DNA of 64,000 nt from a virus: the IMG/VR virus record IMGVR_UViG_3300050119_000088, positions 1 through 64,000 of that record. One strand, 5' to 3'. Below the pieces are notes generated by a model. The model searched no databases and was not told where the DNA came from. It worked only from the letters and a program-made list of their open reading frames with translations. Below, piece by piece: positions 1 through 64,000 of the stretch (its first letter is position 1; each line of letters starts with the position of its first letter). A program made the translations under genes and the position numbers.

Positions 1-53
1 CAAAGGGGCCAGAATGGGGAATCATACCGGGAAGCGAGTAAATGCCACCATGA

Positions 54-94
54 GGCGTATAGGCGATTTTAGGCGGGGTGGGGTATTGTACACT
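54..94 (+). repeat. Intergenic element, copy 1 (partner 4851-4884)
   Basis: GGCGTATAGGCGATTTTAGG at 54-73 matches GACGTATAGGCCATTCTAGG at 4851-4870 at 17 of 20 positions. Both are followed within about 15-20 bases by GTACACT. Both copies lie in non-coding DNA in the same orientation, so a shared regulatory site is likely. Confidence 0.45.
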
Positions 95-232
95 AAATGC
101 GTGGCTTACCGATATCGGAAATCGGGTAAAGTTTTATCTCCAATGGTAGTAACGAGTTACGGCAAACTTTCCGGTAAACTTACCAATTCCAAAAGACAAC
201 ATGCCATTCGTGATGTATAACTTGAGTGTGGA

Positions 233-414
233 ACGAACGACGCGACGAAACGAACGACGCGACGAACGACCCACAACTAAGTTATCTGGCATGATGCCAA
301 CGTTTGCGAGTCACGACGACGCGGGGAAAAAAGAAGTGTGGAATTAAAACAACACACTTGCTACCGACCCGGAAGTGAAGTATAACTAAGTTGTGGGACG
401 AACGACGCGACGAA
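233..414 (+). repeat. 17-bp iterons with flanking inverted repeat
   Basis: ACGAACGACGCGACGAA occurs exactly three times: 233-249, 250-266 (in tandem) and 398-414. Between the second and third copy lies an inverted repeat, CCCACAACTAAGTTAT at 270-285 against ATAACTAAGTTGTGGG at 382-397 (one mismatch). Tandem iterons beside a ParB-like gene are typical of a partition site or replication origin; that role is inferred. Confidence 0.6.
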
Positions 415-748
415 CGACGACGCGAAGGACGGACGACCGGACGCGGTAACGATAGCCGCAAATTTTACAATTCGGAGCCCTTAGTTGGGCATGCGGGACG
501 GATGATGTCGGGTCGCGGTGGCGGCCAGAATCATTGTCGGCGGCGAGTCGGAATTTATTCCGGCCGAATGGCTCACACCATTCGCTAAAACGTCTGGCCT
601 ACAAACGTCGGGTTGAATGGCATAGCCATTCGAGTCCTCTTAAGGATACCCAAACTGGCCCATCGGGGTCAGGTGTACACAACTCCGGTACGGTGCTCGG
701 ATAGGACGTTACTATCTGCTATATCTGTACTAACTCAAAAGTACACAA

Positions 749-789
749 GTTTCGAGTCTAGCCTAGTCGCTACTCTTGAATGTCGCCGG
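749..789 (+). repeat. 41-bp inverted repeat, left arm
   Basis: GTTTCGAGTCTAGCCTAGTC and the 21 bases after it are the reverse complement of 1851-1891 with three mismatches. The two arms bracket the ParB-like gene at 906-1844. Confidence 0.8.
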
Positions 790-905
790 GAAGCCGGAAC
801 GGTTTAATCGCCGTTTCGGCTTATGGTAAGCCGACCGGAATGTCCGGTCGGATACCTGTCCGTCCGATACGCTGGCAAGATGCCAGTTTCAAGGGGAATG
901 CTACA

Positions 906-1844
906 ATGGCCGTTTCACAGAAGCTCAAGAACGTTTCGACCGACCTCATCTTCGCCGACTTCGACCGCAACATGCGGATGGCTTCGAGGTACGATGCCTC
1001 GCCGGAGTCCGGGCTGTTCAAGGACATGGACGCCAACGGATTCCGGGAAGACAAACCCCTCGTCGTGTCCATTCAACCGGATGGACGGGTCAGGGTCATT
1101 CAGGGTCACCGCCGGTTCAAGGTCGCCGTCGCCATCCGGGAGAAGAACCCGGACAAGTTGAAGTCCATCCCGTGCATCGTCTTCTCGGGTCTGACCGAGG
1201 CCGATGAGCTGAAGATGATGGTCGACCAGTTCCATGTCCAGTCTCTCAACGACTTCGAGACGTACCTCGCCGTGAAGACCCTTCTCTTGACGGGTCTTTC
1301 GGAGGAGGCCATCGGCCAGCAGATCGGCAAGTCGCGGGGCTTCGTCCAGCGGCGGAAGCAGATCGCCCGGCTCCCCCAGCGGGTCGAAGACCTCTACCGT
1401 GCGAACGCCGAAGGCGGGAAGGACGCCCCGACGTTCAAGTTCACGGATAAGGATCTCCAGAAGCTCGACCAGGCCGCGAACGACGACGTGAAGGCTGGAC
1501 GCGACCCGGTCGCCGAAGGCTCTCTCTTCGCCGAACGCTGGAACGAGTTGGTCACGACCGGACAGGCCGCACCGAGCGACCCGAAGGCCAAGACCCGGAA
1601 GGAATGCCTCGACATGGACCTCATCCTGAAGGACGCCATCATCGGCTCGGTGCTCCATTGGGCCGCTGGTGATCCCGTCGCCCTCGGGGATGTCAAGGAC
1701 CAGATCGCCGTCCTTCGCCTGAAGGCCGACCAGTTCAACGACACCGCCAACGAATTGCGGGTCGCCGAGGCCCTCATCGCCCAATTGCGGGGCGAGATCG
1801 AAGTCTTGACGGCTCCGCCGACCGGCGAGGCCGCGACCGCCTGA
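906..1844 (+). CDS. ParB/Srx-like DNA-binding protein
   Basis: A 312-residue protein with the ParB/sulfiredoxin-fold signature VIQGHRRFKVAVA near residues 65-78, a following helical segment (LSEEAIGQQIGKSRGFVQRR) that reads as a helix-turn-helix, and a charged C-terminal half. ParB-family proteins bind centromere-like DNA or act as CTP-dependent regulators; which applies here is unknown. The start at 906 is chosen over an upstream in-frame ATG because AAGGGGA lies just before it. The gene is clearly GC-richer than the minus-strand block, lies between 41-bp inverted repeats and close to iterons, and may have been acquired as a unit. It is one of five ParB-like genes in the window. Confidence 0.85.
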   Translation: MAVSQKLKNVSTDLIFADFDRNMRMASRYDASPESGLFKDMDANGFREDKPLVVSIQPDGRVRVIQGHRRFKVAVAIREKNPDKLKSIPCIVFSGLTEADELKMMVDQFHVQSLNDFETYLAVKTLLLTGLSEEAIGQQIGKSRGFVQRRKQIARLPQRVEDLYRANAEGGKDAPTFKFTDKDLQKLDQAANDDVKAGRDPVAEGSLFAERWNELVTTGQAAPSDPKAKTRKECLDMDLILKDAIIGSVLHWAAGDPVALGDVKDQIAVLRLKADQFNDTANELRVAEALIAQLRGEIEVLTAPPTGEAATA

Positions 1845-1850
1845 TAACGA

Positions 1851-1891
1851 CCGGCGACATTTGAGAGTACCGACTAGGCTAGACTCGAAAC
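1851..1891 (+). repeat. 41-bp inverted repeat, right arm
   Basis: Reverse complement of 749-789 with three mismatches. It begins six bases after the ParB-like stop codon. Confidence 0.8.
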
Positions 1892-1897
1892 GGGTGG

Positions 1898-1912
1898 GAT
1901 AGCGGTGAGCCA
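1898..1912 (-). promoter_or_regulatory. TGGCTCACCGCTATC element, inverted copy
   Basis: The minus strand reads TGGCTCACCGCTATC. Plus-strand copies stand before the genes at 2587 and 3095. The two plus-strand copies each follow a strong hairpin; this one precedes the hairpin at 1913-1967. Function unknown, possibly transcription control. Confidence 0.5.
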
Positions 1913-1967
1913 AATGGCTTTCGCAATCTTTTTTCTAATCTTAGAAAACGGATTGCTGAAAGCCATT
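1913..1967 (+). terminator. Long hairpin after the ParB-like gene
   Basis: AATGGCTTTCGCAATC at 1913-1928 pairs with GATTGCTGAAAGCCATT at 1951-1967, and the inner TTTTCTAA/TTAGAAAA continues the helix. This near-complete 55-nt hairpin with a T-rich inner arm probably ends the ParB transcript. No classic T-tract follows the outer stem. Confidence 0.5.
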
Positions 1968-2010
1968 CGGCCCGCCTCTATCCCATCCCTGCTTAGGAGA
2001 CCGAAAGACA

Positions 2011-2487
2011 ATGACTCAGTTGATGATGGACGCGAGCAAGTGCGATATTTGCGGCAACGCAATTACCGATACTTGCATCGACGGTCGAACCAAGACCGGC
2101 CAGTGGGGTTTGCTTTGTCCGGGTTGCCATCGCCGAAATGGTGTGGGTCTCGGAATCGGCAAAGGACAACTTTACACCAAGCGGGCGGACGGAACCTTCT
2201 GGAAAGATGGAACCGGCCCGCCCATTGCTGACAAGCCGAAGCCCAAATGGATCGTCAAGATCCAGAAGCCGATCGAAGAGGAGAAGATCGCTCCGCCGGT
2301 CAAGCCGACCAGCGTGGTCGATCGAACCGGGCTGATCGATCTTCGCAAGCTTCATGGCCAGTGCGATCCGATCCTGGATCGCGACCGACTGAAAAAGGAA
2401 TTGGGACTGACAGACGCGGAAATCGACCAGATCAAGCCGAAGCCGTTCGTTCCCGATGATCAGGATGACGATCCTTGGTTCAATTAA
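2011..2487 (+). CDS. Unknown protein with N-terminal zinc-binding cysteines
   Basis: 158 residues. CDICGNAI near residues 11-18 and CPGC near 37-40 form a CxxC...CxxC pair typical of a zinc ribbon. The middle is rich in K and P, and the end is acidic (DDQDDDPWFN). The start has AGGAGA eleven bases upstream. It is second in the left plus-strand block. I do not recognise the family. Confidence 0.7.
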   Translation: MTQLMMDASKCDICGNAITDTCIDGRTKTGQWGLLCPGCHRRNGVGLGIGKGQLYTKRADGTFWKDGTGPPIADKPKPKWIVKIQKPIEEEKIAPPVKPTSVVDRTGLIDLRKLHGQCDPILDRDRLKKELGLTDAEIDQIKPKPFVPDDQDDDPWFN

Positions 2488-2521
2488 GACTTATTGATTG
2501 GGCAAGCGTCTAACAAGACCG

Positions 2522-2562
2522 GATGCGGCCGACCGATATCGGCCGCTGGCTCACTGCTATCT
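2522..2562 (+). promoter_or_regulatory. Hairpin plus TGGCTCACTGCTATC element
   Basis: GCGGCCGA and TCGGCCGC around CCGATA form a perfect 8-bp hairpin, followed at once by CTGGCTCACTGCTATCT. The same arrangement recurs at 3036-3074. It sits between two genes as a terminator or leader element. Confidence 0.5.
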
Positions 2563-2586
2563 CTACCTATTGATTGCGAGAATCAA

Positions 2587-2784
2587 ATGTCCGACTATGC
2601 AAAGTTGCTGGCGTCTTCTATTGCCAGCATGCCTCTCGATCCGATTCTGATCAAAGTCGAGTCCGATGGCAAGTATCGGGTTCTCCGAGGCCATCGGAGG
2701 TTCGCCGCGATCGGAGCCTTTTGCCAGCATCCGACGCTGTTGCAGAGGCTTCGTCGGATCGTCGAGCGGTTCCTCGGTCGATGA
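2587..2784 (+). CDS. Mini ParB/Srx-like protein
   Basis: 65 residues. YRVLRGHRRFAAIGAF (about 29-44) carries the GHRR core of the ParB/sulfiredoxin fold, but there is no helix-turn-helix domain. The predicted start follows GATTGCGAGAATCAA. It may be a truncated ParB copy or a free-standing small regulator that pairs with or antagonises the larger ParB-like protein two genes upstream. Confidence 0.6.
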   Translation: MSDYAKLLASSIASMPLDPILIKVESDGKYRVLRGHRRFAAIGAFCQHPTLLQRLRRIVERFLGR

Positions 2785-2835
2785 CCATCGGTCGAAAGTC
2801 TACCAACTCGGTTAACTCTATTGATCGGAGCAATC

Positions 2836-3024
2836 ATGCCTCTGGTGCTTGAATGGGTTCTTGACGTGATCGATAACGATACGTCAATTCCAAGCGGTCT
2901 TCGGATCGCCTTGCGGCAACGGATTCTTGATCGCGTCAATCGGGAATTGGAAGAGATTCCCATGATGGAAGATCCGAATCCGGAAGGCTTTCCGGAAGGT
3001 GCCTTCGCCTCGGAAGGCCATTGA
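2836..3024 (+). CDS. Small acidic unknown protein
   Basis: 62 residues starting MPLVLEWVLDVID, mostly helical in appearance, ending in an E/G/P-rich tail. ATCGGAG just before the ATG supports this start. No family recognised. Confidence 0.55.
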   Translation: MPLVLEWVLDVIDNDTSIPSGLRIALRQRILDRVNRELEEIPMMEDPNPEGFPEGAFASEGH

Positions 3025-3035
3025 TCGTAACGTGT

Positions 3036-3074
3036 TGGGACCGTCCGTAAACGGTCCCTGGCTCACCGCTATCT
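3036..3074 (+). promoter_or_regulatory. Hairpin plus TGGCTCACCGCTATCT element
   Basis: GGGACCGT...ACGGTCCC forms an 8-bp hairpin followed directly by the same 15-bp element as at 2547-2561. It stands in front of the small membrane gene at 3095. Confidence 0.5.
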
Positions 3075-3094
3075 AAGCAAACAGGGAGCAATCA

Positions 3095-3262
3095 ATGAAG
3101 GGTCTTGGAACGATCGCGTTAGCGTCTTTGCTCTTATTGATTGTTGCAATCCTCGATCAGATTAAGGATCTTGAAATCGCATTCTACTTTGATGCGGCAA
3201 CGAGGCTCGGATTCTGTATCGGGATCGTGGCAATCATTGTTTGGCTTCTGCGGAGGAGCTAG
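3095..3262 (+). CDS. Small two-helix membrane protein
   Basis: 55 residues, shorter than usual ORF cut-offs. IALASLLLLIVAIL and FCIGIVAIIVWLL are two hydrophobic segments separated by a polar loop. AGGGAG precedes the ATG. Its TAG stop overlaps the GTG start of the next gene (TAGTG), and the GGAGGAGC that ends it serves as ribosome binding site for that gene. Function unknown. Confidence 0.6.
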   Translation: MKGLGTIALASLLLLIVAILDQIKDLEIAFYFDAATRLGFCIGIVAIIVWLLRRS

Positions 3263-3729
3263 TGGAGCTTTTCACAAGCAACGGTCCTGTAGCGTTGGTT
3301 GATGAAATCGACTTCTCCCACTGCCTCGCGTACATTCCTTGGAGCCTGAACGGTGAAGGGTATGTACACGCTTGGATTCCCAAAGGCAAAGGGAAGAAGC
3401 TCTATCTTCATCATTTCATTGCAGCCCGCATGCAATTGATTGTTCCAATCGGTTGTATCATTGATCATGAGGATCGAGATCGATGTAACAATCGAAGGGA
3501 CAATTTGCGGGCTGTCACGCAAAGCTACAATCGATTGAACGGTAAGACGGCTTCAACCAATTCGAGCGGATTCAAACACATTTTCGCTGAAGGCGACCAA
3601 TGGGTTGTGAGATTCCGTATTCGGAATGTTGAAGATCATTATGGACCGTTCGATTTGATTACCGCAATCCAGATTCGGGACGAGCATCTTATCCGGTACG
3701 GATTGCCGAAAGCGGACGATACTGTTTGA
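3262..3729 (+). CDS. HNH-AP2-type homing endonuclease
   Basis: 155 residues. The HNH core is VGCIIDHEDRDRCNNRRDNL-like (IDHEDRD...NNRRDNLRAVT), preceded by the YLHHFIAARMQLIVP motif shared with the other copies. The C-terminal region (SSGFKHI...WVVRFRI) corresponds to a diverged AP2 DNA-binding domain. The GTG start coupled to the upstream stop is preferred over the upstream TTG because of GGAGGA. It is the only homing endonuclease gene on the plus strand here and is last before the terminator. Confidence 0.8.
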   Translation: MELFTSNGPVALVDEIDFSHCLAYIPWSLNGEGYVHAWIPKGKGKKLYLHHFIAARMQLIVPIGCIIDHEDRDRCNNRRDNLRAVTQSYNRLNGKTASTNSSGFKHIFAEGDQWVVRFRIRNVEDHYGPFDLITAIQIRDEHLIRYGLPKADDTV

Positions 3730-3771
3730 ATCAGGCCACCCCTGCGAGGAATGGATGCCTCGTTACCTTCT

Positions 3772-3823
3772 GACCGCCTCATGATGATCCTATTCAGGAT
3801 CATTATGGGGCGGTCTTTTTTTT
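3772..3823 (+). terminator. Strong rho-independent terminator
   Basis: GACCGCC pairs with GGGCGGTC around an inner ATGATCC/GGATCAT hairpin, followed by eight T. It closes the plus-strand block and faces the end of the minus-strand block. Confidence 0.9.
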
Positions 3824-4026
3824 GGTTTTTGATTAAAGGACTTTGATTGCCCAATCTGATTACATAATCAAATTATATTTTGATTACACGAGCAAAATAA
3901 ACTTCATTTGAATTTTTAAAAAGAGGGTCAGTTGATTGGATTGCGGACCTTCCGATCAGTAGAATCAAACTAATGGATTTCCCAATCAATATGTCGAGAA
4001 GCGGATGAAGCGGTCGGCGACACCAT

Positions 4027-4438
4027 CTAGTCGGGTGACACCTCACCGTAATGTTCAAGCTCAAGTTGCTTACGAGCATCAATTGCTTGAGCAATCGTTT
4101 TGAATGTTCCAACATATTCACCACGAAAATCAAGAGCATAGTTACCTGCTGGTGTTTCATGCACACCTTTACAGCCAAGAGAATTGGTTGTAAGATTGTT
4201 GTGGCCTCTAGTAACAATACGAAGATTATATCGTTGATTGTTAAGTTTGTTTCGATCTTCGTGATCAATCTCATGTCCGCTTGGGACAATCAGTCCCATT
4301 CGTTGAATAACAAATTGATGAAGCATGATAGCTTTTTTGTTGTGCCAACAATAAGTCGTATGTTCGTGCAAGTGCATACGGTTGATCTTCAGAATCCAAT
4401 TGTGAAAACAAACCATTGCTAAGCATAACTAATAACAT
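4027..4438 (-). pseudogene. Frameshifted HNH-AP2 homing endonuclease
   Basis: The N-terminal part (MLLVMLSNGLFSQLDSEDQ) and the remainder (LHQFVIQRMGLIVP, IDHEDRNKLNNQRYNL) lie in two frames. Together they match the intact gene at 7494-7982. The switch falls in a run of six A on the coding strand near 4335; removing one A restores the frame. It is therefore a pseudogene by one-base insertion, or a sequencing error. The last part looks like a shortened AP2 domain. Confidence 0.75.
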
Positions 4439-4483
4439 AGTCAATATCCGCTTTTCCACGATCCGATTGGGCAATCATAAGCG

Positions 4484-4716
4484 AGAATTGATTGTAGGCC
4501 GACCCCAATCATGTATAGCATCGTTGATATGTGTTGTGGCGTATAGACTTACGGAAATGTTCTGATTACTTATTTAAAGTCATCCATAAGGCAGTATAAA
4601 AGGCAAAAAATAGGGGTAAGATATATATAGCAATTGAGACGCCCTCGGTCAGTGAATTAGCGTAAGTGTATATAGGGTATGTCTTTAGGTCAAAATGGCA
4701 AAATGCAGGGGTCAAG
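4484..4716 (-). repeat. Long intergenic regulatory element, copy A
   Basis: Read on the minus strand this tract matches the plus strand at 63742-63970. The best part is CTTATGGATGACTTTAAA through CCACAACACATATCAA, followed by TACATGATTG. An upstream block, TCAATTGCT, also matches. Both copies point toward the start of a leftward or rightward transcription unit. There is no reading frame in it. Confidence 0.75.
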
Positions 4717-4983
4717 TCGAGGGGTCTGCCGCTGGCGACTAGTAGCTCTGGAGCCCTCACAGTGAATACATACACGCCAGATTGGCCATAGGGGCATTTT
4801 CAGCCCCTAGGGGTAGCCACATTGCCGGTTTTCTCACAACCTCCCTACGAGACGTATAGGCCATTCTAGGGCATGATGTACACTTGTATAGATGTTAAAC
4901 AATTGTTTCACAAGGTACTTTGTGTCGTTACCACAAAACATCGAAAACATGCTTTTCCAGAATCATAGTACCGATTGTAGTAA
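4717..4983. other. Non-coding region upstream of the pseudogene
   Basis: No gene seen. It contains the 4851-4884 element and a GGGGC...GCCCC inverted repeat near 4794-4812. Probably regulatory. Confidence 0.4.
4851..4884 (+). repeat. Intergenic element, copy 2 (partner 54-94)
   Basis: GACGTATAGGCCATTCTAGG then GTACACT. See 54-94 for the match. Confidence 0.45.
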
Positions 4984-5163
4984 TCACACATCACGATCAA
5001 AGATGTTAGATCGCCTTCCATTTTTCCTTGCATCAATTGATCGTTTTCTGCTTTCCATAATCCGTTTCTTCACCATTGTGTGCTCATGAAAAGCAATTCC
5101 CAAGGCCACTAGAAACGCCGCTGCTCCGAACAATGACATACTTAGCAACATTCTATTTAACAT
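4984..5163 (-). CDS. Small single-helix membrane protein
   Basis: 59 residues (MLNRMLLSMSLFGAAAFLVA...), with one hydrophobic segment at about 5-24 followed by a strongly basic tail (KKRIMESRKRS). Its start overlaps the last 11 bases of the upstream gene, as is usual in this block. It is too short for standard ORF cut-offs. Function unknown. Confidence 0.6.
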   Translation of the reverse strand: MLNRMLLSMSLFGAAAFLVALGIAFHEHTMVKKRIMESRKRSIDARKNGRRSNIFDRDV

Positions 5164-5422
5164 TGATCCGATCCCTCACATATTCTAGGAACAATGGAAG
5201 CTCATCTTCTTTGATTACGGCAATCAATGTGGTCGAACTATCTGTCTGGGGTTTGTGATAGATTTCCCAAAACTGTAACAGAGCATCCTCGAAATCCGTA
5301 GCCTCGATATGGTAATAAGCCAACACTCTCTTGGATTGTGTAAGATGTCCTTCAAGCTCAATGGTAGTATCTTCGACTTTGCAAAGCAATGTAAGATTCA
5401 TTTTGTTTTCAACTAAGCTCAT
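5153..5422 (-). CDS. Unknown small protein
   Basis: 89 residues. AAGGAGCG eight bases upstream supports the start. The pattern TIELEGHLTQSKRVLAYYHI and EDALLQFWEIYHK suggests a mixed alpha/beta fold. It overlaps the genes on either side by a few bases, so it belongs to one transcription unit with them. Confidence 0.6.
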   Translation of the reverse strand: MSLVENKMNLTLLCKVEDTTIELEGHLTQSKRVLAYYHIEATDFEDALLQFWEIYHKPQTDSSTTLIAVIKEDELPLFLEYVRDRINVK

Positions 5423-5517
5423 CTATCGCTCCTTGCAGCTGCCTTGTACGAATCATACTCCTTGGGCGGCTTTTGTCCGATCTTCTCAGCGAACTTCTGT
5501 GGATTGATGATTCGCAT
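5419..5517 (-). CDS. 32-residue basic mini-protein
   Basis: MRIINPQKFAEKIGQKPPKE followed by YDSYKAAARSDR. The start is two bases after the stop of the upstream gene with GGGAGCG in front, and its stop overlaps the next ATG (ATGA). The exact fit between neighbours is the evidence. Function unknown. Confidence 0.5.
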   Translation of the reverse strand: MRIINPQKFAEKIGQKPPKEYDSYKAAARSDR

Positions 5518-5518
5518 C

Positions 5519-5839
5519 TTAGTCGCTCCCCATCGTTGCCTTGGCGGTTCGGATCTCCATACGCCCGGGATTGAAATACATCTTGCGTTGACTGTTGCCT
5601 GAGATGTAGGTCAACTGATTGACCAATCCGCGATCAATGGCCCTTTGAATGTAATAAGTGAAATCATCACCATGCAATGCTTCGTCGAAGATGCTTTCCA
5701 TCTGATAATCTTCAACGAAGTTGCTGAAATGCAAGTTGTGATCTAGGATGCGATCAAGTGTCTCGCATCTACAGAAATCGAAACCGCAATTCAGGCATTT
5801 GCCATCTTCTCGGCGCTCGCTATCGTAGACTTCGGACAT
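5519..5839 (-). CDS. Unknown protein with CxxC...CxC motif
   Basis: 106 residues. CLNCGFDFCRC at about 15-25 may bind zinc. The central part (EDYQMESIFDEALHGDDFTYYIQRAIDRGL) looks helical. It begins the 5.8-kb cluster, downstream of a palindrome at 5860-5874 that may be its operator. Confidence 0.6.
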   Translation of the reverse strand: MSEVYDSERREDGKCLNCGFDFCRCETLDRILDHNLHFSNFVEDYQMESIFDEALHGDDFTYYIQRAIDRGLVNQLTYISGNSQRKMYFNPGRMEIRTAKATMGSD

Positions 5840-5859
5840 GATTGTAAAAATCCCTGTAT

Positions 5860-5874
5860 TGACGATATACGTCA
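5860..5874. promoter_or_regulatory. Palindrome TGACG-ATATA-CGTCA
   Basis: A perfect inverted repeat in the 80-base gap upstream of the gene starting at 5839. A repressor or activator site is plausible; no matching regulator is identified. Confidence 0.4.
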
Positions 5875-5920
5875 GCGAATAATAGTAGTCCCCAACAACT
5901 ATAGGCTAACGCTAGTCGCC

Positions 5921-6094
5921 TCATTTATCCGTGATCCTAACTTGATCATCAATCAACTGAAGCATATCATTCAATGCCTGGATATAACATGCTCTTCCCA
6001 TCAATTGCATGTACAACAGGCGTATCGATATGTGGCAAGCGTCAATCATGTTCAACGTTGCACGATCGACTTGGATCATTTTTCGTTTTCTCAT
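5921..6094 (-). CDS. 57-residue unknown protein
   Basis: MRKRKMIQVDRATLNMIDAC..., apparently all helical. Its ATG overlaps the stop of the preceding mini-gene (ATGA). Confidence 0.5.
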   Translation of the reverse strand: MRKRKMIQVDRATLNMIDACHISIRLLYMQLMGRACYIQALNDMLQLIDDQVRITDK

Positions 6095-6150
6095 TCCGCA
6101 CTTTCAATACGTTTGCGAATAGTACGGGCATCCATGCCCTTGACAATCAT
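6091..6150 (-). CDS. 19-residue mini-ORF
   Basis: MIVKGMDARTIRKRIESAE. Both ends overlap neighbouring genes as ATGA (stop of the 6147-6377 gene, start of the 5921-6094 gene). It may encode a peptide or simply couple translation between the two. Confidence 0.35.
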   Translation of the reverse strand: MIVKGMDARTIRKRIESAE

Positions 6151-6377
6151 TTGGTCGCGAACTCCGGCTCTGCCCTCACAGCATCGAGCGACTTCACGAA
6201 GCTGAAGAGCATGTAATCCAGCCGTTGTTCCGGCTCGATGGTCCATAGTGCGAGCATGACCTTGATCTCTGCTTGGGCAAGCTCTCGCGTAGGAAAGTGC
6301 CACATGAAATACAGCTTGCGATCATTGGATCGCGGCATCAGAATATGCTGCCTGCCACAATGCTCGAATACGATCAT
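6147..6377 (-). CDS. Unknown small protein
   Basis: 76 residues, MIVFEHCGRQHILMP... The start overlaps the upstream stop (ATGA). RKLYFMWHFPTRELAQAEIK suggests strands followed by a helix, as in several other small genes here. No family recognised. Confidence 0.55.
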   Translation of the reverse strand: MIVFEHCGRQHILMPRSNDRKLYFMWHFPTRELAQAEIKVMLALWTIEPEQRLDYMLFSFVKSLDAVRAEPEFATK

Positions 6378-6586
6378 GTAATCTCCTGAATAAGATCCTG
6401 GACGGGAACGAGAAAATTCATTTGAGGATGTTGATGGTCCCACTGGATCTTCGCAATCGTCATTGCACTATCTGGATACCGATGAAAGGCAACAACGGTT
6501 CCTCTTGCCGCTGTTGTGCCAAGAGCCTTCCTGGCTCGGGATTCATCCTTAAACTGAACGCGATCATGGATCTTGAAACAATACAT
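6374..6586 (-). CDS. Unknown small protein, possible SH3-like fold
   Basis: 70 residues. KIHDRVQFKDESRARKALGT then ARGTVVAFHRYPDSAMTIAKIQWD has the alternating strand pattern of a small beta barrel. This is inference only. Confidence 0.55.
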   Translation of the reverse strand: MYCFKIHDRVQFKDESRARKALGTTAARGTVVAFHRYPDSAMTIAKIQWDHQHPQMNFLVPVQDLIQEIT

Positions 6587-6621
6587 ATGTCATTCCTTGA
6601 ATAGCATGCTCATGTAATCCG

Positions 6622-6819
6622 TTACGCAGCCTTGGCGACTTCATCTCCCTTGAGCCAGTTGTTGCTCTTGAGATCAATGTCTTCCATCTTCGGATCATGT
6701 TGCCACGACTTGCGAAGCTTGATGGCGCAATCAATGGCGTTCTGATTGTTTTGGTATTTGTAACGCCACGTCTGGTTGCTGGAGATGTAATAGAAACCGT
6801 TGCTGTAGACGATGTTCAT
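6622..6819 (-). CDS. Unknown small protein, paralog of 25866-26108
   Basis: 65 residues from MNIVYSNGFYYISSNQ. GFYYI...YKYQNNQNAIDCAIKLRKSW aligns with GYFHI...FKYEREADAQECLDNLSEAW in the gene at 25866, so the two form a small family. The chosen ATG follows AAAGGG. A GGA-loop hairpin lies just upstream at 6844-6854. Confidence 0.6.
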   Translation of the reverse strand: MNIVYSNGFYYISSNQTWRYKYQNNQNAIDCAIKLRKSWQHDPKMEDIDLKSNNWLKGDEVAKAA

Positions 6820-6843
6820 AATAGTGAACCCTTTGGGGAAAAA

Positions 6844-6854
6844 GCCATCCTGGC
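6844..6854 (-). promoter_or_regulatory. GGA-loop hairpin GCCA-GGA-TGGC
   Basis: In the leader of the gene starting at 6819 the transcript has a 4-bp stem presenting GGA in the loop, the core of a CsrA site. The flanking bases resemble those at 24691, 24912 and 45535. Confidence 0.5.
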
Positions 6855-6862
6855 AATATATC

Positions 6863-7150
6863 TTAGTCAAGTTTGCCGCTCGTCTTCTTCAGATCCTCAC
6901 CGATCTTGAAATCATCCCGCCACACGGTCGGGCGGAAGTTCTTCAAGCCTTTGTCCGTCTTGACCACCAACCAGTCTTTCTGGATGATGTAGATTCGGAC
7001 ACAATCCTTTGGGCGAGTTGTGCTCTTGATTTCGTAAATCTGTGAGCCCAACCCATAGCCCGGTGTTGTGTACCTGACATTTGACTCTATCTTGGAATGA
7101 TAGACCGGCGTCTGACAGACCATGCTCGCCGCAATCAACACCGCAAACAT
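6863..7150 (-). CDS. Secreted small protein
   Basis: About 95 residues. MFAVLIAASMVCQTPVYHSK is a signal peptide followed by a strand-rich domain (VRIYIIQKDWLVVKTDKG). The ATG at 7150 is preferred because the start-associated TTGATTGGATTG motif lies directly before it; an upstream TTG is possible. Likely exported from the host cell or placed in its periplasm. Confidence 0.55.
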   Translation of the reverse strand: MFAVLIAASMVCQTPVYHSKIESNVRYTTPGYGLGSQIYEIKSTTRPKDCVRIYIIQKDWLVVKTDKGLKNFRPTVWRDDFKIGEDLKKTSGKLD

Positions 7151-7153
7151 CTG

Positions 7154-7388
7154 CAATCCAATCAACTCCGATGCTCATTTTCATCGGAGGGGTTGAAATG
7201 GTCCGATGGCTCGATATATAGGACGTTTCCCCGAACGATACGGGACAACCGCCAAGTGTCTCATGAGGGCTCGTCCTAGAGGCTAGGCGAGACGCTAGAG
7301 ACACGTTGTAAGTGTCGCGGACAGTTTGTAGGGGAAACACAGTCAATTTACAGTGTCCTAAAACAGACGAGTCTATCGGCGAAAACCC
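7154..7388. other. Long 5' leader region
   Basis: Non-coding stretch between the promoter at 7389-7417 and the gene at 7150. It contains TTTACAGTGTCCTAA at about 7344, also present at 26244, plus GACGTTT/CGTCCTA-type repeats. Probably an operator-rich leader. Confidence 0.4.
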
Positions 7389-7417
7389 ATTGTAGCAAAA
7401 TGTCCGATACCCTGGAA
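7389..7417 (-). promoter_or_regulatory. Sigma-70-like promoter
   Basis: Minus strand: TTCCAG, 17 bases, TACAAT. It drives leftward transcription toward 7150. Confidence 0.5.
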
Positions 7418-7493
7418 GCCAGCATTTACAAAATACCACACTAACACTATCGGCTAATGATTGGCTTATGGTCATCTTACGTTGATTTTGCAA

Positions 7494-7982
7494 TCAGTCT
7501 TCATTCATCCAATGAGGAGAAAACTTACCAAAGTATTCCAGTTCCGCCGTAATTCGTGCCGCTTTTGCTTCCTCAAATGTATCATAATATCCAAGTCTCT
7601 TCTTACCAAAACCTTTCAAATCAATATATGCAAGAAATCTTCCATCTTCAAGGGGACAAACACCAATCTTACCTGATGTATTATTTGATGACGTCTTACG
7701 GTTCATGGCATTTTGTGAGACTGTGGCAATACGCAAATTCTCTTTTTGATTATTCAATCCATCTCGGTCCTTATGATCAAGTTGGTAACCTTCTGGAACC
7801 AATAGTCCTGTTCTATTAGCAACGAAATAGTGCAGATAAAGCGTCTTGCCATGAATATGTGTACTCGCATACTCAGTTCCACTTCTAGTCTTCAAATAAT
7901 TCCAACTGATTGCCAAAGCGTAAGGCTGAACTTCATCATCCAGCTTGGCGAATAGTCCATTGGTAAGCATGACGTACTTCAT
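7494..7982 (-). CDS. HNH-AP2 homing endonuclease
   Basis: 162 residues, intact. MLTNGLFAKLDDEVQPYALA is the family N-terminus. YQLDHKDRDGLNNQKENLRI is the HNH core with the expected His and Asn residues. The C-terminal part (SGKIGVCPLEDGRFLAYIDL...LGYYDTFEEAKAAR) is an AP2-type DNA-binding domain. TTGGAG precedes the ATG. It has its own promoter at 8024-8052 and is the closest relative of the pseudogene at 4027. Confidence 0.85.
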   Translation of the reverse strand: MKYVMLTNGLFAKLDDEVQPYALAISWNYLKTRSGTEYASTHIHGKTLYLHYFVANRTGLLVPEGYQLDHKDRDGLNNQKENLRIATVSQNAMNRKTSSNNTSGKIGVCPLEDGRFLAYIDLKGFGKKRLGYYDTFEEAKAARITAELEYFGKFSPHWMNED

Positions 7983-8023
7983 AAATATCTCCAAGCCAAT
8001 CAGATATGTTTGTCTCAATATCC

Positions 8024-8052
8024 ATTGTACCATAATATTCGGCACAATTCAA
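8024..8052 (-). promoter_or_regulatory. Sigma-70-like promoter with extended -10
   Basis: Minus strand: TTGAAT, 17 bases, TACAAT, with ATGG directly before the -10. It stands in front of the HNH gene at 7982. Confidence 0.65.
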
Positions 8053-8106
8053 GATGTTGCAAATATACTACATCAACATTAAATGATTGGCTTACTTGTT
8101 GATTAC

Positions 8107-8128
8107 ATAATCGAAAATGGGGAATCCT
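8107..8128 (-). terminator. Hairpin after csrA
   Basis: Minus strand GGGGAGTCC-GAAA-GGATTCCCC: a stable stem with a GNRA-type loop about 20 bases past the csrA stop. T-tract weak. Confidence 0.5.
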
Positions 8129-8148
8129 TTCGGACTCCCCACTCGGGC

Positions 8149-8319
8149 TTACTTTGTTGCCTCATTGATAGCGATTTGGACTTCTTCCCGATGAACCGAA
8201 ACGTTCTTCGGAGCGTCGATTCCGATACGAATCCTGTCGCCTCGGATCTCAACAATCGTGATCTTGATACCTCCCGCGATGATGATGGACTCGTCTTTCT
8301 TCCGTGACAGCACGAGCAT
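8149..8319 (-). CDS. csrA: CsrA translational regulator
   Basis: 56 residues, full length for the family. MLVLSRKKDESIII matches the N-terminus with Leu4 and Arg6, and APKNVSVHREEV holds the conserved RNA-binding arginine. CsrA dimers bind GGA in hairpin loops, usually at ribosome binding sites, and block or stabilise mRNAs. GGAGAGGC gives a good ribosome binding site. The gene follows dut in the same unit. Carriage by a phage-like element is uncommon; together with the GGA-loop hairpins found in many leaders here it suggests self-regulation as well as control of host mRNAs. Confidence 0.95.
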   Translation of the reverse strand: MLVLSRKKDESIIIAGGIKITIVEIRGDRIRIGIDAPKNVSVHREEVQIAINEATK

Positions 8320-8335
8320 ATTTGCCTCTCCTAGA

Positions 8336-8854
8336 TTATCCCGATTGCCCAAACCCTTTTCCACCGCGAGCAGTGGCTTCGAAATCTTGACATTCCTCGA
8401 GGAGTGGTAGCTCAACTCGTTGAATGACAAGTTGTGTAAGTTTCATCCCTTTGGTGATTCGTCGTGCTTGTAAGTGCTGGTGGGGTGCTCCTGAAATCAA
8501 TGCTAACAAAATAGCATTGACATCTACGAATGAGACAACGATCTTGACCTCGTCAGTGTAGCCGTTATCGATGACGCCACCGAGCACTGTGAGACCACTT
8601 GCAGCGATTCCACTTTTGTCCCAAACGAATGCTCCAAGAGTCCAATCAACATTGTATCCACTGTTCCATTGATCATTGAGATCAAGTGTAGGCTGAACAC
8701 AGATTCCCGTGCGAATCGTTTTGACTTCACCTGGGTATATTTCGATCTCTTCAGCCGAGAAGAAATCGATACCTGAATCTGTAGGATGTCTACGATTCGG
8801 CATGATGGCATCAGGACAATCCGTTGCTCTGTGCCATAGGAGGGTCGTTGCCAT
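8336..8854 (-). CDS. dut: dUTPase
   Basis: About 172 residues with the five trimeric dUTPase motifs in order: HPTDSGIDFFSAE, WDKSGIA, GVIDNGYTDEVKI, GMKLTQLVIQRVELP and ARGGKGFGQSG. It hydrolyses dUTP to dUMP, keeping uracil out of DNA and feeding thymidylate synthesis by ThyX (19562-20473). The start MATTLLWHRATDCPDAI is chosen from the usual family length; it overlaps the upstream gene by 44 bases, and MPNRRHPTDSG is an alternative. Confidence 0.93.
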   Translation of the reverse strand: MATTLLWHRATDCPDAIMPNRRHPTDSGIDFFSAEEIEIYPGEVKTIRTGICVQPTLDLNDQWNSGYNVDWTLGAFVWDKSGIAASGLTVLGGVIDNGYTDEVKIVVSFVDVNAILLALISGAPHQHLQARRITKGMKLTQLVIQRVELPLLEECQDFEATARGGKGFGQSG

Positions 8855-9026
8855 TGTCGGTCTCGTAGATTGTGACAAGCGAACTGAGCGTATCAACATA
8901 CAACTGCTCTAGTGGTTCAAGATCACCTTTAAGCAATTGTACAACGAGTTTGTTTGCGATTGTTGCTTGAGTCTGATTCTCGATTGGCATAAGCGGACAG
9001 GCATCGATGCACTGTGTCCACGTCAT
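8811..9026 (-). CDS. Unknown small protein
   Basis: 71 residues from MTWTQCIDACPLMPIENQ. NQTQATIANKLVVQLLKGDLE and EQLYVDTLSSLVTI look like two helices. It overlaps dut. Function unknown. Confidence 0.5.
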   Translation of the reverse strand: MTWTQCIDACPLMPIENQTQATIANKLVVQLLKGDLEPLEQLYVDTLSSLVTIYETDNGNDPPMAQSNGLS

Positions 9027-9045
9027 GTTGTTTTGCTCTTTGAAA

Positions 9046-9300
9046 TCAAGGCTCTCTGAACTCTGAAAATAACATATCGACCCGCATAGCACATAGGCTC
9101 GCATATGTGTCATTACTTGGAACACAATCAATATATGTTCTCACGTAATCCCAAACTTCACTGCGAGTAACAGGCATCATTTCACCATTGCTCTTGGCAA
9201 CTTGTAACACTTGGATCAGGATGTTACGATCAATATGTCTCCTGATCTCGATTGTGAAAAGCCCGTCTTCAAGAACCGGATCTTTTTTGTGTCGTGGCAT
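9046..9300 (-). CDS. Unknown small protein
   Basis: 84 residues. MPRHKKDPVLEDGLFTIEI then a helical RHIDRNILIQVLQVAKSNG. VTRSEVWDYVRTYIDCV may be a second helical unit. No family recognised. Confidence 0.55.
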   Translation of the reverse strand: MPRHKKDPVLEDGLFTIEIRRHIDRNILIQVLQVAKSNGEMMPVTRSEVWDYVRTYIDCVPSNDTYASLCAMRVDMLFSEFREP

Positions 9301-9306
9301 GTTGTG

Positions 9307-10479
9307 TTAGGGGAGTTGGAACTTATAATGATCTGCGATCAGTTGAGCAATATCGCTACCCTTCATATTCGAGACTGTATCAACGATTTGATAATCAATA
9401 TTGGCAGCTTGAATTGCGGGAGCAATAACATTGTAATTATCTTGTTGTGATTGGCTAGTTTTACCACTGTTGTAGTCTTGTATTTGTTGGTTTGTTTCAT
9501 ACCAACTTTCATCAGCCGTCCAAAGTCCTGGACCACCACTACCATCTCTAGGTGGTGGTGAAATATCATCGTCATATGTTCCTTGAACATATCCTCCGAT
9601 GCCTGGAACGTTGAATTGTAAGTCTGGCATGTAGATACGAACGCTGTATCCTTTCATGCTTGGAGCAATCGTCGGCAAATTCGCTGTGAAATAACTTGGA
9701 TAAAGATATGGTGCTGGTGAATATCCGGCAATAATATGTAGAAAATCCGTTCCATAAAATGTGCTTTGTGGTGGTACAAGCAATCCTGAGAATCCGTAAG
9801 TATTATAATAGTCCGATCGGAACACCGCTGTATACGCTGGATCTAGTGAATATGGATCTGTTTGACTAAACGGTGAGCAAATATCAACGAATGTAATTCC
9901 GGCTCTTGCTGATTCTATAATCTGTTTAGCTTCATTGAAGGCATCCAACATGCCTGTGAATTCATCTGTATATGGATTGTCAATCACCCATAGTTGGTCG
10001 AATTCTCTTGATCCATTATTGTAAAATACACCGTAAGTTGGACCATTTCCGACTTGCGGTGGTATATAATCATAATTATATGAATGTGAATTGAGAATCG
10101 ATGTTGACGGCGGATCTTTTGGCCCGAGAACAATACCAAAAGAAGTCCAATCCTCTGTAATAGTTTCAGATGCAGGAAGACTATTTGCTCCAGGATACAC
10201 GAAACTATATTCTGTATATTCTTGATGATATACAATACTATATCCGTACATCACCCAATCGGTTCTTGGATATCCGCTTGGCAAAGCAGTAAGATAAACA
10301 ACTTGCGGAGCCCGAGCTGCAAGTGTACCTATTGCTGGCCAACGATTCGGAGCAACATATGGGGTAATACTGGTCGCATAATATGTAGGTTGACCGAGAG
10401 TGAGACCTTGTCCTGGAGCAATATATGAAATCCTATTTCCGTTTAGAAATTTTCTGCGATCATAAATCAAACCGCTCAT
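9307..10479 (-). CDS. Large unknown Tyr/Pro-rich protein
   Basis: 390 residues, rich in Tyr, Pro, Ser and Gly with few Lys (for example YSPAPYLYPSYFTANLP). There is no signal peptide. Its ATG overlaps the stop of the upstream gene (ATGA). Composition resembles structural or extracellular beta-rich proteins, for example a virion or fibre component, but I see no diagnostic motif. Confidence 0.65.
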   Translation of the reverse strand: MSGLIYDRRKFLNGNRISYIAPGQGLTLGQPTYYATSITPYVAPNRWPAIGTLAARAPQVVYLTALPSGYPRTDWVMYGYSIVYHQEYTEYSFVYPGANSLPASETITEDWTSFGIVLGPKDPPSTSILNSHSYNYDYIPPQVGNGPTYGVFYNNGSREFDQLWVIDNPYTDEFTGMLDAFNEAKQIIESARAGITFVDICSPFSQTDPYSLDPAYTAVFRSDYYNTYGFSGLLVPPQSTFYGTDFLHIIAGYSPAPYLYPSYFTANLPTIAPSMKGYSVRIYMPDLQFNVPGIGGYVQGTYDDDISPPPRDGSGGPGLWTADESWYETNQQIQDYNSGKTSQSQQDNYNVIAPAIQAANIDYQIVDTVSNMKGSDIAQLIADHYKFQLP

Positions 10480-10715
10480 TGTGTTTTCTCAAATGTTAGT
10501 GTAAGAACCAATTCATCTTCTTGGAATAGATCCATGTATACATTCAAATACTTTCCATCCGTCTGCAAGATCAATAGTGTAATAGCATTTGTCGTATCGC
10601 AACTAATAATACTACCACCACGAGCTAATGCTGGTCTTGCAAGATCCGCTGCTAGTGTAGGATTCCTATTGAATTGCAAATGGATCTTGCAATCAGTTTT
10701 CTGGCCGTGGTACAT
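10476..10715 (-). CDS. Unknown small protein
   Basis: 79 residues. ITLLILQTDGKYLNVYMDLFQEDELVLTLTFEKTQ is a strand-rich end. It precedes and overlaps the 390-residue gene, suggesting they work together. Its ending (LVLTLTFEK) recalls the small gene at 30522. Confidence 0.5.
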   Translation of the reverse strand: MYHGQKTDCKIHLQFNRNPTLAADLARPALARGGSIISCDTTNAITLLILQTDGKYLNVYMDLFQEDELVLTLTFEKTQ

Positions 10716-10735
10716 TGATTCTACCTATAATATGA

Positions 10736-10930
10736 TCACTTCCATTCCATGTTTCGATCTTTGTCATCGAACTGTTGTTTCAGTTCGGCATGTCGGGCGT
10801 CGCCGTCTTTGGGCTCAAGGCCACAACCTTTTCGCCAAACTTGATAATCGATTAAGGCTTGGTGTGCCTCTTCACGATTGTTTGCTTCGAGATGTTGCTT
10901 GGCGAGAGCAAGAGCTGTTTCAGGGTCCAC
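10736..10930 (-). CDS. Unknown helical protein
   Basis: 64 residues starting at GTG (VDPETALALAKQHLEANN...). GAGGATAAATAC precedes it and overlaps the stop of the LAGLIDADG gene; a longer frame running back into that gene is rejected. The protein is helical and charged throughout. Confidence 0.5.
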   Translation of the reverse strand: MDPETALALAKQHLEANNREEAHQALIDYQVWRKGCGLEPKDGDARHAELKQQFDDKDRNMEWK

Positions 10931-10940
10931 GTATTTATCC

Positions 10941-11348
10941 TCAAGTGTTGAGTAATGTAATTTCTTTGACCCACGAGGCACGAAGATCACTTTCTTCAGG
11001 AGTAAGAGGATAACTCCACTTGTGCTCAAGAAATCTAAGCAGAATATCGCATTGCTGTTGTTTGCCAATAAGATGTGGACGAATTGCTTTCAAAAATCCA
11101 TGAATATCTTTGGCATGAACTCGCCAAATGTAATTTCTTTTTCTTCCTGCTATCTTAGTACCTTCTCCAACATTACCGATTCCTGTCACTTTGAGTAAAT
11201 GCATTAGAATAAGTAAATTAGTATTTGAAACCTGTACTACAGGTCGGATACTTAACCCATGCCAATATTTCTTTCGTGATTCTGCAAGTGTAAGTGTACC
11301 TTCGCCATCAATCATTGCCGCTAGATAACCTAAATCAATATCTCGCAT
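10941..11348 (-). CDS. LAGLIDADG homing endonuclease
   Basis: 135 residues. GYLAAMIDGEGTLTL is the LAGLIDADG helix with catalytic Asp/Glu. SNTNLLILMHLLKVTGIGNV and RPHLIGKQQQCDILLRFLEHKW are family landmarks shared with 13260, 16757 and 56684. It has a single motif, so it probably acts as a dimer. A GGA-loop hairpin (11372-11387) lies in the leader. Confidence 0.85.
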   Translation of the reverse strand: MRDIDLGYLAAMIDGEGTLTLAESRKKYWHGLSIRPVVQVSNTNLLILMHLLKVTGIGNVGEGTKIAGRKRNYIWRVHAKDIHGFLKAIRPHLIGKQQQCDILLRFLEHKWSYPLTPEESDLRASWVKEITLLNT

Positions 11349-11371
11349 ATGATTATTGCAATCTAATATGT

Positions 11372-11387
11372 GGGGCATCCGTGCCCC
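11372..11387 (-). promoter_or_regulatory. GGA-loop hairpin GGGGCA-CGGA-TGCCCC
   Basis: A perfect 6-bp stem with CGGA in the loop, 24 bases upstream of the LAGLIDADG start. A candidate CsrA site. Confidence 0.55.
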
Positions 11388-11394
11388 GGCTCGT

Positions 11395-12267
11395 TTAGTT
11401 CACGTAGCCATTGTAAATCAGGAGATTGTCGGAAGCCCATCCGACTCCTGATTTGAGAACGTTGAATTCCTTTCCAACATTGTTGTCGAGGAAGGCCACT
11501 GTATCATTCTGGATCAGGTTTTCCATCTGTGTCGCCTTGCTTGTGCCGGCGAAGTTGCCTGTCACGGTGCCGCTGCCACCGTAGTATGTCGGAATCGTAA
11601 CAGGCAATGCTTGAGTCTGCAAGATCGAAGTTGCCGAAGTCATGGCTTCGGGTGAATAAACAAATGCCGTTGCCACCTGTTGGACAGACATGGCATTGGT
11701 GTTGATCTCGTTGACCCAGAAGGCCAACCCACCGGCATCAGGTGCTCGTCCGAGCACGTTCTCATAGAGCGATGTGACGAATTGTGTTTGATTGGCGTTG
11801 GCTGTGCCGGTGTTGTCTTGAATGTATTCATTGCTTGTGACAATCACGTTCACCATCTGCTGAAGTGTCGTGCCTGTCTCCAAGGCTTGAACGTCGTAGT
11901 ATATACCTACTGGATCGGGTTCTCTGCCCAATAATATCTCATACAGATTGGTAACGGCAGTTGTCGCTTGTGTGGTGGTTGGTGTCGTCGTGCCCTTTTG
12001 GAATGCCGCCACGTCCTTCTCCAGAATGGGAAGGAGCTGGCTTTCGCCAAGCGGAATATGAGTAACATATCCTGCGAGAGCCGCATCGGTTGGGTTGGCC
12101 GCAATGGTGGGAACTTGGGCGTTGATCTGATGAAAGCTGTTGGATGTGAAGTTGAGTTGTGGCGATGTGCTCGGATAACGTGGGATGTTGAGATTCACGA
12201 CGTAGCCTGACATCAGGCTACGATCTTCGAGCATCTCGATTGAGCCAATCTGTCTACGATTCTTCAT
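11395..12267 (-). CDS. Secreted DUF4214 protein with planctomycete N-terminal motif
   Basis: 290 residues. Residues about 10-20 (IEMLEDRSLMSGYVV) match the N-terminal LEDRxxxS motif of large exported planctomycete proteins. Two DUF4214 repeats follow: AVTNLYEILLGREPDPVGIY and FVTSLYENVLGRAPDAGGLA. In bacteria DUF4214 domains occur in secreted and cell-surface proteins. GGAGTACCGAAG precedes the ATG. A 20-bp perfect hairpin lies in its leader (12292-12336). It may be a virion or surface protein borrowed from the host, and it is the best indicator of host identity. Confidence 0.9.
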   Translation of the reverse strand: MKNRRQIGSIEMLEDRSLMSGYVVNLNIPRYPSTSPQLNFTSNSFHQINAQVPTIAANPTDAALAGYVTHIPLGESQLLPILEKDVAAFQKGTTTPTTTQATTAVTNLYEILLGREPDPVGIYYDVQALETGTTLQQMVNVIVTSNEYIQDNTGTANANQTQFVTSLYENVLGRAPDAGGLAFWVNEINTNAMSVQQVATAFVYSPEAMTSATSILQTQALPVTIPTYYGGSGTVTGNFAGTSKATQMENLIQNDTVAFLDNNVGKEFNVLKSGVGWASDNLLIYNGYVN

Positions 12268-12291
12268 CTTCGGTACTCCATTCAGATTGTG

Positions 12292-12336
12292 CGGCTTACA
12301 GGGATCAGGCTGCCGAAGCCTGATCCCTGTAAGCCG
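12292..12336 (-). promoter_or_regulatory. Long perfect leader hairpin
   Basis: Two perfectly complementary 20-base arms (12292-12311 and 12317-12336) around a 5-base loop, 25 bases upstream of the DUF4214 gene. It could be an attenuator, an RNase III site or an mRNA stabiliser. There is no T-tract. Confidence 0.7.
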
Positions 12337-12516
12337 TTCCCTACGGTACAGTCCCACTCAAGTAAGGTAATACGTCAAGGGGATTGTAACGGCGGTACGA
12401 TCCGGTCGTCATCACCGGACTATGTGGAATTGGAATCGGTACATCGATACTATGATCAACGTATCGGTTCCTCTTCAACATCCAAAAGTAAAGAAGCAGG
12501 TCTGCTACGGGTAGCA

Positions 12517-12771
12517 TTAGTCACCGTTGCTCTTGCTGGTGCTTGCCACAAGCCGTGGCCGTGGCACCTGATTGTCAAGCAGAAAGAATCGGATCTTCTC
12601 AATCGCGATTCGCATTTCCTCAGAGCCGTCGCCTTTGGAAATATTCAATGAGATGCGACGCTTACCGAAATACAACCGATAGCCGTTGCGGCCGTTCTCA
12701 TCGATCTCGTTGATACGAGATGCTTTGGCGAGGTTGAGATGTTGCCCGTCAAAGCTGATCCAGGAATTCAT
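12517..12771 (-). CDS. Unknown small protein
   Basis: 84 residues. MNSWISFDGQHLNLAKASRI and GYRLYFGKRRISLNIS are strand-like; EEMRIAIEKIRFFLLD is a helix. It resembles small host-derived PH-like or beta-sandwich proteins, but no assignment is made. Adjacent to the next gene with no gap. Confidence 0.55.
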   Translation of the reverse strand: MNSWISFDGQHLNLAKASRINEIDENGRNGYRLYFGKRRISLNISKGDGSEEMRIAIEKIRFFLLDNQVPRPRLVASTSKSNGD

Positions 12772-12993
12772 CTATGTCTCCGAAATAGCTTCCGGCTCAC
12801 CAAGAGCCATGAATTTTCCCGCTGTGTCGAAATAATACAGGGTGCCGCGAACGTCTACTTCCCACTTAGCAGGTGAATCCCCTAATCCATCTGCTAATTC
12901 TTTACTGTGAAAGTCAGCACCGGATCTTGCAAGCATATTAACGAAGACATCGTATTCTGACATACTGTTTTCATTCATGGGGTGTTCGCTCAT
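12772..12993 (-). CDS. Unknown protein, paralog of 14484-14669
   Basis: 73 residues. FVNMLARSGADFHSKEL...AKWEVDVRGTLYYFDTAGK aligns with FIQSLINCNAEFYHRDC...ARWEVEVRGATSYSTWYF in the gene at 14484. The internal MSEYDVF start fits the paralog better than the first ATG. Confidence 0.6.
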   Translation of the reverse strand: MSEHPMNENSMSEYDVFVNMLARSGADFHSKELADGLGDSPAKWEVDVRGTLYYFDTAGKFMALGEPEAISET

Positions 12994-13258
12994 TTGTGGT
13001 TCTCAACTCCAAACGATTGGCACACTCACGCAACGCCTTAATCACTTCTTTCCGTTGAGCGTTGGAAACATACTGTGTTTCCATATTGTTTTCAAATACA
13101 ACCAAAGCAAATAGATCACCAACAGGAAGAACGCTTTGAATCATTTCCGCGAGGGCTGAGAAATATTTCCTAAGCGTTGGCTCGTCCATTTCCGATAGTG
13201 TTTTAGCTTTCGGCTTGCCATCAGGATTCAACTTATGACGACGCTTTGGACGAGCCAT
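12971..13258 (-). CDS. Unknown basic-N-terminal protein
   Basis: 95 residues, MARPKRRHKLNPDGKPKAKT, then a helical body ending in RKEVIKALRECANRLELRT. GGAATGTAAG precedes the ATG. It could bind nucleic acid through the basic start. It overlaps its neighbour by 23 bases. Confidence 0.55.
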   Translation of the reverse strand: MARPKRRHKLNPDGKPKAKTLSEMDEPTLRKYFSALAEMIQSVLPVGDLFALVVFENNMETQYVSNAQRKEVIKALRECANRLELRTTNERTPHE

Positions 13259-13259
13259 C

Positions 13260-13691
13260 TTACATTCCACGTTTGTTGAGTTCAGTCATTTCTGCAAGCA
13301 TAACGCGACGAAGTGTATTATCTTCATCAGTCAGAGGCCAACTCCATTTTCGCCGTAAGAATTCTAAAACAATTTCACACTGATCTCGCTTGATAATAAG
13401 ATAGGGTTGAATTGTTTCAAGAAATTCTTGCATCTCATGTTTGCGTGGCTTCCAAACAAAGCCAAGCTTATGTTTTGGATTTTGTCTTGGTTGTGGATTG
13501 ATAATACCAATCCCTGTGATCCTTGAAATATATGTAAGAAAAATCATATTAGTGTTAGCAATTGTTACCCAAGGAAACGCACTAACACCAAGCATGCCTC
13601 TAATATTCTTAGAAGATGTTATCGAGATTGATCCCTCACCATCAATTGCACAAGCAATGTATCCTTTTTCTGCTTGTGTTAGTTGATTCAT
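13260..13691 (-). CDS. LAGLIDADG homing endonuclease
   Basis: 143 residues. GYIACAIDGEGSISITSSKN is the catalytic motif; IANTNMIFLTYISRITGIGI and QPYLIIKRDQCEIVLEFLRR follow. The ATG overlaps the upstream stop (CTATGA). Very similar to 16757, including the MLAEMTELNKRG end. Confidence 0.88.
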   Translation of the reverse strand: MNQLTQAEKGYIACAIDGEGSISITSSKNIRGMLGVSAFPWVTIANTNMIFLTYISRITGIGIINPQPRQNPKHKLGFVWKPRKHEMQEFLETIQPYLIIKRDQCEIVLEFLRRKWSWPLTDEDNTLRRVMLAEMTELNKRGM

Positions 13692-14038
13692 AGAAAGCTT
13701 TCGCGATCATCTTCAATGTTGGCTGCTTCATCCTCGATGACCGCATCTTCGATATTGGCTTGCTCGCGAGCTTCCTGTTCCTCTTCGGTTTCGTTCGCGA
13801 TTGCTTGTCTCTTGAGAAGCGTATACATCATGCAAGCAAGTTGTGCTGCACTTGCTGCCGCAACGGGTCCGAAGTTTGTTTCAAAGACCTTGATCGCTTC
13901 AGAAAGGAAGTGTGCAAGGTCTGGTTGATCTTCCTTGATTTCATCAATCCGTGCATGTGTCGCCTTTTCAACATCGAATGGACGAGATGCAGGGTCTACG
14001 TAAGCGAGAATAACTTCTTTGGTGACAACGGGGAGCAT
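13688..14038 (-). CDS. Unknown acidic helical protein
   Basis: 116 residues. The N-terminus MLPVVTKEVILAYVDPAS is followed by a long helical region, ending in a very acidic tail (ETEEEQEAREQANIEDAVIE). AAASAAQLACMMYTLL is a hydrophobic helix. No family recognised. Confidence 0.55.
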   Translation of the reverse strand: MLPVVTKEVILAYVDPASRPFDVEKATHARIDEIKEDQPDLAHFLSEAIKVFETNFGPVAAASAAQLACMMYTLLKRQAIANETEEEQEAREQANIEDAVIEDEAANIEDDRESFL

Positions 14039-14039
14039 A

Positions 14040-14459
14040 TTACCTCATGTCTCTAACGTATGGCAAAGGGTTCCCGAAAGAATAAAGCACGCAATCTGTG
14101 GGTCCACCTGAATGAACACCCTCATGTTCTTGTGGAATCGGAATGGATTCCTCAAACACGAAAAAGAAGCTGGCGGCTTGAACGAACTTCTTCCATTTGG
14201 AATGTGGAAAGCAACGCTTGCATCCCTTGGAACAATCGTGAATCTTGAGCTTGGAGAAACGCTTGCCCAACTTGAGCAAGATACCGAGTGCCATTTCCTC
14301 TGCTTGGAACTTGTTCCAAACATTGGCAATCACGAGTTCAGTTGGGTCATCGTCATCGAAGCAAATGAACCAAGGGTGTTCAGCCCATGATCCATGAAGG
14401 ACCGGGTTCTTGTAATAGACGCCATCTTCAGCCCGAGCATATGTGGGAACGAGGCTCAT
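14040..14459 (-). CDS. Unknown protein
   Basis: 139 residues from MSLVPTYARAEDGVYYKN. AAGGAGATTATT gives a strong start. Contains KIHDCSKGCKRCFPHSKW, a cysteine cluster that could hold a metal. Its composition is that of a small soluble protein. Confidence 0.6.
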   Translation of the reverse strand: MSLVPTYARAEDGVYYKNPVLHGSWAEHPWFICFDDDDPTELVIANVWNKFQAEEMALGILLKLGKRFSKLKIHDCSKGCKRCFPHSKWKKFVQAASFFFVFEESIPIPQEHEGVHSGGPTDCVLYSFGNPLPYVRDMR

Positions 14460-14483
14460 AATAATCTCCTTGGCTTGCAATAA

Positions 14484-14669
14484 TCAATTGGAAATAGTAT
14501 CGTGCTCGACTTTGACTAACCTACTATTCTCGTTAAAGTACCACGTAGAATATGACGTGGCACCACGAACTTCTACCTCCCACCGTGCTATGACACGATT
14601 GTAGCAATCCCGATGATAAAATTCTGCATTACAATTGATAAGCGATTGAATGAAATTTTCAAGTGTCAT
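14484..14669 (-). CDS. Unknown protein, paralog of 12772-12993
   Basis: 61 residues from MTLENFIQSL, the start that aligns with its paralog and has GAGAAACGCA upstream. The shared core is ARWEVEVRGATSY. Confidence 0.5.
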   Translation of the reverse strand: MTLENFIQSLINCNAEFYHRDCYNRVIARWEVEVRGATSYSTWYFNENSRLVKVEHDTISN

Positions 14670-14838
14670 TGCGTTTCTCATTGGTACTTTGATCGTAGCC
14701 AGCCATGATCATGTTAGCACACCAACCGATGGCTTCATCCTTGGGAATTGAAGGCCATCTTTTTATCAATTCATCTGCCCATTTCTGGGCGTCGGTTCCT
14801 AATCGTTGCAACAATTCGCCACTTGTTTCAATAGTCAT
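14659..14838 (-). CDS. Unknown helical protein
   Basis: 59 residues, MTIETSGELLQRLGTDAQKW. Apparently all helical. AGGATCTAAT precedes the ATG, which overlaps the stop of the next upstream gene (ATATGA). Confidence 0.5.
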   Translation of the reverse strand: MTIETSGELLQRLGTDAQKWADELIKRWPSIPKDEAIGWCANMIMAGYDQSTNEKRNDT

Positions 14839-15218
14839 ATTAGATCCTGATTGGTAAAGACTCTGACCGGTTTCCAAACGGTTCCCGGTTCGCCCGGAAT
14901 CATTCCACCACAGATTGTGGTCCAATGATTGCCGCCAACCTTGACCAATAGCTCTGGAAGAACTCTCTTGATTGTCGGAATCACGGGCTCATATACTGTT
15001 GTATCGGAGCCAACATAAAAGTATAAATGATTGGTGGCATCCCAAAAGTAACCGCGACCCCAAGTGTCCAAAGCATTTTCAGGGAGCTTAAGATGTTCGG
15101 CCCATTCCTGGTGGCTGTTGGCAACATGCCGAATCGTGTAGATGAATCCATTAGGATTCAATAGAAACATTCTTCGATAACCGTGGAATCGTTTAATCTT
15201 TTGTTCGATTTCGGTCAT
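14835..15218 (-). CDS. Unknown protein
   Basis: 127 residues from MTEIEQKIKRFHGYRRMF. Strand-rich middle (HLYFYVGSDTTVYEPVIPTI) and a C-terminal KVGGNHWTTICGGMIPGE. GGAGAAGAAG precedes the start. Overlaps both neighbours. Confidence 0.55.
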   Translation of the reverse strand: MTEIEQKIKRFHGYRRMFLLNPNGFIYTIRHVANSHQEWAEHLKLPENALDTWGRGYFWDATNHLYFYVGSDTTVYEPVIPTIKRVLPELLVKVGGNHWTTICGGMIPGEPGTVWKPVRVFTNQDLI

Positions 15219-15378
15219 CTTCTTCTCCAGCGACTTCAACAATCAGAACTTCGATATCACTATCTGATTGAATATCAAACTCTTTTGACAAACAAGCTAA
15301 TGCTCGTTGTCGAATCTCTTCAGCCTTGTGGCTGTATAGGTGATGTATACTAACTTCCATTGATACATACACAATCAT
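15193..15378 (-). CDS. Unknown small protein
   Basis: 61 residues, MIVYVSMEVSIHHLYSHKAE. Beta-alpha-beta pattern. GGAGGATTGACA precedes the ATG together with a start-associated GATTG motif. First gene after the promoter at 15443-15472. Confidence 0.55.
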   Translation of the reverse strand: MIVYVSMEVSIHHLYSHKAEEIRQRALACLSKEFDIQSDSDIEVLIVEVAGEEDDRNRTKD

Positions 15379-15442
15379 TGTCAATCCTCCATGATTGCTG
15401 CAAACCAATCAGTCTGTAATATCGATAGACTTCTTAGCCTTT

Positions 15443-15472
15443 ATTGTACCATGAAACCAAATCGGTTGTCAA
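15443..15472 (-). promoter_or_regulatory. Strong sigma-70-like promoter
   Basis: Minus strand: TTGACA, 18 bases, TACAAT, with CATGG directly before the -10. The best promoter match in the window. It drives the gene at 15378 and those after it. Confidence 0.75.
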
Positions 15473-15861
15473 CCATTTTCTTTATCGCGGTCTGTTGATT
15501 GGCTTATCTTCTCTACGAAGCGAATGCAAAGATCCGTTCCCATCCAAAAGTGAACAGCGATGCGAGAATACTTGTCTGCATCGTATCCTCGCTTGGCCAA
15601 TCCGTTTCTGAAGTGCTCGAAGAATGACTTCGTGGTCTCATGATAAATAGTGCCACTGTTCCTAATAGGAAAGCCTGTTCTTTCTCGAACAACGTGGCTG
15701 ATGTGTTCAATGTATGTATTGTATTGTGCTGTGTTCAATCCACGAACGATTCCTGTGACCAATATTTGTTCAGTTTCAGCATGATCAATATTGTAATACC
15801 AATCATAATATTCCTCTGGATCATAATCCATCTGCAAGCTGAAAATATCGCCGTCATTCAT
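15469..15861 (-). CDS. Unknown acidic protein
   Basis: 130 residues. MNDGDIFSLQMDYDPEEYYD is acidic and Tyr-rich, then SFFEHFRNGLAKRGYDADKYSRIAV-like helices. Its last base region overlaps the -35 of the promoter at 15443. Confidence 0.55.
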   Translation of the reverse strand: MNDGDIFSLQMDYDPEEYYDWYYNIDHAETEQILVTGIVRGLNTAQYNTYIEHISHVVRERTGFPIRNSGTIYHETTKSFFEHFRNGLAKRGYDADKYSRIAVHFWMGTDLCIRFVEKISQSTDRDKENG

Positions 15862-16088
15862 TAGTTCTTCTCGGCGTTGATGGATTGCAAGATCCGAGAT
15901 CCGTTCAACTGATTGATGCCATCAGCAATGTGGCTAAGTAAAGTATGAAGCCACTTGCCTTCTTCATCACTAGCATCTGGAAGTTGTATTGATGATTCCA
16001 ATCCCCGGCGTGTAATCGCAAGTCGAAGTGTCTTACCTTGAAGACGCTTCGGTGCATCGATATCGTTGATTATATAATCGTATTTCAT
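15861..16088 (-). CDS. Unknown small protein
   Basis: 75 residues. KTLRLAITRRGLESSIQLP is strand-like and LHTLLSHIADGINQL a helix. It abuts the next gene (stop and start overlap) on both sides. Confidence 0.5.
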   Translation of the reverse strand: MKYDYIINDIDAPKRLQGKTLRLAITRRGLESSIQLPDASDEEGKWLHTLLSHIADGINQLNGSRILQSINAEKN

Positions 16089-16363
16089 ACATACTCCATA
16101 GATTTGCGTGCAAGAATACGTCGCAAAGGTTCCGGTACTTGGGAAATATGAATCTTCAGAGTTGCCTCTTCATCTGGTGTGTAGTATCTTTGGATTTCTT
16201 TTGTTTCTTGATCGTAGTAATCAATATTGTACCAACCGTTAGAATCACCGCAACTGATGATTCCGAACAACAATTCAATGGGTGCTGAACGTACAAATTC
16301 GTTTTTGAAGATGAAGATAACAATGTCGCCCATTGACAATTCGTTCTTACTCATGTCAAGCAT
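16085..16363 (-). CDS. Unknown protein with hairpin leader
   Basis: 92 residues from MLDMSKNELSMGDIVIFIFK. DIVIFIFKNEFVRSAPIELL then NGWYNIDYYDQETKEIQRYY reads as a small beta barrel. AAGGAATC precedes the ATG and the 28-bp hairpin at 16376-16436 ends 12 bases before it. Confidence 0.55.
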   Translation of the reverse strand: MLDMSKNELSMGDIVIFIFKNEFVRSAPIELLFGIISCGDSNGWYNIDYYDQETKEIQRYYTPDEEATLKIHISQVPEPLRRILARKSMEYV

Positions 16364-16375
16364 ATTTGATTCCTT

Positions 16376-16436
16376 ATAAGGGTGAGGTATATTCGGGCTT
16401 CTCAACGAGAGAAGCCCGAATATACCTCACCCTTAT
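16376..16436 (-). promoter_or_regulatory. 28-bp perfect hairpin in leader
   Basis: Arms 16376-16403 and 16409-16436 are exactly complementary around a 5-base loop. The hairpin lies between the 50-residue gene and the gene at 16363, so it could separate their expression or be an RNase III site. The adjacent T-tract is too weak for an ordinary terminator. Confidence 0.75.
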
Positions 16437-16448
16437 TCCAAGTTGTAA

Positions 16449-16601
16449 TCAGCCTTTGTCAAGTTGCTCTTCTACCAATGCTTTTACTTCCTCTTCATTT
16501 GCGTTGGGATGTTCTTCCATGACAGCTTCGACGATATCTTCGATTGTTGCATCGGAGTCCGATGCTCCGACGTGATAGAGGACGGATTCTTTAAGTGTCA
16601 T
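16449..16601 (-). CDS. 50-residue acidic protein
   Basis: MTLKESVLYHVGASDSDATI, then EDIVEAVMEEHPNANEEEVK and ALVEEQLDKG. Helical and acidic. Below standard ORF cut-offs but clean, with the GAGCCCTT/AAGGGCTT hairpin (about 16663-16681) in its leader. Confidence 0.5.
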   Translation of the reverse strand: MTLKESVLYHVGASDSDATIEDIVEAVMEEHPNANEEEVKALVEEQLDKG

Positions 16602-16704
16602 GTTCTTTGCTCTCAATTAAAGATTATTTGAAGGTGGGATAAGAACCTCTTTATTGATTATTCAGAGCCCTTGAAAGGGCTTCGACCAATACTTACCCCA
16701 CCAA

Positions 16705-16757
16705 AGCCACCTCTCGGAATCGAACCCTGTCCGTCGCTCCCAATTGAGCAAGGTGCC
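16705..16757 (-). tRNA. tRNA-like sequence without anticodon arm
   Basis: Acceptor strands GGCACCT and AGGTGGC (one mismatch), D-arm GCTCAATTGGGAGC and T-loop GGTTCGATTCC are present, but only a few bases lie where the 17-base anticodon arm should be, and the T-stem is disturbed. It begins at the stop codon of the LAGLIDADG gene. Most likely a tRNA remnant. Confidence 0.5.
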
Positions 16758-17182
16758 TAATCTCCTCGTTTATTCAATTCTGCCATTTCTGCAATCATAA
16801 TTCTTCGTAAAGAATTATCTTCCTCATTAAGAGGATTTGACCATTTTCTCGTAATGAATTCAAGAACAATAGCACATTGATCCCATTTGATTACAAGATC
16901 ATCTTGGATCTGTGGCAATAGTTCTTTCATTTCATGTACACGAATATTCCAAACATACTTTTGTTTATGTCCTTCTTGTTTGAATCCTGGTGCAATACGT
17001 CCGATTCCTGTAATCCGATGTAAGTATGCTAGTAGTACCATATTTGTATTTGAAACATTTACGGTTGCAAAAGCTGTTACTCCTACAGCTTTGTTCTTTG
17101 AGTTGGCATTAATAGTAATGCAACCTTCACCGTCAAAGATTGCTGCAACATATGATTTCTGTTTCTCTGTGAGGCGTTTCAT
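16757..17182 (-). CDS. LAGLIDADG homing endonuclease in tRNA cluster
   Basis: 141 residues, MKRLTEKQKSYVAAIFDGEG is the catalytic start, followed by VSNTNMVLLAYLHRITGIGR and DDLVIKWDQCAIVLEFITRK. The gene starts two bases from tRNA-Thr and ends on the tRNA-like remnant, so it may have invaded a tRNA locus. Confidence 0.88.
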   Translation of the reverse strand: MKRLTEKQKSYVAAIFDGEGCITINANSKNKAVGVTAFATVNVSNTNMVLLAYLHRITGIGRIAPGFKQEGHKQKYVWNIRVHEMKELLPQIQDDLVIKWDQCAIVLEFITRKWSNPLNEEDNSLRRIMIAEMAELNKRGD

Positions 17183-17184
17183 AA

Positions 17185-17257
17185 AGGTCCGGGTGAGGGT
17201 CGAACTCACAACCTGTCGATTACAAATCGACGACTCTGCCAATTGAGCTACCGGACC
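17185..17257 (-). tRNA. tRNA-Thr (anticodon TGT)
   Basis: Full cloverleaf: acceptor GGTCCGG/CCGGACC, D-arm GCTCAATTGGCAGAG, anticodon arm GTCGA-TTTGTAA-TCGAC, T-arm GTGAG-TTCGACC-CTCAC. No encoded CCA. The only regular tRNA in the window. Confidence 0.93.
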
Positions 17258-17259
17258 AA

Positions 17260-17288
17260 CGGTGCTCTGCCAATTGAGCTAAGGTGAC
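17260..17288 (-). tRNA. tRNA 5'-half fragment
   Basis: The minus strand has an acceptor-like start then TTAGCTCAATTGGCAGAGCA, the 5' half of a tRNA through the D-arm. It then runs directly into tRNA-Thr. Probably a remnant left by recombination between tRNA genes. Confidence 0.5.
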
Positions 17289-17293
17289 TTGTG

Positions 17294-17506
17294 TTAAGGA
17301 TTCTCTTTCTCAGCGGAAACGAATAGGATGATTTCCCCTTCGAAAAGTTCCATCAACAGATGATCGACAAGTTCCCGTGATCCATTGGACCACAATAGCT
17401 CGCCGCAATCATTGGGTGGGTTGTCTGGTTGTCCAAACTGTTCAATGATCTTGGCAATCCGAACTTGACCTTCTGTTCCGAAATCATATGATACTGCGAC
17501 GATCAT
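17294..17506 (-). CDS. Unknown small protein
   Basis: 70 residues, MIVAVSYDFGTEGQVRIAKI, then ELVDHLLMELFEGEIILFVS. GGAGATGAT precedes the ATG. No family recognised. Confidence 0.5.
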   Translation of the reverse strand: MIVAVSYDFGTEGQVRIAKIIEQFGQPDNPPNDCGELLWSNGSRELVDHLLMELFEGEIILFVSAEKENP

Positions 17507-17507
17507 A

Positions 17508-17711
17508 TCATCTCCAATTTGTGACGCGATCCATTACGGTTTCCAACCGCAACAATCGGTCTTCAAGAAGTCGAATAGGTGATTGGGCAATCGAATCTGC
17601 AATAGCTTGCCATGCTTCCTTTTCGTGGCGTGTAAGTTCCTGCCAAACAAGCATGTTTGGTGGACACAGTGTTGTAATATAGATTTGGTAAAGCATCTCT
17701 GCTGTGATCAT
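17508..17711 (-). CDS. Unknown helical protein
   Basis: 67 residues from MITAEMLYQIYITTLCPPNM. VWQELTRHEKEAWQAIADSI resembles short phage proteins with an EKEAW helix. AGGATATTGCC precedes the ATG. Confidence 0.5.
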   Translation of the reverse strand: MITAEMLYQIYITTLCPPNMLVWQELTRHEKEAWQAIADSIAQSPIRLLEDRLLRLETVMDRVTNWR

Positions 17712-17724
17712 TGGCAATATCCTT

Positions 17725-17913
17725 TCATTGCCTATCATCTAATATTTTCCTACGTCGGCGAAGGAAGTCTTTGAAATCTTCGATGATTGCTGCATCGTTT
17801 ACGGTATCAATTTGATGTCCACATTTCGGACATGGTGGACAATCACTTGTCTCGCCAACGAAGCCAAATCTTTTCTTGCATTTCGGACATTGGCAATCAT
17901 GAAATGCACTCAT
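17725..17913 (-). CDS. Zinc-ribbon protein
   Basis: 62 residues. CQCPKCKKRFGF at about 8-19 and CPPCPKCGH at about 26-34 form a treble-cysteine zinc ribbon, followed by a basic helix DFLRRRRKILDDR. Likely nucleic-acid or protein binding. Confidence 0.65.
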   Translation of the reverse strand: MSAFHDCQCPKCKKRFGFVGETSDCPPCPKCGHQIDTVNDAAIIEDFKDFLRRRRKILDDRQ

Positions 17914-17927
17914 AATTAACCTTGTGG

Positions 17928-18140
17928 TTACATATCGTTGTCACCGCAAAGTTTGCATGTACAACAAAAGAATCCTCCCTCGACGGCTGAACTACCGTCA
18001 TGGTATTTGTGATCGCATGCTCTGGCGAGCCTTGCCCAAGTTTCTTCTGCTTGGGCAAGCTCTCGTCGATGCCGTTCTCGAATCCTGCTGTGTGCTTCGG
18101 CTGAAGCTTCTTTGAGTGTGTTGATCTGGTCCTGTGTCAT
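17928..18140 (-). CDS. Helical protein with cysteine-rich end
   Basis: 70 residues. A charged helix (IRERHRRELAQAEETWARLA) is followed by FFCCTCKLCGDNDM, a possible zinc site. AGGAAAACTGCC precedes the ATG. Confidence 0.55.
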   Translation of the reverse strand: MTQDQINTLKEASAEAHSRIRERHRRELAQAEETWARLARACDHKYHDGSSAVEGGFFCCTCKLCGDNDM

Positions 18141-18301
18141 GGCAGTTTTCCTGCAATAGTAGCAACGTAAGCAATAACGGCTCCAGCCGCAACGAATACG
18201 AAGGCGAGGCATCCACCGTGAATAGTGCGGTGCTTAATCGTACCAACGATACCTGCAATAATCATCGTGACGCCGATAATGTACACAATCCAATGTATCA
18301 T
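18137..18301 (-). CDS. 54-residue two-helix membrane protein
   Basis: WIVYIIGVTMIIAGIVG and CLAFVFVAAGAVIAYVATIA are two membrane segments around a basic loop. Both ends overlap neighbours as ATGA, which supports it despite its length. It is next to the CHASE3-like membrane protein and may work with it. Confidence 0.6.
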   Translation of the reverse strand: MIHWIVYIIGVTMIIAGIVGTIKHRTIHGGCLAFVFVAAGAVIAYVATIAGKLP

Positions 18302-18915
18302 GTTTCTTCTCTTGGCTTGCGACGATCAATTGTAATAGGCGGTGTGTGTCCAGTGTTCATCAACAAATAAACAACTGGAATAGCTAACATTGTAAATATC
18401 CAGGGAATAATCATGCTAACAACATCGTCAGCAGCTTTTCGTTGATTAAGCAATCGTTCTTCCTCATCAACAATACTATGTATGATATCATCAATATGTC
18501 CTTTAATAGGAATACCTTCTGCAATCATGATTTCTGTTGCATGTTTCTGATCTGTTACCGCTGTTCGCATTACCTCAGCAGCTTCAGTTTTGCTTGTAAT
18601 AAGCAAGGCATCGAGTTCAGCAATTCTTCGTGTTTGAGACACGTTGTCATGTGTTGAAGTATTGAGCACTTTACTGAGTTGTTCAATTTCTTTGTGGACC
18701 CGATAGTATTCTTGTTGATACCGCTTGTCCAATGTGAAACAATACATGCGTTTGGCAAGAAGACTCTTGTCAACTGTCGAAATAATAAGTTCTGCTTGTA
18801 TCATCACCTTATACGTGTGTTCCATCCAATAGACAGTGATTGTCTTGATGTATAAGTTCAACCAAAAACCAACGCACAACATCGAAACGATTGCGACCGG
18901 GCGAAGAAATTTCAT
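18298..18915 (-). CDS. CHASE3-like membrane protein without kinase
   Basis: 205 residues. Membrane helices at about 7-25 and near the C-terminus (IIPWIFTMLAIPVVYLLMN) enclose an extracytoplasmic helical domain. Its pattern (LDKRYQQEYYRVHKEIEQLS, then DNVSQTRRIAELDALLITSK) fits CHASE3 sensor domains of histidine kinases. No kinase, HAMP or other output domain follows; only a short basic tail remains. AGGGTAAC precedes the ATG. It might intercept host signalling or act as an entry/exclusion protein. The fold call is by pattern, the role is inference. Confidence 0.65.
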   Translation of the reverse strand: MKFLRPVAIVSMLCVGFWLNLYIKTITVYWMEHTYKVMIQAELIISTVDKSLLAKRMYCFTLDKRYQQEYYRVHKEIEQLSKVLNTSTHDNVSQTRRIAELDALLITSKTEAAEVMRTAVTDQKHATEIMIAEGIPIKGHIDDIIHSIVDEEERLLNQRKAADDVVSMIIPWIFTMLAIPVVYLLMNTGHTPPITIDRRKPREET

Positions 18916-18916
18916 G

Positions 18917-19225
18917 TTACCCTTTGCGAGGTATGTTTGGAAACAAAATAGCTTGCAATCTAACAAATAGGGGTTCTGGAAATTGTTCGCTCATTAATTC
19001 ATGTGCGAACGATTCAATATGTATCATACAAACCATAACTTCATCATCGACTACCGATCGACTCTTGAGAGCCCGAATCATACGGCCAAAATGAGGCAAC
19101 CGGAATCCTTCGGCGTCGAATTCTGAATTCGGGTGTTCCCGATTACGAAGATCAATAAGATACTTTTGTAATACATTTTCAATATCATTAATCAAATAAT
19201 GAAGTTCTTCATTCTCCAATAACAT
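18917..19225 (-). CDS. Unknown helical protein
   Basis: 102 residues, MLLENEELHYLINDIENVLQ. Mostly helical with RMIRALKSRSVVDDEVMVCM in the middle. Starts at the upstream stop (TGAATG). Confidence 0.5.
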   Translation of the reverse strand: MLLENEELHYLINDIENVLQKYLIDLRNREHPNSEFDAEGFRLPHFGRMIRALKSRSVVDDEVMVCMIHIESFAHELMSEQFPEPLFVRLQAILFPNIPRKG

Positions 19226-19429
19226 TCAATCATCTTCTATAATGTCTAAAGGATAGAAGTTGACCGTAGTATGTTCTGCTCGCTGTGCTGTATATCGTCG
19301 CAAGCCAAGGATAATAGACTTACGTGGAATCTTGAGCTTTGCTGTAGGATAGGCTTCATGCCAACCATCAGCCCGAAATTGTTTCTCTAGAATCGTTTTG
19401 CCTTCTTGGTACAGTACATAGAAAATCAT
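19226..19429 (-). CDS. Unknown small protein
   Basis: 67 residues, MIFYVLYQEGKTILEKQFRA. Basic middle PTAKLKIPRKSIILGLRRY. The start overlaps the preceding stop (ATGA). Confidence 0.5.
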   Translation of the reverse strand: MIFYVLYQEGKTILEKQFRADGWHEAYPTAKLKIPRKSIILGLRRYTAQRAEHTTVNFYPLDIIEDD

Positions 19430-19536
19430 TCTCTGACTTTCACATTCAACAAAGTTGTCAACTGAACAACATTTACCTCAGTTTGTTTAGTTTCCTTGTC
19501 TTGGTTGTTGTGAACCGTTGTGATAGTCAACAACAA
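19426..19536 (-). CDS. Short unknown ORF, start uncertain
   Basis: The frame ends TEVNVVQLTTLLNVKVRE, similar to the ending type of the gene at 30522 (TVTLTTLLTAI). It must start after the ThyX stop; TTG at 19536 is the first candidate. A longer frame reaches back into thyX and is less likely. Confidence 0.35.
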   Translation of the reverse strand: MLLTITTVHNNQDKETKQTEVNVVQLTTLLNVKVRE

Positions 19537-19561
19537 CGGTTCAGATTTTACAATCCCTGGA

Positions 19562-20473
19562 TCAGGCGATGATAAAGTCTCGGTCTTTGTAAGGTCCTTC
19601 CAGGAGAGCGACAAGATCAACCTCCTTAAAAGATTCATTCGGGATCATGTGACGATATTGATTATACCCAGGCATATTGCCGCCATTACGATCAGTATCA
19701 CCGCGTGCTTCATTGGGATGTTCTGTTGGTGTTGCGTGAGCCAGTCTCACACAATCATCATGTCGTGCCTTGGCTTGTTCGTATGTTGCGATCTTGTCAT
19801 CGACCGTCTTGTAGCTTACCCAAGCAGAACGGGCAACTGACCAATGTGTAAGTACGCCAAGCTCCTCTTTGCTGACGGTTCTAAGATTGATTGGACCACG
19901 ATGGAGATCCTTGACAAATGGCATATGCCAATCGCCGACATCCAAGAGTGTAGGACGCGAGGCAACATATTCTCTTGCCATGTTGACCGCAAGGCGTTGG
20001 ATTCTGGGTTCGGCGAATGGTGTCATTCGCAATCCACAAAAGTTCATGAATCCTGCTCGGGGCCAAGTCGAAACGACATTGATCCAACCGAATGCTTCAA
20101 TGAACCGATTGACGATCTCTTTGTGAAGTTCATAATCTTTGACGAGGTGTTCACATTCGTCAATGTCAACATACAGGATCTTGAGAAGCTTGGCACGAGC
20201 ACCGATGACATCATCGATTTCGGCACCAGCTTGCATTCCTGCTTTGTTGGTTCCAAAATGCAACGGCATGGCAGGATCATTCATGATCCATGCCTTCATT
20301 TTACGCCAAGGAATCGCTCTCGAAGAGCTTGCATTGCGGCTCGCTGAACGGTGCGTCATGAACTCCGCGTGTATTACTCTTTCATGGCAATGTGTAAAGG
20401 TAATGGCTTCACAGCCAACAATATTTACGCTATGAAGTTCAAGATGTGCCTTGAAATTACCCTTTTGAATCAC
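19562..20473 (-). CDS. thyX: Flavin-dependent thymidylate synthase (ThyX)
   Basis: 303 residues. CHERVIHAEFMTHRSASRNA then SSSRAIPW is the ThyX region corresponding to RHRxxSxNExSxRY, in the form seen in phage enzymes with SSSRAIP. INLRTVSKEELGVLTHWSVA lies further on. It makes dTMP from dUMP with methylene-tetrahydrofolate and FAD, and so partners with dut, ribonucleotide reductase and the polymerase here. The first motif arginine appears as Thr (MTHR), so this is a diverged member. Confidence 0.8.
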   Translation of the reverse strand: MIQKGNFKAHLELHSVNIVGCEAITFTHCHERVIHAEFMTHRSASRNASSSRAIPWRKMKAWIMNDPAMPLHFGTNKAGMQAGAEIDDVIGARAKLLKILYVDIDECEHLVKDYELHKEIVNRFIEAFGWINVVSTWPRAGFMNFCGLRMTPFAEPRIQRLAVNMAREYVASRPTLLDVGDWHMPFVKDLHRGPINLRTVSKEELGVLTHWSVARSAWVSYKTVDDKIATYEQAKARHDDCVRLAHATPTEHPNEARGDTDRNGGNMPGYNQYRHMIPNESFKEVDLVALLEGPYKDRDFIIA

Positions 20474-20479
20474 GATGAC

Positions 20480-20692
20480 TCATCTCCGATGATTGCAGAA
20501 TCCACAGGTTCCGTTATAAATAATTAGACCGACTGTGCCACAACGGAAACAATATGTGCCATCGATCTTGACGACACATTGAGAATGTTCAAGCTCGAAA
20601 TCTACATTTGAATGTGATTTCGTACCGCAACGTTGGCAAAGATAATATTTACCATCGAATGCCAACCAATAGAGGATCATGTGATGTTGCAT
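20480..20692 (-). CDS. Zinc-ribbon protein
   Basis: 70 residues. CQRCGTKSHS, then CFRCGTVGLIIYNGTCGFC: four CxxC-type pairs form one or two zinc ribbons. The start ATG overlaps the HNH stop (TGATG). Likely a small nucleic-acid-binding protein. Confidence 0.6.
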   Translation of the reverse strand: MQHHMILYWLAFDGKYYLCQRCGTKSHSNVDFELEHSQCVVKIDGTYCFRCGTVGLIIYNGTCGFCNHRR

Positions 20693-21180
20693 CAAATCTT
20701 TGGCTTCCACGTCCGATTATTTGCAATATTGTAAATGCCCGCAATACCAATTCTGTTTCTGAATCTTGGCATAGCTGCAATTTCTTTTGCAGTAATACCA
20801 AACGCTCTTAGTCGTCTAATTTCATCGGCATCTGATTGGTCAATCAAAGATTGATTCTGACCACCTGGTAATTTACCTTTGTTACGTTCTTTGCTTGAGC
20901 AATCATCTATATTTTCTTGTTGTGTTCCATCGAATAAATGATTTGGGCGACAACAAGGAGGATTGTCGCAGGTGTGTAATATTTGTTTATCCCCTGGCCA
21001 AATATTGTTTGTTAAATAATACGCAATAATGTGGGCTCCATAACTACGACGTTGGTAACAAACAACACCGTAGTTATATGTAGTTCTACTGCCACTCCAA
21101 GGCCAACAACCATCTTTTGGTTGATGGACTCGGTTCCAAAACTCAATACGATCTTGTTCTGTAATGCTTGGAATAATCAT
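20692..21180 (-). CDS. Zinc HNH homing endonuclease
   Basis: 162 residues, MIIPSITEQDRIEFWNRVHQ. The core HTCDNPPCCRPNHLFDGTQQ combines HNH catalytic residues with CDNPxCC zinc ligands. The tail (ADEIRRLRAFGITAKEIAAM) is a helix-turn-helix DNA-binding segment. Start and stop overlap the DHH gene and the zinc-ribbon gene exactly. Same family as 25347, 27217, 29489 and 50289. Confidence 0.88.
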   Translation of the reverse strand: MIIPSITEQDRIEFWNRVHQPKDGCWPWSGSRTTYNYGVVCYQRRSYGAHIIAYYLTNNIWPGDKQILHTCDNPPCCRPNHLFDGTQQENIDDCSSKERNKGKLPGGQNQSLIDQSDADEIRRLRAFGITAKEIAAMPRFRNRIGIAGIYNIANNRTWKPKI

Positions 21181-22007
21181 TCTTGGCCTTGAATAATTGT
21201 ATCTTTGACAATAAAGCCTGCTGCTGGCTTATGCCCTCCTCCCCCAAATAGCTTGGCGACGGCTGAAACGTCGAAGCCATTGTTTGATCGAAGTGACCAT
21301 TTCATGCCACCAGGCACATCATGGTAAATTGCAGAGAATGGAGCATCTGGATTCAGTTGACAGATCCGCTCTCCAATTTCGGATTGCAAGATCAATGAAT
21401 ACACCGCAGGTATGGTATGTTCGCCGATCACCTTCGGTTGTGCAACACTGGCAAGGTAATTCACTTTGCCTTGAATATACTTCAACACTGCTGTTCCGGA
21501 TGCAACGATTGTTGATTCATCATCAACGAGCTTGAGAGCGAAATCAGACCAGCTTTGGAATGTTCGCTCTTCAAGATCCAAAGCTGCTGAAACTTCTCGG
21601 CTGTGTGGGAGCTTCCATGTCCAGAGATCACGATCTTGTATGTACTCAATGAGCGTTGGGGCATCGCTGTGTGGATTGAAATATTCCCAGGCGAGCATAG
21701 CTCCACTCTTAGTCATGTCGAAGATGATCTCGCCACCACTTTGAAGTTGCAATCCTTCAAGGGATGTTTGAGCGGTAGTATGATGGTCCAAGCAAATAAC
21801 TTTGTGCTTGGTTCCCAGATCAATCATTGTCTCTCTTGGGAAGGAAAAGTCCAAGATGTAGACCGTTTCCGTATCGATTGGAGGAATTGGATCTCCGTAA
21901 TCGATCGGAATATACTTGGCCCAATCGCCCAAGGTAAGATACGCTGCCCAGGCGGCACCGTAACCATCGGGACAAACTGGACCATGATACAATACTGTAC
22001 TGTTCAT
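21177..22007 (-). CDS. DHH-family phosphoesterase
   Basis: 276 residues. YHGPVCPDGYGAAWAA and LDHHTTAQTS are DHH-domain metal motifs; IEYIQDRDLWTWKLP and FGGGGHKPAAGFIV (DHHA1) complete the family. Such enzymes cut short RNA oligonucleotides or cyclic and linear dinucleotides. In a phage it could recycle nanoRNA or remove host signalling nucleotides used in defence; that choice is not visible from the sequence. Confidence 0.88.
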   Translation of the reverse strand: MNSTVLYHGPVCPDGYGAAWAAYLTLGDWAKYIPIDYGDPIPPIDTETVYILDFSFPRETMIDLGTKHKVICLDHHTTAQTSLEGLQLQSGGEIIFDMTKSGAMLAWEYFNPHSDAPTLIEYIQDRDLWTWKLPHSREVSAALDLEERTFQSWSDFALKLVDDESTIVASGTAVLKYIQGKVNYLASVAQPKVIGEHTIPAVYSLILQSEIGERICQLNPDAPFSAIYHDVPGGMKWSLRSNNGFDVSAVAKLFGGGGHKPAAGFIVKDTIIQGQE

Positions 22008-22387
22008 CCGTTGCCCTCAATTTGAATAACGGTACGTGGAAGCAGTCCGTCCGGTGAACCGCTGTAGACGCCGAAATACTCTTGTAGAATGGTTGTCAAC
22101 AATGCTCCATTAGGAGCAACATAGAACATTGTGTACATACCATCAGCGAACTTGCTTGTGTCAATCTTGAATTCCCAAAGCTGTGTAGGGCCGGGAAATG
22201 TGTATGTTGTTGTTACTGCAAGGTTCTGTACAACTTGCACCTTTGGATCTGGGTTCGGCATCTGGACGAATGTTTTGCTTGCCCAATCATACACTGTTCC
22301 ATTATAAAACAGTGTGATTCCTACTTGCTGTGTGCCAGGTCCAATATATTGGACTAAGTAAAACGGATTGCGAACCCAAAGAGCCAT
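22004..22387 (-). CDS. Unknown beta-rich protein
   Basis: 127 residues. Strand pattern GITLFYNGTVYDWASKTFVQ and LWEFKIDTSKFADGMYTMFY suggests an immunoglobulin-like or structural domain. AGGAGGCGAT gives a strong start. It could be a minor virion component. Confidence 0.55.
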   Translation of the reverse strand: MALWVRNPFYLVQYIGPGTQQVGITLFYNGTVYDWASKTFVQMPNPDPKVQVVQNLAVTTTYTFPGPTQLWEFKIDTSKFADGMYTMFYVAPNGALLTTILQEYFGVYSGSPDGLLPRTVIQIEGNG

Positions 22388-22395
22388 ATCGCCTC

Positions 22396-22866
22396 CTATG
22401 ATTGCATATGTCGAAAACGTTCAATCGCGTCAGCCATTCGCAATGGCATTACTTCGCGATCTTGTTCAATCTTCATAATATCGAATGTTCCATCATTGAC
22501 GAGAATGGTTGAAGGTCGGAAGATGATTGCCAAATCATGATCGATCTTCTGAAGCTGAACTGTTTGATCCATTAACTCAAAGAATCCAAGAATCTTAATC
22601 ATGCTGAACGTAACAGCGAAGCCACTGTTTTGATTATATAGTTCACGACACGGATTGTTGAGAATACTGCAAGGATCAACTTCGATCAACGCATTGAGCC
22701 GATCAAGGGTCTCTTCATCCCATTTATCATGGGGTCGAATCCAACGCCCAATTTTATCAAGATCGCGACCTTTGGTATCGATCTCGCTGCAAGGATTGGG
22801 GACTCGCACACCAAATTGATTGATGTAGCCACTTGACATATTAGGTGTGTACCCGAAATTGATCAT
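22396..22866 (-). CDS. Unknown protein
   Basis: 156 residues, MINFGYTPNMSSGYINQFGV. Helical C-terminal half with MIKILGFFELMDQTVQLQKI. It lies directly before the beta-rich protein and behind a hairpin leader. No family recognised. Confidence 0.55.
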   Translation of the reverse strand: MINFGYTPNMSSGYINQFGVRVPNPCSEIDTKGRDLDKIGRWIRPHDKWDEETLDRLNALIEVDPCSILNNPCRELYNQNSGFAVTFSMIKILGFFELMDQTVQLQKIDHDLAIIFRPSTILVNDGTFDIMKIEQDREVMPLRMADAIERFRHMQS

Positions 22867-22885
22867 AATAATCCTGAATAGAATA

Positions 22886-22905
22886 GCGGGGCGTCCGTTC
22901 CCCGC
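22886..22905 (-). promoter_or_regulatory. Leader hairpin with GGA in loop
   Basis: GCGGGG/CCCCGC stem with a loop containing CGGA, 20 bases upstream of the gene at 22866. Candidate CsrA site. Confidence 0.45.
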
Positions 22906-22911
22906 CTAGTG

Positions 22912-23145
22912 TCAAGAGCTAAACACACCATCCTTGTCGAGTTTGCCCTTGTAGGTTGAATCAGAGTGACTGCGAATAATGATTTCGACCGGGCCTTCTT
23001 CGACACGTTCATCAATGGTGATTGTAAAATCACCTTGTGGACTATTCACAGCAATGCCTTCAACCTCGCTGTGTTCAAACTTGACCGTTGCGTCGCAACG
23101 TAAGCCTTTTACATCCCTGGGATTGCCTTCAATAACTTTGATCAT
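22912..23145 (-). CDS. Unknown beta-rich protein
   Basis: 77 residues. VEGIAVNSPQGDFTITIDER and VEIIIRSHSDSTYKGKLD give a strand-rich fold. Several hydrophilic turns. No family recognised. Confidence 0.55.
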   Translation of the reverse strand: MIKVIEGNPRDVKGLRCDATVKFEHSEVEGIAVNSPQGDFTITIDERVEEGPVEIIIRSHSDSTYKGKLDKDGVFSS

Positions 23146-23176
23146 GATATCTCCGGTTGTTGGTTAGTAACTAAAT

Positions 23177-23241
23177 GTTAAGTGTGGAATCGAACCACAA
23201 TCGCTAGGGTTCCCTAGTGCTCGACCGTTGAGCTACTTAAC
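23177..23241 (-). tRNA. tRNA-like sequence with shortened anticodon arm
   Basis: Acceptor GTTAAGT/ACTTAAC, D-arm GCTCAACGGTCGAGC and T-arm TGTGG-TTCGATT-CCACA are perfect. The anticodon arm is CTAGG-GAAC-CCTAG, a 4-base loop without U33 or a readable anticodon, and total length is 65. It could not decode normally. Confidence 0.7.
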
Positions 23242-23307
23242 ACCCTTTCCCCTAATAGGTAGCCTAGGACCTACTAGAGTTCTGTAACATATGCGGTATG
23301 CTGTCTT

Positions 23308-23442
23308 TTACACCATAGCCCGAAAGCTTGAACCTCCGCATGTTTTGGCAAGGCTCAGAACAGGCACCTTTTGAAGAACATGCTTGCCGCCATGTTCAAG
23401 TAATCCCATTCTTAATAGGCGTTCTCTGACTAAGATATCCAT
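23308..23442 (-). CDS. Possible 44-residue basic protein
   Basis: MDILVRERLLRMGLLEHGGK, then HVLQKVPVLSLAKTCGGSSF. Open frame in the gap between the DUF1653 gene and the tRNA-like gene. Ribosome binding site weak, so uncertain. Confidence 0.3.
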   Translation of the reverse strand: MDILVRERLLRMGLLEHGGKHVLQKVPVLSLAKTCGGSSFRAMV

Positions 23443-23460
23443 CCAGGCGTCAGAAACCGC

Positions 23461-23718
23461 TTATCCGGAAAAATGCTTTTCAAGAGTAAGAAACGTCTTC
23501 GCGTCCTTGTGTTCTTCCCACATCTTCTCGAAGCGTGGCTTGCCGTTAATGATCTCCTCGAATTCGCTTTCCACGCGGTCGTAGTTTTGCCCTTCGGCAT
23601 TACGATAATGAACTCGGCGTTGCTTGGCAGGAGCTGCATTGTCCGCATTGATCGCCGTGGCAACGACACGATATACGTTGCCTGTCTTGTGATGAATGTA
23701 CAAACCAACTACAATCAT
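23461..23718 (-). CDS. DUF1653-like protein
   Basis: 85 residues. YIHHKTGNVYRVVATAINAD and VHYRNAEGQNYDRVESEFEE match the DUF1653 layout (KxGxxYxVxxxAxxxxxxxxxVxYxxxxGxxWxRxxxxF). Function of the domain is unknown. Confidence 0.75.
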   Translation of the reverse strand: MIVVGLYIHHKTGNVYRVVATAINADNAAPAKQRRVHYRNAEGQNYDRVESEFEEIINGKPRFEKMWEEHKDAKTFLTLEKHFSG

Positions 23719-23867
23719 GGACGCCTCGCAGGTTGCAATAGTTCAAGTGTACGTTGCCACCATTCTGGATTCTTGATGCCTCGGATCTCGAAATTAGTAA
23801 TTGCGATTTCGAGATCCGAATTACGCCAATCGTCGAAGAAGTCTCTAACCCTTTGGCAATTCGCCAC
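23715..23867 (-). CDS. Small unknown protein, start uncertain
   Basis: About 50 residues from a GTG (VANCQRVRDFFDDWRNSDLE). ITNFEIRGIKNPEWWQRTLE. A longer frame overlaps the upstream gene in another frame and is unlikely. Confidence 0.4.
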   Translation of the reverse strand: MANCQRVRDFFDDWRNSDLEIAITNFEIRGIKNPEWWQRTLELLQPARRP

Positions 23868-24276
23868 CGACAGATCCAGGTGGGCCTTTAGGGTCGGCGT
23901 GCTTAACTTCGACTCCATGAGTGTCAGCGATCTTGAGATTGTCGGCTTGTTTGATCGGTTCGGGCTTGCTTGGAGCAAGCAGAAAGGCATTGAGTTCCTT
24001 CTTGAATGCCTCAGGGAGGAACGGTTTGTCGCGGATCTTCTCCAGTTCTGCCCGATCCGCTTCTCCGAGCTTCTTGCCGCTCTCGGGGCCGCAGTCCTTC
24101 GGAATGACGAGAGCGGCGAGTTCCTCCATCGGCTTGGGCTTTGTCAAGCCCATCTTCTTGTCTTCGCAATCCTTTTGGGCAGCTTCTTGCGTGTCGCCGA
24201 AGCCTTCGGCTCCGGTGTCATTGCATGTCGCAACAATTTTTCCACCTTGGCGAGCGAACTGGTATGTGCCTGTCAT
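23845..24276 (-). CDS. Unknown charged protein
   Basis: 143 residues. N-terminal MTGTYQFARQGGKIVATCND is strand-like, then long K/E/P-rich helical and disordered stretches. AAAGGAACGAAG precedes the ATG. Confidence 0.55.
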   Translation of the reverse strand: MTGTYQFARQGGKIVATCNDTGAEGFGDTQEAAQKDCEDKKMGLTKPKPMEELAALVIPKDCGPESGKKLGEADRAELEKIRDKPFLPEAFKKELNAFLLAPSKPEPIKQADNLKIADTHGVEVKHADPKGPPGSVGGELPKG

Positions 24277-24298
24277 CTTCGTTCCTTTGATTGTACTC

Positions 24299-24667
24299 TC
24301 AAATATCTCCTGATTTCATGAGTGCAATATAGGCCGCGATCTCTTCTTCTGTTGTGAATACGGCACCAACAGGTTCGCCCGGTTCCGGCAGATCGCACGG
24401 TTCCAATTCTTCGGGAAGAATACCAAAGACTTTTCTCTCGAACACAACAGCATTATACAAGCCGAGAACGAGCACTGTCAGTTTGACAATGCCATCTTCT
24501 GCTTGGTAAAAGCTGTAGACTTTGACTTTGTGGTCGCTCGTTTTCAAGCGATACAGGGTCCACGGATTGAAATTCTCCGCGACCACACGAATAGGCTCAG
24601 GTCGCTCAGCGACCCAAGCATTCCAAGAGTTCCGTTGCTCAGGTGTGGGCTCAAATAGCGGCTTCAT
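24299..24667 (-). CDS. Unknown protein
   Basis: 122 residues from MKPLFEPTPEQRNSWNAWVA. FNPWTLYRLKTSDHKVKVYS and LYNAVVFERKVFGILPEELE form a compact alternating pattern. A GGA-loop hairpin at 24691-24702 lies in the leader. Confidence 0.55.
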   Translation of the reverse strand: MKPLFEPTPEQRNSWNAWVAERPEPIRVVAENFNPWTLYRLKTSDHKVKVYSFYQAEDGIVKLTVLVLGLYNAVVFERKVFGILPEELEPCDLPEPGEPVGAVFTTEEEIAAYIALMKSGDI

Positions 24668-24690
24668 GTTCAATATCTCGATTGAAAGAA

Positions 24691-24702
24691 GCCATCCGTG
24701 GC
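24691..24702 (-). promoter_or_regulatory. GGA-loop hairpin GCCA-CGGA-TGGC
   Basis: Leader of the gene at 24667, same frame of flanking bases as 45535-45546. Candidate CsrA site. Confidence 0.5.
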
Positions 24703-24715
24703 AAATAAATCCTAC

Positions 24716-24880
24716 TCAGTCGCGAGGTACGTTCCCCGATTTGCCGGGTGCCGTGCTCGGAACCGGCTTCTCGGGAACATGCTTCGGATCGCTGTGCGGT
24801 TTGCCGGAATCGTGCTTGGTGGGCTCGTGCTTGGCCGGCTCGTGCTTGATCTCTTCAGGATGCTTCGGATTGTTTGCCAT
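24716..24880 (-). CDS. 54-residue disordered K/P/E/H-rich protein
   Basis: MANNPKHPEEIKHEPAKHEP continues as similar short units (TKHDSGKPHSDPKHVPEKP). Low complexity and no hydrophobic core. CAAGGGAAGAAC precedes the ATG. Confidence 0.55.
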   Translation of the reverse strand: MANNPKHPEEIKHEPAKHEPTKHDSGKPHSDPKHVPEKPVPSTAPGKSGNVPRD

Positions 24881-24911
24881 TGTGTTCTTCCCTTGACTGA
24901 GATTGACGAAA

Positions 24912-24922
24912 GCCATCCTGGC
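24912..24922 (-). promoter_or_regulatory. GGA-loop hairpin GCCA-GGA-TGGC
   Basis: Leader of the gene at 24880. Candidate CsrA site, identical to 6844-6854. Confidence 0.5.
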
Positions 24923-24934
24923 TACCGATACTTC

Positions 24935-25306
24935 CTATACGGTTTCGACTTCTTTGAGGTATGCGAAAACAACCTCATGAGCCGCATTGATTTGTCGGGT
25001 ATCTTCTTCCATCTCTTCGGCGTCAGGAATGTTACCTGTCCAAGCATGCCATTGATGGAATGCTTCTTCAATCAATTTCTTGGCACGGCTCGAACGATTG
25101 GAACGTTTCTTACGAACACGCTTCTTGACGAAGAATTTGAATTCCAAGTATGAAAGCGTGATCGCATGATCAAGAAATTTGACTTGATCTTGGAAATCGA
25201 GTTTTGCGAGTTCAATAATGTTTGGCAGTTTGATCCTGCCAGACGTGATAGCATCAATTGCTGCCGGTGCGAACTGATGGCCGCCTTCTGGATAATCTAA
25301 TTTCAT
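24935..25306 (-). CDS. Unknown protein
   Basis: 123 residues, MKLDYPEGGHQFAPAAIDAI. A very basic middle (FFVKKRVRKKRSNRSSRAKK) suggests nucleic-acid binding. Start-associated motif TTATTGCAATCGGAG directly upstream. Confidence 0.55.
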   Translation of the reverse strand: MKLDYPEGGHQFAPAAIDAITSGRIKLPNIIELAKLDFQDQVKFLDHAITLSYLEFKFFVKKRVRKKRSNRSSRAKKLIEEAFHQWHAWTGNIPDAEEMEEDTRQINAAHEVVFAYLKEVETV

Positions 25307-25346
25307 GGCGTTCTCCGATTGCAATAATCATCCTTGAAAATATATC

Positions 25347-25817
25347 CTAACCGTTCCAGACTTTGCCTTGCAGGATTTTATAAATCCCGTAAATACCAAT
25401 CTTCCCTTTGAATCTTGGCATCTGTGATATTTCTTTTACAGAAATATCAAAAAGTCTAAGTCGTCGAATCTCATCTGCATCAGCTTGTGTAAGCCAAGTA
25501 TGGTGCGATCCACCAATTCCACCTGGCTGTCTATTTTTACTTGCACAATCGGCCATGTTGTCTTGATGTGTGCCGTCAATAAGATGATCGGGACGACAAC
25601 AGCGTGGATTGTCGCAAGTATGTAAAATATTTCTATCACCAGGCCAAACACCAATAGTAAGATAAAACGCAATAATATGTGTTCTGTATTGTCTTCCTTG
25701 ATACGTTACAACACCATAGTTGCCGTTAACTGTGGCACCTGTCCAAAGCCAACAACCTTCTGACGAAAATTGAACTCGTTTCCAGAATTCTACTTTATCA
25801 ACGATTGGAATAATCAT
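25347..25817 (-). CDS. Zinc HNH homing endonuclease
   Basis: 156 residues, MIIPIVDKVEFWKRVQFSSE. Core HTCDNPRCCRPDHLIDGTHQ. C-terminal ADEIRRLRLFDISVKEISQM helix-turn-helix. Its start codon lies in GATTATTCCAATC and a near copy follows its stop (25317-25330). A GGA-loop hairpin precedes it. Confidence 0.9.
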   Translation of the reverse strand: MIIPIVDKVEFWKRVQFSSEGCWLWTGATVNGNYGVVTYQGRQYRTHIIAFYLTIGVWPGDRNILHTCDNPRCCRPDHLIDGTHQDNMADCASKNRQPGGIGGSHHTWLTQADADEIRRLRLFDISVKEISQMPRFKGKIGIYGIYKILQGKVWNG

Positions 25818-25837
25818 CTAACACCAAGAATAAGTAA

Positions 25838-25855
25838 GAGGGAATCCGTTCCCTC
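25838..25855 (-). promoter_or_regulatory. GGA-loop hairpin GAGGGAA-CGGA-TTCCCTC
   Basis: Perfect 7-bp stem with CGGA loop between the gene at 25866 and the HNH start. Strongest of the CsrA-type hairpins here; it could also act as a terminator. Confidence 0.6.
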
Positions 25856-25865
25856 CGGGGCTGAA

Positions 25866-26108
25866 TCAACGTCCGCTGGCACCACGCCGAGGGGTATCGC
25901 CGGAGATCAGGAACACGTCAGTTGGCTTGACGAAGTTCACGATCAGATCCTTGCCTTCCTCAAGCGGGTTGCGATTCCAGGCTTCGGACAGATTGTCCAA
26001 GCATTCCTGAGCGTCGGCCTCACGCTCGTACTTGAACCAATACATGCGACCGTCCGCATGTTCAATGTGAAAGTAACCCTTGATCTTGACAATCCGCATG
26101 CGGCTCAT
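25866..26108 (-). CDS. Unknown small protein, paralog of 6622-6819
   Basis: 80 residues. MRIVKIKGYFHIEHADGRMY and FKYEREADAQECLDNLSEAW match its paralog at 6622. TTGATTGGCTTGGGAG precedes the ATG. It is the first gene after the operator-rich region at 26161-26310. Confidence 0.6.
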   Translation of the reverse strand: MSRMRIVKIKGYFHIEHADGRMYWFKYEREADAQECLDNLSEAWNRNPLEEGKDLIVNFVKPTDVFLISGDTPRRGASGR

Positions 26109-26160
26109 ATCGACTCCCAAGCCAATCAACCCTAGCAATATTTGGAATGGACCGATCTAC

Positions 26161-26190
26161 AGTCTACCATGAATAAGGCGAACTATGCAA
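26161..26190 (-). promoter_or_regulatory. Sigma-70-like promoter
   Basis: Minus strand: TTGCAT, 18 bases, TAGACT, with CATGG directly before the -10. In front of the gene at 26108. Confidence 0.55.
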
Positions 26191-26202
26191 GGCCAGTGTT
26201 TC

Positions 26203-26308
26203 CATTTTGTAACGTCCTATAAGACGTTCTAACGCATCCTTTGTTTACAGTGTCCTAACGTTCTATCTGCTATGTAAGATAGCTTAAAACGCATCCTAGA
26301 ACGTCCTA
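26203..26308. promoter_or_regulatory. Operator-like repeat array
   Basis: AACGTCCTA/AACGCATCCTA-type repeats (about 26203, 26231, 26288, 26300), AACGTCCTATAAGACGTT (a palindrome) and GTGTCCTAACGTTCTATCTG. The last part recurs at 706-724. A regulator site cluster upstream of the promoter at 26161 is likely. Confidence 0.5.
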
Positions 26309-26640
26309 GCGTTAAGATAATTTGTACTGTACTTGTTTCGTTCGATTTCGCGACCCATGTCACTGATTGGCTTGCAGCCGTAATTGGATGAAAGATACCA
26401 ACGCTCATGTTGAGTTAGATTCTTCAAATCAAAATGAAAAGCAATGCTTCCATAACCAATGTTAATAACATCATTGAACCAATAATGAGCCATTTGATTA
26501 TTACAAGCGGACGAATCAATTTCAATGTAGTATGTTGAATTAAAAAGTCCTATAAGATTACACTTACGGGTTTTACATGCAGATTGTATGAAATTATATT
26601 GACTTGGATTCAATTCTGCAAAACTGATTTTCACAATCAT
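26296..26640 (-). CDS. Unknown protein
   Basis: 114 residues, MIVKISFAELNPSQYNFIQS. CNLIGLFNSTYYIEIDSSAC and AFHFDLKNLTQHERWYLSS. Mixed alpha/beta. No family recognised. Confidence 0.55.
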   Translation of the reverse strand: MIVKISFAELNPSQYNFIQSACKTRKCNLIGLFNSTYYIEIDSSACNNQMAHYWFNDVINIGYGSIAFHFDLKNLTQHERWYLSSNYGCKPISDMGREIERNKYSTNYLNARTF

Positions 26641-26655
26641 TCTGACATCCTTGTC

Positions 26656-26994
26656 TTAGTTTTGGTCCCACGGATATTTGGCTGAATTAACAACTTGAAA
26701 TCCGTAAGATTGCATGAAATTGATCCAGTAATCAAGATCCTCATCTTCAGAATATCCTTCATCTCCGGTCTGATAGTTTCGTTCTGTTAAGCCAAGATAC
26801 AACAGATTATCATCTTCACGAAACCAGGCTGCAAAAGGATTCGTGATTTCTTCTTCAAGATATGATCCCTGCTTGTTGGGACCAAAGAAAACCTTGTGTC
26901 CTTGTGCGGGAATAGCCGGAAGCAATACATCCTTGTGCATTACGACCGACTCTTCGCCGAACATAATCCTAATGAAGCAGCGAATTGGAATCAA
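26656..26994 (-). CDS. Unknown protein
   Basis: About 112 residues from a TTG start overlapping the upstream stop (TTGA), with GGAGACGCCAGCG in front. IPIRCFIRIMFGEESVVMHK is strand-rich, then NPFAAWFREDDNLLYLGLTE and an acidic helix. A second possible start lies four codons upstream. Confidence 0.5.
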   Translation of the reverse strand: MIPIRCFIRIMFGEESVVMHKDVLLPAIPAQGHKVFFGPNKQGSYLEEEITNPFAAWFREDDNLLYLGLTERNYQTGDEGYSEDEDLDYWINFMQSYGFQVVNSAKYPWDQN

Positions 26995-27176
26995 CGCTGG
27001 CGTCTCCAATCATCGAAGTCACTTTCATCTTCAAACAGGATCGCAAGAATCCGTCTCCATTTGGACTCGCGAACCTTCTGACTCGGAGCAACACTCTTGA
27101 ACCAACGTTCGTTGGTTGAAGGTTGCTTGGCGACTGGTAGCAGCGGCGGCTTCTTAATATTCCGCATGAATCTCAT
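26991..27176 (-). CDS. Small basic protein
   Basis: 61 residues, MRFMRNIKKPPLLPVAKQPS, then VRESKWRRILAILFEDESDF. GGAAGGA precedes the ATG; these bases are shared with the HNH remnant. Confidence 0.45.
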   Translation of the reverse strand: MRFMRNIKKPPLLPVAKQPSTNERWFKSVAPSQKVRESKWRRILAILFEDESDFDDWRRQR

Positions 27177-27216
27177 TCCTTCCAAGTTTTACCTTGGGCA
27201 ATATTGTATTTCGCAA
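27173..27216 (-). pseudogene. Remnant of a second HNH C-terminus
   Basis: Between the stop of the HNH gene at 27217 and the next ATG, the minus strand reads in frame AKYNIAQGKTWKE then stop. This matches the C-terminal end of the zinc HNH family (IYNIANNRTWK, IYKILQGKVW, IYHISKGNTWK). It is the tail of an earlier HNH copy, left when a newer copy replaced or joined it. Confidence 0.7.
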
Positions 27217-27684
27217 TCAATCAGACTTCCATGTCTTCTTTGCAATAATCTTCCAAACCCCATCCCTACCAATTCTTCCTTTGAATTGGGTCATTTCTGA
27301 AATTTCTTTTGGAGAAAAATCAAATAATGCAAGTCTACGAATTTCAGCAACATCTTGTTGTGTAAGAAATGTTTGACTTGGTGGTTTGCATGTTCTACGA
27401 CCTTTGCTTATACAATCATTTATATTTTCTTTATTTGTACCACCGATCAAGTGGTCAGGACGACAGCATGGCGGATTGTCGCAAGTATGTAATATATGTC
27501 TGTCTCCTGGCCAAATACCAATTGATAGATAGAATGCAACAATATGTGTGTAATATCTTTGACCTTGGTACACAACTGTACCATAGCCATCATCTGTTCG
27601 ATATCTAGTCCACGTCCAGCAGCCTTCTTCGGGTTTGTGGACCCAAGACCAGAATTCATTTGCATCGATGATTGGAATAATCAT
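27217..27684 (-). CDS. Zinc HNH homing endonuclease
   Basis: 155 residues, MIIPIIDANEFWSWVHKPEE. Core HTCDNPPCCRPDHLIGGTNK and C-terminal VAEIRRLALFDFSPKEISEM. The start (ATGATTATTCCAATC) lies inside the 3' end of the upstream frame. A remnant of another copy follows its stop. Confidence 0.9.
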   Translation of the reverse strand: MIIPIIDANEFWSWVHKPEEGCWTWTRYRTDDGYGTVVYQGQRYYTHIVAFYLSIGIWPGDRHILHTCDNPPCCRPDHLIGGTNKENINDCISKGRRTCKPPSQTFLTQQDVAEIRRLALFDFSPKEISEMTQFKGRIGRDGVWKIIAKKTWKSD

Positions 27685-28093
27685 TTGCTGCTCTTGACTC
27701 CTCTGCAATATCAATATATAGCTCGAGATTTTCTTCCCAATCATTCTCGTTAAGAATAGATAAGATGTCATCCCACGGCAGAGGAAGCAATAGTTTGTAT
27801 TGCTCCATTGTGACAATGCCGCGTTGCCAGCATTGCCACAATGAAGTAATACGTGTTGGATCAAGTTGTGGTGCATACTGTCGATCGCGAGGATCGGCTT
27901 CTTTTTCTGTTGATCGGAGAAGTTTGATTTCCCAATCAACGATTTGAAACCAATCCCATGTGTACATCGAATAACGGAGCTTGCCTTCTCTTAAGGCGTC
28001 GGAGTAGTGTTGATATGATTCATGGTAATCGAGCCATCCTCGATTAGACAAATCGTCATACTTTGGATGACGCCCACCAAATAATAGAAACAT
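27656..28093 (-). CDS. Unknown protein, paralog of 40729-41115
   Basis: 145 residues. WDWFQIVDWEIKLLRSTEKE and RITSLWQCWQRGIVTMEQYK align with WLWFQIIHIDNLELVYNEEE and RTYTSLWALFQGSRVNMVQY in the gene at 40729. The last residues (AANDYSNHRCK) come from the HNH start region, suggesting the original stop was lost when the HNH gene arrived. Confidence 0.65.
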   Translation of the reverse strand: MFLLFGGRHPKYDDLSNRGWLDYHESYQHYSDALREGKLRYSMYTWDWFQIVDWEIKLLRSTEKEADPRDRQYAPQLDPTRITSLWQCWQRGIVTMEQYKLLLPLPWDDILSILNENDWEENLELYIDIAEESRAANDYSNHRCK

Positions 28094-28105
28094 CTATCCT
28101 CCTGA

Positions 28106-28444
28106 TTAATGTTTGCTGTCCCATTCAGGGTCATGATCGACATTATCTTCAACTGTAATAGTTTTCGTCTTATCGCCTGGCTTAGCCGGAGCCTTGTGAA
28201 TCTTCATCTGTTCCAGGACAGCTTTCTTGACAGTAGGCGGTAATTGATAAGGATCAATAGTCATACAATCTGTTTCAGGATTCAAAATTTCTTCTCGCCA
28301 ATCACCATCTTTGGCGAAGCCATTGACAATGATGAAGGTGTCGGCGATTGTACGCACAACACCCACAGTCAATGTAGCGGCAAGTTTGCTGAAATAAACA
28401 ACAATGCCACCGATTTCAAGTTCAGCTTCGTATATGTCTTTCAT
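28106..28444 (-). CDS. Unknown protein
   Basis: 112 residues, MKDIYEAELEIGGIVVYFSK. The start is just beyond the stop of the nuclease gene. Strand-rich N-terminal half, acidic and helical C-terminal half (PPTVKKAVLEQMKIHKAPAK). No family recognised. Confidence 0.5.
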   Translation of the reverse strand: MKDIYEAELEIGGIVVYFSKLAATLTVGVVRTIADTFIIVNGFAKDGDWREEILNPETDCMTIDPYQLPPTVKKAVLEQMKIHKAPAKPGDKTKTITVEDNVDHDPEWDSKH

Positions 28445-28463
28445 TGTGCTCGTGTTGTTGAGG

Positions 28464-29459
28464 CTACTGTGCTCTCGTTGCGTTGAGGAACCAACGATCG
28501 TTCGCCGTTCCATCACCAACGAGAGCGTTCGCTTGACGGTCAAGCAAACTGCAACGACGTGCAGAGTCCACTTGATCCATATCGCGAAAGAAATGGTCCG
28601 AGTGAATGATTTCCCAAGCGTTGCAATAACGCTCGAAAGCTTGACGTTGGAAAATCTCGCTAACACGAAGCCGATGCTCGGCAACTCGGATCGCGGGAAG
28701 ATCGCCCTTCGTTGCGTCGCAACAGAGCTGATCGATTGCGACAATGAATTTGGAGCCAACTGGTTGGCCACAGAGCCAAGCATACGTACTGAGCTGTGTT
28801 GCCCATTCCTTGTTCAAATGTTCAAGGTATGTGGCAACGTTGATCATGGTGCCGTCAACCATCATCGGTTGACACAGCTTGTGCGATCCGTGGTTCGTTC
28901 CACCAGCAGAACGCATTTTCAAATAATGTGGCATCGGTGACGGTGCTTGTGCCGAGCAATAGCCGTTGACTTTGAAATCCAGGACGACAAGATGTCCGGC
29001 CGAATTGATGTATGTTGCGTCCGGCTTGCCCATCAGGACGACATTGCCGATCCGCTTTTCGACGCCTTCACGGTAGCCGTTGACAGCTCCCTTGACATCG
29101 AACTCGAACCTTGGATTGGTTCCAGCTTGCAGCTCAAGCATCAGATCGCTGAGAGCACCTGTCTGCTTGTACTGCTCGAAAACGTATTTGCCGTGTTCCC
29201 AAGCCCATGTTCGGTGTTGTGATTCGACTTGTGCTTCGAAAAGCGTCTGCAAGTCGAACTTGGGATCGTTGCCCTTGCCAAAGAGCTTCTCATGAAGCCA
29301 TGCCTTGACATAAGCGTCAAAGCTTGAACCGATTGCCATAGGTTGATTCTGAGGAAATCGTGGCGGTCGGTTCTCTGTCAAGTACCTCAAGTAATATTCC
29401 GAAGGATCTTTTTCAAAAACCGAAAGAGCCGAAGGTGACAAATATTCAATCGAACGCAT
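28464..29459 (-). CDS. PD-(D/E)XK exonuclease (RecB/Cas4-like)
   Basis: 331 residues. LSPSALSVFEKDPSEYYLRY is the usual N-terminal motif of RecB-like nucleases. GKPDATYINSAGHLVVLDFK holds the D...DxK metal site and WATQLSTYAWLCG is the QxxxY motif. It likely degrades DNA ends for recombination or host DNA turnover, alongside the helicases in this block. No C-terminal iron-sulfur cysteine set is evident. AGGAGCATCAG precedes the ATG. Confidence 0.85.
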   Translation of the reverse strand: MRSIEYLSPSALSVFEKDPSEYYLRYLTENRPPRFPQNQPMAIGSSFDAYVKAWLHEKLFGKGNDPKFDLQTLFEAQVESQHRTWAWEHGKYVFEQYKQTGALSDLMLELQAGTNPRFEFDVKGAVNGYREGVEKRIGNVVLMGKPDATYINSAGHLVVLDFKVNGYCSAQAPSPMPHYLKMRSAGGTNHGSHKLCQPMMVDGTMINVATYLEHLNKEWATQLSTYAWLCGQPVGSKFIVAIDQLCCDATKGDLPAIRVAEHRLRVSEIFQRQAFERYCNAWEIIHSDHFFRDMDQVDSARRCSLLDRQANALVGDGTANDRWFLNATRAQ

Positions 29460-29488
29460 CTGATGCTCCTAGTCTTGGATTGGAATAA

Positions 29489-29968
29489 TCAACTCTTCGG
29501 TTTCCAGGTATTACCTTTGCTAATATGGTAAATACCGTCGATGCCAATTTTTCCTTTGAATCTTGGCATATTAGCAATTTCCTTCGCAGAAATATCAAAC
29601 AAGCGAAGGCGTCGAATCTCGTCAGCATCCTCCTTCGTAATAAATGTATGATTACCATTTCCTCTATTACCGCGACCTTTGCGAATGCAATCGATACTAT
29701 TATCTAAATTTGTACCATCAATCAAGTGTTCAGGGCGACAACAGGGTGGATTGTCGCATGTGTGCATGACCAATCTATCACCAGGCCAAACACCGACTGA
29801 CAAATAGAAAGCAATAACGTGTGTATAATAAGAACGGCCTTCGTATCGAAAAGAACCGTAGCCGGATTTAAAACGACTCTCAGACCAAAGCCAACAGCCT
29901 TCTTGTGGTTGTTGAACTCTGGTCCAGAATTCAATCCGTTCTTGTTCGCTGATGATTGGAATAATCAC
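29489..29968 (-). CDS. Zinc HNH homing endonuclease
   Basis: 159 residues from a GTG (VIIPIISEQERIEFWTRVQQ). Core HTCDNPPCCRPEHLIDGTNL and C-terminal ADEIRRLRLFDISAKEIANM. Identical 14-base sequences (GATTGGAATAATCA on the plus strand) occur at its start (29954-29967) and just after its stop (29478-29491). An upstream frame extends further but is not the likely start. Confidence 0.88.
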   Translation of the reverse strand: MIIPIISEQERIEFWTRVQQPQEGCWLWSESRFKSGYGSFRYEGRSYYTHVIAFYLSVGVWPGDRLVMHTCDNPPCCRPEHLIDGTNLDNSIDCIRKGRGNRGNGNHTFITKEDADEIRRLRLFDISAKEIANMPRFKGKIGIDGIYHISKGNTWKPKS

Positions 29969-30212
29969 GTTTCGGTGGTCCGAGATTGAACTCTTCGTGG
30001 AATGCTTTACATGCTTCGAAGATCGTAATCTCAGAAGCAATAGCGTCGGGTTTGTATTGTGTGCTGTACCAGGCAAATAATCTTACTGCCGACCAGTGAA
30101 TAATCCGCTTGGGCAATCGATTTGCAATAAATCCACAAAGATCACATTTGCAATCATACCAGAACGTTCCGTTCCGTATGGATACTTTCCAGAGTCTAAG
30201 TAGGGCCTTCAC
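29931..30212 (-). CDS. Unknown protein with cysteines
   Basis: 93 residues from a GTG. FWYDCKCDLCGFIANRLPKR contains CxCxxC. The end (RDYSNHQRTRTD) reads into the HNH start region, exactly as in the gene at 27656, so the natural C-terminus was probably shorter. Confidence 0.45.
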   Translation of the reverse strand: MKALLRLWKVSIRNGTFWYDCKCDLCGFIANRLPKRIIHWSAVRLFAWYSTQYKPDAIASEITIFEACKAFHEEFNLGPPKRDYSNHQRTRTD

Positions 30213-30525
30213 TGCTGATAACTACCTCCTCGATAGAGTAAATGCGGTGGCAATCGAAATGTTTGACGAGATATTCAATGAAAAGATCAAGTGCTGCACC
30301 ATTGTCATCAACCCAAGGTTTCTTAAGTTTGGCATATTCTGAACGAACATATAATGCACTTCGCTTTTTGAAAGCTTCGAAAGCTGGTCCTTCTGTTTCC
30401 TCTGGTTTCTCAAGTTCCTTTTGCATTGAAGCTTGAAATTGTTCAAATAACATTCCAATATCAAGAGGGTTCGGTGCACCAAAATATTGCGGCTGTGACG
30501 ACACATTGAAAAAATAAACATTCAT
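30196..30525 (-). CDS. Unknown protein
   Basis: 109 residues, MNVYFFNVSSQPQYFGAPNP. Helical centre FEQFQASMQKELEKPEETEG and ALDLFIEYLVKHFDCHRIYS. CTGGAGTTGTC precedes the ATG. Confidence 0.55.
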   Translation of the reverse strand: MNVYFFNVSSQPQYFGAPNPLDIGMLFEQFQASMQKELEKPEETEGPAFEAFKKRSALYVRSEYAKLKKPWVDDNGAALDLFIEYLVKHFDCHRIYSIEEVVISSEGPT

Positions 30526-30728
30526 GACAACTCCAGTTTGATGACTTGAGCAATCCAAATATCTGGAATTGCTGTCAAAAGTGTGGTAAGTGTAACCGTA
30601 GTTGACAATCTACGGTTATTGTTTTCATCCTCTTGGATTTCAAACTTCAAATCAAAATAACGATCGAGCTTTGTGATCAACAACATATGTGCCGGATTGT
30701 TGAGATCGATAGTAAGTGTCAAGGTCAT
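30522..30728 (-). CDS. Small beta-rich protein
   Basis: 68 residues, MTLTLTIDLNNPAHMLLITK, then RRLSTTVTLTTLLTAIPDIW. It overlaps the ligase stop and the next start. Possibly a family with 10476 and 19426. Confidence 0.5.
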   Translation of the reverse strand: MTLTLTIDLNNPAHMLLITKLDRYFDLKFEIQEDENNNRRLSTTVTLTTLLTAIPDIWIAQVIKLELS

Positions 30729-31783
30729 GCGTCGAATTTCCTAAAAAATCTTCCCTCCTTTGGAATACCTTTGTCTGTCAGCTCACGGTACTTGAACGTG
30801 ACAATCGTACCCAATGGAAAAGACAACGCATAATAAGGCATAGGAAGATCCTTGCCTGGATTCTGTCTTGCCCAATCACGAGCCTCATCATTGTTGAGAC
30901 AACGTTCTTCGTCGGTGAATCCAGACAACTCGAACCGTTGGCCTTTGTATTCTGTAACCAAAGCTCCCATCATGCCAAGCAGTTTGGAGCCCTTGTCAGT
31001 TTCACGGCCAGCGGTGTAGCCAATCACCTTGGCTTCATCGTCTTCGTAGGTTTTCACCTTGAGGCAATCGTATGTACGAGTGTTTGTCCAAGGTGTTGCA
31101 TACTTCCGAAGAACGAGACCCTCACCACCAGCATCAATGACTTGTTCCAGGAGATCATCAATACGTGTCTGTGCATTTGCTGTCCCGAAATCAAGTCGTT
31201 CTTGATGCACCAGTTCAAGATTACGAGATCCAGTCAACTCTTTGCTCAGCCATTTATAGGCTGATTCGAAACTGATGAATGAATCCACCAGTGGTGTTGT
31301 GACGTGTTGCTCGTACCAATCAAGACATCCTTTGAAAGTCTTACGGTACTGTGGCTCATTGATCGTGCCATCAGCAAACACGATTTGTAATGGCGGTGTG
31401 TCAAACACACTGTACATGATCTCCGACCATTCGGGGCCGGGGCGATGATGCTTGACAGTGCTCATCACAAACTGTTGTCGTCCAACACCGGCATACAATT
31501 CACCATCCAAGGGAAACTCAGGAAGTTGATCAAGGAAATCATTCGGTGCATAGATCACTTTGCCGTAACGTGACCACAAGCCTGTTGCGATCGACGTATT
31601 GATCAGGCGAGCGTCTTTTTCAACATTGGCCCAAGGTACGTCATTTGCTTTCATACCTCGGGTAACACCGCCATCAAAGAAGCAACGCATGCCATCGAGT
31701 TTCTGACTCACGAACCACCCGTTAATGGCATGACGTTTGGGGTCGAACGTGTGTGCAAGTTGAAGAAAGACCCTTTTTGCCAT
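30725..31783 (-). CDS. ATP-dependent DNA ligase
   Basis: 352 residues. SQKLDGMRCFFDGG carries the active-site lysine (KxDGxR), FPLDGELYAG is motif III, AGGEGLVLRKY motif IV and CLKVKTYEDDEAKVIGYTAG motif V; PKEGRFFRKF fits the OB domain. It seals nicks during phage replication and repair. The start is the second ATG (MAKRVFLQLA), with AAGGAAC upstream; an ATG two codons earlier overlaps the HNH stop. Confidence 0.93.
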   Translation of the reverse strand: MAKRVFLQLAHTFDPKRHAINGWFVSQKLDGMRCFFDGGVTRGMKANDVPWANVEKDARLINTSIATGLWSRYGKVIYAPNDFLDQLPEFPLDGELYAGVGRQQFVMSTVKHHRPGPEWSEIMYSVFDTPPLQIVFADGTINEPQYRKTFKGCLDWYEQHVTTPLVDSFISFESAYKWLSKELTGSRNLELVHQERLDFGTANAQTRIDDLLEQVIDAGGEGLVLRKYATPWTNTRTYDCLKVKTYEDDEAKVIGYTAGRETDKGSKLLGMMGALVTEYKGQRFELSGFTDEERCLNNDEARDWARQNPGKDLPMPYYALSFPLGTIVTFKYRELTDKGIPKEGRFFRKFDA

Positions 31784-31785
31784 GA

Positions 31786-32283
31786 TCATTGTTCCTTAAT
31801 AATGTTCAGGTAAGCGAATTTACCGAAATATTTCTTTGCTGCAATGTTGTAAGCTGTTGCAGCTTGTTGCTTTGAATAATATGTACCTAAGTATAGATAC
31901 TTACCGTTGACGGTAATCTGTGAAAGATACGTTCCTGATACTGTAAGGTATACTCCTTTGTATCCTGTTGTATTATGTTTTGGTGCAGGGCGATTTGACA
32001 TATTTTGAGCATGCGTTGCTTGTCTCAAGTTATGTCTTTGATTGTTCAATCCATTTAAGTCTCTATGATCTATAAGACCATACATTCCAAATGCTTCTGC
32101 AATCAATGTATGTAAGTAAATCATACGCCCTTTTCTATATCTTGTTTCCCCTTTGAACATATTGCGAACCGCATAAATCATATCACCTTTTCGGCAAGCA
32201 AACCATCTGTAGTCTTGTGTAATGTTAGTGTCGATTTCATCAATCAATACTGATTCACCAGAATATAGTCGGAAGCTTACCAT
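31786..32283 (-). CDS. HNH-AP2 homing endonuclease
   Basis: 165 residues, MVSFRLYSGESVLIDEIDTN. GLIDHRDLNGLNNQRHNLRQ is the HNH core; YKGVYLTVSGTYLSQITVNG with LGTYYSKQQAATAYNIAAKK is the AP2 domain. It lies directly before the ligase gene (overlapping stop/start) behind its own promoter at 32337. Confidence 0.9.
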   Translation of the reverse strand: MVSFRLYSGESVLIDEIDTNITQDYRWFACRKGDMIYAVRNMFKGETRYRKGRMIYLHTLIAEAFGMYGLIDHRDLNGLNNQRHNLRQATHAQNMSNRPAPKHNTTGYKGVYLTVSGTYLSQITVNGKYLYLGTYYSKQQAATAYNIAAKKYFGKFAYLNIIKEQ

Positions 32284-32336
32284 GTAAAGCTTGTCCAATC
32301 CAATCAAGGGCCAATAACAATGTAGCCTTCCTCTTC

Positions 32337-32366
32337 ATTGTACCATAGAAATAATCCGGGTGTCAA
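32337..32366 (-). promoter_or_regulatory. Strong sigma-70-like promoter
   Basis: Minus strand: TTGACA, 18 bases, TACAAT, with TATGG directly before the -10. It drives the HNH and ligase genes. Confidence 0.75.
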
Positions 32367-32818
32367 TACGAATCTTCGATTCGTTCCATCGCACTGATTG
32401 GATTGGGGATCATAGCAAGGAATGTAAAGTGATCTCTTGCTTGTGAAAGCTTTGTATGAGGACAAAGATTCTCTGTTGTAATATGTGTAATGTTTTCGAT
32501 TGTGGTAAGCATTGCACGCATTTCAACAACATAGTGTGTCCCGAATGTATTGTTGATCCAACGAACGAAATAATTCCAACCATCTAAGGGAACGAAGTCA
32601 TTTTCAATCGTTTGAGTTTTCTTGACTTGTTTGGTTTCGTGAGTTGATTTCGCAATCACTGTGCTCAATTGTACAACAAGTTCATTTGCAGTATGCTCAA
32701 AATAAGAATTCAATTCAACAGGATTGGGAAAACGTAATTGTTCTTCTGAGATACGAACACCAGAATAACAACGAATGCGTTCAATTGCAATATTCACTAC
32801 ACCATTGTCTTTATTCAT
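32363..32818 (-). CDS. Unknown protein
   Basis: 151 residues, MNKDNGVVNIAIERIRCYSG. PLDGWNYFVRWINNTFGTHY. Mixed helices and strands. The end overlaps the promoter region at 32337-32366. No family recognised. Confidence 0.55.
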   Translation of the reverse strand: MNKDNGVVNIAIERIRCYSGVRISEEQLRFPNPVELNSYFEHTANELVVQLSTVIAKSTHETKQVKKTQTIENDFVPLDGWNYFVRWINNTFGTHYVVEMRAMLTTIENITHITTENLCPHTKLSQARDHFTFLAMIPNPISAMERIEDSY

Positions 32819-33009
32819 TCTAATATCCTTGGTTTTCCTGTGGTCTCATTCTTCTTACATAGCTGATCGTATAAGCTACAATGTAGTTCAATAACTTTCC
32901 AGCCGGATCTTGATAATCCAGCCAGCTTCGAAGCAAAGTCGTTCATCGTTGACGCTTGCCCAATCACTTGGGTCGTGCCGAACTCGTCCTTTGCACCGAA
33001 GCTGGCCAT
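32815..33009 (-). CDS. Unknown small protein
   Basis: 64 residues from MASFGAKDEFGTTQVIGQAS, with AGGAGATTC upstream. FASKLAGLSRSGWKVIELHC is a helix then strand. No family recognised. Confidence 0.5.
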   Translation of the reverse strand: MASFGAKDEFGTTQVIGQASTMNDFASKLAGLSRSGWKVIELHCSLYDQLCKKNETTGKPRILE

Positions 33010-33017
33010 GAATCTCC

Positions 33018-33593
33018 TTAGTATGCGTTGAACGTCCAATAGGCTCCGCTCGCTGCGATCCCAATCATGCTGATTGTGGGATCAAGCAAGGCATCTTGGT
33101 GTGCAGGTGATGCCATCCACATGGGCCAGACTGTTTGTGCGGCACCCATCCCCGCATTCTGCCTGCGAGCATAGCCCATCACATGATGACCCATGCCAAA
33201 AGCGTGTTGTTGTCCGTTATTGACTGCTGCCCAACCTGAAAGATTGGCGTCGTATCCAACGGCTCCTCGACCGTATTGGCCACGAATACCATTCAACCAG
33301 GCAAGGAAACCGTATGGATCGCCGTAAGCGATTTGAACTGGTTCAGGTTCGTAAATATGATAGGGAACGTACTTCCCCTTCAAGTCGCCTTCGAGAACTT
33401 CTGCTGCTTCTGCCCAACGTTGCTTGTTCCGCAAGAACGTGAGCTTGACCGGACCTTGTTTGAACTCAGGTCGGCGAAGAGTCCATTCTCCGTTCTTCTC
33501 TGTTTCTCCCGGATTGGGAGCCGTTTCGACTTGCGTCTTCTCCGAGGGTGATTGTGCAATCAACAACGACGCCAAGATCAACGATGAAATCAT
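33018..33593 (-). CDS. Secreted CAP-domain protein
   Basis: 191 residues. MISSLILASLLIAQSPSEKT is a signal peptide. Residues about 85-191 (FLAWLNGIRGQYGRGAVGYD, then PVWMASPAHQDALLDPTIS-like) follow the CAP/SCP fold with its paired histidines. CAP proteins are extracellular and bind lipids or act as proteases or toxins in other organisms. The leader has GGAGG and a 9-bp hairpin. It is the first of two CAP proteins in the window. Confidence 0.8.
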   Translation of the reverse strand: MISSLILASLLIAQSPSEKTQVETAPNPGETEKNGEWTLRRPEFKQGPVKLTFLRNKQRWAEAAEVLEGDLKGKYVPYHIYEPEPVQIAYGDPYGFLAWLNGIRGQYGRGAVGYDANLSGWAAVNNGQQHAFGMGHHVMGYARRQNAGMGAAQTVWPMWMASPAHQDALLDPTISMIGIAASGAYWTFNAY

Positions 33594-33609
33594 CCATTCC
33601 TCCGTGGTG

Positions 33610-33633
33610 TGATAATGGCTTACACCATTATCA
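33610..33633 (-). promoter_or_regulatory. Perfect 9-bp leader hairpin
   Basis: TGATAATGG/CCATTATCA around a 6-base loop, immediately upstream of the ribosome binding site of the CAP gene. Possible mRNA stabiliser or regulator site. Confidence 0.5.
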
Positions 33634-33659
33634 GGTGAGAATCCAGATTGACACTATTA

Positions 33660-33866
33660 TCAATCCAGATTATCCTTTAAGACGTCCAGTGCTGCAACCA
33701 ACAACACTGAACGCTTTGTTCCGCAGAATCTTTTCACTGTTTGTTCACATTGTTGATAGGTGCAATCACCATTTCCAGTGATTGAAACAATCAATTGTGC
33801 CAGTGACGCTGCGGTTTTACAATTAGATAATCCTTCTTGAAAGAGCCCTCGTAGATCAGTAGTCAT
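33660..33866 (-). CDS. Unknown helical protein
   Basis: 68 residues, MTTDLRGLFQEGLSNCKTAA, then TYQQCEQTVKRFCGTKRSVL. Three cysteines. No family recognised. Confidence 0.5.
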   Translation of the reverse strand: MTTDLRGLFQEGLSNCKTAASLAQLIVSITGNGDCTYQQCEQTVKRFCGTKRSVLLVAALDVLKDNLD

Positions 33867-33892
33867 TACATTGACCTCACACCATCCTGGTG

Positions 33893-34117
33893 TTACTTTG
33901 ACATAACCTCATAGATGCCATCAGCAGCGATAGCAACTGTCACCGGGACCATACAAAGGCGAGGATCGAAATCCATACCTTGTAAGTGTTTTGACGCATC
34001 TTCCACGTTGGCAAATAATCCAACGGGAGTTTGGAACCAAACTTCAAAGGCAAGGATTGGATGTTCCTTGCCTCGAAGCGTGATTGTACGCTCAGGTAGA
34101 TTGTACATAGTTGCCAT
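33893..34117 (-). CDS. Unknown small protein
   Basis: 74 residues, MATMYNLPERTITLRGKEHP. AFEVWFQTPVGLFANVEDAS then VTVAIAADGIYEVMSK. Strand-rich. Confidence 0.5.
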   Translation of the reverse strand: MATMYNLPERTITLRGKEHPILAFEVWFQTPVGLFANVEDASKHLQGMDFDPRLCMVPVTVAIAADGIYEVMSK

Positions 34118-34129
34118 CGCGTTCGTAGA

Positions 34130-34627
34130 TCACCCGAGGAGCATACTCAGAATGCCCATGAATCGGCTCTTGCTCTCCGCAAGCCGAGCCGCATCGGAAA
34201 GCTTCTCAAACGTCTCCCGATCGAGTTCAGCGAACCGAACGGCCTTGACGTTGTGCTTGCCTTCCGAGAGCACGTCGCCATTGGATCGAGCGACAAACTC
34301 CCACATGCTGATAGCGTAGCCGAGGCAAGCAGTGACCTCATCAACGTCGCCGTCTGAGTTTTCGAGCGTGACGTACATCGCAAAATATTTCCACTCAGTC
34401 GGCAGTTCAGGCATACTTCGACCAACCCGCCACTTGCAGTCGCACTTGCGACAGACAATCGGCTCGTCATCGACCGTGATGAGATTGTTGATAGTGGTCG
34501 GCTTGTCAGAATCATCATACTGGAGACCGTAGACGTGGAACTTGTTGCCACAATGGCATTCGACGCGAGTCGTGACATCAGCGACATCAAGGATCGTCAT
34601 GTTGCCGATCTTGATCGGAGTGTTCAT
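34130..34627 (-). CDS. Zinc-binding unknown protein
   Basis: 165 residues, MNTPIKIGNMTILDVADVTT. ECHCGNKFHVYGLQYD and IVCRKCDCKWRVGR give a zinc site; the second half (WEFVARSNGDVLSEGKHNVK) is helical. Start-associated TGATTATTCAAATC lies upstream. Confidence 0.6.
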   Translation of the reverse strand: MNTPIKIGNMTILDVADVTTRVECHCGNKFHVYGLQYDDSDKPTTINNLITVDDEPIVCRKCDCKWRVGRSMPELPTEWKYFAMYVTLENSDGDVDEVTACLGYAISMWEFVARSNGDVLSEGKHNVKAVRFAELDRETFEKLSDAARLAESKSRFMGILSMLLG

Positions 34628-34655
34628 TGAAATAGTCCTCGTTCGATTTGAATAA

Positions 34656-35141
34656 TCAGTCGTGCCGATGCTCAATGACATTCAATTGAGCAAACTCTTT
34701 GAATAAGTTGATTGCCGCAATGTTGTACGCTTCAGCTGCACAACAATCATAATCAAAATAGCCGAGTCCTTGTCCATGATTGTCAACTGTAATTTTCGCG
34801 ACCCATTGTTGGGTTCGTGTATACCAGCTAACACCTATGTATGGACTTGTGTTGCCTGAACTATTCTTATTGCGACTATTTTGTTGGTTTGTCGCAATTC
34901 TAAGATTCGTTCTTTGGCAATCTAGTCTATTAAGATTACGGTGATCAACTTGTCGGCCTGGAATCCAAATACCCATTGATTTTGCAATTTCAACATGCAA
35001 ATAAATATGGGTATTTGTTGCCTTGTGTCCGCGTCGAGCATATTTATCTGTGCCAAATGACCAAAGCCATTGTGCATGATAATTATAATCAAGTTGGTCA
35101 AGCAAGACTTCCTTGCCTCGTGTTAATAAGATACGAGCCAT
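34656..35141 (-). CDS. HNH-AP2 homing endonuclease
   Basis: 161 residues, MARILLTRGKEVLLDQLDYN. Core RQVDHRNLNRLDCQRTNLRI. AP2 part PYIGVSWYTRTQQWVAKITV and LGYFDYDCCAAEAYNIAAIN. The ATG overlaps the upstream stop (TAATG). Belongs to the ILLTxGxEVLLDEID subfamily with 37578, 40228, 42686 and 44691. Confidence 0.9.
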   Translation of the reverse strand: MARILLTRGKEVLLDQLDYNYHAQWLWSFGTDKYARRGHKATNTHIYLHVEIAKSMGIWIPGRQVDHRNLNRLDCQRTNLRIATNQQNSRNKNSSGNTSPYIGVSWYTRTQQWVAKITVDNHGQGLGYFDYDCCAAEAYNIAAINLFKEFAQLNVIEHRHD

Positions 35142-35359
35142 TACTGCTCCGGCTCGAATTCAAGGGGCTCCCAACCGTTGTCTTCTGCCGCGACCATCCA
35201 TGAAAGCTTATCATAAGCTTTGGCCACCGCCTCCTGAAGTGCTACCGTGCGATCAAGTCGATAGGCCCTGCAAGCAATGACATACTCTCTTGCAGCGGCG
35301 GCGATGGCATCCTTGTACTCCAATATCAATTCAGATTCTCCGATCCTGGCAATCTCCAT
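35141..35359 (-). CDS. Unknown helical protein
   Basis: 72 residues, MEIARIGESELILEYKDAIA, all helical, ending in an acidic tail. Overlaps the upstream gene by 34 bases. Confidence 0.5.
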   Translation of the reverse strand: MEIARIGESELILEYKDAIAAAAREYVIACRAYRLDRTVALQEAVAKAYDKLSWMVAAEDNGWEPLEFEPEQ

Positions 35360-35553
35360 TCGAGATTATTACGCCGATTATCGTGAACGTTACCGTTCTT
35401 GTAAGCAAGACGGTGCTCTGGTGTTGGCCTTGGACGACCGTGTTTGGTGAGTATCATCTCACCCATCAGGAGACAAATCCTTTTGTCATCCTGAGTAACA
35501 ACAGTGTAGATGTAGTGCTTGCCCTCCTCAAGCTCTGGCGGAATAATCAGCAT
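35326..35553 (-). CDS. HNH-like small protein, probably inactive
   Basis: 75 residues, MLIIPPELEEGKHYIYTVVT. HRLAYKNGNVHDNRRNNLEW has the spacing of an HNH_3 motif (HxxGxxxxNxxxNLxW), but the first catalytic His position reads Tyr. AGGAAGGATGT precedes the ATG. It may be a decayed homing endonuclease or a DNA-binding derivative. Confidence 0.55.
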   Translation of the reverse strand: MLIIPPELEEGKHYIYTVVTQDDKRICLLMGEMILTKHGRPRPTPEHRLAYKNGNVHDNRRNNLEWRLPGSENLN

Positions 35554-35563
35554 ACATCCTTCC

Positions 35564-36055
35564 TCAAGGGATCTGATTGAGATAAGCAAATTCGCCAAAT
35601 AAACGAATTGCAGCATCATTGTAAGCTAATGCAGCTTCTTCTGGTGTGTCAAAGTAACCCAATCGTGTCTTGTGTCTTTCATAAATAATAGTTGCAATAA
35701 ATTTTCTAGTTCTCGTATCGAATTGAACACCTTTGTAGCCAGTCCTATTATTTGATCTGAGACCAGTATTATAATTGTTTTGTGTATATGTAGCGACTCG
35801 CAAGTTGTATCTTTGATTATTCAATGTGTTACGGTCAGTATGATCAACCAATCTACCAAAGATTGGAAGATCCATTCTTTCTGCAATTACTCTAGCAAGA
35901 TAAATAATTTGTTTGCTAGAGCCTATTCGTTGTGACCTCGTGATATACGTTCGATTCTTAATAATATTTGTATTCCAACTGTGACGATCGACGACATCGA
36001 AATCGATGTCGTCGATCAGGAAAATATGCCCACTGCTTGCAATAATCTCTCTCAT
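35564..36055 (-). CDS. HNH-AP2 homing endonuclease
   Basis: 163 residues, MREIIASSGHIFLIDDIDFD. Core RLVDHTDRNTLNNQRYNLRV; AP2 part YKGVQFDTRTRKFIATIIYE and LGYFDTPEEAALAYNDAAIR. Its ATG overlaps the helicase stop (ATGA). Confidence 0.9.
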   Translation of the reverse strand: MREIIASSGHIFLIDDIDFDVVDRHSWNTNIIKNRTYITRSQRIGSSKQIIYLARVIAERMDLPIFGRLVDHTDRNTLNNQRYNLRVATYTQNNYNTGLRSNNRTGYKGVQFDTRTRKFIATIIYERHKTRLGYFDTPEEAALAYNDAAIRLFGEFAYLNQIP

Positions 36056-37581
36056 TTTTCTCCTGGCTCTTTGAGAATAGTATACAACTCCTGCTGGCTG
36101 CGGGTAATCATAACAAACAGAAGATTCTTCTCCTGTTTACGAGCGCGGTCAGATTTCGCTCGAGGGTGCGGGCAGAGATCCCGTCGCAGCAAGAACACCC
36201 TCATTGCTTCAAGACCTTTCGCCTTGTGCCCCGTCATGAAGGTGACGCCATCGCTGTTCTGATCGCTGAAGACTCGTTCGATCTTCAAGATCAACTGTGC
36301 GACGAAATCGCACTCTTCCGCAAGAGCTTCAAGTGTGTCGCATTTATCAGTCAACGCCACCAACTGCTCGTCCTTGCCCATTGCCTCGAAGCGTGCGGAT
36401 TGCTCTCCTCGGTAACGGCCAAGATCATTCAGAAGTTTCTGAATGTCGCTGATTGCTGGTTGTCTGCCGCTTGCAAGGTCATTGTAGTCCCGCTTGAGGG
36501 AGAACTTGTTCTGATGGATCTTCTCAATCAGGTCGACAAGGCCATTGCCGAGATCACGACCCTTGACGCTCGCCTTGCGACCCTGGCGGATCAGTTGAAG
36601 GCAACGTGTGACCAGCGGTGCCGTTGTGCGGCAGAGAACGAAATCTCCATCACGAACATCTGTCAGGAACTCTTGTGTGGTGATGGTTGCCACAATCCCT
36701 TTGCCGTTGGGATTGGGAACCGGAGCCTCGATGTTCGGATTGATCTTCTTCGCTTCCGCGATCACGTCGTCCGGGCAGCGGTAGCAGATTGGCAATGGCA
36801 ATGCGGTGGCCTTGAGCATGGCAGCCGCATTCCGCAGTGCATCCGAATCTGCTCCTCGAAATCCGTAGATGGCTTGCCATTCGTCGCCCACGATGGCGAC
36901 TCGACCGGCCGATCCGAGGCGTCCGACGAACTCGATCTGAACCGGACTGAGATCCTGTCCTTCGTCCACGATCACCCAATCGTAGTACGGCAGCGGGCTG
37001 TTGCGATAGATCGGCTGGAAGAGCTGATCGTCGTAATCCATGCTGTGCGTCGTGTTGATCGTCTCGTCGTAGACGCCAGCGAGGATCATGTCGAAGCGAT
37101 CGTGCGGGCCGAAGGGTGGGATCTCAATTCCGCAGAGATCCGCCACATCCATGTAGCCTTCAGTATCATGCTTGTTAAAAGCACGAAGAGCCGAGACCAT
37201 CCGAAGCACGGTGCCGCGAACCTTCCAATATCGCGGGGCATCGAATTCGGGATTGCAGATCGTCTTCAGAATCTTGTCGACCTTGTCTTTGACAAGCACG
37301 ACGCTTCGATTGATGCTCTCCCGGCAGACACTCCAGCCCGCCGAATTGAGCGTGCTGGATTGTACATGCCTCGGAACCTTTGTCTTCAGCGTGGCTGCAA
37401 TAGCTGAATTGAAGGCCAGCATAATAATCTTGTCAGTCGTCGGAAGTTGACTGGCGAGTTCAACCATCGTGGTTGTTTTGCCGCTGCCCGGACCTGCTTC
37501 TATTATCAGGTTGCCTGGTTGTTCCGTCGGAAAACGGAAGATAGCTTGTTGGTAGTGTGACCACTGGCGTTCGATTGTCAC
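36052..37581 (-). CDS. UvrD/Rep-family DNA helicase
   Basis: 509 residues from a GTG. EAGPGSGKTTTMVELA is Walker A; VIVDEGQDLSPVQIEFV motif II; GDEWQAIYGFRGADS motif III; TFMTGHKAKGLEAMRVFL motif V; NLLFVMITRSQQELYTI motif VI. It is shorter than UvrD, so a compact superfamily-1 helicase, probably for replication or recombination. HNH genes lie on both sides with overlapping stop/start codons. Confidence 0.93.
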   Translation of the reverse strand: MTIERQWSHYQQAIFRFPTEQPGNLIIEAGPGSGKTTTMVELASQLPTTDKIIMLAFNSAIAATLKTKVPRHVQSSTLNSAGWSVCRESINRSVVLVKDKVDKILKTICNPEFDAPRYWKVRGTVLRMVSALRAFNKHDTEGYMDVADLCGIEIPPFGPHDRFDMILAGVYDETINTTHSMDYDDQLFQPIYRNSPLPYYDWVIVDEGQDLSPVQIEFVGRLGSAGRVAIVGDEWQAIYGFRGADSDALRNAAAMLKATALPLPICYRCPDDVIAEAKKINPNIEAPVPNPNGKGIVATITTQEFLTDVRDGDFVLCRTTAPLVTRCLQLIRQGRKASVKGRDLGNGLVDLIEKIHQNKFSLKRDYNDLASGRQPAISDIQKLLNDLGRYRGEQSARFEAMGKDEQLVALTDKCDTLEALAEECDFVAQLILKIERVFSDQNSDGVTFMTGHKAKGLEAMRVFLLRRDLCPHPRAKSDRARKQEKNLLFVMITRSQQELYTILKEPGEK

Positions 37582-38069
37582 GATCCGGACTCCTCAATAA
37601 AGTGTTCGCAAGGCTCGACAATATTCAAGACGGCAAACTCTTTGAATATGTTGATTGCAGCATTGTTGTAAATTCGTGCAGCACAATGCTTGCATCGAGA
37701 ATACCCCAACGGATTAGTTACATTGTGTGAAATAATACGAATCTGCCATTGTTGTGATTTCATCTGCCATTTCACACCAATATAACCACTTGATCCACGT
37801 TGCGTTTCTCGATTGACCGTGGTTTGTTGTTGTGTTGCGACTCTTAAGTTTTGACGGCGACAATCAAGTTTGTTAAGATTCTTGTGATCCACTTCAAGTC
37901 CCGCAATCCATATCCCCATATCCTTTGCAATTTCAACGTGCAAGAAGATATTTTTTCCGTTCTGCTTTCTAATAGCATAGCCACTATATCGCCACAAATA
38001 AATGGCATGCTTGGCATAATCAATTTCATCAAGTAAGGCTTCTTTGCCTTGGGTTAATAATATACGCAT
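37578..38069 (-). CDS. HNH-AP2 homing endonuclease
   Basis: 163 residues, MRILLTQGKEALLDEIDYAK. Core LEVDHKNLNKLDCRRQNLRV. AP2 part YIGVKWQMKSQQWQIRIISH. The C-terminal FKEFAVLNIVEPCEHF is almost the same as in 40228. A longer upstream frame exists, but this start agrees with the relatives and with the promoter at 38119. Confidence 0.9.
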   Translation of the reverse strand: MRILLTQGKEALLDEIDYAKHAIYLWRYSGYAIRKQNGKNIFLHVEIAKDMGIWIAGLEVDHKNLNKLDCRRQNLRVATQQQTTVNRETQRGSSGYIGVKWQMKSQQWQIRIISHNVTNPLGYSRCKHCAARIYNNAAINIFKEFAVLNIVEPCEHFIEESGS

Positions 38070-38118
38070 GCCCAATCCAATCAGGTTGCCGTTCCTTGTT
38101 AGAAACACTGGCAAACCT

Positions 38119-38148
38119 ATTGTACCATGATTCAGCCCGACCATACAA
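38119..38148 (-). promoter_or_regulatory. Sigma-70-like promoter
   Basis: Minus strand: TTGTAT, 18 bases, TACAAT, with CATGG directly before the -10. Drives the HNH and helicase genes. Confidence 0.65.
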
Positions 38149-38247
38149 TAGGATTTGCGATAGTGGCCGAATAATGAGAATTAAAAGAAACATGCCAACT
38201 ATTGATTGGATTATCAATCTACATGAATACCTTTTGACTCCAAATAG

Positions 38248-38541
38248 TTACAATCCATGTAATCGTCCATGATATTGGATTGTAAAAGCTTCTCCGAGAT
38301 TCGGATTATAAAATTCCTTTTGAATAATGTCTTGTTGTCGGCAAATTTCTGTCCATTCGGCCATTGTTATCCGGCCTTCAGGTTTGGCTCCTCGACCAAG
38401 AATCTCAAGAGCAGTCTCAACGCCTTTGGATCTTACCAAGCAGCTATTGAATGTTGTGATACATTGCTGACAAGGAAGATTCTCACCGCGATGTAGCTCA
38501 CAGTATCCTTGGCCCCAATGCCACTTCTCAGAATCAATCAT
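38248..38541 (-). CDS. Unknown protein with cysteine/histidine motif
   Basis: 97 residues. WGQGYCELHRGENLPCQQCI suggests CxxH...CxxC zinc binding. The rest is helical. First gene after the promoter is 38069, so this one ends the upstream unit. Confidence 0.55.
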   Translation of the reverse strand: MIDSEKWHWGQGYCELHRGENLPCQQCITTFNSCLVRSKGVETALEILGRGAKPEGRITMAEWTEICRQQDIIQKEFYNPNLGEAFTIQYHGRLHGL

Positions 38542-38735
38542 AGTTGTGGCTTTCGTGTCCGCCAGGTTTCCATCTTTTGCAATTCAGTAATTCGCTCACG
38601 CATTTGCTGTACAGTTGTACAATTCTTACCAGATTCATTGATCTGTTTGAGGTTAGTAAGATGATGCTTGATTGACGCAATCCGATCCTTTGGAATGCGT
38701 TCATTCAATTTAGTCAACATATCGTCACTTGCCAT
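38538..38735 (-). CDS. Small helical protein
   Basis: 65 residues, MASDDMLTKLNERIPKDRIA. Mostly one long helix with QQMRERITELQKMETW. GGAGATAAT precedes the ATG. Overlaps neighbours by 4 bases. Confidence 0.5.
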   Translation of the reverse strand: MASDDMLTKLNERIPKDRIASIKHHLTNLKQINESGKNCTTVQQMRERITELQKMETWRTRKPQL

Positions 38736-38736
38736 A

Positions 38737-39306
38737 TTATCTCCGAATGATTGCCACGAGCTTGATACCAGCAGCCTTACAAGCCTGATAACGCATCCAA
38801 CCGTCAACGAGATAATACTCCTGATCCAAGATCAAGGGCTGTGTGTATTGATGTTCTTGTGCAGAGATCGTACCAGCAGAGAAACTGGCCCTTCGATCCT
38901 TCTGACTTGGACGAATCCGAATCATCTCAATATCAATGACTTCAACTCGCTGTCGATTGGCAGGAGCAATCTTTTGACAATCGAGACAAGTGCGAACGGT
39001 AGTTGGACCAATCATCTCAAGCGTCGTGTGCTTGATCTGTTTGCAATTTTCGCATTGCTCGTTGTCACGCGGAACCCATTCATCTGGCATATCACACCTA
39101 ATAATTGGGACGTAAGTGATACCTGATTCTAAATAGGCTCGATACCGCATCCAGCCTGCAATAAGATTGTACTTGTCATCGATCGTAATAGGAAGCGGTG
39201 TTGTTAAAATAGTTTGCTTTATGCGTTCAAGATCCGCATAAATTTGTCTTCTTTCGCTTCTACGTTTGTGAATTCGGATTCTTGAAATAAGTATGTATTC
39301 GATCAT
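38737..39306 (-). CDS. Tandem ParB/Srx-like protein with zinc ribbon
   Basis: 189 residues. Two related units: ITIDDKYNLIAGWMRYRAYL (about 40-60) and LILDQEYYLVDGWMRYQACK (about 155-175), each with the GxMRYxA core of the ParB/sulfiredoxin fold. Between them CENCKQIKHTTLEMIG...CLDCQK gives a zinc ribbon. No helix-turn-helix follows. An internally duplicated ParB-like protein of this kind is unusual; possible roles are DNA binding, nucleotide binding or modification. Confidence 0.7.
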   Translation of the reverse strand: MIEYILISRIRIHKRRSERRQIYADLERIKQTILTTPLPITIDDKYNLIAGWMRYRAYLESGITYVPIIRCDMPDEWVPRDNEQCENCKQIKHTTLEMIGPTTVRTCLDCQKIAPANRQRVEVIDIEMIRIRPSQKDRRASFSAGTISAQEHQYTQPLILDQEYYLVDGWMRYQACKAAGIKLVAIIRR

Positions 39307-39773
39307 GACTCTTGGAAATAATCAAAAGTTGCTGTCCAATAATCATTGCCATCCGTGCCAGTTGATGATCCCAATCCAACGAGATCATAACTACCAAGCA
39401 TATTAGCCCGGTGTGGTGGGCTGTTGATCCATTGCTGGACAACATCCTGTGCATCCGTGTATTGATTGTATTCAACGTTTTCGGCCGCTGCTGTGTTCGG
39501 ATGTACGGCTTCAATACGTTGAGCAAAACCATCGTGATCAATACGTTGCTGTCTTGCCATGTCAACAGAATGGGCTTGTGCTTGTGCAGCTAAGCCAGGA
39601 TCGTATGCAAGTTGTACGAGACCCTTGCTTTTACGAAACGTATTGATCTGTTGAAATACTTCAGTGACTAACGATTGCGGGAGCGGGCTCGGTGGCGTCA
39701 CCGGGCTTGGTGGCGTCACCGGACTCGGTGGGCTCGGATGCCATAGATTGTGCCACCATTGCCAAGGGTTCAT
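39303..39773 (-). CDS. CAP-domain protein with PSP linker
   Basis: 156 residues. After a Trp-rich start (MNPWQWWHNLWH) come three PPSPVT repeats, then a canonical CAP domain: RKSKGLVQLAYDPGLAAQAQ, AHSVDMARQQRIDHDG, AENVEYN, WINSPPHRANMLGS with the active-site His/Glu pairs. No signal peptide, unlike the CAP protein at 33018. The repeat region overlaps the upstream gene in another frame for 113 bases. Confidence 0.82.
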   Translation of the reverse strand: MNPWQWWHNLWHPSPPSPVTPPSPVTPPSPLPQSLVTEVFQQINTFRKSKGLVQLAYDPGLAAQAQAHSVDMARQQRIDHDGFAQRIEAVHPNTAAAENVEYNQYTDAQDVVQQWINSPPHRANMLGSYDLVGLGSSTGTDGNDYWTATFDYFQES

Positions 39774-40029
39774 TGGTTAGTCCCTCAAACATATGATACA
39801 AAACAGTGCCGAACGTAAATGACGTGACATACATCATGTCATCCGGCACTATTTGTCCGTATGTGAAACATTGAAAATTCCGTGTCTCCATTGGATTGGC
39901 ATAATCGCCAAGGAAATGGAGAAGCACATGCCACTTATCATCCTCTAAGGAAAGGATATGTGATCCTTGTGGCATGGCTATACTGAAAGGAAAACTCTGC
40001 GTAATCTGTACACGAGCAATAGATTGCAT
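39661..40029 (-). CDS. Unknown protein overlapping the CAP gene
   Basis: 122 residues, MQSIARVQITQSFPFSIAMP. DDKWHVLLHFLGDYANPMET and DDMMYVTSFTFGTVLYHMFE look like a real fold, but the last part (ESGDATKPGDATEPAPAIVS) reads the CAP linker repeats in another frame. The true end may be earlier in an ancestral form. Confidence 0.5.
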   Translation of the reverse strand: MQSIARVQITQSFPFSIAMPQGSHILSLEDDKWHVLLHFLGDYANPMETRNFQCFTYGQIVPDDMMYVTSFTFGTVLYHMFEGLTNEPLAMVAQSMASEPTESGDATKPGDATEPAPAIVSH

Positions 40030-40030
40030 A

Positions 40031-40225
40031 TTAGTGCATCTGCATCCGAATAAAGTTGATAACGATGATCCCGACGACCAACAACACCACGATTCCTGCA
40101 ATCCGATATGCGATTTCAGGAATCGGAAGTTTCATTGCCCGGATGATCATGTACGCAATGCCGCAAATGGCTGCCGCACACAGCAGCCAAATTGCCAATC
40201 CACCAATGTCGGCCGGAAGTACCAT
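40031..40225 (-). CDS. Two-helix membrane protein
   Basis: 64 residues. LAIWLLCAAAICGIAYMIIR and IAGIVVLLVVGIIVINFI are membrane helices. AGGAGTTGATC precedes the ATG. Size and layout resemble phage holins, but that is only a possibility since no lysin is recognised next to it. Confidence 0.6.
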   Translation of the reverse strand: MVLPADIGGLAIWLLCAAAICGIAYMIIRAMKLPIPEIAYRIAGIVVLLVVGIIVINFIRMQMH

Positions 40226-40227
40226 GA

Positions 40228-40719
40228 TCAACTCCTATGTTCGCAAGGTTCAACGTTGTTCAGAATCGCAAATTCCTTGAAAGCATTGATAGCAACTCTA
40301 TCCCGTTCGATTGCAGCACAATGCTTGCAGTTAAATGTGCCTAGACTAATTGTAATTCTATTCAACCTAATATGAGCTTCCCAACATTGTGTTGTTCCAT
40401 ATCGACGAACACCTAAATACCCGCTCTCTCCTCGTTGGGTTTCTGTATTTGCATTGTTTTGTTGTCTTGTTGCCATTCTTAGATTTTGACGTTGACAATC
40501 AAGCTTGTTACGATTCTTATGATCAACTTGAAGTTCTGGAATCCAAATGCCCATATCCTTGACAATTTCGACATGCAACAAAACGATTTTTCTGTCTTCA
40601 ACTCTACGAGCATAGCCTCCAGTAATGTCCTTTTTGTAATACCAAAGCTTCTGTGCTTGCTTGATATAATCAATTTCATCAAGCAAGACTTCCCGGCTTT
40701 GTGTAAGCAAGATTCTCAT
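40228..40719 (-). CDS. HNH-AP2 homing endonuclease
   Basis: 163 residues, MRILLTQSREVLLDEIDYIK. Core LQVDHKNRNKLDCQRQNLRM; AP2 part YLGVRRYGTTQCWEAHIRLN. A near copy of 37578 in its first and last thirds, showing recent duplication or transfer within the element. Confidence 0.9.
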   Translation of the reverse strand: MRILLTQSREVLLDEIDYIKQAQKLWYYKKDITGGYARRVEDRKIVLLHVEIVKDMGIWIPELQVDHKNRNKLDCQRQNLRMATRQQNNANTETQRGESGYLGVRRYGTTQCWEAHIRLNRITISLGTFNCKHCAAIERDRVAINAFKEFAILNNVEPCEHRS

Positions 40720-40728
40720 TGAAATATC

Positions 40729-41115
40729 CTACTTACAATGCTCGTCAATATACGCTTCCAGTCGCGTGATCCAGCCGTGGCCGCTCAATACGATTGCATG
40801 AATCTCAGACCAAGGGCGAGATTGCAACTGCTTGTATTGTACCATGTTCACTCGTGAGCCTTGAAACAAAGCCCACAAGGATGTGTATGTTCTTGAAGCC
40901 ATTTCAGCTTCGGCTTGTGCAGCACGAAGTTTGATAGCTTCTTCCTCGTTATAAACGAGTTCGAGATTGTCAATATGGATGATCTGAAACCAAAGCCAGA
41001 TGCCATCCTTGAATCGCTTGAGGCAATCATCCTTCATGGCTTGGAAGTCATCGCCTTTATACTGAAATGATTCCCAGCCACGGCAATCATTCTGTCCTGC
41101 AAGGACAATATACAT
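40729..41115 (-). CDS. Unknown protein, paralog of 27656-28093
   Basis: 128 residues. Shared WFQI...SLWALFQG...QYKQLQSRPWSEI pattern. Start-associated TGATTATTCCAATCGGAG lies in front of the ATG. Lacks the N-terminal extension of its paralog. Confidence 0.6.
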   Translation of the reverse strand: MYIVLAGQNDCRGWESFQYKGDDFQAMKDDCLKRFKDGIWLWFQIIHIDNLELVYNEEEAIKLRAAQAEAEMASRTYTSLWALFQGSRVNMVQYKQLQSRPWSEIHAIVLSGHGWITRLEAYIDEHCK

Positions 41116-41135
41116 ACGATCTCCGATTGGAATAA

Positions 41136-41534
41136 TCAGTCTTCGATCACGATACCTTCTTGTGAATGGAACTCTTTGTCATACAATGCAACGGCTTCAC
41201 CCTCATTGATCTCTGCGATCTGACAAAGAGAATTCAATCGTCGATGGATGATCTTAATGGTTTCCACGAGAGTAAGCTTGCAATAGCCAGTTTTCTTGCA
41301 ATGGTTCCAGATGATCGGGACAGTCGTCGGGGCATATTCATGGTGTGTGACGTAGTGGCCTTGTTCCTGAACCTCAATGCGAACCGCCCATGACAATTCC
41401 TCACTGTCGCAATCAACACTAATGACGACATCGAATCTCTCATTATAAAAGTGAAGAAGCCATTCAAGTTCGCTCTTGACAAAATGCTCTTCTTCTCCAA
41501 GAGAATCGTGTTGTTCTTGTACAATATTCCGCAT
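41136..41534 (-). CDS. Unknown protein
   Basis: 132 residues, MRNIVQEQHDSLGEEEHFVK. FDVVISVDCDSEELSWAVRI is strand-rich; LVETIKIIHRRLNSLCQIAE helical. Starts at the upstream stop (TAATG). Confidence 0.55.
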   Translation of the reverse strand: MRNIVQEQHDSLGEEEHFVKSELEWLLHFYNERFDVVISVDCDSEELSWAVRIEVQEQGHYVTHHEYAPTTVPIIWNHCKKTGYCKLTLVETIKIIHRRLNSLCQIAEINEGEAVALYDKEFHSQEGIVIED

Positions 41535-42070
41535 TAGGGTCGTAGCCTCTGGTGTAAATAAGGTAATCCGCTTGCCACAAGCGAATAGTTGCTATTCCAT
41601 ATCCTTGGATAAAGAATGCCGCGACCACCACCTACGTTGAAAGCATCAATATTCTTATCCCAATCATCGATCAGGATACTATTCGGTGTAGCTAGGAAAT
41701 GTTTGGCGGGGCCGAGTAGAAAATTGTCCAGATATTCTGGAAGATTCTTCTCAATCCAACCGATCTTTCCACCTGCACCTTTGGAATGGAAACCAACATA
41801 ATACGGTGTACGTGAGATCAGACAAATATCTTTCTTGTCGAAACACGATTCGATGATTGCCAGGATCTCTCTACCATCCGGCATGAATGGTAGATCAACC
41901 CAAAACTGTTCTGTCATACCGTCCCAAAATCTTTCGATTGGGAAATCATACACTGTAGGCATATCATATATGCCTACAGGCCACGGCTTATTTAACGTGA
42001 TACCATGTAACTTTTCCCAACCAGAAATGAAATTGACGAGCACACCATCAAGATCAACAAGACATCTCAT
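41534..42070 (-). CDS. HAD-type nucleotidase
   Basis: 178 residues. MRCLVDLDGVLVNFISGWEK holds the DxDG nucleophile motif, ICLISRTPYYVG motif II and ILIDDWDKNIDAF motif IV, as in 5'(3')-deoxyribonucleotidases. It would adjust deoxynucleotide pools with dut, ThyX and the reductase. The ATG used here has DLDG within ten residues; an upstream extension is rejected. Confidence 0.85.
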   Translation of the reverse strand: MRCLVDLDGVLVNFISGWEKLHGITLNKPWPVGIYDMPTVYDFPIERFWDGMTEQFWVDLPFMPDGREILAIIESCFDKKDICLISRTPYYVGFHSKGAGGKIGWIEKNLPEYLDNFLLGPAKHFLATPNSILIDDWDKNIDAFNVGGGRGILYPRIWNSNYSLVASGLPYLHQRLRP

Positions 42071-42083
42071 ATGTATTCCTATC

Positions 42084-42108
42084 AGGGCTCTGTGTCGTCC
42101 AGAGCCCT
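42084..42108 (-). promoter_or_regulatory. Stable leader hairpin
   Basis: AGGGCTCTG/CAGAGCCCT around a 7-base loop, 14 bases upstream of the nucleotidase start. Terminator or leader element. Confidence 0.5.
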
Positions 42109-42110
42109 TC

Positions 42111-42410
42111 GTGAATGTGATAGTGGCGATCAATTTGTGTATTGTGTAAAGACGAGCCTCGGTTTAAATGAGGTACTACGTTAGATGCCTCTTTCTTATT
42201 AGGTGACATCTCTCCGGCACTACAACGGATCATCCGTTGAGTCGGATCGAGACTGACGGCCGGGGCCGACGAGCGCTCAAGTGCAATCATTGGTGTCATG
42301 GTGGCAAGCCACCGGAGATGCTCGATTACGCATCTGAGCCTTTCTAGCCTTTAAGGAAGGCTGTTAGGAGTTTCGGATCTATATCCAATATCTACTGACC
42401 ACGTCAGTAG
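42111..42410. other. Non-coding 300-base gap
   Basis: No convincing gene. Several hairpins (AGGCTAGAAAGGCT, CAACGGATGATCCGTTG, GGTGGCTTGCCACC). An 81-codon frame runs through it but also through the 42084 hairpin, so I do not call it. A structured RNA is possible. Confidence 0.4.
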
Positions 42411-42674
42411 TTAGGATCGGTAACCTTCGCTGATGATCTCGTCATCTTCGATCTTGACGGTCTCTCCACCATACCGCCGCAGTCCGTAGCCCGCTCCTGT
42501 TCGCATGTCGCCGAACTGCTTGGTCAATCGTTCGTCGATGGCTTGCGACCCTGTACTGTATGAGCCCATATGAAGGCTCTTTTCGTACATCTCACGATCG
42601 AAGTCTTTGACGAGTTCCGATCGTTCAGGCGGAATACGTGGTTCGGGATTTGGCTTCTTGTAATCATAGGGCAC
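42411..42674 (-). CDS. Unknown charged protein
   Basis: About 87 residues from a GTG with AGGAGACTTGAAC in front; a TTG two codons earlier is possible. VPYDYKKPNPEPRIPPERSE then helical VKDFDREMYEKSLHMG. Probably partly disordered. Confidence 0.5.
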   Translation of the reverse strand: MPYDYKKPNPEPRIPPERSELVKDFDREMYEKSLHMGSYSTGSQAIDERLTKQFGDMRTGAGYGLRRYGGETVKIEDDEIISEGYRS

Positions 42675-42685
42675 GTTCAAGTCTC

Positions 42686-43165
42686 CTAATGATTGTGGTC
42701 ATCTGGTACTGTATTCGGGATAAATCTATCCTTGAATACATTTACTGCTACACGATTCCATTCTTGTGCAGCACAATGCTCACAATCAAATTCCCCAAGT
42801 CGGAAATTAGACTTGTTCGTTTTGATTTGACAAAGCCATTTTCTTCTTGTACTGTCCCAACTAACACCACGATACTCGGACGTACCGCCAAGAGCATGGA
42901 TATTTGCTTTATTTTGTTTGCGTGTTGCTGGCCTAAGATTGTGTCTTTGACAATCCAAAGGATTCAGATTCTTGTGGTCAACTTCTTGACCAGGAATCCA
43001 AATCTCCATATCTTTTGCAATTTCAACATGCAAAAAGATAAGGCCAACTTGCCGCCTATAAGCATAGCCAGATGTAGTATAACACCACAAATGCTGTGCT
43101 TGCTTTTTATAATCAACTTCATCAACAATAGCTTCTTTGTGGCGTGTCAATAATATAATTGGCAT
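42686..43165 (-). CDS. HNH-AP2 homing endonuclease
   Basis: 159 residues, MPIILLTRHKEAIVDEVDYK. Core QEVDHKNLNPLDCQRHNLRP; AP2 part YRGVSWDSTRRKWLCQIKTN. The start agrees with the relatives; a longer frame upstream runs through the hairpin at 43185 and is rejected. Confidence 0.9.
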   Translation of the reverse strand: MPIILLTRHKEAIVDEVDYKKQAQHLWCYTTSGYAYRRQVGLIFLHVEIAKDMEIWIPGQEVDHKNLNPLDCQRHNLRPATRKQNKANIHALGGTSEYRGVSWDSTRRKWLCQIKTNKSNFRLGEFDCEHCAAQEWNRVAVNVFKDRFIPNTVPDDHNH

Positions 43166-43184
43166 TTGTTCCTCAAATAAGGTA

Positions 43185-43198
43185 GGGCATCCTTGCCC
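43185..43198 (-). promoter_or_regulatory. GGA-loop hairpin GGGCA-AGGA-TGCCC
   Basis: 20 bases upstream of the HNH start at 43165. The loop AGGA is the best CsrA-type core. Confidence 0.6.
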
Positions 43199-43206
43199 TT
43201 GTGGCA

Positions 43207-43788
43207 TTAGACTTGATGCTCCAAAGGATCTTCCCAAGCATAGTACGAGCGGATCTCCTCCACCACGCCCGCAGCACGCTTGCACTTATCCGCCGCGTAG
43301 CCATCGAACTTCTTCTCGTCCTCTCCGAGTGCGTTGAAGAAACTCTTGACACCGATCATGATCTTGACAAGCGAGCCTTGACGAAGCTCGGCGCTCAGGT
43401 CGAACGTTCCCTCTCCGAGTGCCTTGCTGATTCGAACAAATCGTTGGTCAACTTCCAATGGCGGCTCAACGATCTGTTCGGGCTCGATGATCTGTTCGGG
43501 CTCAACGATCTGTTCGGGCTCGATAATTGGTTCGGGCTCGATGATCTGTTCGGGCTCGATGATCTGTTCGGCCACGAACACTGGAAGCACGATGCCCGGT
43601 TCGATTGTTGCAAGCAGCGATTTGAGACCTTCATTGATATATTCGACGGCATCGACGTACTGCGGCCCAACGAATGTCGTCATTCGTTGTTGCAGAAACG
43701 CGACCTGTTCTGCCGGGCTGAACTTGTCAAGATCCTTATGGACCTTGGCAAGCCGTTCCTGAACAGTCAATGGTGTTCCTCGTGGCAT
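43207..43788 (-). CDS. Unknown protein with EQIIEP repeats
   Basis: 193 residues. N-terminal helical region (QERLAKVHKDLDKFSPAEQV), then six tandem EQIIEP-type units (about 72-110) and a helical C-terminal half (VKIMIGVKSFFNALGEDEKK). The repeats are 18-bp DNA units at about 43455-43575. GAGGAAGCC precedes the ATG. A spacer or protein-interaction arm is likely. Confidence 0.65.
   Translation of the reverse strand: MPRGTPLTVQERLAKVHKDLDKFSPAEQVAFLQQRMTTFVGPQYVDAVEYINEGLKSLLATIEPGIVLPVFVAEQIIEPEQIIEPEPIIEPEQIVEPEQIIEPEQIVEPPLEVDQRFVRISKALGEGTFDLSAELRQGSLVKIMIGVKSFFNALGEDEKKFDGYAADKCKRAAGVVEEIRSYYAWEDPLEHQV
43455..43575 (-). repeat. 18-bp tandem coding repeat
   Basis: Units such as GGCTCGATGATCTGTTCG on the plus strand, at least six copies with single-base changes, encoding EQIIEP variants. 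Copy number is likely to vary. Confidence 0.8.
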
Positions 43789-43889
43789 GGCTTCCTCAAT
43801 AATAGTGATTGGACAATCTACAATAACTTTCCTTCGCCGCGAATATCGCAATCCAATCAATCTAAAATACGCGATCCTTTCTACTATAT

Positions 43890-43919
43890 AGTGTAGCATG
43901 ATTCCCGATTCAGATTCAA
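43890..43919 (-). promoter_or_regulatory. Sigma-70-like promoter
   Basis: Minus strand: TTGAAT, 18 bases, TACACT, with CATGC directly before the -10. In front of the gene at 43788. Confidence 0.6.
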
Positions 43920-43961
43920 GCTCATTTTAAAAAGAAACGTAACAACATTTTGATTGGCTTA

Positions 43962-44243
43962 TCAGTCAAGCGTCCACTCAGCTTTCATTGCTTCGAGATT
44001 GGGATAAGCAACGAATCCTGTGAACTTGTCATTCCAATCACGAATACCAATATAGTATTCGCCATTGTATTCTCCAAGGAATCTGCCAAATTGTTCTTTG
44101 GCTCTTGGATCAGCACTTTTGATACAGAGAAATCGAGTATTCGGATCTCCCCAATCTGTCCAATGTGTTGCCTTGCGAGGCTGATAATCCTCTGGAACAG
44201 TCTCAAATGCCTTGAGTGCCTCGTCAGCCGTCGCTTCTCGCAT
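43962..44243 (-). CDS. Unknown small protein
   Basis: 93 residues, MREATADEALKAFETVPEDY. TRFLCIKSADPRAKEQFGRF and YYIGIRDWNDKFTGFVAYPN. Alternating alpha/beta. Overlaps the upstream gene by 20 bases. Confidence 0.55.
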   Translation of the reverse strand: MREATADEALKAFETVPEDYQPRKATHWTDWGDPNTRFLCIKSADPRAKEQFGRFLGEYNGEYYIGIRDWNDKFTGFVAYPNLEAMKAEWTLD

Positions 44244-44694
44244 AATAGGCTCCCGGCCAGAAATAAGGAAGATCAGGAGGCTCAGTCCATTTCATACAAT
44301 ATTGATAATGGTAGGGTGCCTTCCGAATTAGATTCGAGCGATGCGATTTATGCAATCGTTCATCACCTAACCACGGTGGCATCTTAACGTCTTGTTGTTC
44401 TGGAATCTGATCTGGATAATCATGCCAGAAACTATGAATCTTGTCGAACGTCGAGTCCTTGTATCCCCTCCGTTGAAACTGATCGCAGATTTCAAGCCCG
44501 TAAGCAATCAATGCGTCTTCGTAATGGCGCCACATCAAAACTGCCGGGTGGCTGCTCCAACCTCCGTTCCTTAGGAGTGAGTTCAGGATCTGCAAACATT
44601 CGACCCGCTGCTTCCCTAATCTTTCTCTGTCGAGACATCTAGCACTCTCTTTGAAATCAGGAAAGGGGAGAAAAGTTTGAATAATACACCTCAT
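44224..44694 (-). CDS. Pyrimidine-dimer DNA glycosylase-like protein (MSMEG_6728 type)
   Basis: 156 residues. TFLPFPDFKESARCLDRERL, GKQRVECLQILNSLLRNGGW and MPPWLGDERLHKSHRSNLIR are hallmarks of this family, which is annotated as related to pyrimidine-dimer glycosylases. It could repair UV damage or process DNA bases in the phage. The reaction itself is not proven for the family. Confidence 0.75.
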   Translation of the reverse strand: MRCIIQTFLPFPDFKESARCLDRERLGKQRVECLQILNSLLRNGGWSSHPAVLMWRHYEDALIAYGLEICDQFQRRGYKDSTFDKIHSFWHDYPDQIPEQQDVKMPPWLGDERLHKSHRSNLIRKAPYHYQYCMKWTEPPDLPYFWPGAYYARSDG

Positions 44695-45161
44695 GGAAAA
44701 TTAAGCACAGCATCCATGCCGAAATAAAGTCTAGCATACTTATCATAAGCATACGCCGCTTCAATAGCAGAATCAAAGCATCCAATATAGATCGGTGTCT
44801 TTCTAACTTTGATTCTAGCATCCCACCTGTTTGTTCTTCTCTCGAAATAAACACCCTTGAAACCAGAAGTATTATTGATTTGAATGTTGTGATTAATAGC
44901 TTGAACTTGATCAGTAACAACTCTTAAATTGTATGTCTGATTGTTCAATCTATTTCGATCAATATGATCCACTTCCAGATTTGTAATATCATGACCGATG
45001 TAAATCATGATTTCTCTGGATAATATCCTTGTACCACCACCTGTTATGCTCCTTCGAGCATAGCCGTCTGAATCACAATGCCACAAATATTGTGCAAAAT
45101 GATTCCAATATTGATCATCAACTAATGTTACTTGGCCTTGAGTGAGCAATATCTTCCTCAT
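44691..45161 (-). CDS. HNH-AP2 homing endonuclease
   Basis: 156 residues, MRKILLTQGQVTLVDDQYWN. Core LEVDHIDRNRLNNQTYNLRV; AP2 part FKGVYFERRTNRWDARIKVR. Both ends overlap the neighbouring genes as ATGA. Confidence 0.9.
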   Translation of the reverse strand: MRKILLTQGQVTLVDDQYWNHFAQYLWHCDSDGYARRSITGGGTRILSREIMIYIGHDITNLEVDHIDRNRLNNQTYNLRVVTDQVQAINHNIQINNTSGFKGVYFERRTNRWDARIKVRKTPIYIGCFDSAIEAAYAYDKYARLYFGMDAVLNFP

Positions 45162-45508
45162 GTTGGCTCCAACACGTAGCAATAAGGGTGATTTGTCCGA
45201 AGAAAACCCATCGTTTCCAGTTTGTATTGGAAACGATCTTCAAGAGCATTCTCAACATAAATAACATGCTTCGGATAATATCTCCGAAGTTCGGCAATCA
45301 ACCGGGTAAATGCTCCACTTCCAGGATTCATTGCTGTGATGTTAGAAATCTGAATACAATCTTCAACATCATGCTTCTTGTCGCGAAGGTCGCCTTCATA
45401 AAAATAGATGAATCGCCCTTTGCGAACGTACAAACCAGCGAAATCAGGATGATCGACCCATTGATTTCGTATTAGTTGGTTCGGATTGAGAAAATCATCA
45501 ACTGTCAT
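45158..45508 (-). CDS. GNAT-like protein
   Basis: 116 residues. ITAMNPGSGAFTRLIAELRR resembles the acetyl-CoA-binding segment and HVIYVENALEDRFQYKLETM then GFLRT the C-terminal part of a GNAT fold. Similar small proteins occur in phages. No substrate can be inferred. Confidence 0.6.
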   Translation of the reverse strand: MTVDDFLNPNQLIRNQWVDHPDFAGLYVRKGRFIYFYEGDLRDKKHDVEDCIQISNITAMNPGSGAFTRLIAELRRYYPKHVIYVENALEDRFQYKLETMGFLRTNHPYCYVLEPT

Positions 45509-45534
45509 GAAATCTAATATCCTAGAAAAAGAAA

Positions 45535-45546
45535 GCCATCCTTGGC
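45535..45546 (-). promoter_or_regulatory. GGA-loop hairpin GCCA-AGGA-TGGC
   Basis: Leader of the gene at 45508. AGGATG in this context is close to the known CsrA consensus (RUACARGGAUGU). Confidence 0.6.
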
Positions 45547-45555
45547 GAATATATC

Positions 45556-46281
45556 CTAGCCAACATTCAAAGCATTGAAGCGTTCTTCAACATCGGCATT
45601 GAGTTGCCCAATGCGACGAATGCTGAGATGCATGATTGGTGCAATCTCCGTATGCGAGTAACCTTGAGCCCGAAGCGTAATAACCCTACGCTCACCGTCC
45701 GTTCGGATGGCAAGCTGTAGGATTTCCTTGAGAGCAATATCAGGTTCAGTGCGGCGAGCGATTGGTGTAATCGGGAGAATGTCCGAGAACTCTTCTCCGA
45801 TTGTGTAAAGCGTTGCCTTGCGAGCGAAGTCCTTCTCGTCGATCTCGCCTTTGGCCTTCTTGTTTCGCAGAGTGCGAGCCTTCATCCCGAAGATGCGATC
45901 TCGGGATTTGAAGTTGCGAACAGCGGATCGCATTGTGCTTGCAAGATACGGCGTGATGTTTTGATCATGAAGTCGAGTCTTGGGTCCACCGCACCATTCA
46001 ACGGCTTGCGTAAGCCGAAGCATGGCCTCGCCGACAAGATCATCTGATTGTCTCGGATTGGCATAATCCGCAACAATGGCCATTGCAAGACGCATGTGAC
46101 CTTGGATGATTGAATGACTAACACTGAAGTCACCAGCTTGCAATCGAAGGACAAGATCAAGAAGACGATCTTCTTCGATTTTCTCTGGACACTCTGTGTA
46201 AGCCATTGTCGTTGCGAGATAGGAATCGAAACTCCGCCTCATGATTTGCCTCCGTGCAGCAGGATCATTGTCATCACTCAT
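45556..46281 (-). CDS. Sigma-70-like factor
   Basis: 241 residues. SIIQGHMRLAMAIVADYANP, DDLVGEAMLRLTQAVEWCGG and ITPYLASTMRSAVRNFKSRD correspond to sigma region 2. The end (GERRVITLRAQGYSHTEIAP, then IMHLSIRRIGQLNADVEERF) is region 4 with its helix-turn-helix. It would redirect host RNA polymerase to late phage promoters. AAGGAGATG precedes the ATG. Confidence 0.85.
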   Translation of the reverse strand: MSDDNDPAARRQIMRRSFDSYLATTMAYTECPEKIEEDRLLDLVLRLQAGDFSVSHSIIQGHMRLAMAIVADYANPRQSDDLVGEAMLRLTQAVEWCGGPKTRLHDQNITPYLASTMRSAVRNFKSRDRIFGMKARTLRNKKAKGEIDEKDFARKATLYTIGEEFSDILPITPIARRTEPDIALKEILQLAIRTDGERRVITLRAQGYSHTEIAPIMHLSIRRIGQLNADVEERFNALNVG

Positions 46282-46304
46282 CTCCTTAGATGGTGGTAGC
46301 CCAG

Positions 46305-46318
46305 AGGGGCTTTGTTTA
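46305..46318 (-). promoter_or_regulatory. Leader hairpin AGCCC-CTCT-GGGCT
   Basis: 5-bp stem in the leader of the sigma-factor gene. No GGA in the loop. Confidence 0.35.
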
Positions 46319-46340
46319 GATCATTGCAATCCGCAACTCC

Positions 46341-46748
46341 TCATGCTTCTGCGTGCGACTTCGGAGAGGCGAGGATCGTCTTGATTTCATCATCATTCAG
46401 CTTCCGCAATCGAAGCCAGCGATGATATCGTTCGTTGTAGACGGCCAGCTTGTGCCAAGCTTCTTGTCCTGCAATGGCATAAACAAGACCGTGTCGCTCG
46501 TCTCTCCAGACCTTGACGAGTTCTTGTTGATGTGTCAGCAGGTCGAGCAAGACATAGTTTCCAGGCTCTCCCGGCTTGTCTCCGCAATAATCTGTCAACA
46601 CTTCGTGCATCCCCTCAATGATTGCAGGATCAGTTGGTGCTGGCGGGTTCTTCAAATAGTGCTTGATTGCCAGTCGTTGATCCCGAGGAAGCCCGCAATA
46701 GGTGATCCCGATCTGCCTGATTGTCGCAATCCGCTTCATAGCTCCCAT
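46341..46748 (-). CDS. Unknown protein
   Basis: 135 residues, MGAMKRIATIRQIGITYCGL. LTHQQELVKVWRDERHGLVY and YHRWLRLRKLNDDEIKTILA. CGGAGG in front of the ATG, with the start-associated motif TTGATTGGCTTG. No family recognised. Confidence 0.6.
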   Translation of the reverse strand: MGAMKRIATIRQIGITYCGLPRDQRLAIKHYLKNPPAPTDPAIIEGMHEVLTDYCGDKPGEPGNYVLLDLLTHQQELVKVWRDERHGLVYAIAGQEAWHKLAVYNERYHRWLRLRKLNDDEIKTILASPKSHAEA

Positions 46749-46806
46749 TGTTGGCCTCCGCAAGCCAATCAATTCCTGTTAGAGAAGAAAAACCTTCTCT
46801 AAAGGC

Positions 46807-46835
46807 CATTGTATCAGAACGGAAACCGAAATGGA
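46807..46835 (-). promoter_or_regulatory. Sigma-70-like promoter
   Basis: Minus strand: TTCCAT, 17 bases, TACAAT. In front of the gene at 46748. Confidence 0.5.
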
Positions 46836-46871
46836 AGCGAATTATTCACATTATTTTGTGAATTGATTGGA

Positions 46872-47342
46872 TTACGCAATCCCTGAATAACGCCGAACCA
46901 ACCAGAATGTTTGAATATTAAACTCGTCGATTGTAGTAATCTCTCCCTTCGGGTTATAGACGCGATTCCCATTCCATGCAACAGCATGGGGTTGGCCGGA
47001 CATTGTGGTGCCCGTAAGAACACCGATGGAACCAGCAACCAAATCGATCATGCGTTGACGATTGCCATTTGGAAAAGTGATGGCACAATCAACGCCTCGG
47101 CCGATTGTAAGAATCGGCTCGGCTTCAAAGGGTGTAGTCATATAGCCAAAAGTATAGGCTACATAGATACATTCCTGTACATGGAAGCCTCGCCGCTTCA
47201 GCGGTTCTGGTTCCTCTAGTCGGATAATCTCCGAACCATCATTACCGATAAGCTTGAGAAAACTTTCAACAGGCACTCGACATGCCATTGCGAAAGATGT
47301 CGGCAAGCAACTCCATCGGTTCGGAGTCTTAATGAGTTCCAT
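46872..47342 (-). CDS. Papain-like cysteine protease-fold protein
   Basis: 156 residues. NRWSCLPTSFAMACRVPVES gives the nucleophile Cys at the start of a helix, GQPHAVAWNGNRVYNPKGEI the His and following Asn. This is the order of a papain/C39-like peptidase. It could cleave a virion or host protein; no signal peptide is present. AGGGTTATCAA precedes the ATG. Confidence 0.7.
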   Translation of the reverse strand: MELIKTPNRWSCLPTSFAMACRVPVESFLKLIGNDGSEIIRLEEPEPLKRRGFHVQECIYVAYTFGYMTTPFEAEPILTIGRGVDCAITFPNGNRQRMIDLVAGSIGVLTGTTMSGQPHAVAWNGNRVYNPKGEITTIDEFNIQTFWLVRRYSGIA

Positions 47343-47358
47343 TTGATAACCCTGACGG

Positions 47359-47859
47359 CTAAGAACTACTCTCGACAAGCCGCTTCTCAAATACATCATC
47401 ACTAATCTCAATGAAGATGTTGGAAGCTTCTCGCATTTCAGGTGGAATACTGCTTGAAAAGACGATCACCTTGATGCCACGTTCCTTCAAGAACTCGATC
47501 ACGGGAATCAATTCCGGATCACTAGAACCGAGAACAACAACATCAAGACGTTCGATCAAGCGTGCAGTATCAACGGCGATGCCAAGATTCCAATTGGTCG
47601 CCTGAATGTTCGGGCGATCATCAATGATCTTGGCTTTCTTGTACTTCGGTTCGAAGCCGTAACTCCGAAGACAAAGAATGAATCCAGTCGCTTCCTTGTC
47701 AATCTGAACGCCATATGCGAAGGCTCGATAGAGTTCGCCTTCTCCAGCTTCCAAGGCTCGTTGAAGATATTTTGAGTAATCAATCTTCTGGCCTTTGAAG
47801 TTTTTGTTGACACCACGGAATTGATCCACGATATCAACGAATACACCAACCGTTTTCAT
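47359..47859 (-). CDS. NYN-domain (LabA/DUF88) ribonuclease
   Basis: 166 residues. VGVFVDIVDQFRGVNKNFKG, then DVVVLGSSDPELIPVIEFLK with acidic residues at the strand ends, as in NYN/PIN nucleases. Likely cuts RNA, possibly tRNA or mRNA turnover. GGGAGTATTAT precedes the ATG. Confidence 0.82.
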   Translation of the reverse strand: MKTVGVFVDIVDQFRGVNKNFKGQKIDYSKYLQRALEAGEGELYRAFAYGVQIDKEATGFILCLRSYGFEPKYKKAKIIDDRPNIQATNWNLGIAVDTARLIERLDVVVLGSSDPELIPVIEFLKERGIKVIVFSSSIPPEMREASNIFIEISDDVFEKRLVESSS

Positions 47860-47879
47860 ATAATACTCCCAGCAAAATA

Positions 47880-49838
47880 CTACTTGACAGGACATCCACC
47901 TGCGGTGCATTCCTGTGAATCGATCATTTCCCGAAGCTCATGATCGACGATGAAGTTGATTGGTTTCACCGAACTTGAGGCTTCGAGATATTGATCTCGT
48001 GTAATCTCTTCGTAAGGTGCTTGTCGAAATCCATGTTCCGAATGCTGAGAGAAGGAAGCTGTCTTCACCGTGTCTGTGTAATTGGTTCGGAGCCAATCTT
48101 GGACAACGGGAATCTCTTCCGGTCCCATATAACACGTCATGGACACGGCATTATCCGCCCAATAAGTCTGAAGGAAGTTCAGATTATCAAGCTGTGACAA
48201 GGCTGGATATCCCTTTGCAACAATAGAGCCCTCTCGGGCTTTGCAGGGAAAGTCAATAATCATCGTGTTGAAATCACGGGAGCCGTCAATATTGTACTTC
48301 GGCTCCATGTTGTATCCGCGTTCGCGGGCTTGCTCAACGATCGGATCTTCAACAGCAAATGTGATCCTCCGAATGTAATATTCCGAAAACTCAGCATGCA
48401 CTCCAGGTGAAACGCCAGCCAACAGGGACATTGTACCTGATGGTTTGACGGTTGTCAACTTGATTGATAGATTACAGTTGTGCTCTCGGGAAGCCTTGCG
48501 ATCCACATCTTCAAGATGAGCATACACGCCATCGAAAATGTCAGGATCTCGAAGATGCGGGGCTTGCAGGAATCCGGTGACACCAACACCAATACGATGA
48601 TTGCGGCTAACAACTTCGTTCGTTTTGGGATGCCAACAAGGCAGACAAGAAATAGCTTTGTTGGCTCGGAAAAGCAGTTCAGCAACCTTGCCGAACTCAT
48701 GTACATCAACAATATTTGGAAGAAAGATGTCGCTAAGATTGCAAGCTTCGTGTGATTCGAGAATGATCTCTCCGCAAGGATTTGGACCACATACAAGCGG
48801 ATCTGGACGATAGCCGTAGCCATCAATAAGCCTTCCCATCTGCTTACACAATCCAGAATTGTATAAGCCATAGGCTTCTCCCTCTCCACGATAGCCACGC
48901 CAGAACTGCTCTGGCAAAAGCATTGTGTCCGGACAATCAACAGTGTTGTTGCTCATCTGTCGCCAAGCAGGAACGGCTCGGCGTGTCCAGTCTTTGGCTC
49001 CGAGGAATTCTTGATCTTCCCATGAGCCGACTGCGATCTCAGCAGAACGACGAACATTACCAGCAACAACGACGCTGCCAATGATATTCATGATGTCCAT
49101 GCAATTGGTAGGAGTAAGTTTCCTACCAACTTTAGATTTCAAGATCGCACATATTTGTGCAAGACCCTTTACCAGTTCTTCGGGTCCACTTGCTGTTCCT
49201 CCGAACCCCTTAATAGGCCGTCCGCGAGCACGAACGCAACGAGTATCGTAGCGGATACTATGGTTGGTATAAAAGTGAGCATTGAGTGTAAGCTCAAGAA
49301 GCTTGACCCAACCTTCGCGGTTGTCGGTGACAATATAGTCACAATCATAGTCATCGACACGTTCAATGCTCGGAGCGAATTTGACTGTAGGTATTTCATA
49401 AACATAATCCGGTGAGACATTGAAGCCAACGCCACCACCGAGCATCAGCTCGTTGAAAGCGAAAGTGAATGGATCAACAGGATGGTTGACAGCAACGTGC
49501 CAACAATTTTGCATCGAATCGCCACCAACACGCCGAACAGTGTCCGTACCAAGCTGCCATGTCGGGCGACCAGCAAGCGTACCTTTGAGCGAAAACCAAT
49601 AATAGTAAAGTTGTTGGGCTTCTTCTTGGGTGTAAATACCACCAATATCCAAGATACCATTGACACAACGTTCAATAGTTTGAAACCATTCCTCAGTGAT
49701 TCCAGAGGGTCGCATCCGAGCATATGTGCGTTTATACGTCACATATCCCACTGGTCCCCATTGTGGATTGTGGCCCTCAAAGTTCTCTACGAACGTGGGG
49801 TCGAGTTTCTTGGCATACCTCGGAAGCGATAACATCAT
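47880..49838 (-). CDS. nrdJ: Class II (B12-dependent) ribonucleoside-triphosphate reductase
   Basis: 652 residues, a monomeric RTPR-type enzyme. SMQNCWHVAV holds one active Cys, GPNPCGEIILESHEACNLSD the thiyl-radical and partner Cys, VKPSGTMSLLAGVSPGVHAE the substrate region, and ECTAGGCPVK the C-terminal redox cysteines. It makes dNTPs without oxygen, using adenosylcobalamin. It therefore depends on host B12. Partners here are dut, ThyX, the nucleotidase and the polymerase. Confidence 0.95.
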   Translation of the reverse strand: MMLSLPRYAKKLDPTFVENFEGHNPQWGPVGYVTYKRTYARMRPSGITEEWFQTIERCVNGILDIGGIYTQEEAQQLYYYWFSLKGTLAGRPTWQLGTDTVRRVGGDSMQNCWHVAVNHPVDPFTFAFNELMLGGGVGFNVSPDYVYEIPTVKFAPSIERVDDYDCDYIVTDNREGWVKLLELTLNAHFYTNHSIRYDTRCVRARGRPIKGFGGTASGPEELVKGLAQICAILKSKVGRKLTPTNCMDIMNIIGSVVVAGNVRRSAEIAVGSWEDQEFLGAKDWTRRAVPAWRQMSNNTVDCPDTMLLPEQFWRGYRGEGEAYGLYNSGLCKQMGRLIDGYGYRPDPLVCGPNPCGEIILESHEACNLSDIFLPNIVDVHEFGKVAELLFRANKAISCLPCWHPKTNEVVSRNHRIGVGVTGFLQAPHLRDPDIFDGVYAHLEDVDRKASREHNCNLSIKLTTVKPSGTMSLLAGVSPGVHAEFSEYYIRRITFAVEDPIVEQARERGYNMEPKYNIDGSRDFNTMIIDFPCKAREGSIVAKGYPALSQLDNLNFLQTYWADNAVSMTCYMGPEEIPVVQDWLRTNYTDTVKTASFSQHSEHGFRQAPYEEITRDQYLEASSSVKPINFIVDHELREMIDSQECTAGGCPVK

Positions 49839-49849
49839 TATCTTTCGGG

Positions 49850-50263
49850 TCAGGACTTACAATAATCTGTCGAGATACCATGAAATACGGCATCACGAGC
49901 CAAATGATGGGCTCGCTTGTGTATTGGATCGGCCAATCCCGATCCCACCTTCTGGAATCTAATAGTCATTGTCTTCATATGCTCCTGTAAACGTAACCAC
50001 AAAATACTTATATCTTTATGGAGCTTAATTGGAGCTAAGACCCCTGTTATTACAAACAGAGAATCTGTAAAAACAAGTACATTCGATCCAAAGGGAATGG
50101 TATCTAGACCTTTAATTATTGCAAGCAGTTCCATTCGATTAGTACCACGATACTCTTCAAATCCGTATCCGATATTTTCAATATCATTGTTTTGTACAAT
50201 GAATGCCCAGCCTCCCCTCCTTGGAACTATTGTCGCTGATGCATCAGCGTATAGATTATACAT
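49850..50263 (-). CDS. rnhA: Ribonuclease HI
   Basis: 137 residues. LYADASATIV, GTNRMELLAIIKGL, VFTDSLFVITGVL and AHHLARDAVFHG give the D-E-D-D active site of RNase HI. It removes RNA primers or hybrids next to the polymerase and reductase genes. The basic loop of the E. coli enzyme is largely missing. Confidence 0.9.
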   Translation of the reverse strand: MYNLYADASATIVPRRGGWAFIVQNNDIENIGYGFEEYRGTNRMELLAIIKGLDTIPFGSNVLVFTDSLFVITGVLAPIKLHKDISILWLRLQEHMKTMTIRFQKVGSGLADPIHKRAHHLARDAVFHGISTDYCKS

Positions 50264-50288
50264 TTAAGTCATTATTAACCTCCCAGGA

Positions 50289-50741
50289 TTAAATCAATGG
50301 TCTGTTCGGATCTCGTCCTTTTAGCATTCTGTTAATAGTTGATTTGTGACACCCCAAACGCCTTGCAATTTCTGCTTCGCTCAAGCTTTCTGAAAGCTTA
50401 ATAACTTCTGAAGTGTCAATATCCAACATGGGATGTCTTCCTTTATTACAACAATCAATAGCATTGTGCTCATGTGTTCCGAGAAACAGATGTTTTGGAT
50501 TACAACATGGTGGATTATCGCAATCATGTAGGACAAGTAGCTCACCTGGATCTTTCTTATATTTAATATAGTAAGATACTCGATGAACCAAATACATCTT
50601 TTTGCCAAATCTAATTTGGCCATAACCTTTAACAATTGTACTACCGATCCAAGGCCAACATTCATTCTCTCCACGTTGAATGATGTTGGACCAGAATTTG
50701 ATAGTATCATCAATATGTAACATGGGCAATGGAATAAACAT
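50289..50741 (-). CDS. Zinc HNH homing endonuclease
   Basis: 150 residues, MFIPLPMLHIDDTIKFWSNI. Core LHDCDNPPCCNPKHLFLGTH, with an HNH tail that differs from the others: SEVIKLSESLSEAEIARRLG is a resolvase-type helix-turn-helix. Most diverged member of the family. Confidence 0.88.
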   Translation of the reverse strand: MFIPLPMLHIDDTIKFWSNIIQRGENECWPWIGSTIVKGYGQIRFGKKMYLVHRVSYYIKYKKDPGELLVLHDCDNPPCCNPKHLFLGTHEHNAIDCCNKGRHPMLDIDTSEVIKLSESLSEAEIARRLGCHKSTINRMLKGRDPNRPLI

Positions 50742-50744
50742 AAT

Positions 50745-51464
50745 CTACCTCATGACACTCAAATAACGATACCAGTTCTGCTCTTCAAATAACTTCGGAG
50801 TCTCACTTGCATCTGTCAACACCCAAACGCCAACCCCGTGAGCATTGAACATAGGAAACGTTTGAAGTTGTGATGGCGTAAATACATAGCCTGTTGGATT
50901 CTTGCATTCAATCCAACGTTGGCCATATTGTTTGTGTGTTGCAAAGAGATCGGGAAATCCATACTGGAATAAGCAACCATACGTTTCCTTGACGTACCAA
51001 CCTTCACCGGCCAATTTTATTTTGAGAGCTTCTTGTATATCTCGTTCCGGGCCACGTGAAGCAAGCCTAGTAGACCGCTCATACGGTCTTGAAGGCTTCT
51101 TATCTCGTGTCCGTGTAACTGGTTTCATCACATCTAAGTAAGTGTACCAGTTTTGGGGCTTAAAGAGTTTGTTGTATTCCCAATCGGTATCGGATGTAAG
51201 AATCCAAACCCCCGAACCGTTGTTACTAAGTTTCGGGAAGTCTTCCAACTGTGCTTCAGTAAAAACATAACCAGTCGCTTGTTTGCACTCAATCCATCGG
51301 GCACCAAGAGTAAAATGAGCAGCAAAGACATCAGGAAAGCCAACCTGATATTCATTAGCGTGCGTTGCTTTCGCCATCCATCCGTTTTGATGGAGCTTCA
51401 ACATGATTCGCTTTTGCAAATCGGATTCAGGTTTCCTAGCTGGAATAATTCTTTTGGGTTGCAT
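50745..51464 (-). CDS. Tandem PD-(D/E)XK nuclease-like protein
   Basis: 239 residues in two similar halves. VGFPDVFAAHFTLGARWIEC then K near residue 60, and YGFPDLFATHKQYGQRWIEC then K near residue 185 give two D...ExK sites, each followed by YVFT, QLEDFP or QLQTFP and VWILT or VWVLT. This resembles VRR-NUC/Holliday-junction-type nucleases, but a fused duplicate is unusual. Function unclear. Confidence 0.75.
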   Translation of the reverse strand: MQPKRIIPARKPESDLQKRIMLKLHQNGWMAKATHANEYQVGFPDVFAAHFTLGARWIECKQATGYVFTEAQLEDFPKLSNNGSGVWILTSDTDWEYNKLFKPQNWYTYLDVMKPVTRTRDKKPSRPYERSTRLASRGPERDIQEALKIKLAGEGWYVKETYGCLFQYGFPDLFATHKQYGQRWIECKNPTGYVFTPSQLQTFPMFNAHGVGVWVLTDASETPKLFEEQNWYRYLSVMR

Positions 51465-51491
51465 AGGGCTATAATATCCATGATCGCAAAC

Positions 51492-51511
51492 AGCTCGCCT
51501 CCATGCGAGCT
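51492..51511 (-). promoter_or_regulatory. Hairpin AGCTCGC-ATGGAG-GCGAGCT
   Basis: 7-bp stem with GGA in the loop, in the leader of the nuclease at 51464. Candidate CsrA site or terminator. Confidence 0.5.
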
Positions 51512-51515
51512 ATTT

Positions 51516-51767
51516 TCACCTTGTCAGTTTGGCCAATGCAAGCAGACTAAGAGCCTTGTTGATACGAAGCATATACGCTTCCTTGTTTTTGACGGCATCA
51601 TCTGGATTGCCGGTGGCCGTTTTAAGGGCGACCCGAGCCTCGGTAATAAACTCGATAGCTCTCAGTTCATAATAATCTGCGTCGCCCGTCTCTAATAGGG
51701 CAGACATCGGACCTGTCTCACGAGGATCAAAAAGCCCTTCAAGCAGGCTTGTCCTCACTGAGGTCAT
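51516..51767 (-). CDS. Unknown helical protein
   Basis: 83 residues, MTSVRTSLLEGLFDPRETGP. YELRAIEFITEARVALKTAT. Overlaps the upstream gene by 29 bases. An earlier start would extend the overlap. Confidence 0.5.
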   Translation of the reverse strand: MTSVRTSLLEGLFDPRETGPMSALLETGDADYYELRAIEFITEARVALKTATGNPDDAVKNKEAYMLRINKALSLLALAKLTR

Positions 51768-52149
51768 GGACGGCCGTTTGGATCTTGCCACGGTTTCTCC
51801 AGGCCACTCGAAGCTTCTTCTGTTCGATCTTCAAGAGCTTCTGCTCTCGAAGCTGGTGTTGACCGAACAGACCATGAATATTCGCCCACCAGTCTTCTGG
51901 TCGAAGATGACGAACATTCAGCAATTGCTGAAAGACACCATCTCGAATAACGCGAAGCATGACGAGATATGCCTCAAGTTGTTCATTGGTTCGATTGGGA
52001 AAATCCCGAACGTCAACATCGTAATGGACGTTCATGACTCCAGCTTCGATGACTTCATTCCTCATGAAATCATGAAGCTTCTTGATTTCATCAAGAGTTC
52101 TCTCCCGTCCCGTCAGCTCGACGGTTTCTGGCTTCTTCTTGCGAGGCAT
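51739..52149 (-). CDS. Unknown helical protein
   Basis: 136 residues, MPRKKKPETVELTGRERTLD. Long helices with LREQKLLKIEQKKLRVAWRN. GGAGATTGCCAAGT precedes the ATG. Basic ends, so nucleic-acid contact is possible. Confidence 0.55.
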   Translation of the reverse strand: MPRKKKPETVELTGRERTLDEIKKLHDFMRNEVIEAGVMNVHYDVDVRDFPNRTNEQLEAYLVMLRVIRDGVFQQLLNVRHLRPEDWWANIHGLFGQHQLREQKLLKIEQKKLRVAWRNRGKIQTAVHDLSEDKPA

Positions 52150-52450
52150 ACTTGGCAATCTCCGATAATAGTGTGCTCTTGGAAAGCTGATTGTAATAAG
52201 CGATTCCGAATCGCTTTCCAACTGCTCGAAGCTGTCGAACGGTCATATTTGAATATTCAACTTCAGCTTGAACAGAAATCCATTTTTCCAAACCAAGATG
52301 ATCATTGTTTGCAATAAGCTGACGAACGGATTCTTGATCTGTACTGTTTTCGTATAAAGACATAAAGGCAGCAGTATTTACTGTACGATCTATACATCTG
52401 AGGTTCAAGAGTTGCTGGTGTACCGCAGACTTCAACGATTCAATTAACAC
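52091..52450 (-). CDS. Unknown protein with Rho/SAP-like segment
   Basis: 119 residues from a GTG. The segment EYSNMTVRQLRAVGKRFGIA, then YYNQLSKSTLLSEIAKYA, has the helix-extended-helix pattern of SAP or Rho N-terminal domains that bind nucleic acid. GAGGTAACATT precedes the start. Lies directly after the polymerase gene. Confidence 0.6.
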   Translation of the reverse strand: MLIESLKSAVHQQLLNLRCIDRTVNTAAFMSLYENSTDQESVRQLIANNDHLGLEKWISVQAEVEYSNMTVRQLRAVGKRFGIAYYNQLSKSTLLSEIAKYASQEEARNRRADGTGENS

Positions 52451-52459
52451 AATGTTACC

Positions 52460-54751
52460 TCATTTTTCACTCCAATTCTTCATAAACGGATTCCATTCCA
52501 TTTTAATAAGTGGGACTTTGGGCCGGAATGTTTCCACCGCGTCATAAACAATCTTCTCAACTTGATTGACATAATCAGGGTCGGTAGGACACATGATTTC
52601 GTCATGGATATTCATCGGAATAACACGCCAAGGATGAATACCCGACGGCTGAAGTTCCCAGATTTGTCGTTGAACTGCTTTGGTAATCTGGGCTCCTGAA
52701 CTCTGAATAACATGATTAGCCGCTGCACGCATATTGTTGCCTTGCAAGCCGAATGCGGCTCCGAACAAAGCAGTTTGCGTTGCACCGCCGACAAGCTGTT
52801 CTCGATCTCGACGAACCACCTTAGTATTGATCTCTTTCCAATGCTTCGGTGGATGCTCTCCAAGATCAAAGAGTGCTTTGCAAATCATATTCTCAACAGT
52901 AAAGTAACGACGGAAACCCATCAACGACTCAATGTACTCGGCTGGATCGGCCCAAATAACTCGGCTACCGATTCCATTGGGTTGAGTCATTGAACAGAAA
53001 GCTGTGAAAATCTTCTGTCGAGCCAAACCGACGCCATGATAACGACCAACAAAACGTTGGTATGCTGCTTCTGCAATCTCAACCGGAATACCGATTCGAG
53101 AATGTAGTGTGTTATGGTCGCCACCATAGATCAAAGCGAATACACCCCGCTTCGACATATCGTACATATCGAGTTCGCGGTCGCCGGCCGATGCTACAAT
53201 ATCTTCGTAAGTTTTTCCGGGAAACAAATATTGACCAAACAAAGCATGAATCTTCTTGCCCGATAGAAGATCATTTCGCAAATCAATATCATTGTACGCA
53301 GCATCTGCAAGCACTACTTCAAATCCCGCAAAATCTCCTCCAGAGAGTTGCATGCCCGAGAAAGCAAGCGGAAAGCATCTTCGCACTTCTTTAGTTCGTT
53401 TGATACCTTGTGCATTGAGTTGGTCAGTGCCAGACATGCGAGACGATTTCGTTCCAATGATGACGAAACTCGCATGAAATCTTCCGGCTTGTAAAAGCTT
53501 GTCATAAAGTTCAAGTTCTTTGCCCGCACCGCGAGCATCGAGAACATTACGAGCACGTTCGGCGGCTGGATGTGGAACACGACCTGTTCCCTTGCAAATT
53601 GCACAGGGGTAGCCAACTGGCATATCAATGCAGTCTTCGCAATCTTGTTCAGTGAGTGAAGCCACTTCTTCAAGAACAACCTTCTTGGTTGATCCCTTCA
53701 TCGCAAGAATCTCTGTCGGATGCATCTTCTCTGTTACGTATCGCATTGCTGGGCCGGGTGCTGTTGGATAAGCTTTCTTCTTATCCAAAGCTGATTGACG
53801 CAATCGTTTGATGCCTTCAACATCGATTGCGAAACCCTTCCAACGAACTGCACCAACCATGCAAGCAAGTTCGGAATCATCGTCTCCCAATTCAGGTGAG
53901 CCGAAATACCGATACAATTTACGAGTAATGTCAACATCATTAGCCGCATACTTTCGAGCATACGTATTGAATCCCCAATGATCAATGTGATGCTCGATAA
54001 CGTCCGGCCAGGCTCCCTTCCAATTGTGACGAGAACCGATTGCACGAGCAAATGGTGCGTATCCGAGTTCAACCGGATGGAACTTGGAATCAATATCAAT
54101 ATCCTGAAAGAACGTAACAAGATCCGGTTGAAGGCCCAAAGCGTCGGCCGCAAGTGTCTTCAACGCTGAAGACGGAGCGAATGTTAATACAACATCTTTG
54201 AAATCAGGAACGATGTCACCTTCGGCATCTTCGATATCAAAGACATTCCAACGGGGAGCCCACTTGTTTTTCTTCTTGGCGAAATAAATATCCTTCAGTT
54301 GTACACGTCGCTCAAGTTCTTGTGCAAGATGCCATGCAAGAGCGGTTGGCACGCGACGGATTCGTACCTCATCCCTCCGCATCATTGATTGATACGGGCC
54401 TTTGCGAGCATGGAGCATCAGATCCATCGCTCGAACTGGCTTGAGGCAATCACCATCGCGTGCCAACGGTTCATACTCAGCAAGCTCTTCGATCTGCTCG
54501 TCCGGATAAGAATCCTTATCTGGGAGCATGCTGAGCATAGAATAGATTTTGCAAATCTGGAACCAGTCGAACGTCAGGTTGAATCCGACGATTCCGCCCG
54601 GATGATTGACGATCTCCTCGATTACCGAAAGTGTAGACGCGACGGTTTCCCGCCAGATTTCGTGAAGAATGATCTCCTCATCATCCTTCGCGTACTGTAG
54701 GAGTACAGCGGGACCGACGAATCCACACGTTTCAGTATCAAGAAATATCAT
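52460..54751 (-). CDS. Family A DNA polymerase with 3'-5' exonuclease
   Basis: 763 residues. MIFLDTETCGFVGPAVLL and GIVGFNLTFDWFQICKIY are exonuclease motifs I and II. The polymerase domain has motif A GGDFAGFEVVLADAAYND, motif B KRGVFALIYGGDHNTLHSRI and motif C MNIHDEIMCPTD. A cysteine cluster (CEDCIDMPVGYPCAICKGTG, about 370-390) sits between them, suggesting a zinc-binding insert. No 5'-3' exonuclease domain. This is the likely replicative polymerase of the element. Confidence 0.95.
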   Translation of the reverse strand: MIFLDTETCGFVGPAVLLQYAKDDEEIILHEIWRETVASTLSVIEEIVNHPGGIVGFNLTFDWFQICKIYSMLSMLPDKDSYPDEQIEELAEYEPLARDGDCLKPVRAMDLMLHARKGPYQSMMRRDEVRIRRVPTALAWHLAQELERRVQLKDIYFAKKKNKWAPRWNVFDIEDAEGDIVPDFKDVVLTFAPSSALKTLAADALGLQPDLVTFFQDIDIDSKFHPVELGYAPFARAIGSRHNWKGAWPDVIEHHIDHWGFNTYARKYAANDVDITRKLYRYFGSPELGDDDSELACMVGAVRWKGFAIDVEGIKRLRQSALDKKKAYPTAPGPAMRYVTEKMHPTEILAMKGSTKKVVLEEVASLTEQDCEDCIDMPVGYPCAICKGTGRVPHPAAERARNVLDARGAGKELELYDKLLQAGRFHASFVIIGTKSSRMSGTDQLNAQGIKRTKEVRRCFPLAFSGMQLSGGDFAGFEVVLADAAYNDIDLRNDLLSGKKIHALFGQYLFPGKTYEDIVASAGDRELDMYDMSKRGVFALIYGGDHNTLHSRIGIPVEIAEAAYQRFVGRYHGVGLARQKIFTAFCSMTQPNGIGSRVIWADPAEYIESLMGFRRYFTVENMICKALFDLGEHPPKHWKEINTKVVRRDREQLVGGATQTALFGAAFGLQGNNMRAAANHVIQSSGAQITKAVQRQIWELQPSGIHPWRVIPMNIHDEIMCPTDPDYVNQVEKIVYDAVETFRPKVPLIKMEWNPFMKNWSEK

Positions 54752-54942
54752 CCGGTAATCCGAGCCTGTAACGGAATAATAATCGTATCCTGAGATTCCT
54801 CGTTAGAAACCTCAACATACGTCGGAGGAAGATTACAGGTGTGATTGCAAGAATCACAACGGTAATAGAAACCCCGACGGGCCGATTGAACACACATCAT
54901 CCCGTCAGGACAGCGGGGACAAAGCTTCTTTTGGAACTTCAT
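54748..54942 (-). CDS. Zinc-ribbon protein
   Basis: 64 residues, MKFQKKLCPRCPDGMMCVQS, then YYRCDSCNHTCNLPPTYV. Four CxxC-type pairs. It overlaps both the polymerase and the ParB-like gene, so it belongs to their unit. Confidence 0.6.
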   Translation of the reverse strand: MKFQKKLCPRCPDGMMCVQSARRGFYYRCDSCNHTCNLPPTYVEVSNEESQDTIIIPLQARITG

Positions 54943-55735
54943 AGGGGACGCTCTTCTCCTGGGCGAGTGTCTTGATATCACCGAAAAGATCCGAATCGGC
55001 GATCTCTCCGGCTGCCCACGCAAGACATCGTGTTCCCATGTTGTTGCCGACACTTTCCCGAATGTGATCCATCATGAGAAAAATCTCCTGACGATCACGA
55101 AGCTTCCGGGTCGAGGCTGGCCGCTTGATCGGTTCCTTGATCTTGATCTTCTCTCCCCGTTCTTTTCCTTCTTTGATCTTGCGAACAGCCTCGAACTGCT
55201 TCTCCTTGTTCCCGAGGGTGTAGAGATCCCGGATCTGCTGTTGAGAAAGCAAACCCCCGGCCGCTTCAACCTGGATCTCGGTGGGCAGTGTCAGCACGTA
55301 ATAACGAATCTGAACCCAGCCACGCGACTGGTGCAAATCCGCCGCGACCTGCTCCTGTGTCATACCCGCTATATACAGCTTCTCAAGAGCCTTGGCCTCT
55401 TGAACGATGTTGAGATCCTTGCGAGCAAGATTCTCGTCCAAGTTCATCAACCGAGCCTGGATATCCGTAAGGCCCACAACAATGTTACAAGGTGCAACTG
55501 GCTTCTCCAAAAGCTGGAGCGCCTTGAACCTTCTGTATCCACTGATGAGTCGGTACTTGAACCCCGTTTTGGCTTGGGCTGCTTCGTCGTAGGGCTGAAT
55601 AACGAGAGCGTTCTGCAACTGATTCGCATCAATACTTCGGGCGAGGTCAACGACATCGATTGGAGCGATCACTCCGCGACAGTTGAAGTCACTGTCAGCG
55701 TGGATCTCACCAAGCGGAATATCCTTCACATCCAT
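54905..55735 (-). CDS. ParB-like protein
   Basis: 276 residues, MDVKDIPLGEIHADSDFNCR. VVDLARSIDANQLQNALVIQ and YRLISGYRRFKALQLLEKPV form the N-terminal ParB fold; NLDENLARKDLNIVQEAKAL and MTQEQVAADLHQSRGWVQIR the helix-turn-helix. It is the best full ParB match here. GGGAGTATGCT precedes the ATG. Its promoter element is shared with the ParB-like gene at 62601. Confidence 0.88.
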   Translation of the reverse strand: MDVKDIPLGEIHADSDFNCRGVIAPIDVVDLARSIDANQLQNALVIQPYDEAAQAKTGFKYRLISGYRRFKALQLLEKPVAPCNIVVGLTDIQARLMNLDENLARKDLNIVQEAKALEKLYIAGMTQEQVAADLHQSRGWVQIRYYVLTLPTEIQVEAAGGLLSQQQIRDLYTLGNKEKQFEAVRKIKEGKERGEKIKIKEPIKRPASTRKLRDRQEIFLMMDHIRESVGNNMGTRCLAWAAGEIADSDLFGDIKTLAQEKSVPYEVPKEALSPLS

Positions 55736-55792
55736 AGCATACTCCCAAGCCAATCAATAGGTGAGGTAAATTCGCATTTCACCTCATACCTT

Positions 55793-55821
55793 ATACTACG
55801 GCAAAAGGTGAAAATTTTGAA
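55793..55821 (-). promoter_or_regulatory. ParB-type promoter element, copy 1
   Basis: Minus strand: TTCAAA, 17 bases ending CCTTTTGCCG, TAGTAT. The same layout with a near-identical spacer occurs at 63667-63695. Confidence 0.6.
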
Positions 55822-55853
55822 GCCGACTCTGTTTGTTGATTGGATTGCGGCAA

Positions 55854-56075
55854 TCAGAGCGAGTCTCGCTCAGATTGTGCAATCGGTTCCAGCATACGGT
55901 CAATAGCTGGGCCGAGAACGATCATAATACGGTCGGTGATTGATCTTGCAATCGACGACCGGACCTCGGCAGCAATCTTTACAACGAGTAACTCGTCCCT
56001 AAGTTCTAGTTCCGACGTTGTGATTGTGGTCACAATCGTCCTATCCATAGGTCGATGAAACGATGAAACATCCAT
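55854..56075 (-). CDS. Unknown helical protein
   Basis: 73 residues, MDVSSFHRPMDRTIVTTITT. Long helix with MIVLGPAIDRMLEPIAQS. The ATG follows the upstream stop directly (TAAATG). Confidence 0.5.
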   Translation of the reverse strand: MDVSSFHRPMDRTIVTTITTSELELRDELLVVKIAAEVRSSIARSITDRIMIVLGPAIDRMLEPIAQSERDSL

Positions 56076-56234
56076 TTAGTTTCTCGATGGTTCTAATTTA
56101 ATCATAAGATCCGGTCGTTGTGCTTCAAGACACCGTATCGTATGATAAGCTAATTCCAACTGTCGTTTCTGTAACTCCACTAATTCTTCAAGTTCTACCT
56201 CGCGAGACTTTGTATCGAACAACCAGGCCAACAT
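56076..56234 (-). CDS. 52-residue coiled-coil-like protein
   Basis: MLAWLFDTKSREVELEELVE, then LQKRQLELAYHTIRCLEAQR. A single amphipathic helix. The start overlaps the upstream stop (TAATG), which supports it although it is short. Confidence 0.55.
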   Translation of the reverse strand: MLAWLFDTKSREVELEELVELQKRQLELAYHTIRCLEAQRPDLMIKLEPSRN

Positions 56235-56452
56235 TATTTTAGTCCGGCAAGTTTGCCCCTTATATCAGCGGCAAGTTCGGGATAATCAACTTCACATGAT
56301 TTTGCATATTCCTCAAGTGCATGTCGAGCATGAACATCATGTGTTCCGTCCAAAACAAATAAAAAGCAATTGCAATGCTTCTTACCTGCAAGGTCCGCAC
56401 CATCATTCCGAATCACTGTGTACTTTGCGTACAGACCTTTCGGGGTATCCAT
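56234..56452 (-). CDS. Unknown small protein
   Basis: 72 residues, MDTPKGLYAKYTVIRNDGAD, then CNCFLFVLDGTHDVHARHAL. Strand then helix, as in small phage proteins with HDxHAR motifs. No function known. Confidence 0.55.
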   Translation of the reverse strand: MDTPKGLYAKYTVIRNDGADLAGKKHCNCFLFVLDGTHDVHARHALEEYAKSCEVDYPELAADIRGKLAGLK

Positions 56453-56681
56453 TGCGACGCTCTTGTCTTAGAATTGTAATTGCATTACGCACAGCGGCAC
56501 GATTAGTCTTGTCATAACCTAAATCGAAACATTTTGTTCCGACATAGATTCGATAAGCACCAAATGAGTATTCCTCACTGTAGCAATCTTGTGGACAATC
56601 AGAATTCGATCCCACCAATCCGATATTCGGATCAATGGTTGTTTCAATTGTCAACAAAGATCCACAGATCGGACAGAACAT
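56403..56681 (-). CDS. Zinc-binding unknown protein
   Basis: 92 residues, MFCPICGSLLTIETTIDPNI, with CPQDC further on, forming a zinc site. Helical C-terminus. Overlaps the next gene by 50 bases. Confidence 0.55.
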   Translation of the reverse strand: MFCPICGSLLTIETTIDPNIGLVGSNSDCPQDCYSEEYSFGAYRIYVGTKCFDLGYDKTNRAAVRNAITILRQERRNGYPERSVRKVHSDSE

Positions 56682-56683
56682 AT

Positions 56684-57130
56684 TTACTTCCCTTGTCTAT
56701 TCAATTCAGCCATCTCTAAGCAAATAATTCTTCTGAGTTGTTTTGCACTTTCTGTCAAAGGCATGTTAGATGTACTTGTACATTTAGTAAGAAATTCAAG
56801 CATCAATTCTGCTTGGGCGTGTTTTATAATAAGATAAGGCAACAGTGCTTCAAGAAACGGTTGTATTTGATTAACTTGTAATACCCAAGTATACGCTGTT
56901 TTATAATTTTCCTTGTCTCTTAGCTTAGAGCCAATGCTACCTAATCCTGTTTTCTTTTGTAACCAATCTACTACCGGCTTATATGTATTCGTTACAGATA
57001 CATGAAGCCCATAAGTATAGTCGAGGTACTCTTTACCTCGACGCTTCTTATGTTGGTAAACGGAAATTGAGCCTTCACCGTCAACAATACCAGCGATATA
57101 TGAAAGCTGGATTGGTGTAAGCAATTTCAA
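56684..57130 (-). CDS. LAGLIDADG homing endonuclease
   Basis: 148 residues from a TTG overlapping the helicase stop (TTGA). LSYIAGIVDGEGSISVYQHK is the catalytic motif; WLQKKTGLGSIGSKLRDKEN and LPYLIIKHAQAELMLEFLTK follow. MAELNRQGK is the same ending as in 13260 and 16757. Confidence 0.88.
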   Translation of the reverse strand: MKLLTPIQLSYIAGIVDGEGSISVYQHKKRRGKEYLDYTYGLHVSVTNTYKPVVDWLQKKTGLGSIGSKLRDKENYKTAYTWVLQVNQIQPFLEALLPYLIIKHAQAELMLEFLTKCTSTSNMPLTESAKQLRRIICLEMAELNRQGK

Positions 57131-59100
57131 TATTGTCGCTCCGCATGGGCATTAATAATAGACTCTCTGAACAAACCGAGACTCATATCTTGCAACTTTC
57201 TCTTCTTCTTCAGATTCTCGATAATGAGTGCATCGGACGGAAGATGGACTGCATCGATGATTGTGAGACCTTTATTAATATCCATGCCAATGCGGTGAGC
57301 GCGGTCTTCTGACTGCACACGAGACTCAGCGTTGAAGTCGTTGGAGTAATAATATTCTGTTGGTGATTCTGTGAGTGTAAGCCCAAGACCCCCTGATGCA
57401 GGGTGTGCAACGAAATTGATCTTGGCAATCTGTCGCGTCTTGTCCTGGAAAAGTTCAAGCATCTCCGATCCGCGTCGTCCATCAAGAATACCTGATCCCT
57501 TCCAACCGCGACCATCTACTCGAATGGTTTCCCATCCAAGCTTCTTGGAAGCCGCCACAATACGATCAATAGAACCTTTGAATCCAGCGAAAGTCACGAA
57601 CCGACCAACATCTTCATGTTGGTCGAGAAGTTCGAGGAGGAAATCCTCTTTTGGACAAGGAACCTGAATGGCTTCTCGTTTGTATGCGGTGACAAAGCCA
57701 TCTCCACCACAATTCGGACAAGTGATCTCCGCATCGGTGAAAACGTCTTCAGTGAGAACATCGGCTTTTGGCAATCGGAACAGATCACCAATCTCGACGC
57801 CGTAGCCTGAATATTGGTCGATATTCTCTGACGTGATCTCAATCTCATCTTCGACAAGCATCTTGTGCGTGATGGTCTTGTTGCCATCACAAAGCGGGCA
57901 TGGCTTGTCACCGACTTCTTCATCAACATATTGAAAACCATCACTCAGCTCCCGCAGGAGTGTCATTGCCGAGATCGTATTCTTGGCCGATGCCACAATG
58001 ATCTTGGCAGCGTTCAGTGTGGCTCTGCTTGGTGCAAGCTCAATCTGTTTGTAAATCTTGTCTGGCAGATCAAGACAATCCTTTTTGAACTTGACTGTGA
58101 CCAATCCCTTCATACGCTCATACAGATAGGACACTTCATTGATTGAGGGAATCCAACTATGAGCATCTGCATGAGTAGAGAGAACTTTTGCCATTGGCCC
58201 ATGAACATCATCAGACTTGAGCTTACCACAGATACCACACTTCTCGGTATTGTCAAGCCAAGTGACAAGTTGAGGATACTTGCCACCGGAAACTGCGTCC
58301 TTCATAACAATCAGTGCAAGTCGCTTCTTGAACTTCTGAGGAGTGCCCTCTTTGAGAAAGCCAGGCTGTGCAACCTCACACTGATGCCACCAATCTCCAG
58401 GATCTTTCGGTGCTGGCGATCCGCTCATTTCGATTACATAGCCATTGTAACCGTACTCAGCTCGAACGGAATCAGCAAGATGCCTTGCAGCAACGGATCT
58501 CTGAGCCATTGGATTCTTGATCCGGCTTGATTCGTCGAAGATAACACCTTGTGGTGCCGGTTTCCCAACAGGCCAGTTCTCGACAATCTTCTTCAAGCCC
58601 TCGTAAGTGCAGAATGTCGGCTTGATCCGACAGCCCCACTTCTTCATCTCCAATTGAGCCGCGAAAAGAGCGCTCTTGGGAGCCACCCAGAACCAATCCG
58701 TGATGCCTGAATGCTCCATCACTTCGATTGCGGCAAGCGTCTTTCCGACGCCCATCTCTGCCGCCATGATATTGTAGTGATAGGTCAAAGCATCAACAAC
58801 CAGATCGATCTGGTGCTTGTAAAGCGACCGGGTCGGCTGGTAGTCGGCGATCTTCGGTCTATCGAACCAAGCGTAAGGGTTCTGTCCGCCCAAGAATGAG
58901 AGTTGAAATCGATTCCTATAAGTATCCTTAATCGTCCAAGATTTGTCGTCTGGATTCCAGCGAGCACCTTCGAAGGATTTGACTTCCTCAATCAGCTTCT
59001 TGTTGAAGCCGAATTTGAGTGTGATATTCTTTGTGTCCGAAGTGATTGTGGCGGGATAAAGAAGTGAATTGGCCATCAATTTGGTTGGGAGCATGAACAT
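57127..59100 (-). CDS. SNF2/superfamily-2 helicase with zinc inserts
   Basis: 657 residues. WNPDDKSWTI at the N-terminus resembles HARP-type domains. AAEMGVGKTLAAIEVM is motif I, QGVIFDESSRIKNP motif II, EMSGSPAPKDP motif III, and QSEDRAHRIGM motif VI. CGICGKLK and CPLCDGN...CPNCGGDG are two zinc-binding inserts. It probably remodels replication forks or displaces proteins from DNA. The start has AGGATTGATC upstream. Confidence 0.9.
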   Translation of the reverse strand: MFMLPTKLMANSLLYPATITSDTKNITLKFGFNKKLIEEVKSFEGARWNPDDKSWTIKDTYRNRFQLSFLGGQNPYAWFDRPKIADYQPTRSLYKHQIDLVVDALTYHYNIMAAEMGVGKTLAAIEVMEHSGITDWFWVAPKSALFAAQLEMKKWGCRIKPTFCTYEGLKKIVENWPVGKPAPQGVIFDESSRIKNPMAQRSVAARHLADSVRAEYGYNGYVIEMSGSPAPKDPGDWWHQCEVAQPGFLKEGTPQKFKKRLALIVMKDAVSGGKYPQLVTWLDNTEKCGICGKLKSDDVHGPMAKVLSTHADAHSWIPSINEVSYLYERMKGLVTVKFKKDCLDLPDKIYKQIELAPSRATLNAAKIIVASAKNTISAMTLLRELSDGFQYVDEEVGDKPCPLCDGNKTITHKMLVEDEIEITSENIDQYSGYGVEIGDLFRLPKADVLTEDVFTDAEITCPNCGGDGFVTAYKREAIQVPCPKEDFLLELLDQHEDVGRFVTFAGFKGSIDRIVAASKKLGWETIRVDGRGWKGSGILDGRRGSEMLELFQDKTRQIAKINFVAHPASGGLGLTLTESPTEYYYSNDFNAESRVQSEDRAHRIGMDINKGLTIIDAVHLPSDALIIENLKKKRKLQDMSLGLFRESIINAHAERQY

Positions 59101-59149
59101 GATCAATCCTCGAAAGCTGCAAGCAGCTTGGGTGACTTGCTTTCGCAAG

Positions 59150-59686
59150 TTATATGAATACGAGAGTTCCGTCTGCTAAGCCTTGCTTCGACCACTTGCT
59201 CCAGACATCTTTCAAATGCTGTTCGGTAGCAAGTCTAAAATAAATGAGATTGAAGAAAATTCGTAACTCATAAGATGTATGTTCTTGACAAATCTCCACA
59301 ATAATATTCTTCCACACTCTCAGATTGGCCGTTGCAATAAATACGGTGTCACTGTTGCAATCGATCAATAAGTCCGTTCCAAGTTTCAAGATTTCAATAA
59401 GCAAGGCTGGTTTGACTTCACAAAGAAACGTAAGTGTAATATGCTGTAGGATGTGTTCCGCATGTTGAATCGCAACGTGTGCATCGCTACCAGGATGTCG
59501 AAATGCCGCCAAGGTTGGAATGAGTGATAGTAATGATCCCGCCTTGATTCCTGCATTGTCGCAACCGCGTGTCGGAGATACACCAGTAATAATGTGTGTA
59601 TCATTGACGAAATTGTGCCAATCAAACTGCGGCACGCTAATTAATCTAACGTGCATTCCTTTTACGTACTTTTGTATTTGGCTCAT
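59150..59686 (-). CDS. Unknown protein, distant ThyX-like pattern
   Basis: 178 residues, MSQIQKYVKGMHVRLISVPQ. HVAIQHAEHILQHITLTFLC and VFIATANLRVWKNIIVEICQ weakly recall ThyX (HxSxxEH...; TNLRxxxxxxxxR), but the RHR motif is absent. It may be an inactive relative of the ThyX at 19562, or coincidence. Confidence 0.4.
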   Translation of the reverse strand: MSQIQKYVKGMHVRLISVPQFDWHNFVNDTHIITGVSPTRGCDNAGIKAGSLLSLIPTLAAFRHPGSDAHVAIQHAEHILQHITLTFLCEVKPALLIEILKLGTDLLIDCNSDTVFIATANLRVWKNIIVEICQEHTSYELRIFFNLIYFRLATEQHLKDVWSKWSKQGLADGTLVFI

Positions 59687-59900
59687 CTAACGTTGATCCT
59701 ACAGGATACTCACCGAGCAATATGAGACTATTGAGTCTCGCTTGAGCATCCACATGCTTGAAGCAACTCATTTGATTTGGAAAAGCTTTACCTTTGTAAT
59801 AGACGTAATGCTTTTTGTTTTCAAACCCAAAAAATGCAACGACCGCATCTCGTTCTGGAGATGGAGCCATTGCATCAATTGATTCATTGAGTGTAACCAT
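59646..59900 (-). CDS. Unknown small protein
   Basis: 84 residues, MVTLNESIDAMAPSPERDAV. VVAFFGFENKKHYVYYKGKA and a basic end. Overlaps the gene before it by about 40 bases. Confidence 0.5.
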   Translation of the reverse strand: MVTLNESIDAMAPSPERDAVVAFFGFENKKHYVYYKGKAFPNQMSCFKHVDAQARLNSLILLGEYPVGSTLDEPNTKVRKRNAR

Positions 59901-59914
59901 ATAATACTTGAGTT

Positions 59915-60076
59915 TCAGTTCCCCGAACCCAAGTTGCCTTGCTTTTGAGAGGTTGATTGGAATAAGACTTTTGGCTTTGGTTTTAACCTTGGTTTCCTCG
60001 GGGCTTCTGTTACCGGAGGATAAGATCCTGGTTGCGACAATCGATAAAGATCAGCTTTGACTTTTGGTTTGTTCAT
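59915..60076 (-). CDS. Small basic protein
   Basis: 53 residues, MNKPKVKADLYRLSQPGSYP, then RKPRLKPKPKVLFQSTSQK. Very basic and Pro-rich, probably unfolded and nucleic-acid binding. Confidence 0.45.
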   Translation of the reverse strand: MNKPKVKADLYRLSQPGSYPPVTEAPRKPRLKPKPKVLFQSTSQKQGNLGSGN

Positions 60077-60101
60077 CTTTGCTCTGGTAGATAAATGATA
60101 A

Positions 60102-60165
60102 CCCCGAGCTGGGATAAATCCCCATGTATTGCTTTGTACAAGCAATATCACTGCTCCACTCGGGG
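60102..60165 (-). tRNA. tRNA-like sequence with shortened T-arm
   Basis: Acceptor CCCCGAG/CTCGGGG is perfect. The anticodon-arm-like TTGCT-TGTACAA-AGCAA has a 7-base loop without U33. The T-arm position holds GGGA-TTTA-TCCC, only a 4-base loop, and the D-arm is minimal. 64 bases in all. Confidence 0.5.
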
Positions 60166-60182
60166 GTAACTTTCCAACGTAT

Positions 60183-60272
60183 ACGATTGAAAATTACGCC
60201 AGGACAATGGCGTCTTGTTATGAATCGCGGAGACCCAACGTCCGCGTCCATTTCTCAATGTGGATTACTGGC
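60183..60272 (-). ncRNA. Cloverleaf-like RNA without D-arm
   Basis: A closing stem of about 9 bp (near 60272 and 60190), CGCGGA/TCCGCG and ACGCCA/TGGCGT arms. Acceptor-, anticodon- and T-arm-like positions but no tRNA consensus bases. Structure seen by eye only. Confidence 0.35.
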
Positions 60273-60325
60273 TTCTGGTTCCAAGCATCCACAATCGAGA
60301 GAACAATAGTTGCTCTTGCGAATCA

Positions 60326-60409
60326 ACTATCTTGTATGTGTGTTACTTCGATTACTCGAAGCGCTACACAAAACAACTTCCGAGTAGCCAGACACTACTC
60401 ATCCATAAC
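60326..60409 (-). ncRNA. Second cloverleaf-like RNA
   Basis: Closing CTTGTTATG/CATACAAG, an arm GAGTAG-TGTCTGG-CTACTC with a 7-base loop, and CTTCGA-GTAA-TCGAAG. It resembles a tRNA in layout only. Confidence 0.3.
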
Positions 60410-60411
60410 AA

Positions 60412-60482
60412 GAGCCCTACACCTAGGATTCGAACCTAGCCGATTAACGTCGCGAAACATTAATCGTTTCCTGAAGAGTAGG
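60412..60482 (-). tRNA. tRNA-like sequence with abnormal core
   Basis: T-arm CTAGG-TTCGAAT-CCTAG is canonical and the acceptor CCTACTC/GTGTAGG pairs 6 of 7. The rest is one 10-bp hairpin (CGATTAATGT/ACGTTAATCG) without a D-arm or 7-base anticodon loop. Confidence 0.55.
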
Positions 60483-60559
60483 TAAATCCTGATTGAGTAT
60501 TTGCTTCTAAGAAGCAAATAACGAACCATCTTACAAGGACGACTCTCCCAACCAGGAGC

Positions 60560-60760
60560 GGGCAGAGATGGAATCGAACCACCGACCACAGAAACATTGA
60601 TTGGTAGAATGAAGCGGTGGGATTTGAACCCACGATCAGCGTGAGTTTTGCCAACCAGACTGGCACTCACGAGCTTTTGTCATGGTTCACCGTTGAGCCG
60701 CTACGGCACGCTAATTCTTACAATGATGTTTCTGTTGCTCTACCATTGAGCTATCCACCC
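60560..60760 (-). tRNA. Interrupted tRNA, halves 60725-60760 and 60560-60598
   Basis: The 5' half (GGGTGGA, D-arm GCTCAATGGTAGAGC, ACAGAAACAT) and the 3' half (ATGTTTCTGT, T-arm GGTGG-TTCGATT-CCATC, TCTGCCC) pair in both acceptor and an extended 10-bp anticodon stem. The 126 bases between them contain another tRNA-like sequence. Confidence 0.6.
60607..60717 (-). tRNA. tRNA-like sequence inside the interrupted tRNA
   Basis: T-arm GTGGG-TTCAAAT-CCCAC is canonical. TGCCA-GTCTGGT-TGGCA gives an anticodon arm with a 7-base loop (U33, anticodon CTG). The acceptor is weak (AGCG/CGCT plus GAAT/ATTC). Length 111 bases. Confidence 0.5.
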
Positions 60761-60765
60761 AAATA

Positions 60766-61148
60766 TGCCGATTGAGCAAGCCGAAGCTTCTTGAAATTTG
60801 TACAAGGTGTTCTGCCGAAGCAGTTCAGCAATGTTCAAGATTCCAAGTAATCTCTCAATCAGCCGTTTGACCTTGCGACCAAACGTCGCTACCGTCGATT
60901 CAACGATAACGATAATCAATTGGCATCCCGCACACCACAATCGGGATTAGTCTTGCACCGGCTTTACATGGTAACATATATGAGTTACCTCATATACGCT
61001 TAGCCGATTCAGATTTCAGTGATCCGATCGTAAGATCGAATACTGGAATCCTATGCCTTCCCAACTGATATCAAGTGGTAAGAAGCAACAGCTCATTTAT
61101 TGAGCCAATCCTCCGAAGAGGGTTCGCCAAAACTACTTCCCACCATCA
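60766..61148. other. Structured non-coding stretch
   Basis: One 66-codon frame (60740-60940) runs into the tRNA 5' half and is not called. A D-arm-like GCTCAATAAATGAGC (about 61091-61105) and a 12-bp hairpin near 61014-61043 suggest further tRNA-like material. Confidence 0.35.
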
Positions 61149-61245
61149 GGGATCGCTGGAATTGAACCAGTCTTTCGTCCTTGGAAAATAGATCCTCAGA
61201 GAGGCTAATTCCAAGTTCGACGTGCAGCCGTTACACCGCAATCCC
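61149..61245 (-). tRNA. tRNA-like sequence with enlarged anticodon loop
   Basis: Acceptor GGGATTG/CGATCCC, D-arm GGTGTAACGGCTGCAC and T-arm CTGG-TTCAATT-CCAG are normal. The anticodon stem CTTGG/CCAAG is extended to CTTGGAA/TTCCAAG and encloses 22 bases containing a small CCTC-TCT-GAGG hairpin. Total 97 bases against the usual 72-76. Confidence 0.65.
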
Positions 61246-61248
61246 AAA

Positions 61249-61346
61249 GGCCCAGCCAGGTTACGAGCCTGATGTGTCACTAATGATTGTATTGAGTCTA
61301 CGTCTCGTAAACACAGACTGTGCAATCATTCCGACACCGCTAGGCC
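61249..61346 (-). tRNA. Class II-like tRNA with enlarged anticodon loop
   Basis: Acceptor GGCCTAG/CTGGGCC pairs fully. GTGTCGGAATGATTGCAC resembles the D-arm of Leu/Ser tRNAs. The anticodon stem AGTCT/AGACT encloses 15 bases with an ACG-AGA-CGT hairpin. The T-loop CTCGTAA has lost T54 and A58. Confidence 0.5.
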
Positions 61347-61602
61347 ATGTAAGGGCCGGGCATAATAAGATTTACCGAATATTCTCGCATCGTAAGATGG
61401 GAGACATCCGACAGTGATCTACAAAGTGTTCCGGCCCCGCACACCGTTGAACGTTTCCGTAACGGGTACTAGTGATTACCGAAGGCCGATTTGGCAATCA
61501 CCTTCCGACTTCACAACGACTTGGCCCGTTGCTGTCATCGGAATCCACACGCCACCGATCAAGATGACGTGCAGCCGGTTCGGTCACTAAGACCGTTCCA
61601 AA
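61347..61602. other. Non-coding stretch after the tRNA-like cluster
   Basis: No gene. Contains GACGTGCAGCCG (61566-61577), the same 12 bases as at 61219-61230 in the tRNA above, and hairpins such as ATCGG/CCGAT. Probably more decayed tRNA-like sequence. Confidence 0.4.
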
Positions 61603-61866
61603 TTACGAAGGTGGAACCTGCTTGGACGGTTGAGCCGGATAGCCCATCGGCATTTGCTGGCCGGATGGCATCGGAGCTTGTCCGACCGGGCCGGTGTACG
61701 AGTACGTCAACGTCTCATACCCACTGCAAGGAGCCATTTGCATCTGACCCTTGCAAGCCTGCTTGGCTGCTCTCTTGGCGGCTTTCGCAGCCTTGTGGCA
61801 CTTGCCAGCCTCAGCCGGAAGTGACATCGCAATCAAGGCCACGAAAGCAAGTAGCATCCGAATCAT
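61603..61866 (-). CDS. Secreted Ala/Lys-rich protein
   Basis: 87 residues. MIRMLLAFVALIAMSLPAEA is a signal peptide; the mature part starts KCHKAAKAAKRAAKQACKGQ and continues Met/Pro/Gln-rich. The ATG overlaps the upstream stop (TGATG). GC-richer than the middle of the window. Could bind DNA or cell wall outside the cytoplasm. Confidence 0.65.
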   Translation of the reverse strand: MIRMLLAFVALIAMSLPAEAGKCHKAAKAAKRAAKQACKGQMQMAPCSGYETLTYSYTGPVGQAPMPSGQQMPMGYPAQPSKQVPPS

Positions 61867-62534
61867 CAGCGAGCCCTCGTACTCCCGGCCGCTTCCGGTG
61901 CCTGCTCGACCACCGTCTCGGGCGGAGAGAGAAACGTCTTGGTGACATCTGCAATCTCTCCGAGATCCGGGATCTCGAAGGGTGTCGAGCAGTCCTTGCA
62001 GACGGGTCCGTGCCACGAGTAGGAGGTGTTCTTGATGAGCTTGACGCTCAGCGAGGCCGCTTTGCCAAGCAGTGCCTTGACGTTCGGGGCTTCTCGCCGG
62101 GCTGTCTTCGAGCCCATCAGGAAGGTCGCGAACTTCTGGACCTTGGGAAGGTAGACGAGGTACTCTGGTCCGTACATGCACCCCGAATTCGGCTGGTCAG
62201 CTCGCTCTTGAAGCTTCTGAAAAGCGGGCGAGTCGGGATTGTGATAAGCGACGACCGGATCGGAGCCCGTATCGATCGCCTTCGGACGCCACTGAATCAC
62301 CAACACGTCCACTTCCGCTCCGAGATCGATCACGTCCTTGTCCTTGACAAGTCCGTAGTGACCCATTGGGAAGGTTCCCTCCTTCACCGCATCGGAATTG
62401 CTTCCGAAAAGCTGAAGTCGAGGAAGGTAGTTGGCAGCGGCGGCAATCTTGGCGAACGCCTTCTCGTCATACGGATTCGCCGCGACGGGAATCAGTGCTC
62501 CAGGAGCAGCAACCGGCTCGATGTCAGACATCAT
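61866..62534 (-). CDS. Conserved unknown protein, possibly ssDNA-binding
   Basis: 222 residues, MMSDIEPVAAPGALIPVAAN. NYLPRLQLFGSNSDAVKEGT, VDVLVIQWRPKAIDTGSDPV and KFATFLMGSKTARREAPNVK look like a beta-rich core. CKDCSTPFEIPD contains CxxC. I believe similar proteins occur in other phages, but the function is unknown; ssDNA binding is a guess from context. GAGGAAC precedes the ATG. Confidence 0.55.
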   Translation of the reverse strand: MMSDIEPVAAPGALIPVAANPYDEKAFAKIAAAANYLPRLQLFGSNSDAVKEGTFPMGHYGLVKDKDVIDLGAEVDVLVIQWRPKAIDTGSDPVVAYHNPDSPAFQKLQERADQPNSGCMYGPEYLVYLPKVQKFATFLMGSKTARREAPNVKALLGKAASLSVKLIKNTSYSWHGPVCKDCSTPFEIPDLGEIADVTKTFLSPPETVVEQAPEAAGSTRAR

Positions 62535-62600
62535 GTTCCTCAATGAAAATGATCATGAAAAGCGGCTGGCCCACCATTGAACCAGCCTTCCCCTGTTGGA

Positions 62601-63566
62601 TCAGGCCGTCACGAGATCGGCCTTCGTCTCGGCCGCAGCGTTCGCCTTCGCGGCCTCACGATCCGCCTTACGTTGAGCCTTGACCTCTTCATCCTTCTTG
62701 CGTCGGTCGGCGTCCTTCTGGCGATCCGCTTCGATGGACATCGAATCCATATGAAGCGTCCAGGCAACGCCCGTCTTGAACCCTTCGAGAGCCGTTGTCA
62801 GTCCGAGTTCGGCGACCAGTCGCGGGCCGACCTCATTCTGCTCGAACTCTGTCTTGATTTCGCCAAGCTTCCGGCAGTGCGGAACCGGCATGAACTCAGC
62901 GGCGTTCGGATTCCGACCTTGACGCTTGGCGTCGCGAAGTTCTTTGACGCGGGTATTGACGGTCGGAACGAACTCGTTCGGCTGCATTGTCATCGCACGA
63001 TCGACGAAGTGTGCTTGCTCATCAGCAGGCAGCTTCGCCAAAGCGTAGGCGTTGGACAAGTTGATCTTGTCCTCATCCACCAGCTTGGCGATGCGGGCTT
63101 CGAGCTTGATTAGCCCAAGCCGTTCAGAGATCCAGGTCGGCGACTTGGCCAACTTGGTCGCCAAAGACGCAGCGGTCATGGTCGGGTTGCCCGCCAGAAT
63201 CCGCATGAGCTGCTTGCTGTACTCGACTGGCCGAGTCTCGACCTTGTGGATGTTCGTGATGATCTGGGCTTCGAGGACTTCGGCGTCGCTTGCCTCAATC
63301 ACGTTGGCCGGGATCTCAGTCAGTCCAGCGTCGAGCGCTCCGGTGAATCGGTGCAGGCCGTCGATCAAGCCGTAAGTGATGTTACCATCACTGTCCTTGA
63401 TCTCACGGACGACGACCGGATTCAGCACGCCCTTGGCCCGGATTGAATCCACCAATCCGAGGTAGTCTTCGGCCGTCTTGTTGACGTTCCGTAGAGCGGA
63501 AGGGTTCTCCCGAATCTGCGAAAGTTGGACAACTTTCGGTCGCGTCTTCGGGGTTGTACTTGCCAT
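62601..63566 (-). CDS. ParB-like protein
   Basis: 321 residues, MASTTPKTRPKVVQLSQIRE. DYLGLVDSIRAKGVLNPVVV and ITYGLIDGLHRFTGALDAGL give the N-terminal ParB fold. MTAASLATKLAKSPTWISER is the helix-turn-helix. A long charged helical end (ADRQKDADRRKKDEEVKAQR) may allow oligomerisation. AGGAGTGGCC precedes the chosen ATG. GC-rich like the ParB-like gene at 906. It is the first gene of the large minus-strand block. Confidence 0.85.
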   Translation of the reverse strand: MASTTPKTRPKVVQLSQIRENPSALRNVNKTAEDYLGLVDSIRAKGVLNPVVVREIKDSDGNITYGLIDGLHRFTGALDAGLTEIPANVIEASDAEVLEAQIITNIHKVETRPVEYSKQLMRILAGNPTMTAASLATKLAKSPTWISERLGLIKLEARIAKLVDEDKINLSNAYALAKLPADEQAHFVDRAMTMQPNEFVPTVNTRVKELRDAKRQGRNPNAAEFMPVPHCRKLGEIKTEFEQNEVGPRLVAELGLTTALEGFKTGVAWTLHMDSMSIEADRQKDADRRKKDEEVKAQRKADREAAKANAAAETKADLVTA

Positions 63567-63666
63567 ACTGGCCACTCCTAATTTGCTTACCGCAATCCTC
63601 ATTGGTTGGCGTTGAAAGGAATACGCAATCCAATCAATCGTCGAGCCCTGCTGACACTTTCACTCT

Positions 63667-63695
63667 ATCTTACGGCAAAGGGCCGAAAGTTTGAA
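63667..63695 (-). promoter_or_regulatory. ParB-type promoter element, copy 2
   Basis: Minus strand: TTCAAA, 17 bases ending CCCTTTGCCG, TAAGAT. Partner of 55793-55821. Confidence 0.6.
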
Positions 63696-63741
63696 GGCCA
63701 GTTTTCTCCGAATGCCGGATTAATTATCTTGCCTATTCTAC

Positions 63742-63970
63742 TGACTCAGCCTAGATTACCATTTCGACGTAACCCTATACCTGAAAACAACTTACGGCAA
63801 ATGTCTTACTAGCCGCGTTTCAATTGCTCTATAAGGATGATATAGGGTTTTCCTTTAAAGTCTCCTTATGGATGACTTTAAAAAAGTAATCAGAGAATAA
63901 GCGTAAGTCTATATCCCACAACACATATCAAATATCACCTACATGATTGTAGTCAGTCAGTAATCAATCA
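63742..63970 (+). repeat. Long intergenic regulatory element, copy B
   Basis: Plus-strand match to the minus strand at 4484-4716, including TCAATTGCT, CTTATGGATGACTTTAAA, CGTAAGTCTATA, CCACAACACATATCAA and TACATGATTG. It points rightward out of the window, so it may control a block starting beyond 64000. Confidence 0.75.
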
Positions 63971-64000
63971 ACATATACACAGTCACTTATGGTTGTAACT

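Follow-up and report, generated by a model that had tools for sequence, protein, structure and literature searches.

Tailed phages appear to carry a widespread and selected set of tRNAs that lack the anticodon arm, accompanied by versions in which the arm is replaced, and these would act outside translation by means of the acceptor end and the elbow. We place the probability of this reading at about 0.55. An island of folded RNA in the window (i.e., the whole 64,000-base stretch analyzed, which is the 1-64000 portion of a virus record of 111,971 bases) would be a variant in which the arm serves as a mount for RNA structures, including a nested tRNA-like sequence. Judged from their sequences, the good examples retain what makes up the upper half of a tRNA with its elbow: the acceptor stem, U8, a D-arm containing GG and a T-arm containing TTCRA. 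The arm that would read the codon is either absent, closed off by a loop of 4 nt, or swapped for a larger hairpin or a nested tRNA-like element.

The question of why phages carry tRNAs has stood for fifty years, according to PMC10264068. Codon compensation and the replacement of cleaved host tRNAs cannot explain tRNAs that read no codon and are yet kept intact elsewhere by selection. Many unrelated phages carry the anticodonless form, which bears strong marks of maintenance, and thus phages seem to use tRNAs for more than codon reading.

tRNA-like elements of the window

The island is intergenic, lying on the minus strand at 60.1-61.6 kb. It sits in a 2.2-kb gap running from the gene for a 225-aa protein (62543-61866) to that for a 178-aa protein (59686-59150), which is followed by a helicase gene. 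The gene families around it are ParB, helicase and primase. The features of the window are as follows.

62601-63602, minus strand: ParB-like protein
61866-62543, minus strand: conserved protein of 225 aa, upstream of the island; synteny marker
61344-61438, minus strand: structured RNA with closing helix GGGCCGG/CCGGCCC; overlaps the 61352 element
61249-61352, minus strand: weak tRNA-like element; acceptor 5/7, nonstandard T-loop CTCGTAA, tall arm AATGATTG/CAATCATT with loop TTACGAG
61148-61245, minus strand: tRNA-like element with enlarged anticodon arm; stems CGTC/GACG then CTTGGAA/TTCCAAG, cap CCTC-TCT-GAGG
61075-61145, minus strand: structured RNA with closing helix GGTGGGAAG/CTTCTTACC
60560-60760, minus strand: outer tRNA-like element; canonical acceptor, D- and T-arms, with 153 nt instead of the anticodon arm
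60609-60705, minus strand: inner tRNA-like element, nested in the outer; perfect T-arm, acceptor GTAGCGG/CCGCTTC (6/7), weak D-arm
60414-60562, minus strand: lone perfect T-arm CTAGG-TTCGAAT-CCTAG, preceded by long hairpins; acceptor and D-arm unconvincing
60205-60412, minus strand: multi-branched structured RNA with closing helix CTTGTTATG/CATAACAAG
60100-60166, minus strand: weak tRNA-like hairpin cluster; strong acceptor-like stem CCCCGAG/CTCGGGG, degenerate T-loop
59150-59686, minus strand: conserved protein of 178 aa, downstream of the island
57127-59148, minus strand: helicase (PHROG 62)
23176-23242, minus strand: tRNA without anticodon, its anticodon stem capped as CTAGG-GAAC-CCTAG; 49.7 bits
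17185-17257, minus strand: regular tRNA-Thr(UGU), the control; 62.9 bits
16700-16758, minus strand: tRNA-like element that lacks the anticodon arm, with D-arm and T-arm 6 nt apart; its start coincides with the stop codon of the ORF upstream

A small predicted secreted protein of ~86 aa occupies 61606-61866 on the same strand, adjoining the upstream side of the island.

The window was searched with a descriptor that requires only the acceptor, D-arm and T-arm and ignores the intervening sequence. There were three strong matches: tRNA-Thr, 23242-23176 and 60760-60560. The last of these scored 18.0, compared with 19.0 for the regular tRNA-Thr and 14.5 for the best of ten shuffled windows. All seven pairs of its acceptor (GGGTGGA/TCTGCCC) are formed, and it has the D-arm GCTC-AATGGTA-GAGC and the T-arm GGTGG-TTCGATT-CCATC. 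Its insert starts and ends in a perfect 10-bp helix, ACAGAAACAT/ATGTTTCTGT, at the position of the anticodon stem (P ≤ 0.0005 against shuffles), and within the insert lies a second perfect T-arm, GTGGG-TTCAAAT-CCCAC (60633-60617). This belongs to the inner tRNA-like element, which carries the loop GTCTGGT atop a lengthened stem and reached 15.8 bits with the Rfam tRNA model (E = 0.11). The same T-arm is the site of the window's only match to tmRNA (RF00023), which covers 18 nt and includes no tag region.

The element at 61245-61148 gave 24.0 bits with the Rfam tRNA model (E = 5.8e-4 for the whole genome), below the cut-off of 29. Its enlarged arm folds with z = −3.5, and its T-stem of 4 bp makes the division between acceptor and T-stem nearer to 7/4. 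The tRNA at 23242-23176 (ARAGORN/Rfam match at about 23174-23243) lies above the Rfam tRNA cut-off and has no proper anticodon, because its perfect 5-bp anticodon stem is closed by a 4-nt GAAC loop. Neither 60760-60560 as a whole nor 16758-16700 was reported in the tRNA (RF00005) search. The latter retains acceptor-like and D-arms, and is degenerate with a poor T-stem (3/5). At 61352-61249 the closing-helix test of the insert was negative, and the fold gave z = −2.3.

A 7-bp acceptor together with D- and T-arms is therefore found in 60760-60560 and 23242-23176, in part in 61245-61148, and in none of the other island elements. We conclude that three abnormal tRNA-like elements in the window (60760-60560, 61245-61148 and 23242-23176) exclude chance, and that the others are suggestive. 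The sequence-only reading had counted at least six in the island, with inserted hairpins at 61149 and 61249 and recurrence at 16705 and 23177. The outer nested element and 61149 are robust, as is 23177; the element at 61249 is weak, as are 60562-60414 and 60166-60100, and 16705 is degenerate. That reading was right that tRNA-Thr at 17185 is regular, this being the sole element of the window with a 5-bp anticodon stem and a 7-nt loop. Abutting the 5′ end of tRNA-Thr is a 5′ half tRNA (17258-17286, minus strand) made up of an acceptor strand and D-arm, CACCTTAGCTCAATTGGCAGAGCACCGTT.

Properties of the island as a whole were less informative. Sliding-window folding gave a mean z of −1.65 for the island and −0.94 for the rest of the window (p = 0.03); since this excess is slight, we give it no weight as support. 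The strongest fold of the window is found elsewhere, a very long perfect hairpin (~28 bp, z −13) between ORFs at 16321-16440. Terminator-like hairpins number 8 against 2.6 expected, as is to be expected of hairpin-rich DNA, and no sigma-70 promoters were found, fewer than in shuffles. A search of the window against Rfam returned nothing above gathering score but tRNA-Thr, and no known large RNA (GOLLD, ROOL). A weak Rfam tRNA match at position 66342 of the record is at chance level and falls within a primase-like ORF, and was rejected. A T-arm scan also turned up a tandem 18-nt repeat resembling ATCTGTTCGGGCTCGATG, within a reading frame at about 43454-43561. Judged by sequence, there is an even chance that the island encodes RNAs that derive from tRNAs and do not decode, with other structured RNAs beside them, all in the orientation of the flanking genes.

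Anticodonless tRNAs of phages

We scanned IMG/VR with the pattern GCTCA-N5-9-GAGC-N6-19-GGTTCRANTCC, in which the D-arm and T-arm are too close for an anticodon arm. Among the 122 viral matches listed, 69 pass a filter of ≥6 of 7 acceptor pairs and ≥4 of 5 T-stem pairs, while a simple pairing estimate puts the chance pass rate of this filter at ~1%. Removal of near-duplicates left at least 46 non-redundant tRNAs of 56-66 nt. Our scans covered D-arms of the GCTC/GAGC type, so that these counts are lower bounds. By the same kind of scan of 11.3 million cellular contigs, 7 of the 119 matches listed pass, at least 3 of them ordinary Thr-type tRNAs. Cellular matches to the short pattern were discounted, most being normal Thr-type tRNAs with an anticodon stem that resembles a D-arm.

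The acceptors of the 46 tRNAs have a mean of 6.80 pairs out of 7, compared with 3.16 ± 0.19 when partners are exchanged. In an alignment of 30, 98.5% of pair cells hold standard pairs, a percentage inflated by the filter's requirement for paired acceptors, which leaves the passing fraction unaffected. Covariation was 0.777 in this alignment against 0.162 when shuffled, with double-sided changes in 146 cells versus 41.7 in shuffles and all seven acceptor pairs included. At 11 of 15 anticodonless loci there was a match over the Rfam tRNA cut-off at the site, or one of 37-56 bits. The recurrence of this tRNA in many viral contigs with strong covariation indicates a maintained RNA rather than debris.

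These tRNAs often precede terminase genes. Their neighbors include the large terminase (9 loci), the small terminase (8 loci), an HNH nuclease, and a late transcription regulator that ends ~70 nt upstream of the tRNA (8 loci); no recurrent integrase cluster was found among the neighboring genes. One anticodonless tRNA is 97%-99% conserved between the Lactobacillus phages Lb, LBR48 and 3-SAC12. It is unannotated in the first two, and in 3-SAC12 is called tRNA-OTHER, a pseudogene. A non-decoding role is directly testable in these isolated phages. The open-access literature, with subscription papers lying outside it, gave no account of anticodonless tRNAs as a recurrent, covarying class in phages.

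The alanine identity pair G3:U70 occurs in 8 of the 46 and in 10 of 168 controls, which are normal viral tRNAs matched by seed (p = 0.03); all ten of those controls are tRNA-Ala. This small and weak excess is a hint that a subset of anticodonless tRNAs could be charged. G3:U70 is absent from the elements of the window.

The sequence data make it highly probable that the class consists of selected, non-decoding derivatives of tRNA, and the elements of the window probably belong to it.

Related viruses and enlarged anticodon arms

The 225-aa protein is present in 69 viral loci, in nearly all of which the order primase, ParB, 225-aa protein, 178-aa protein, helicase is strict; it was not found in cellular genomes. 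Among these relatives, RNA genes are concentrated in the two gaps that flank the 178-aa gene. Normal tRNAs occur there (Glu, Gln, Leu, Ile, Met and Arg), and in two loci a tmRNA gene lies in the same gap next to tRNA-Gln (L013 7056-7385; L026 7338-7662). There were no relatives of the island at the DNA level among phages and plasmids, nor any close relatives of the window's virus among viral contigs when sought through the 178-aa protein and DNA polymerase.

Two small structured RNAs are conserved in one subclade of the relatives.

R1: L010 9196, L012 7419, L013 6865, L026 7177
R2: L012 7627, L013 6983 and 7391, L026 7257

The start of R1 falls on the stop codon of the 178-aa gene; its 3′ end is mostly CCA. 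Among the loci examined it is confined to that subclade, and its core motif occurs in the window no more than by chance. Another RNA of 120 nt, t2 (L014 8776-8894, L015 8780-8900), has tRNA-like ends and the T-loop TTAGAAT; its 29 pairs include 5 compensatory changes between the two loci and none broken.

Comparison with related phages, proposed in the sequence-only reading, did reveal some odd-armed tRNA-like elements in the clade. The distance from D-stem to T-stem, normally 22-23 nt, is 13 nt in L018, 16 nt in L085 and 28 nt in L015, and in L054/L103 a tRNA of 50.5 bits has 63 nt. The pattern therefore extends beyond the window.

A second viral scan, with a D-arm to T-arm distance of 48-77, gave at least 120 stretches, about 70 of them with good acceptors and T-stems. 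Twenty-two of the 69 analyzed are canonical tRNAs interrupted by an insert. In 14, removing 25-51 nt after nt 28/29 leaves a 7-nt loop on a perfect stem of 5 bp (0.03 expected), and in 8 the insert is in the loop and its removal restores the arm (0.12 expected). The motif CWGCAA is found in 9 of the 14, versus 6 of the 55 others. Among the remaining 47, the anticodon-stem position is closed by a helix of 5 bp or more in 15, compared with 5.3 expected, and the group folds better than shuffles (z −1.17 ± 0.29).

The loops of the window's elements had been suggested to be processed. However, no single excision from the enlarged elements gave a convincing canonical arm (61249, p = 0.5; outer 60760, p = 0.19; inner, p = 0.8), and at 61148 the arm was restored only by an implausible join (p = 0.013). 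From their sequences, the enlarged elements of the window would belong with the 47 that inserts do not explain.

The inserts of other viruses after nt 28/29 or in the loop are candidate mini-introns, many having a hairpin followed by CAGCAA or CTGCAA. To our knowledge, introns in bacterial and phage tRNAs are otherwise of group I or II and far larger. Possible mini-introns are found in L226, L234, L240, L255, L256, L264, L275, L290, L293, L303, L312, L326 and L331, and further in L241, L243, L266, L276, L288 and L309. An isolated cyanophage, Synechococcus phage B23, has a tRNA-OTHER (L463 1494-1603) that resembles the L293 mini-intron tRNA. The viral tRNAs at L229 5463 and L318 2647 have in common an insert motif, CTCAnGGTGAAGGnCCnAAAnGCnGGGA, in the anticodon arm; their acceptors differ.

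Possible action and alternative explanations

The acceptor/elbow half of tRNA is all that is read by RNase P, RNase Z, the CCA-adding enzyme and EF-Tu, by some synthetases, including AlaRS, and by toxins that modify the 3′ end; anticodon nucleases read the other half. Because the half that is kept is the part read by acceptor-end enzymes, we infer that these RNAs would mature and then act as non-decoding substrates or decoys. Maturation would proceed as for other tRNAs, with RNase P, RNase Z or exonucleases, and CCA addition. The products would be unable to decode. Through their acceptor end and elbow they would most likely engage those host or defense enzymes that read only this half, either as competitive substrates or as decoys. 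Candidate targets would be acceptor-end modifying toxins, CCA enzymes, AlaRS and EF-Tu. In the window, the enlarged arms might stabilize the RNA or bear cargo, in the manner of a natural tRNA scaffold. The aminoacylation baits of the sequence-only reading, or decoys for acceptor-end enzymes, are thus possible, and we advance the decoy mechanism tentatively. Decoys for anticodon nucleases, also raised there, fit badly, since the site of cleavage, the anticodon loop, is the missing part.

Alternatively, the elbow-acceptor module might act as punctuation, marking polycistronic phage transcripts for cleavage by RNase P and RNase Z, a role for which the anticodon arm would be dispensable. The parts read by these two enzymes are indeed those kept. 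The upstream ORF is codirectional in 31 of 45 cases, many elements are located within operons, frequently immediately ahead of terminase genes, and 16758 begins at a stop codon. However, the distances to the ORFs are loose, with medians of 85 upstream and 148 downstream and few within 15 nt, and are only somewhat shorter than those of normal tRNAs in the same loci (261 and 224). Some elements are moreover clustered with normal tRNAs, which would serve equally. We consider this explanation rather doubtful.

Plain decay, in which tRNA genes acquired by phages would be deprived of the anticodon arm through deletions or insertions and linger as pseudogenes, is unlikely. The pseudogene annotation in one Lactobacillus phage fits it, as do the degenerate 16758-16700 and several degenerate elements of the island. 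So does the occupation of the same gap by normal tRNAs in relatives. Normal versions at the same places were named in the sequence-only reading as a sign of simple decay, and this is half borne out: the normal Glu and Gln tRNAs share the gap with odd RNAs and are not evident orthologues of the window's elements. Against decay stand the covariation of acceptor and T-stems in the anticodonless class, which decay does not explain, the perfect 5-bp stem of the capped arm at 23242, and the 10-bp closing helix of the outer nested tRNA. The earlier suggestion of something more systematic than random decay is thus upheld, mostly by evidence from outside the window (the 46 covarying examples, the second, enlarged class, and the relatives L018, L054, L085 and L015).

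An RNA that acts on the ribosome like tmRNA, alanylated and entering without a codon, seems improbable. AlaRS does not need the anticodon, the anticodonless class has its excess of G3:U70, and tmRNA genes occupy the same gap in L013 and L026. Like tmRNA, the window's elements have the upper half of a tRNA with the anticodon arm replaced by other RNA. They differ in having a canonical D-arm and no G3:U70; neither a resume-codon tag nor pseudoknots were recognized in the window, where the single T-arm is the full extent of the match. Least probable is the splicing of the enlarged arms as introns to yield normal decoding tRNAs; this holds for the 14 + 8 of the 69 viral tRNAs above, but single excision fails to rescue the window's enlarged elements, 61148 excepted by its implausible join, and the anticodonless forms hold nothing to restore.

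Returning to selected tRNAs that act outside translation, we may compare them with systems already described. Section 7 of PMC7609411 (citing Mukai et al., 2017) describes irregular tRNA polycistrons in forest and peat soil metatranscriptomes, which are tandem and uncharged by E. coli synthetases. The likeness is that of tandem irregular tRNAs. Allo-tRNAs, however, are defined by an acceptor domain of 12 bp divided as 8/4 or 9/3, and their anticodon is normal. The RNAs described here have no anticodon, and the division between acceptor and T-stem is 7/5 in the descriptor matches and closer to 7/4 in 61148. Phage tRNAs that evade tRNA-targeting defenses (PMC10264068; PMC11555353), where conflict shapes the anticodon region, keep a decoding anticodon with point changes, whereas the elements here are without one. 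The tRNA fragments left by integrating elements (PMC9897764) are likewise partial tRNAs in mobile elements; in our case both ends of the tRNA are present and paired, and the recurrent neighbors are terminases with no integrase cluster.

As close as the irregular polycistrons is the comparison with phage T4, whose species 1 RNA (rnaC) and species 2 RNA (rnaD) are small stable RNAs encoded by a phage, within a tRNA cluster. At its end rnaC has a perfect T-arm, CCGGG-TTCGAAT-CCCGG, together with an acceptor-like stem, and large hairpins replace the D- and anticodon arms. The window's elements, known here from sequence alone, resemble it in this architecture. RnaC differs in having no canonical D-arm, an acceptor of 5/7 and an unrelated sequence, whereas the anticodonless class has a full D-arm in ~58 nt. 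The anticodonless tRNAs nevertheless offer a reading for the long-unexplained RNA C of T4.
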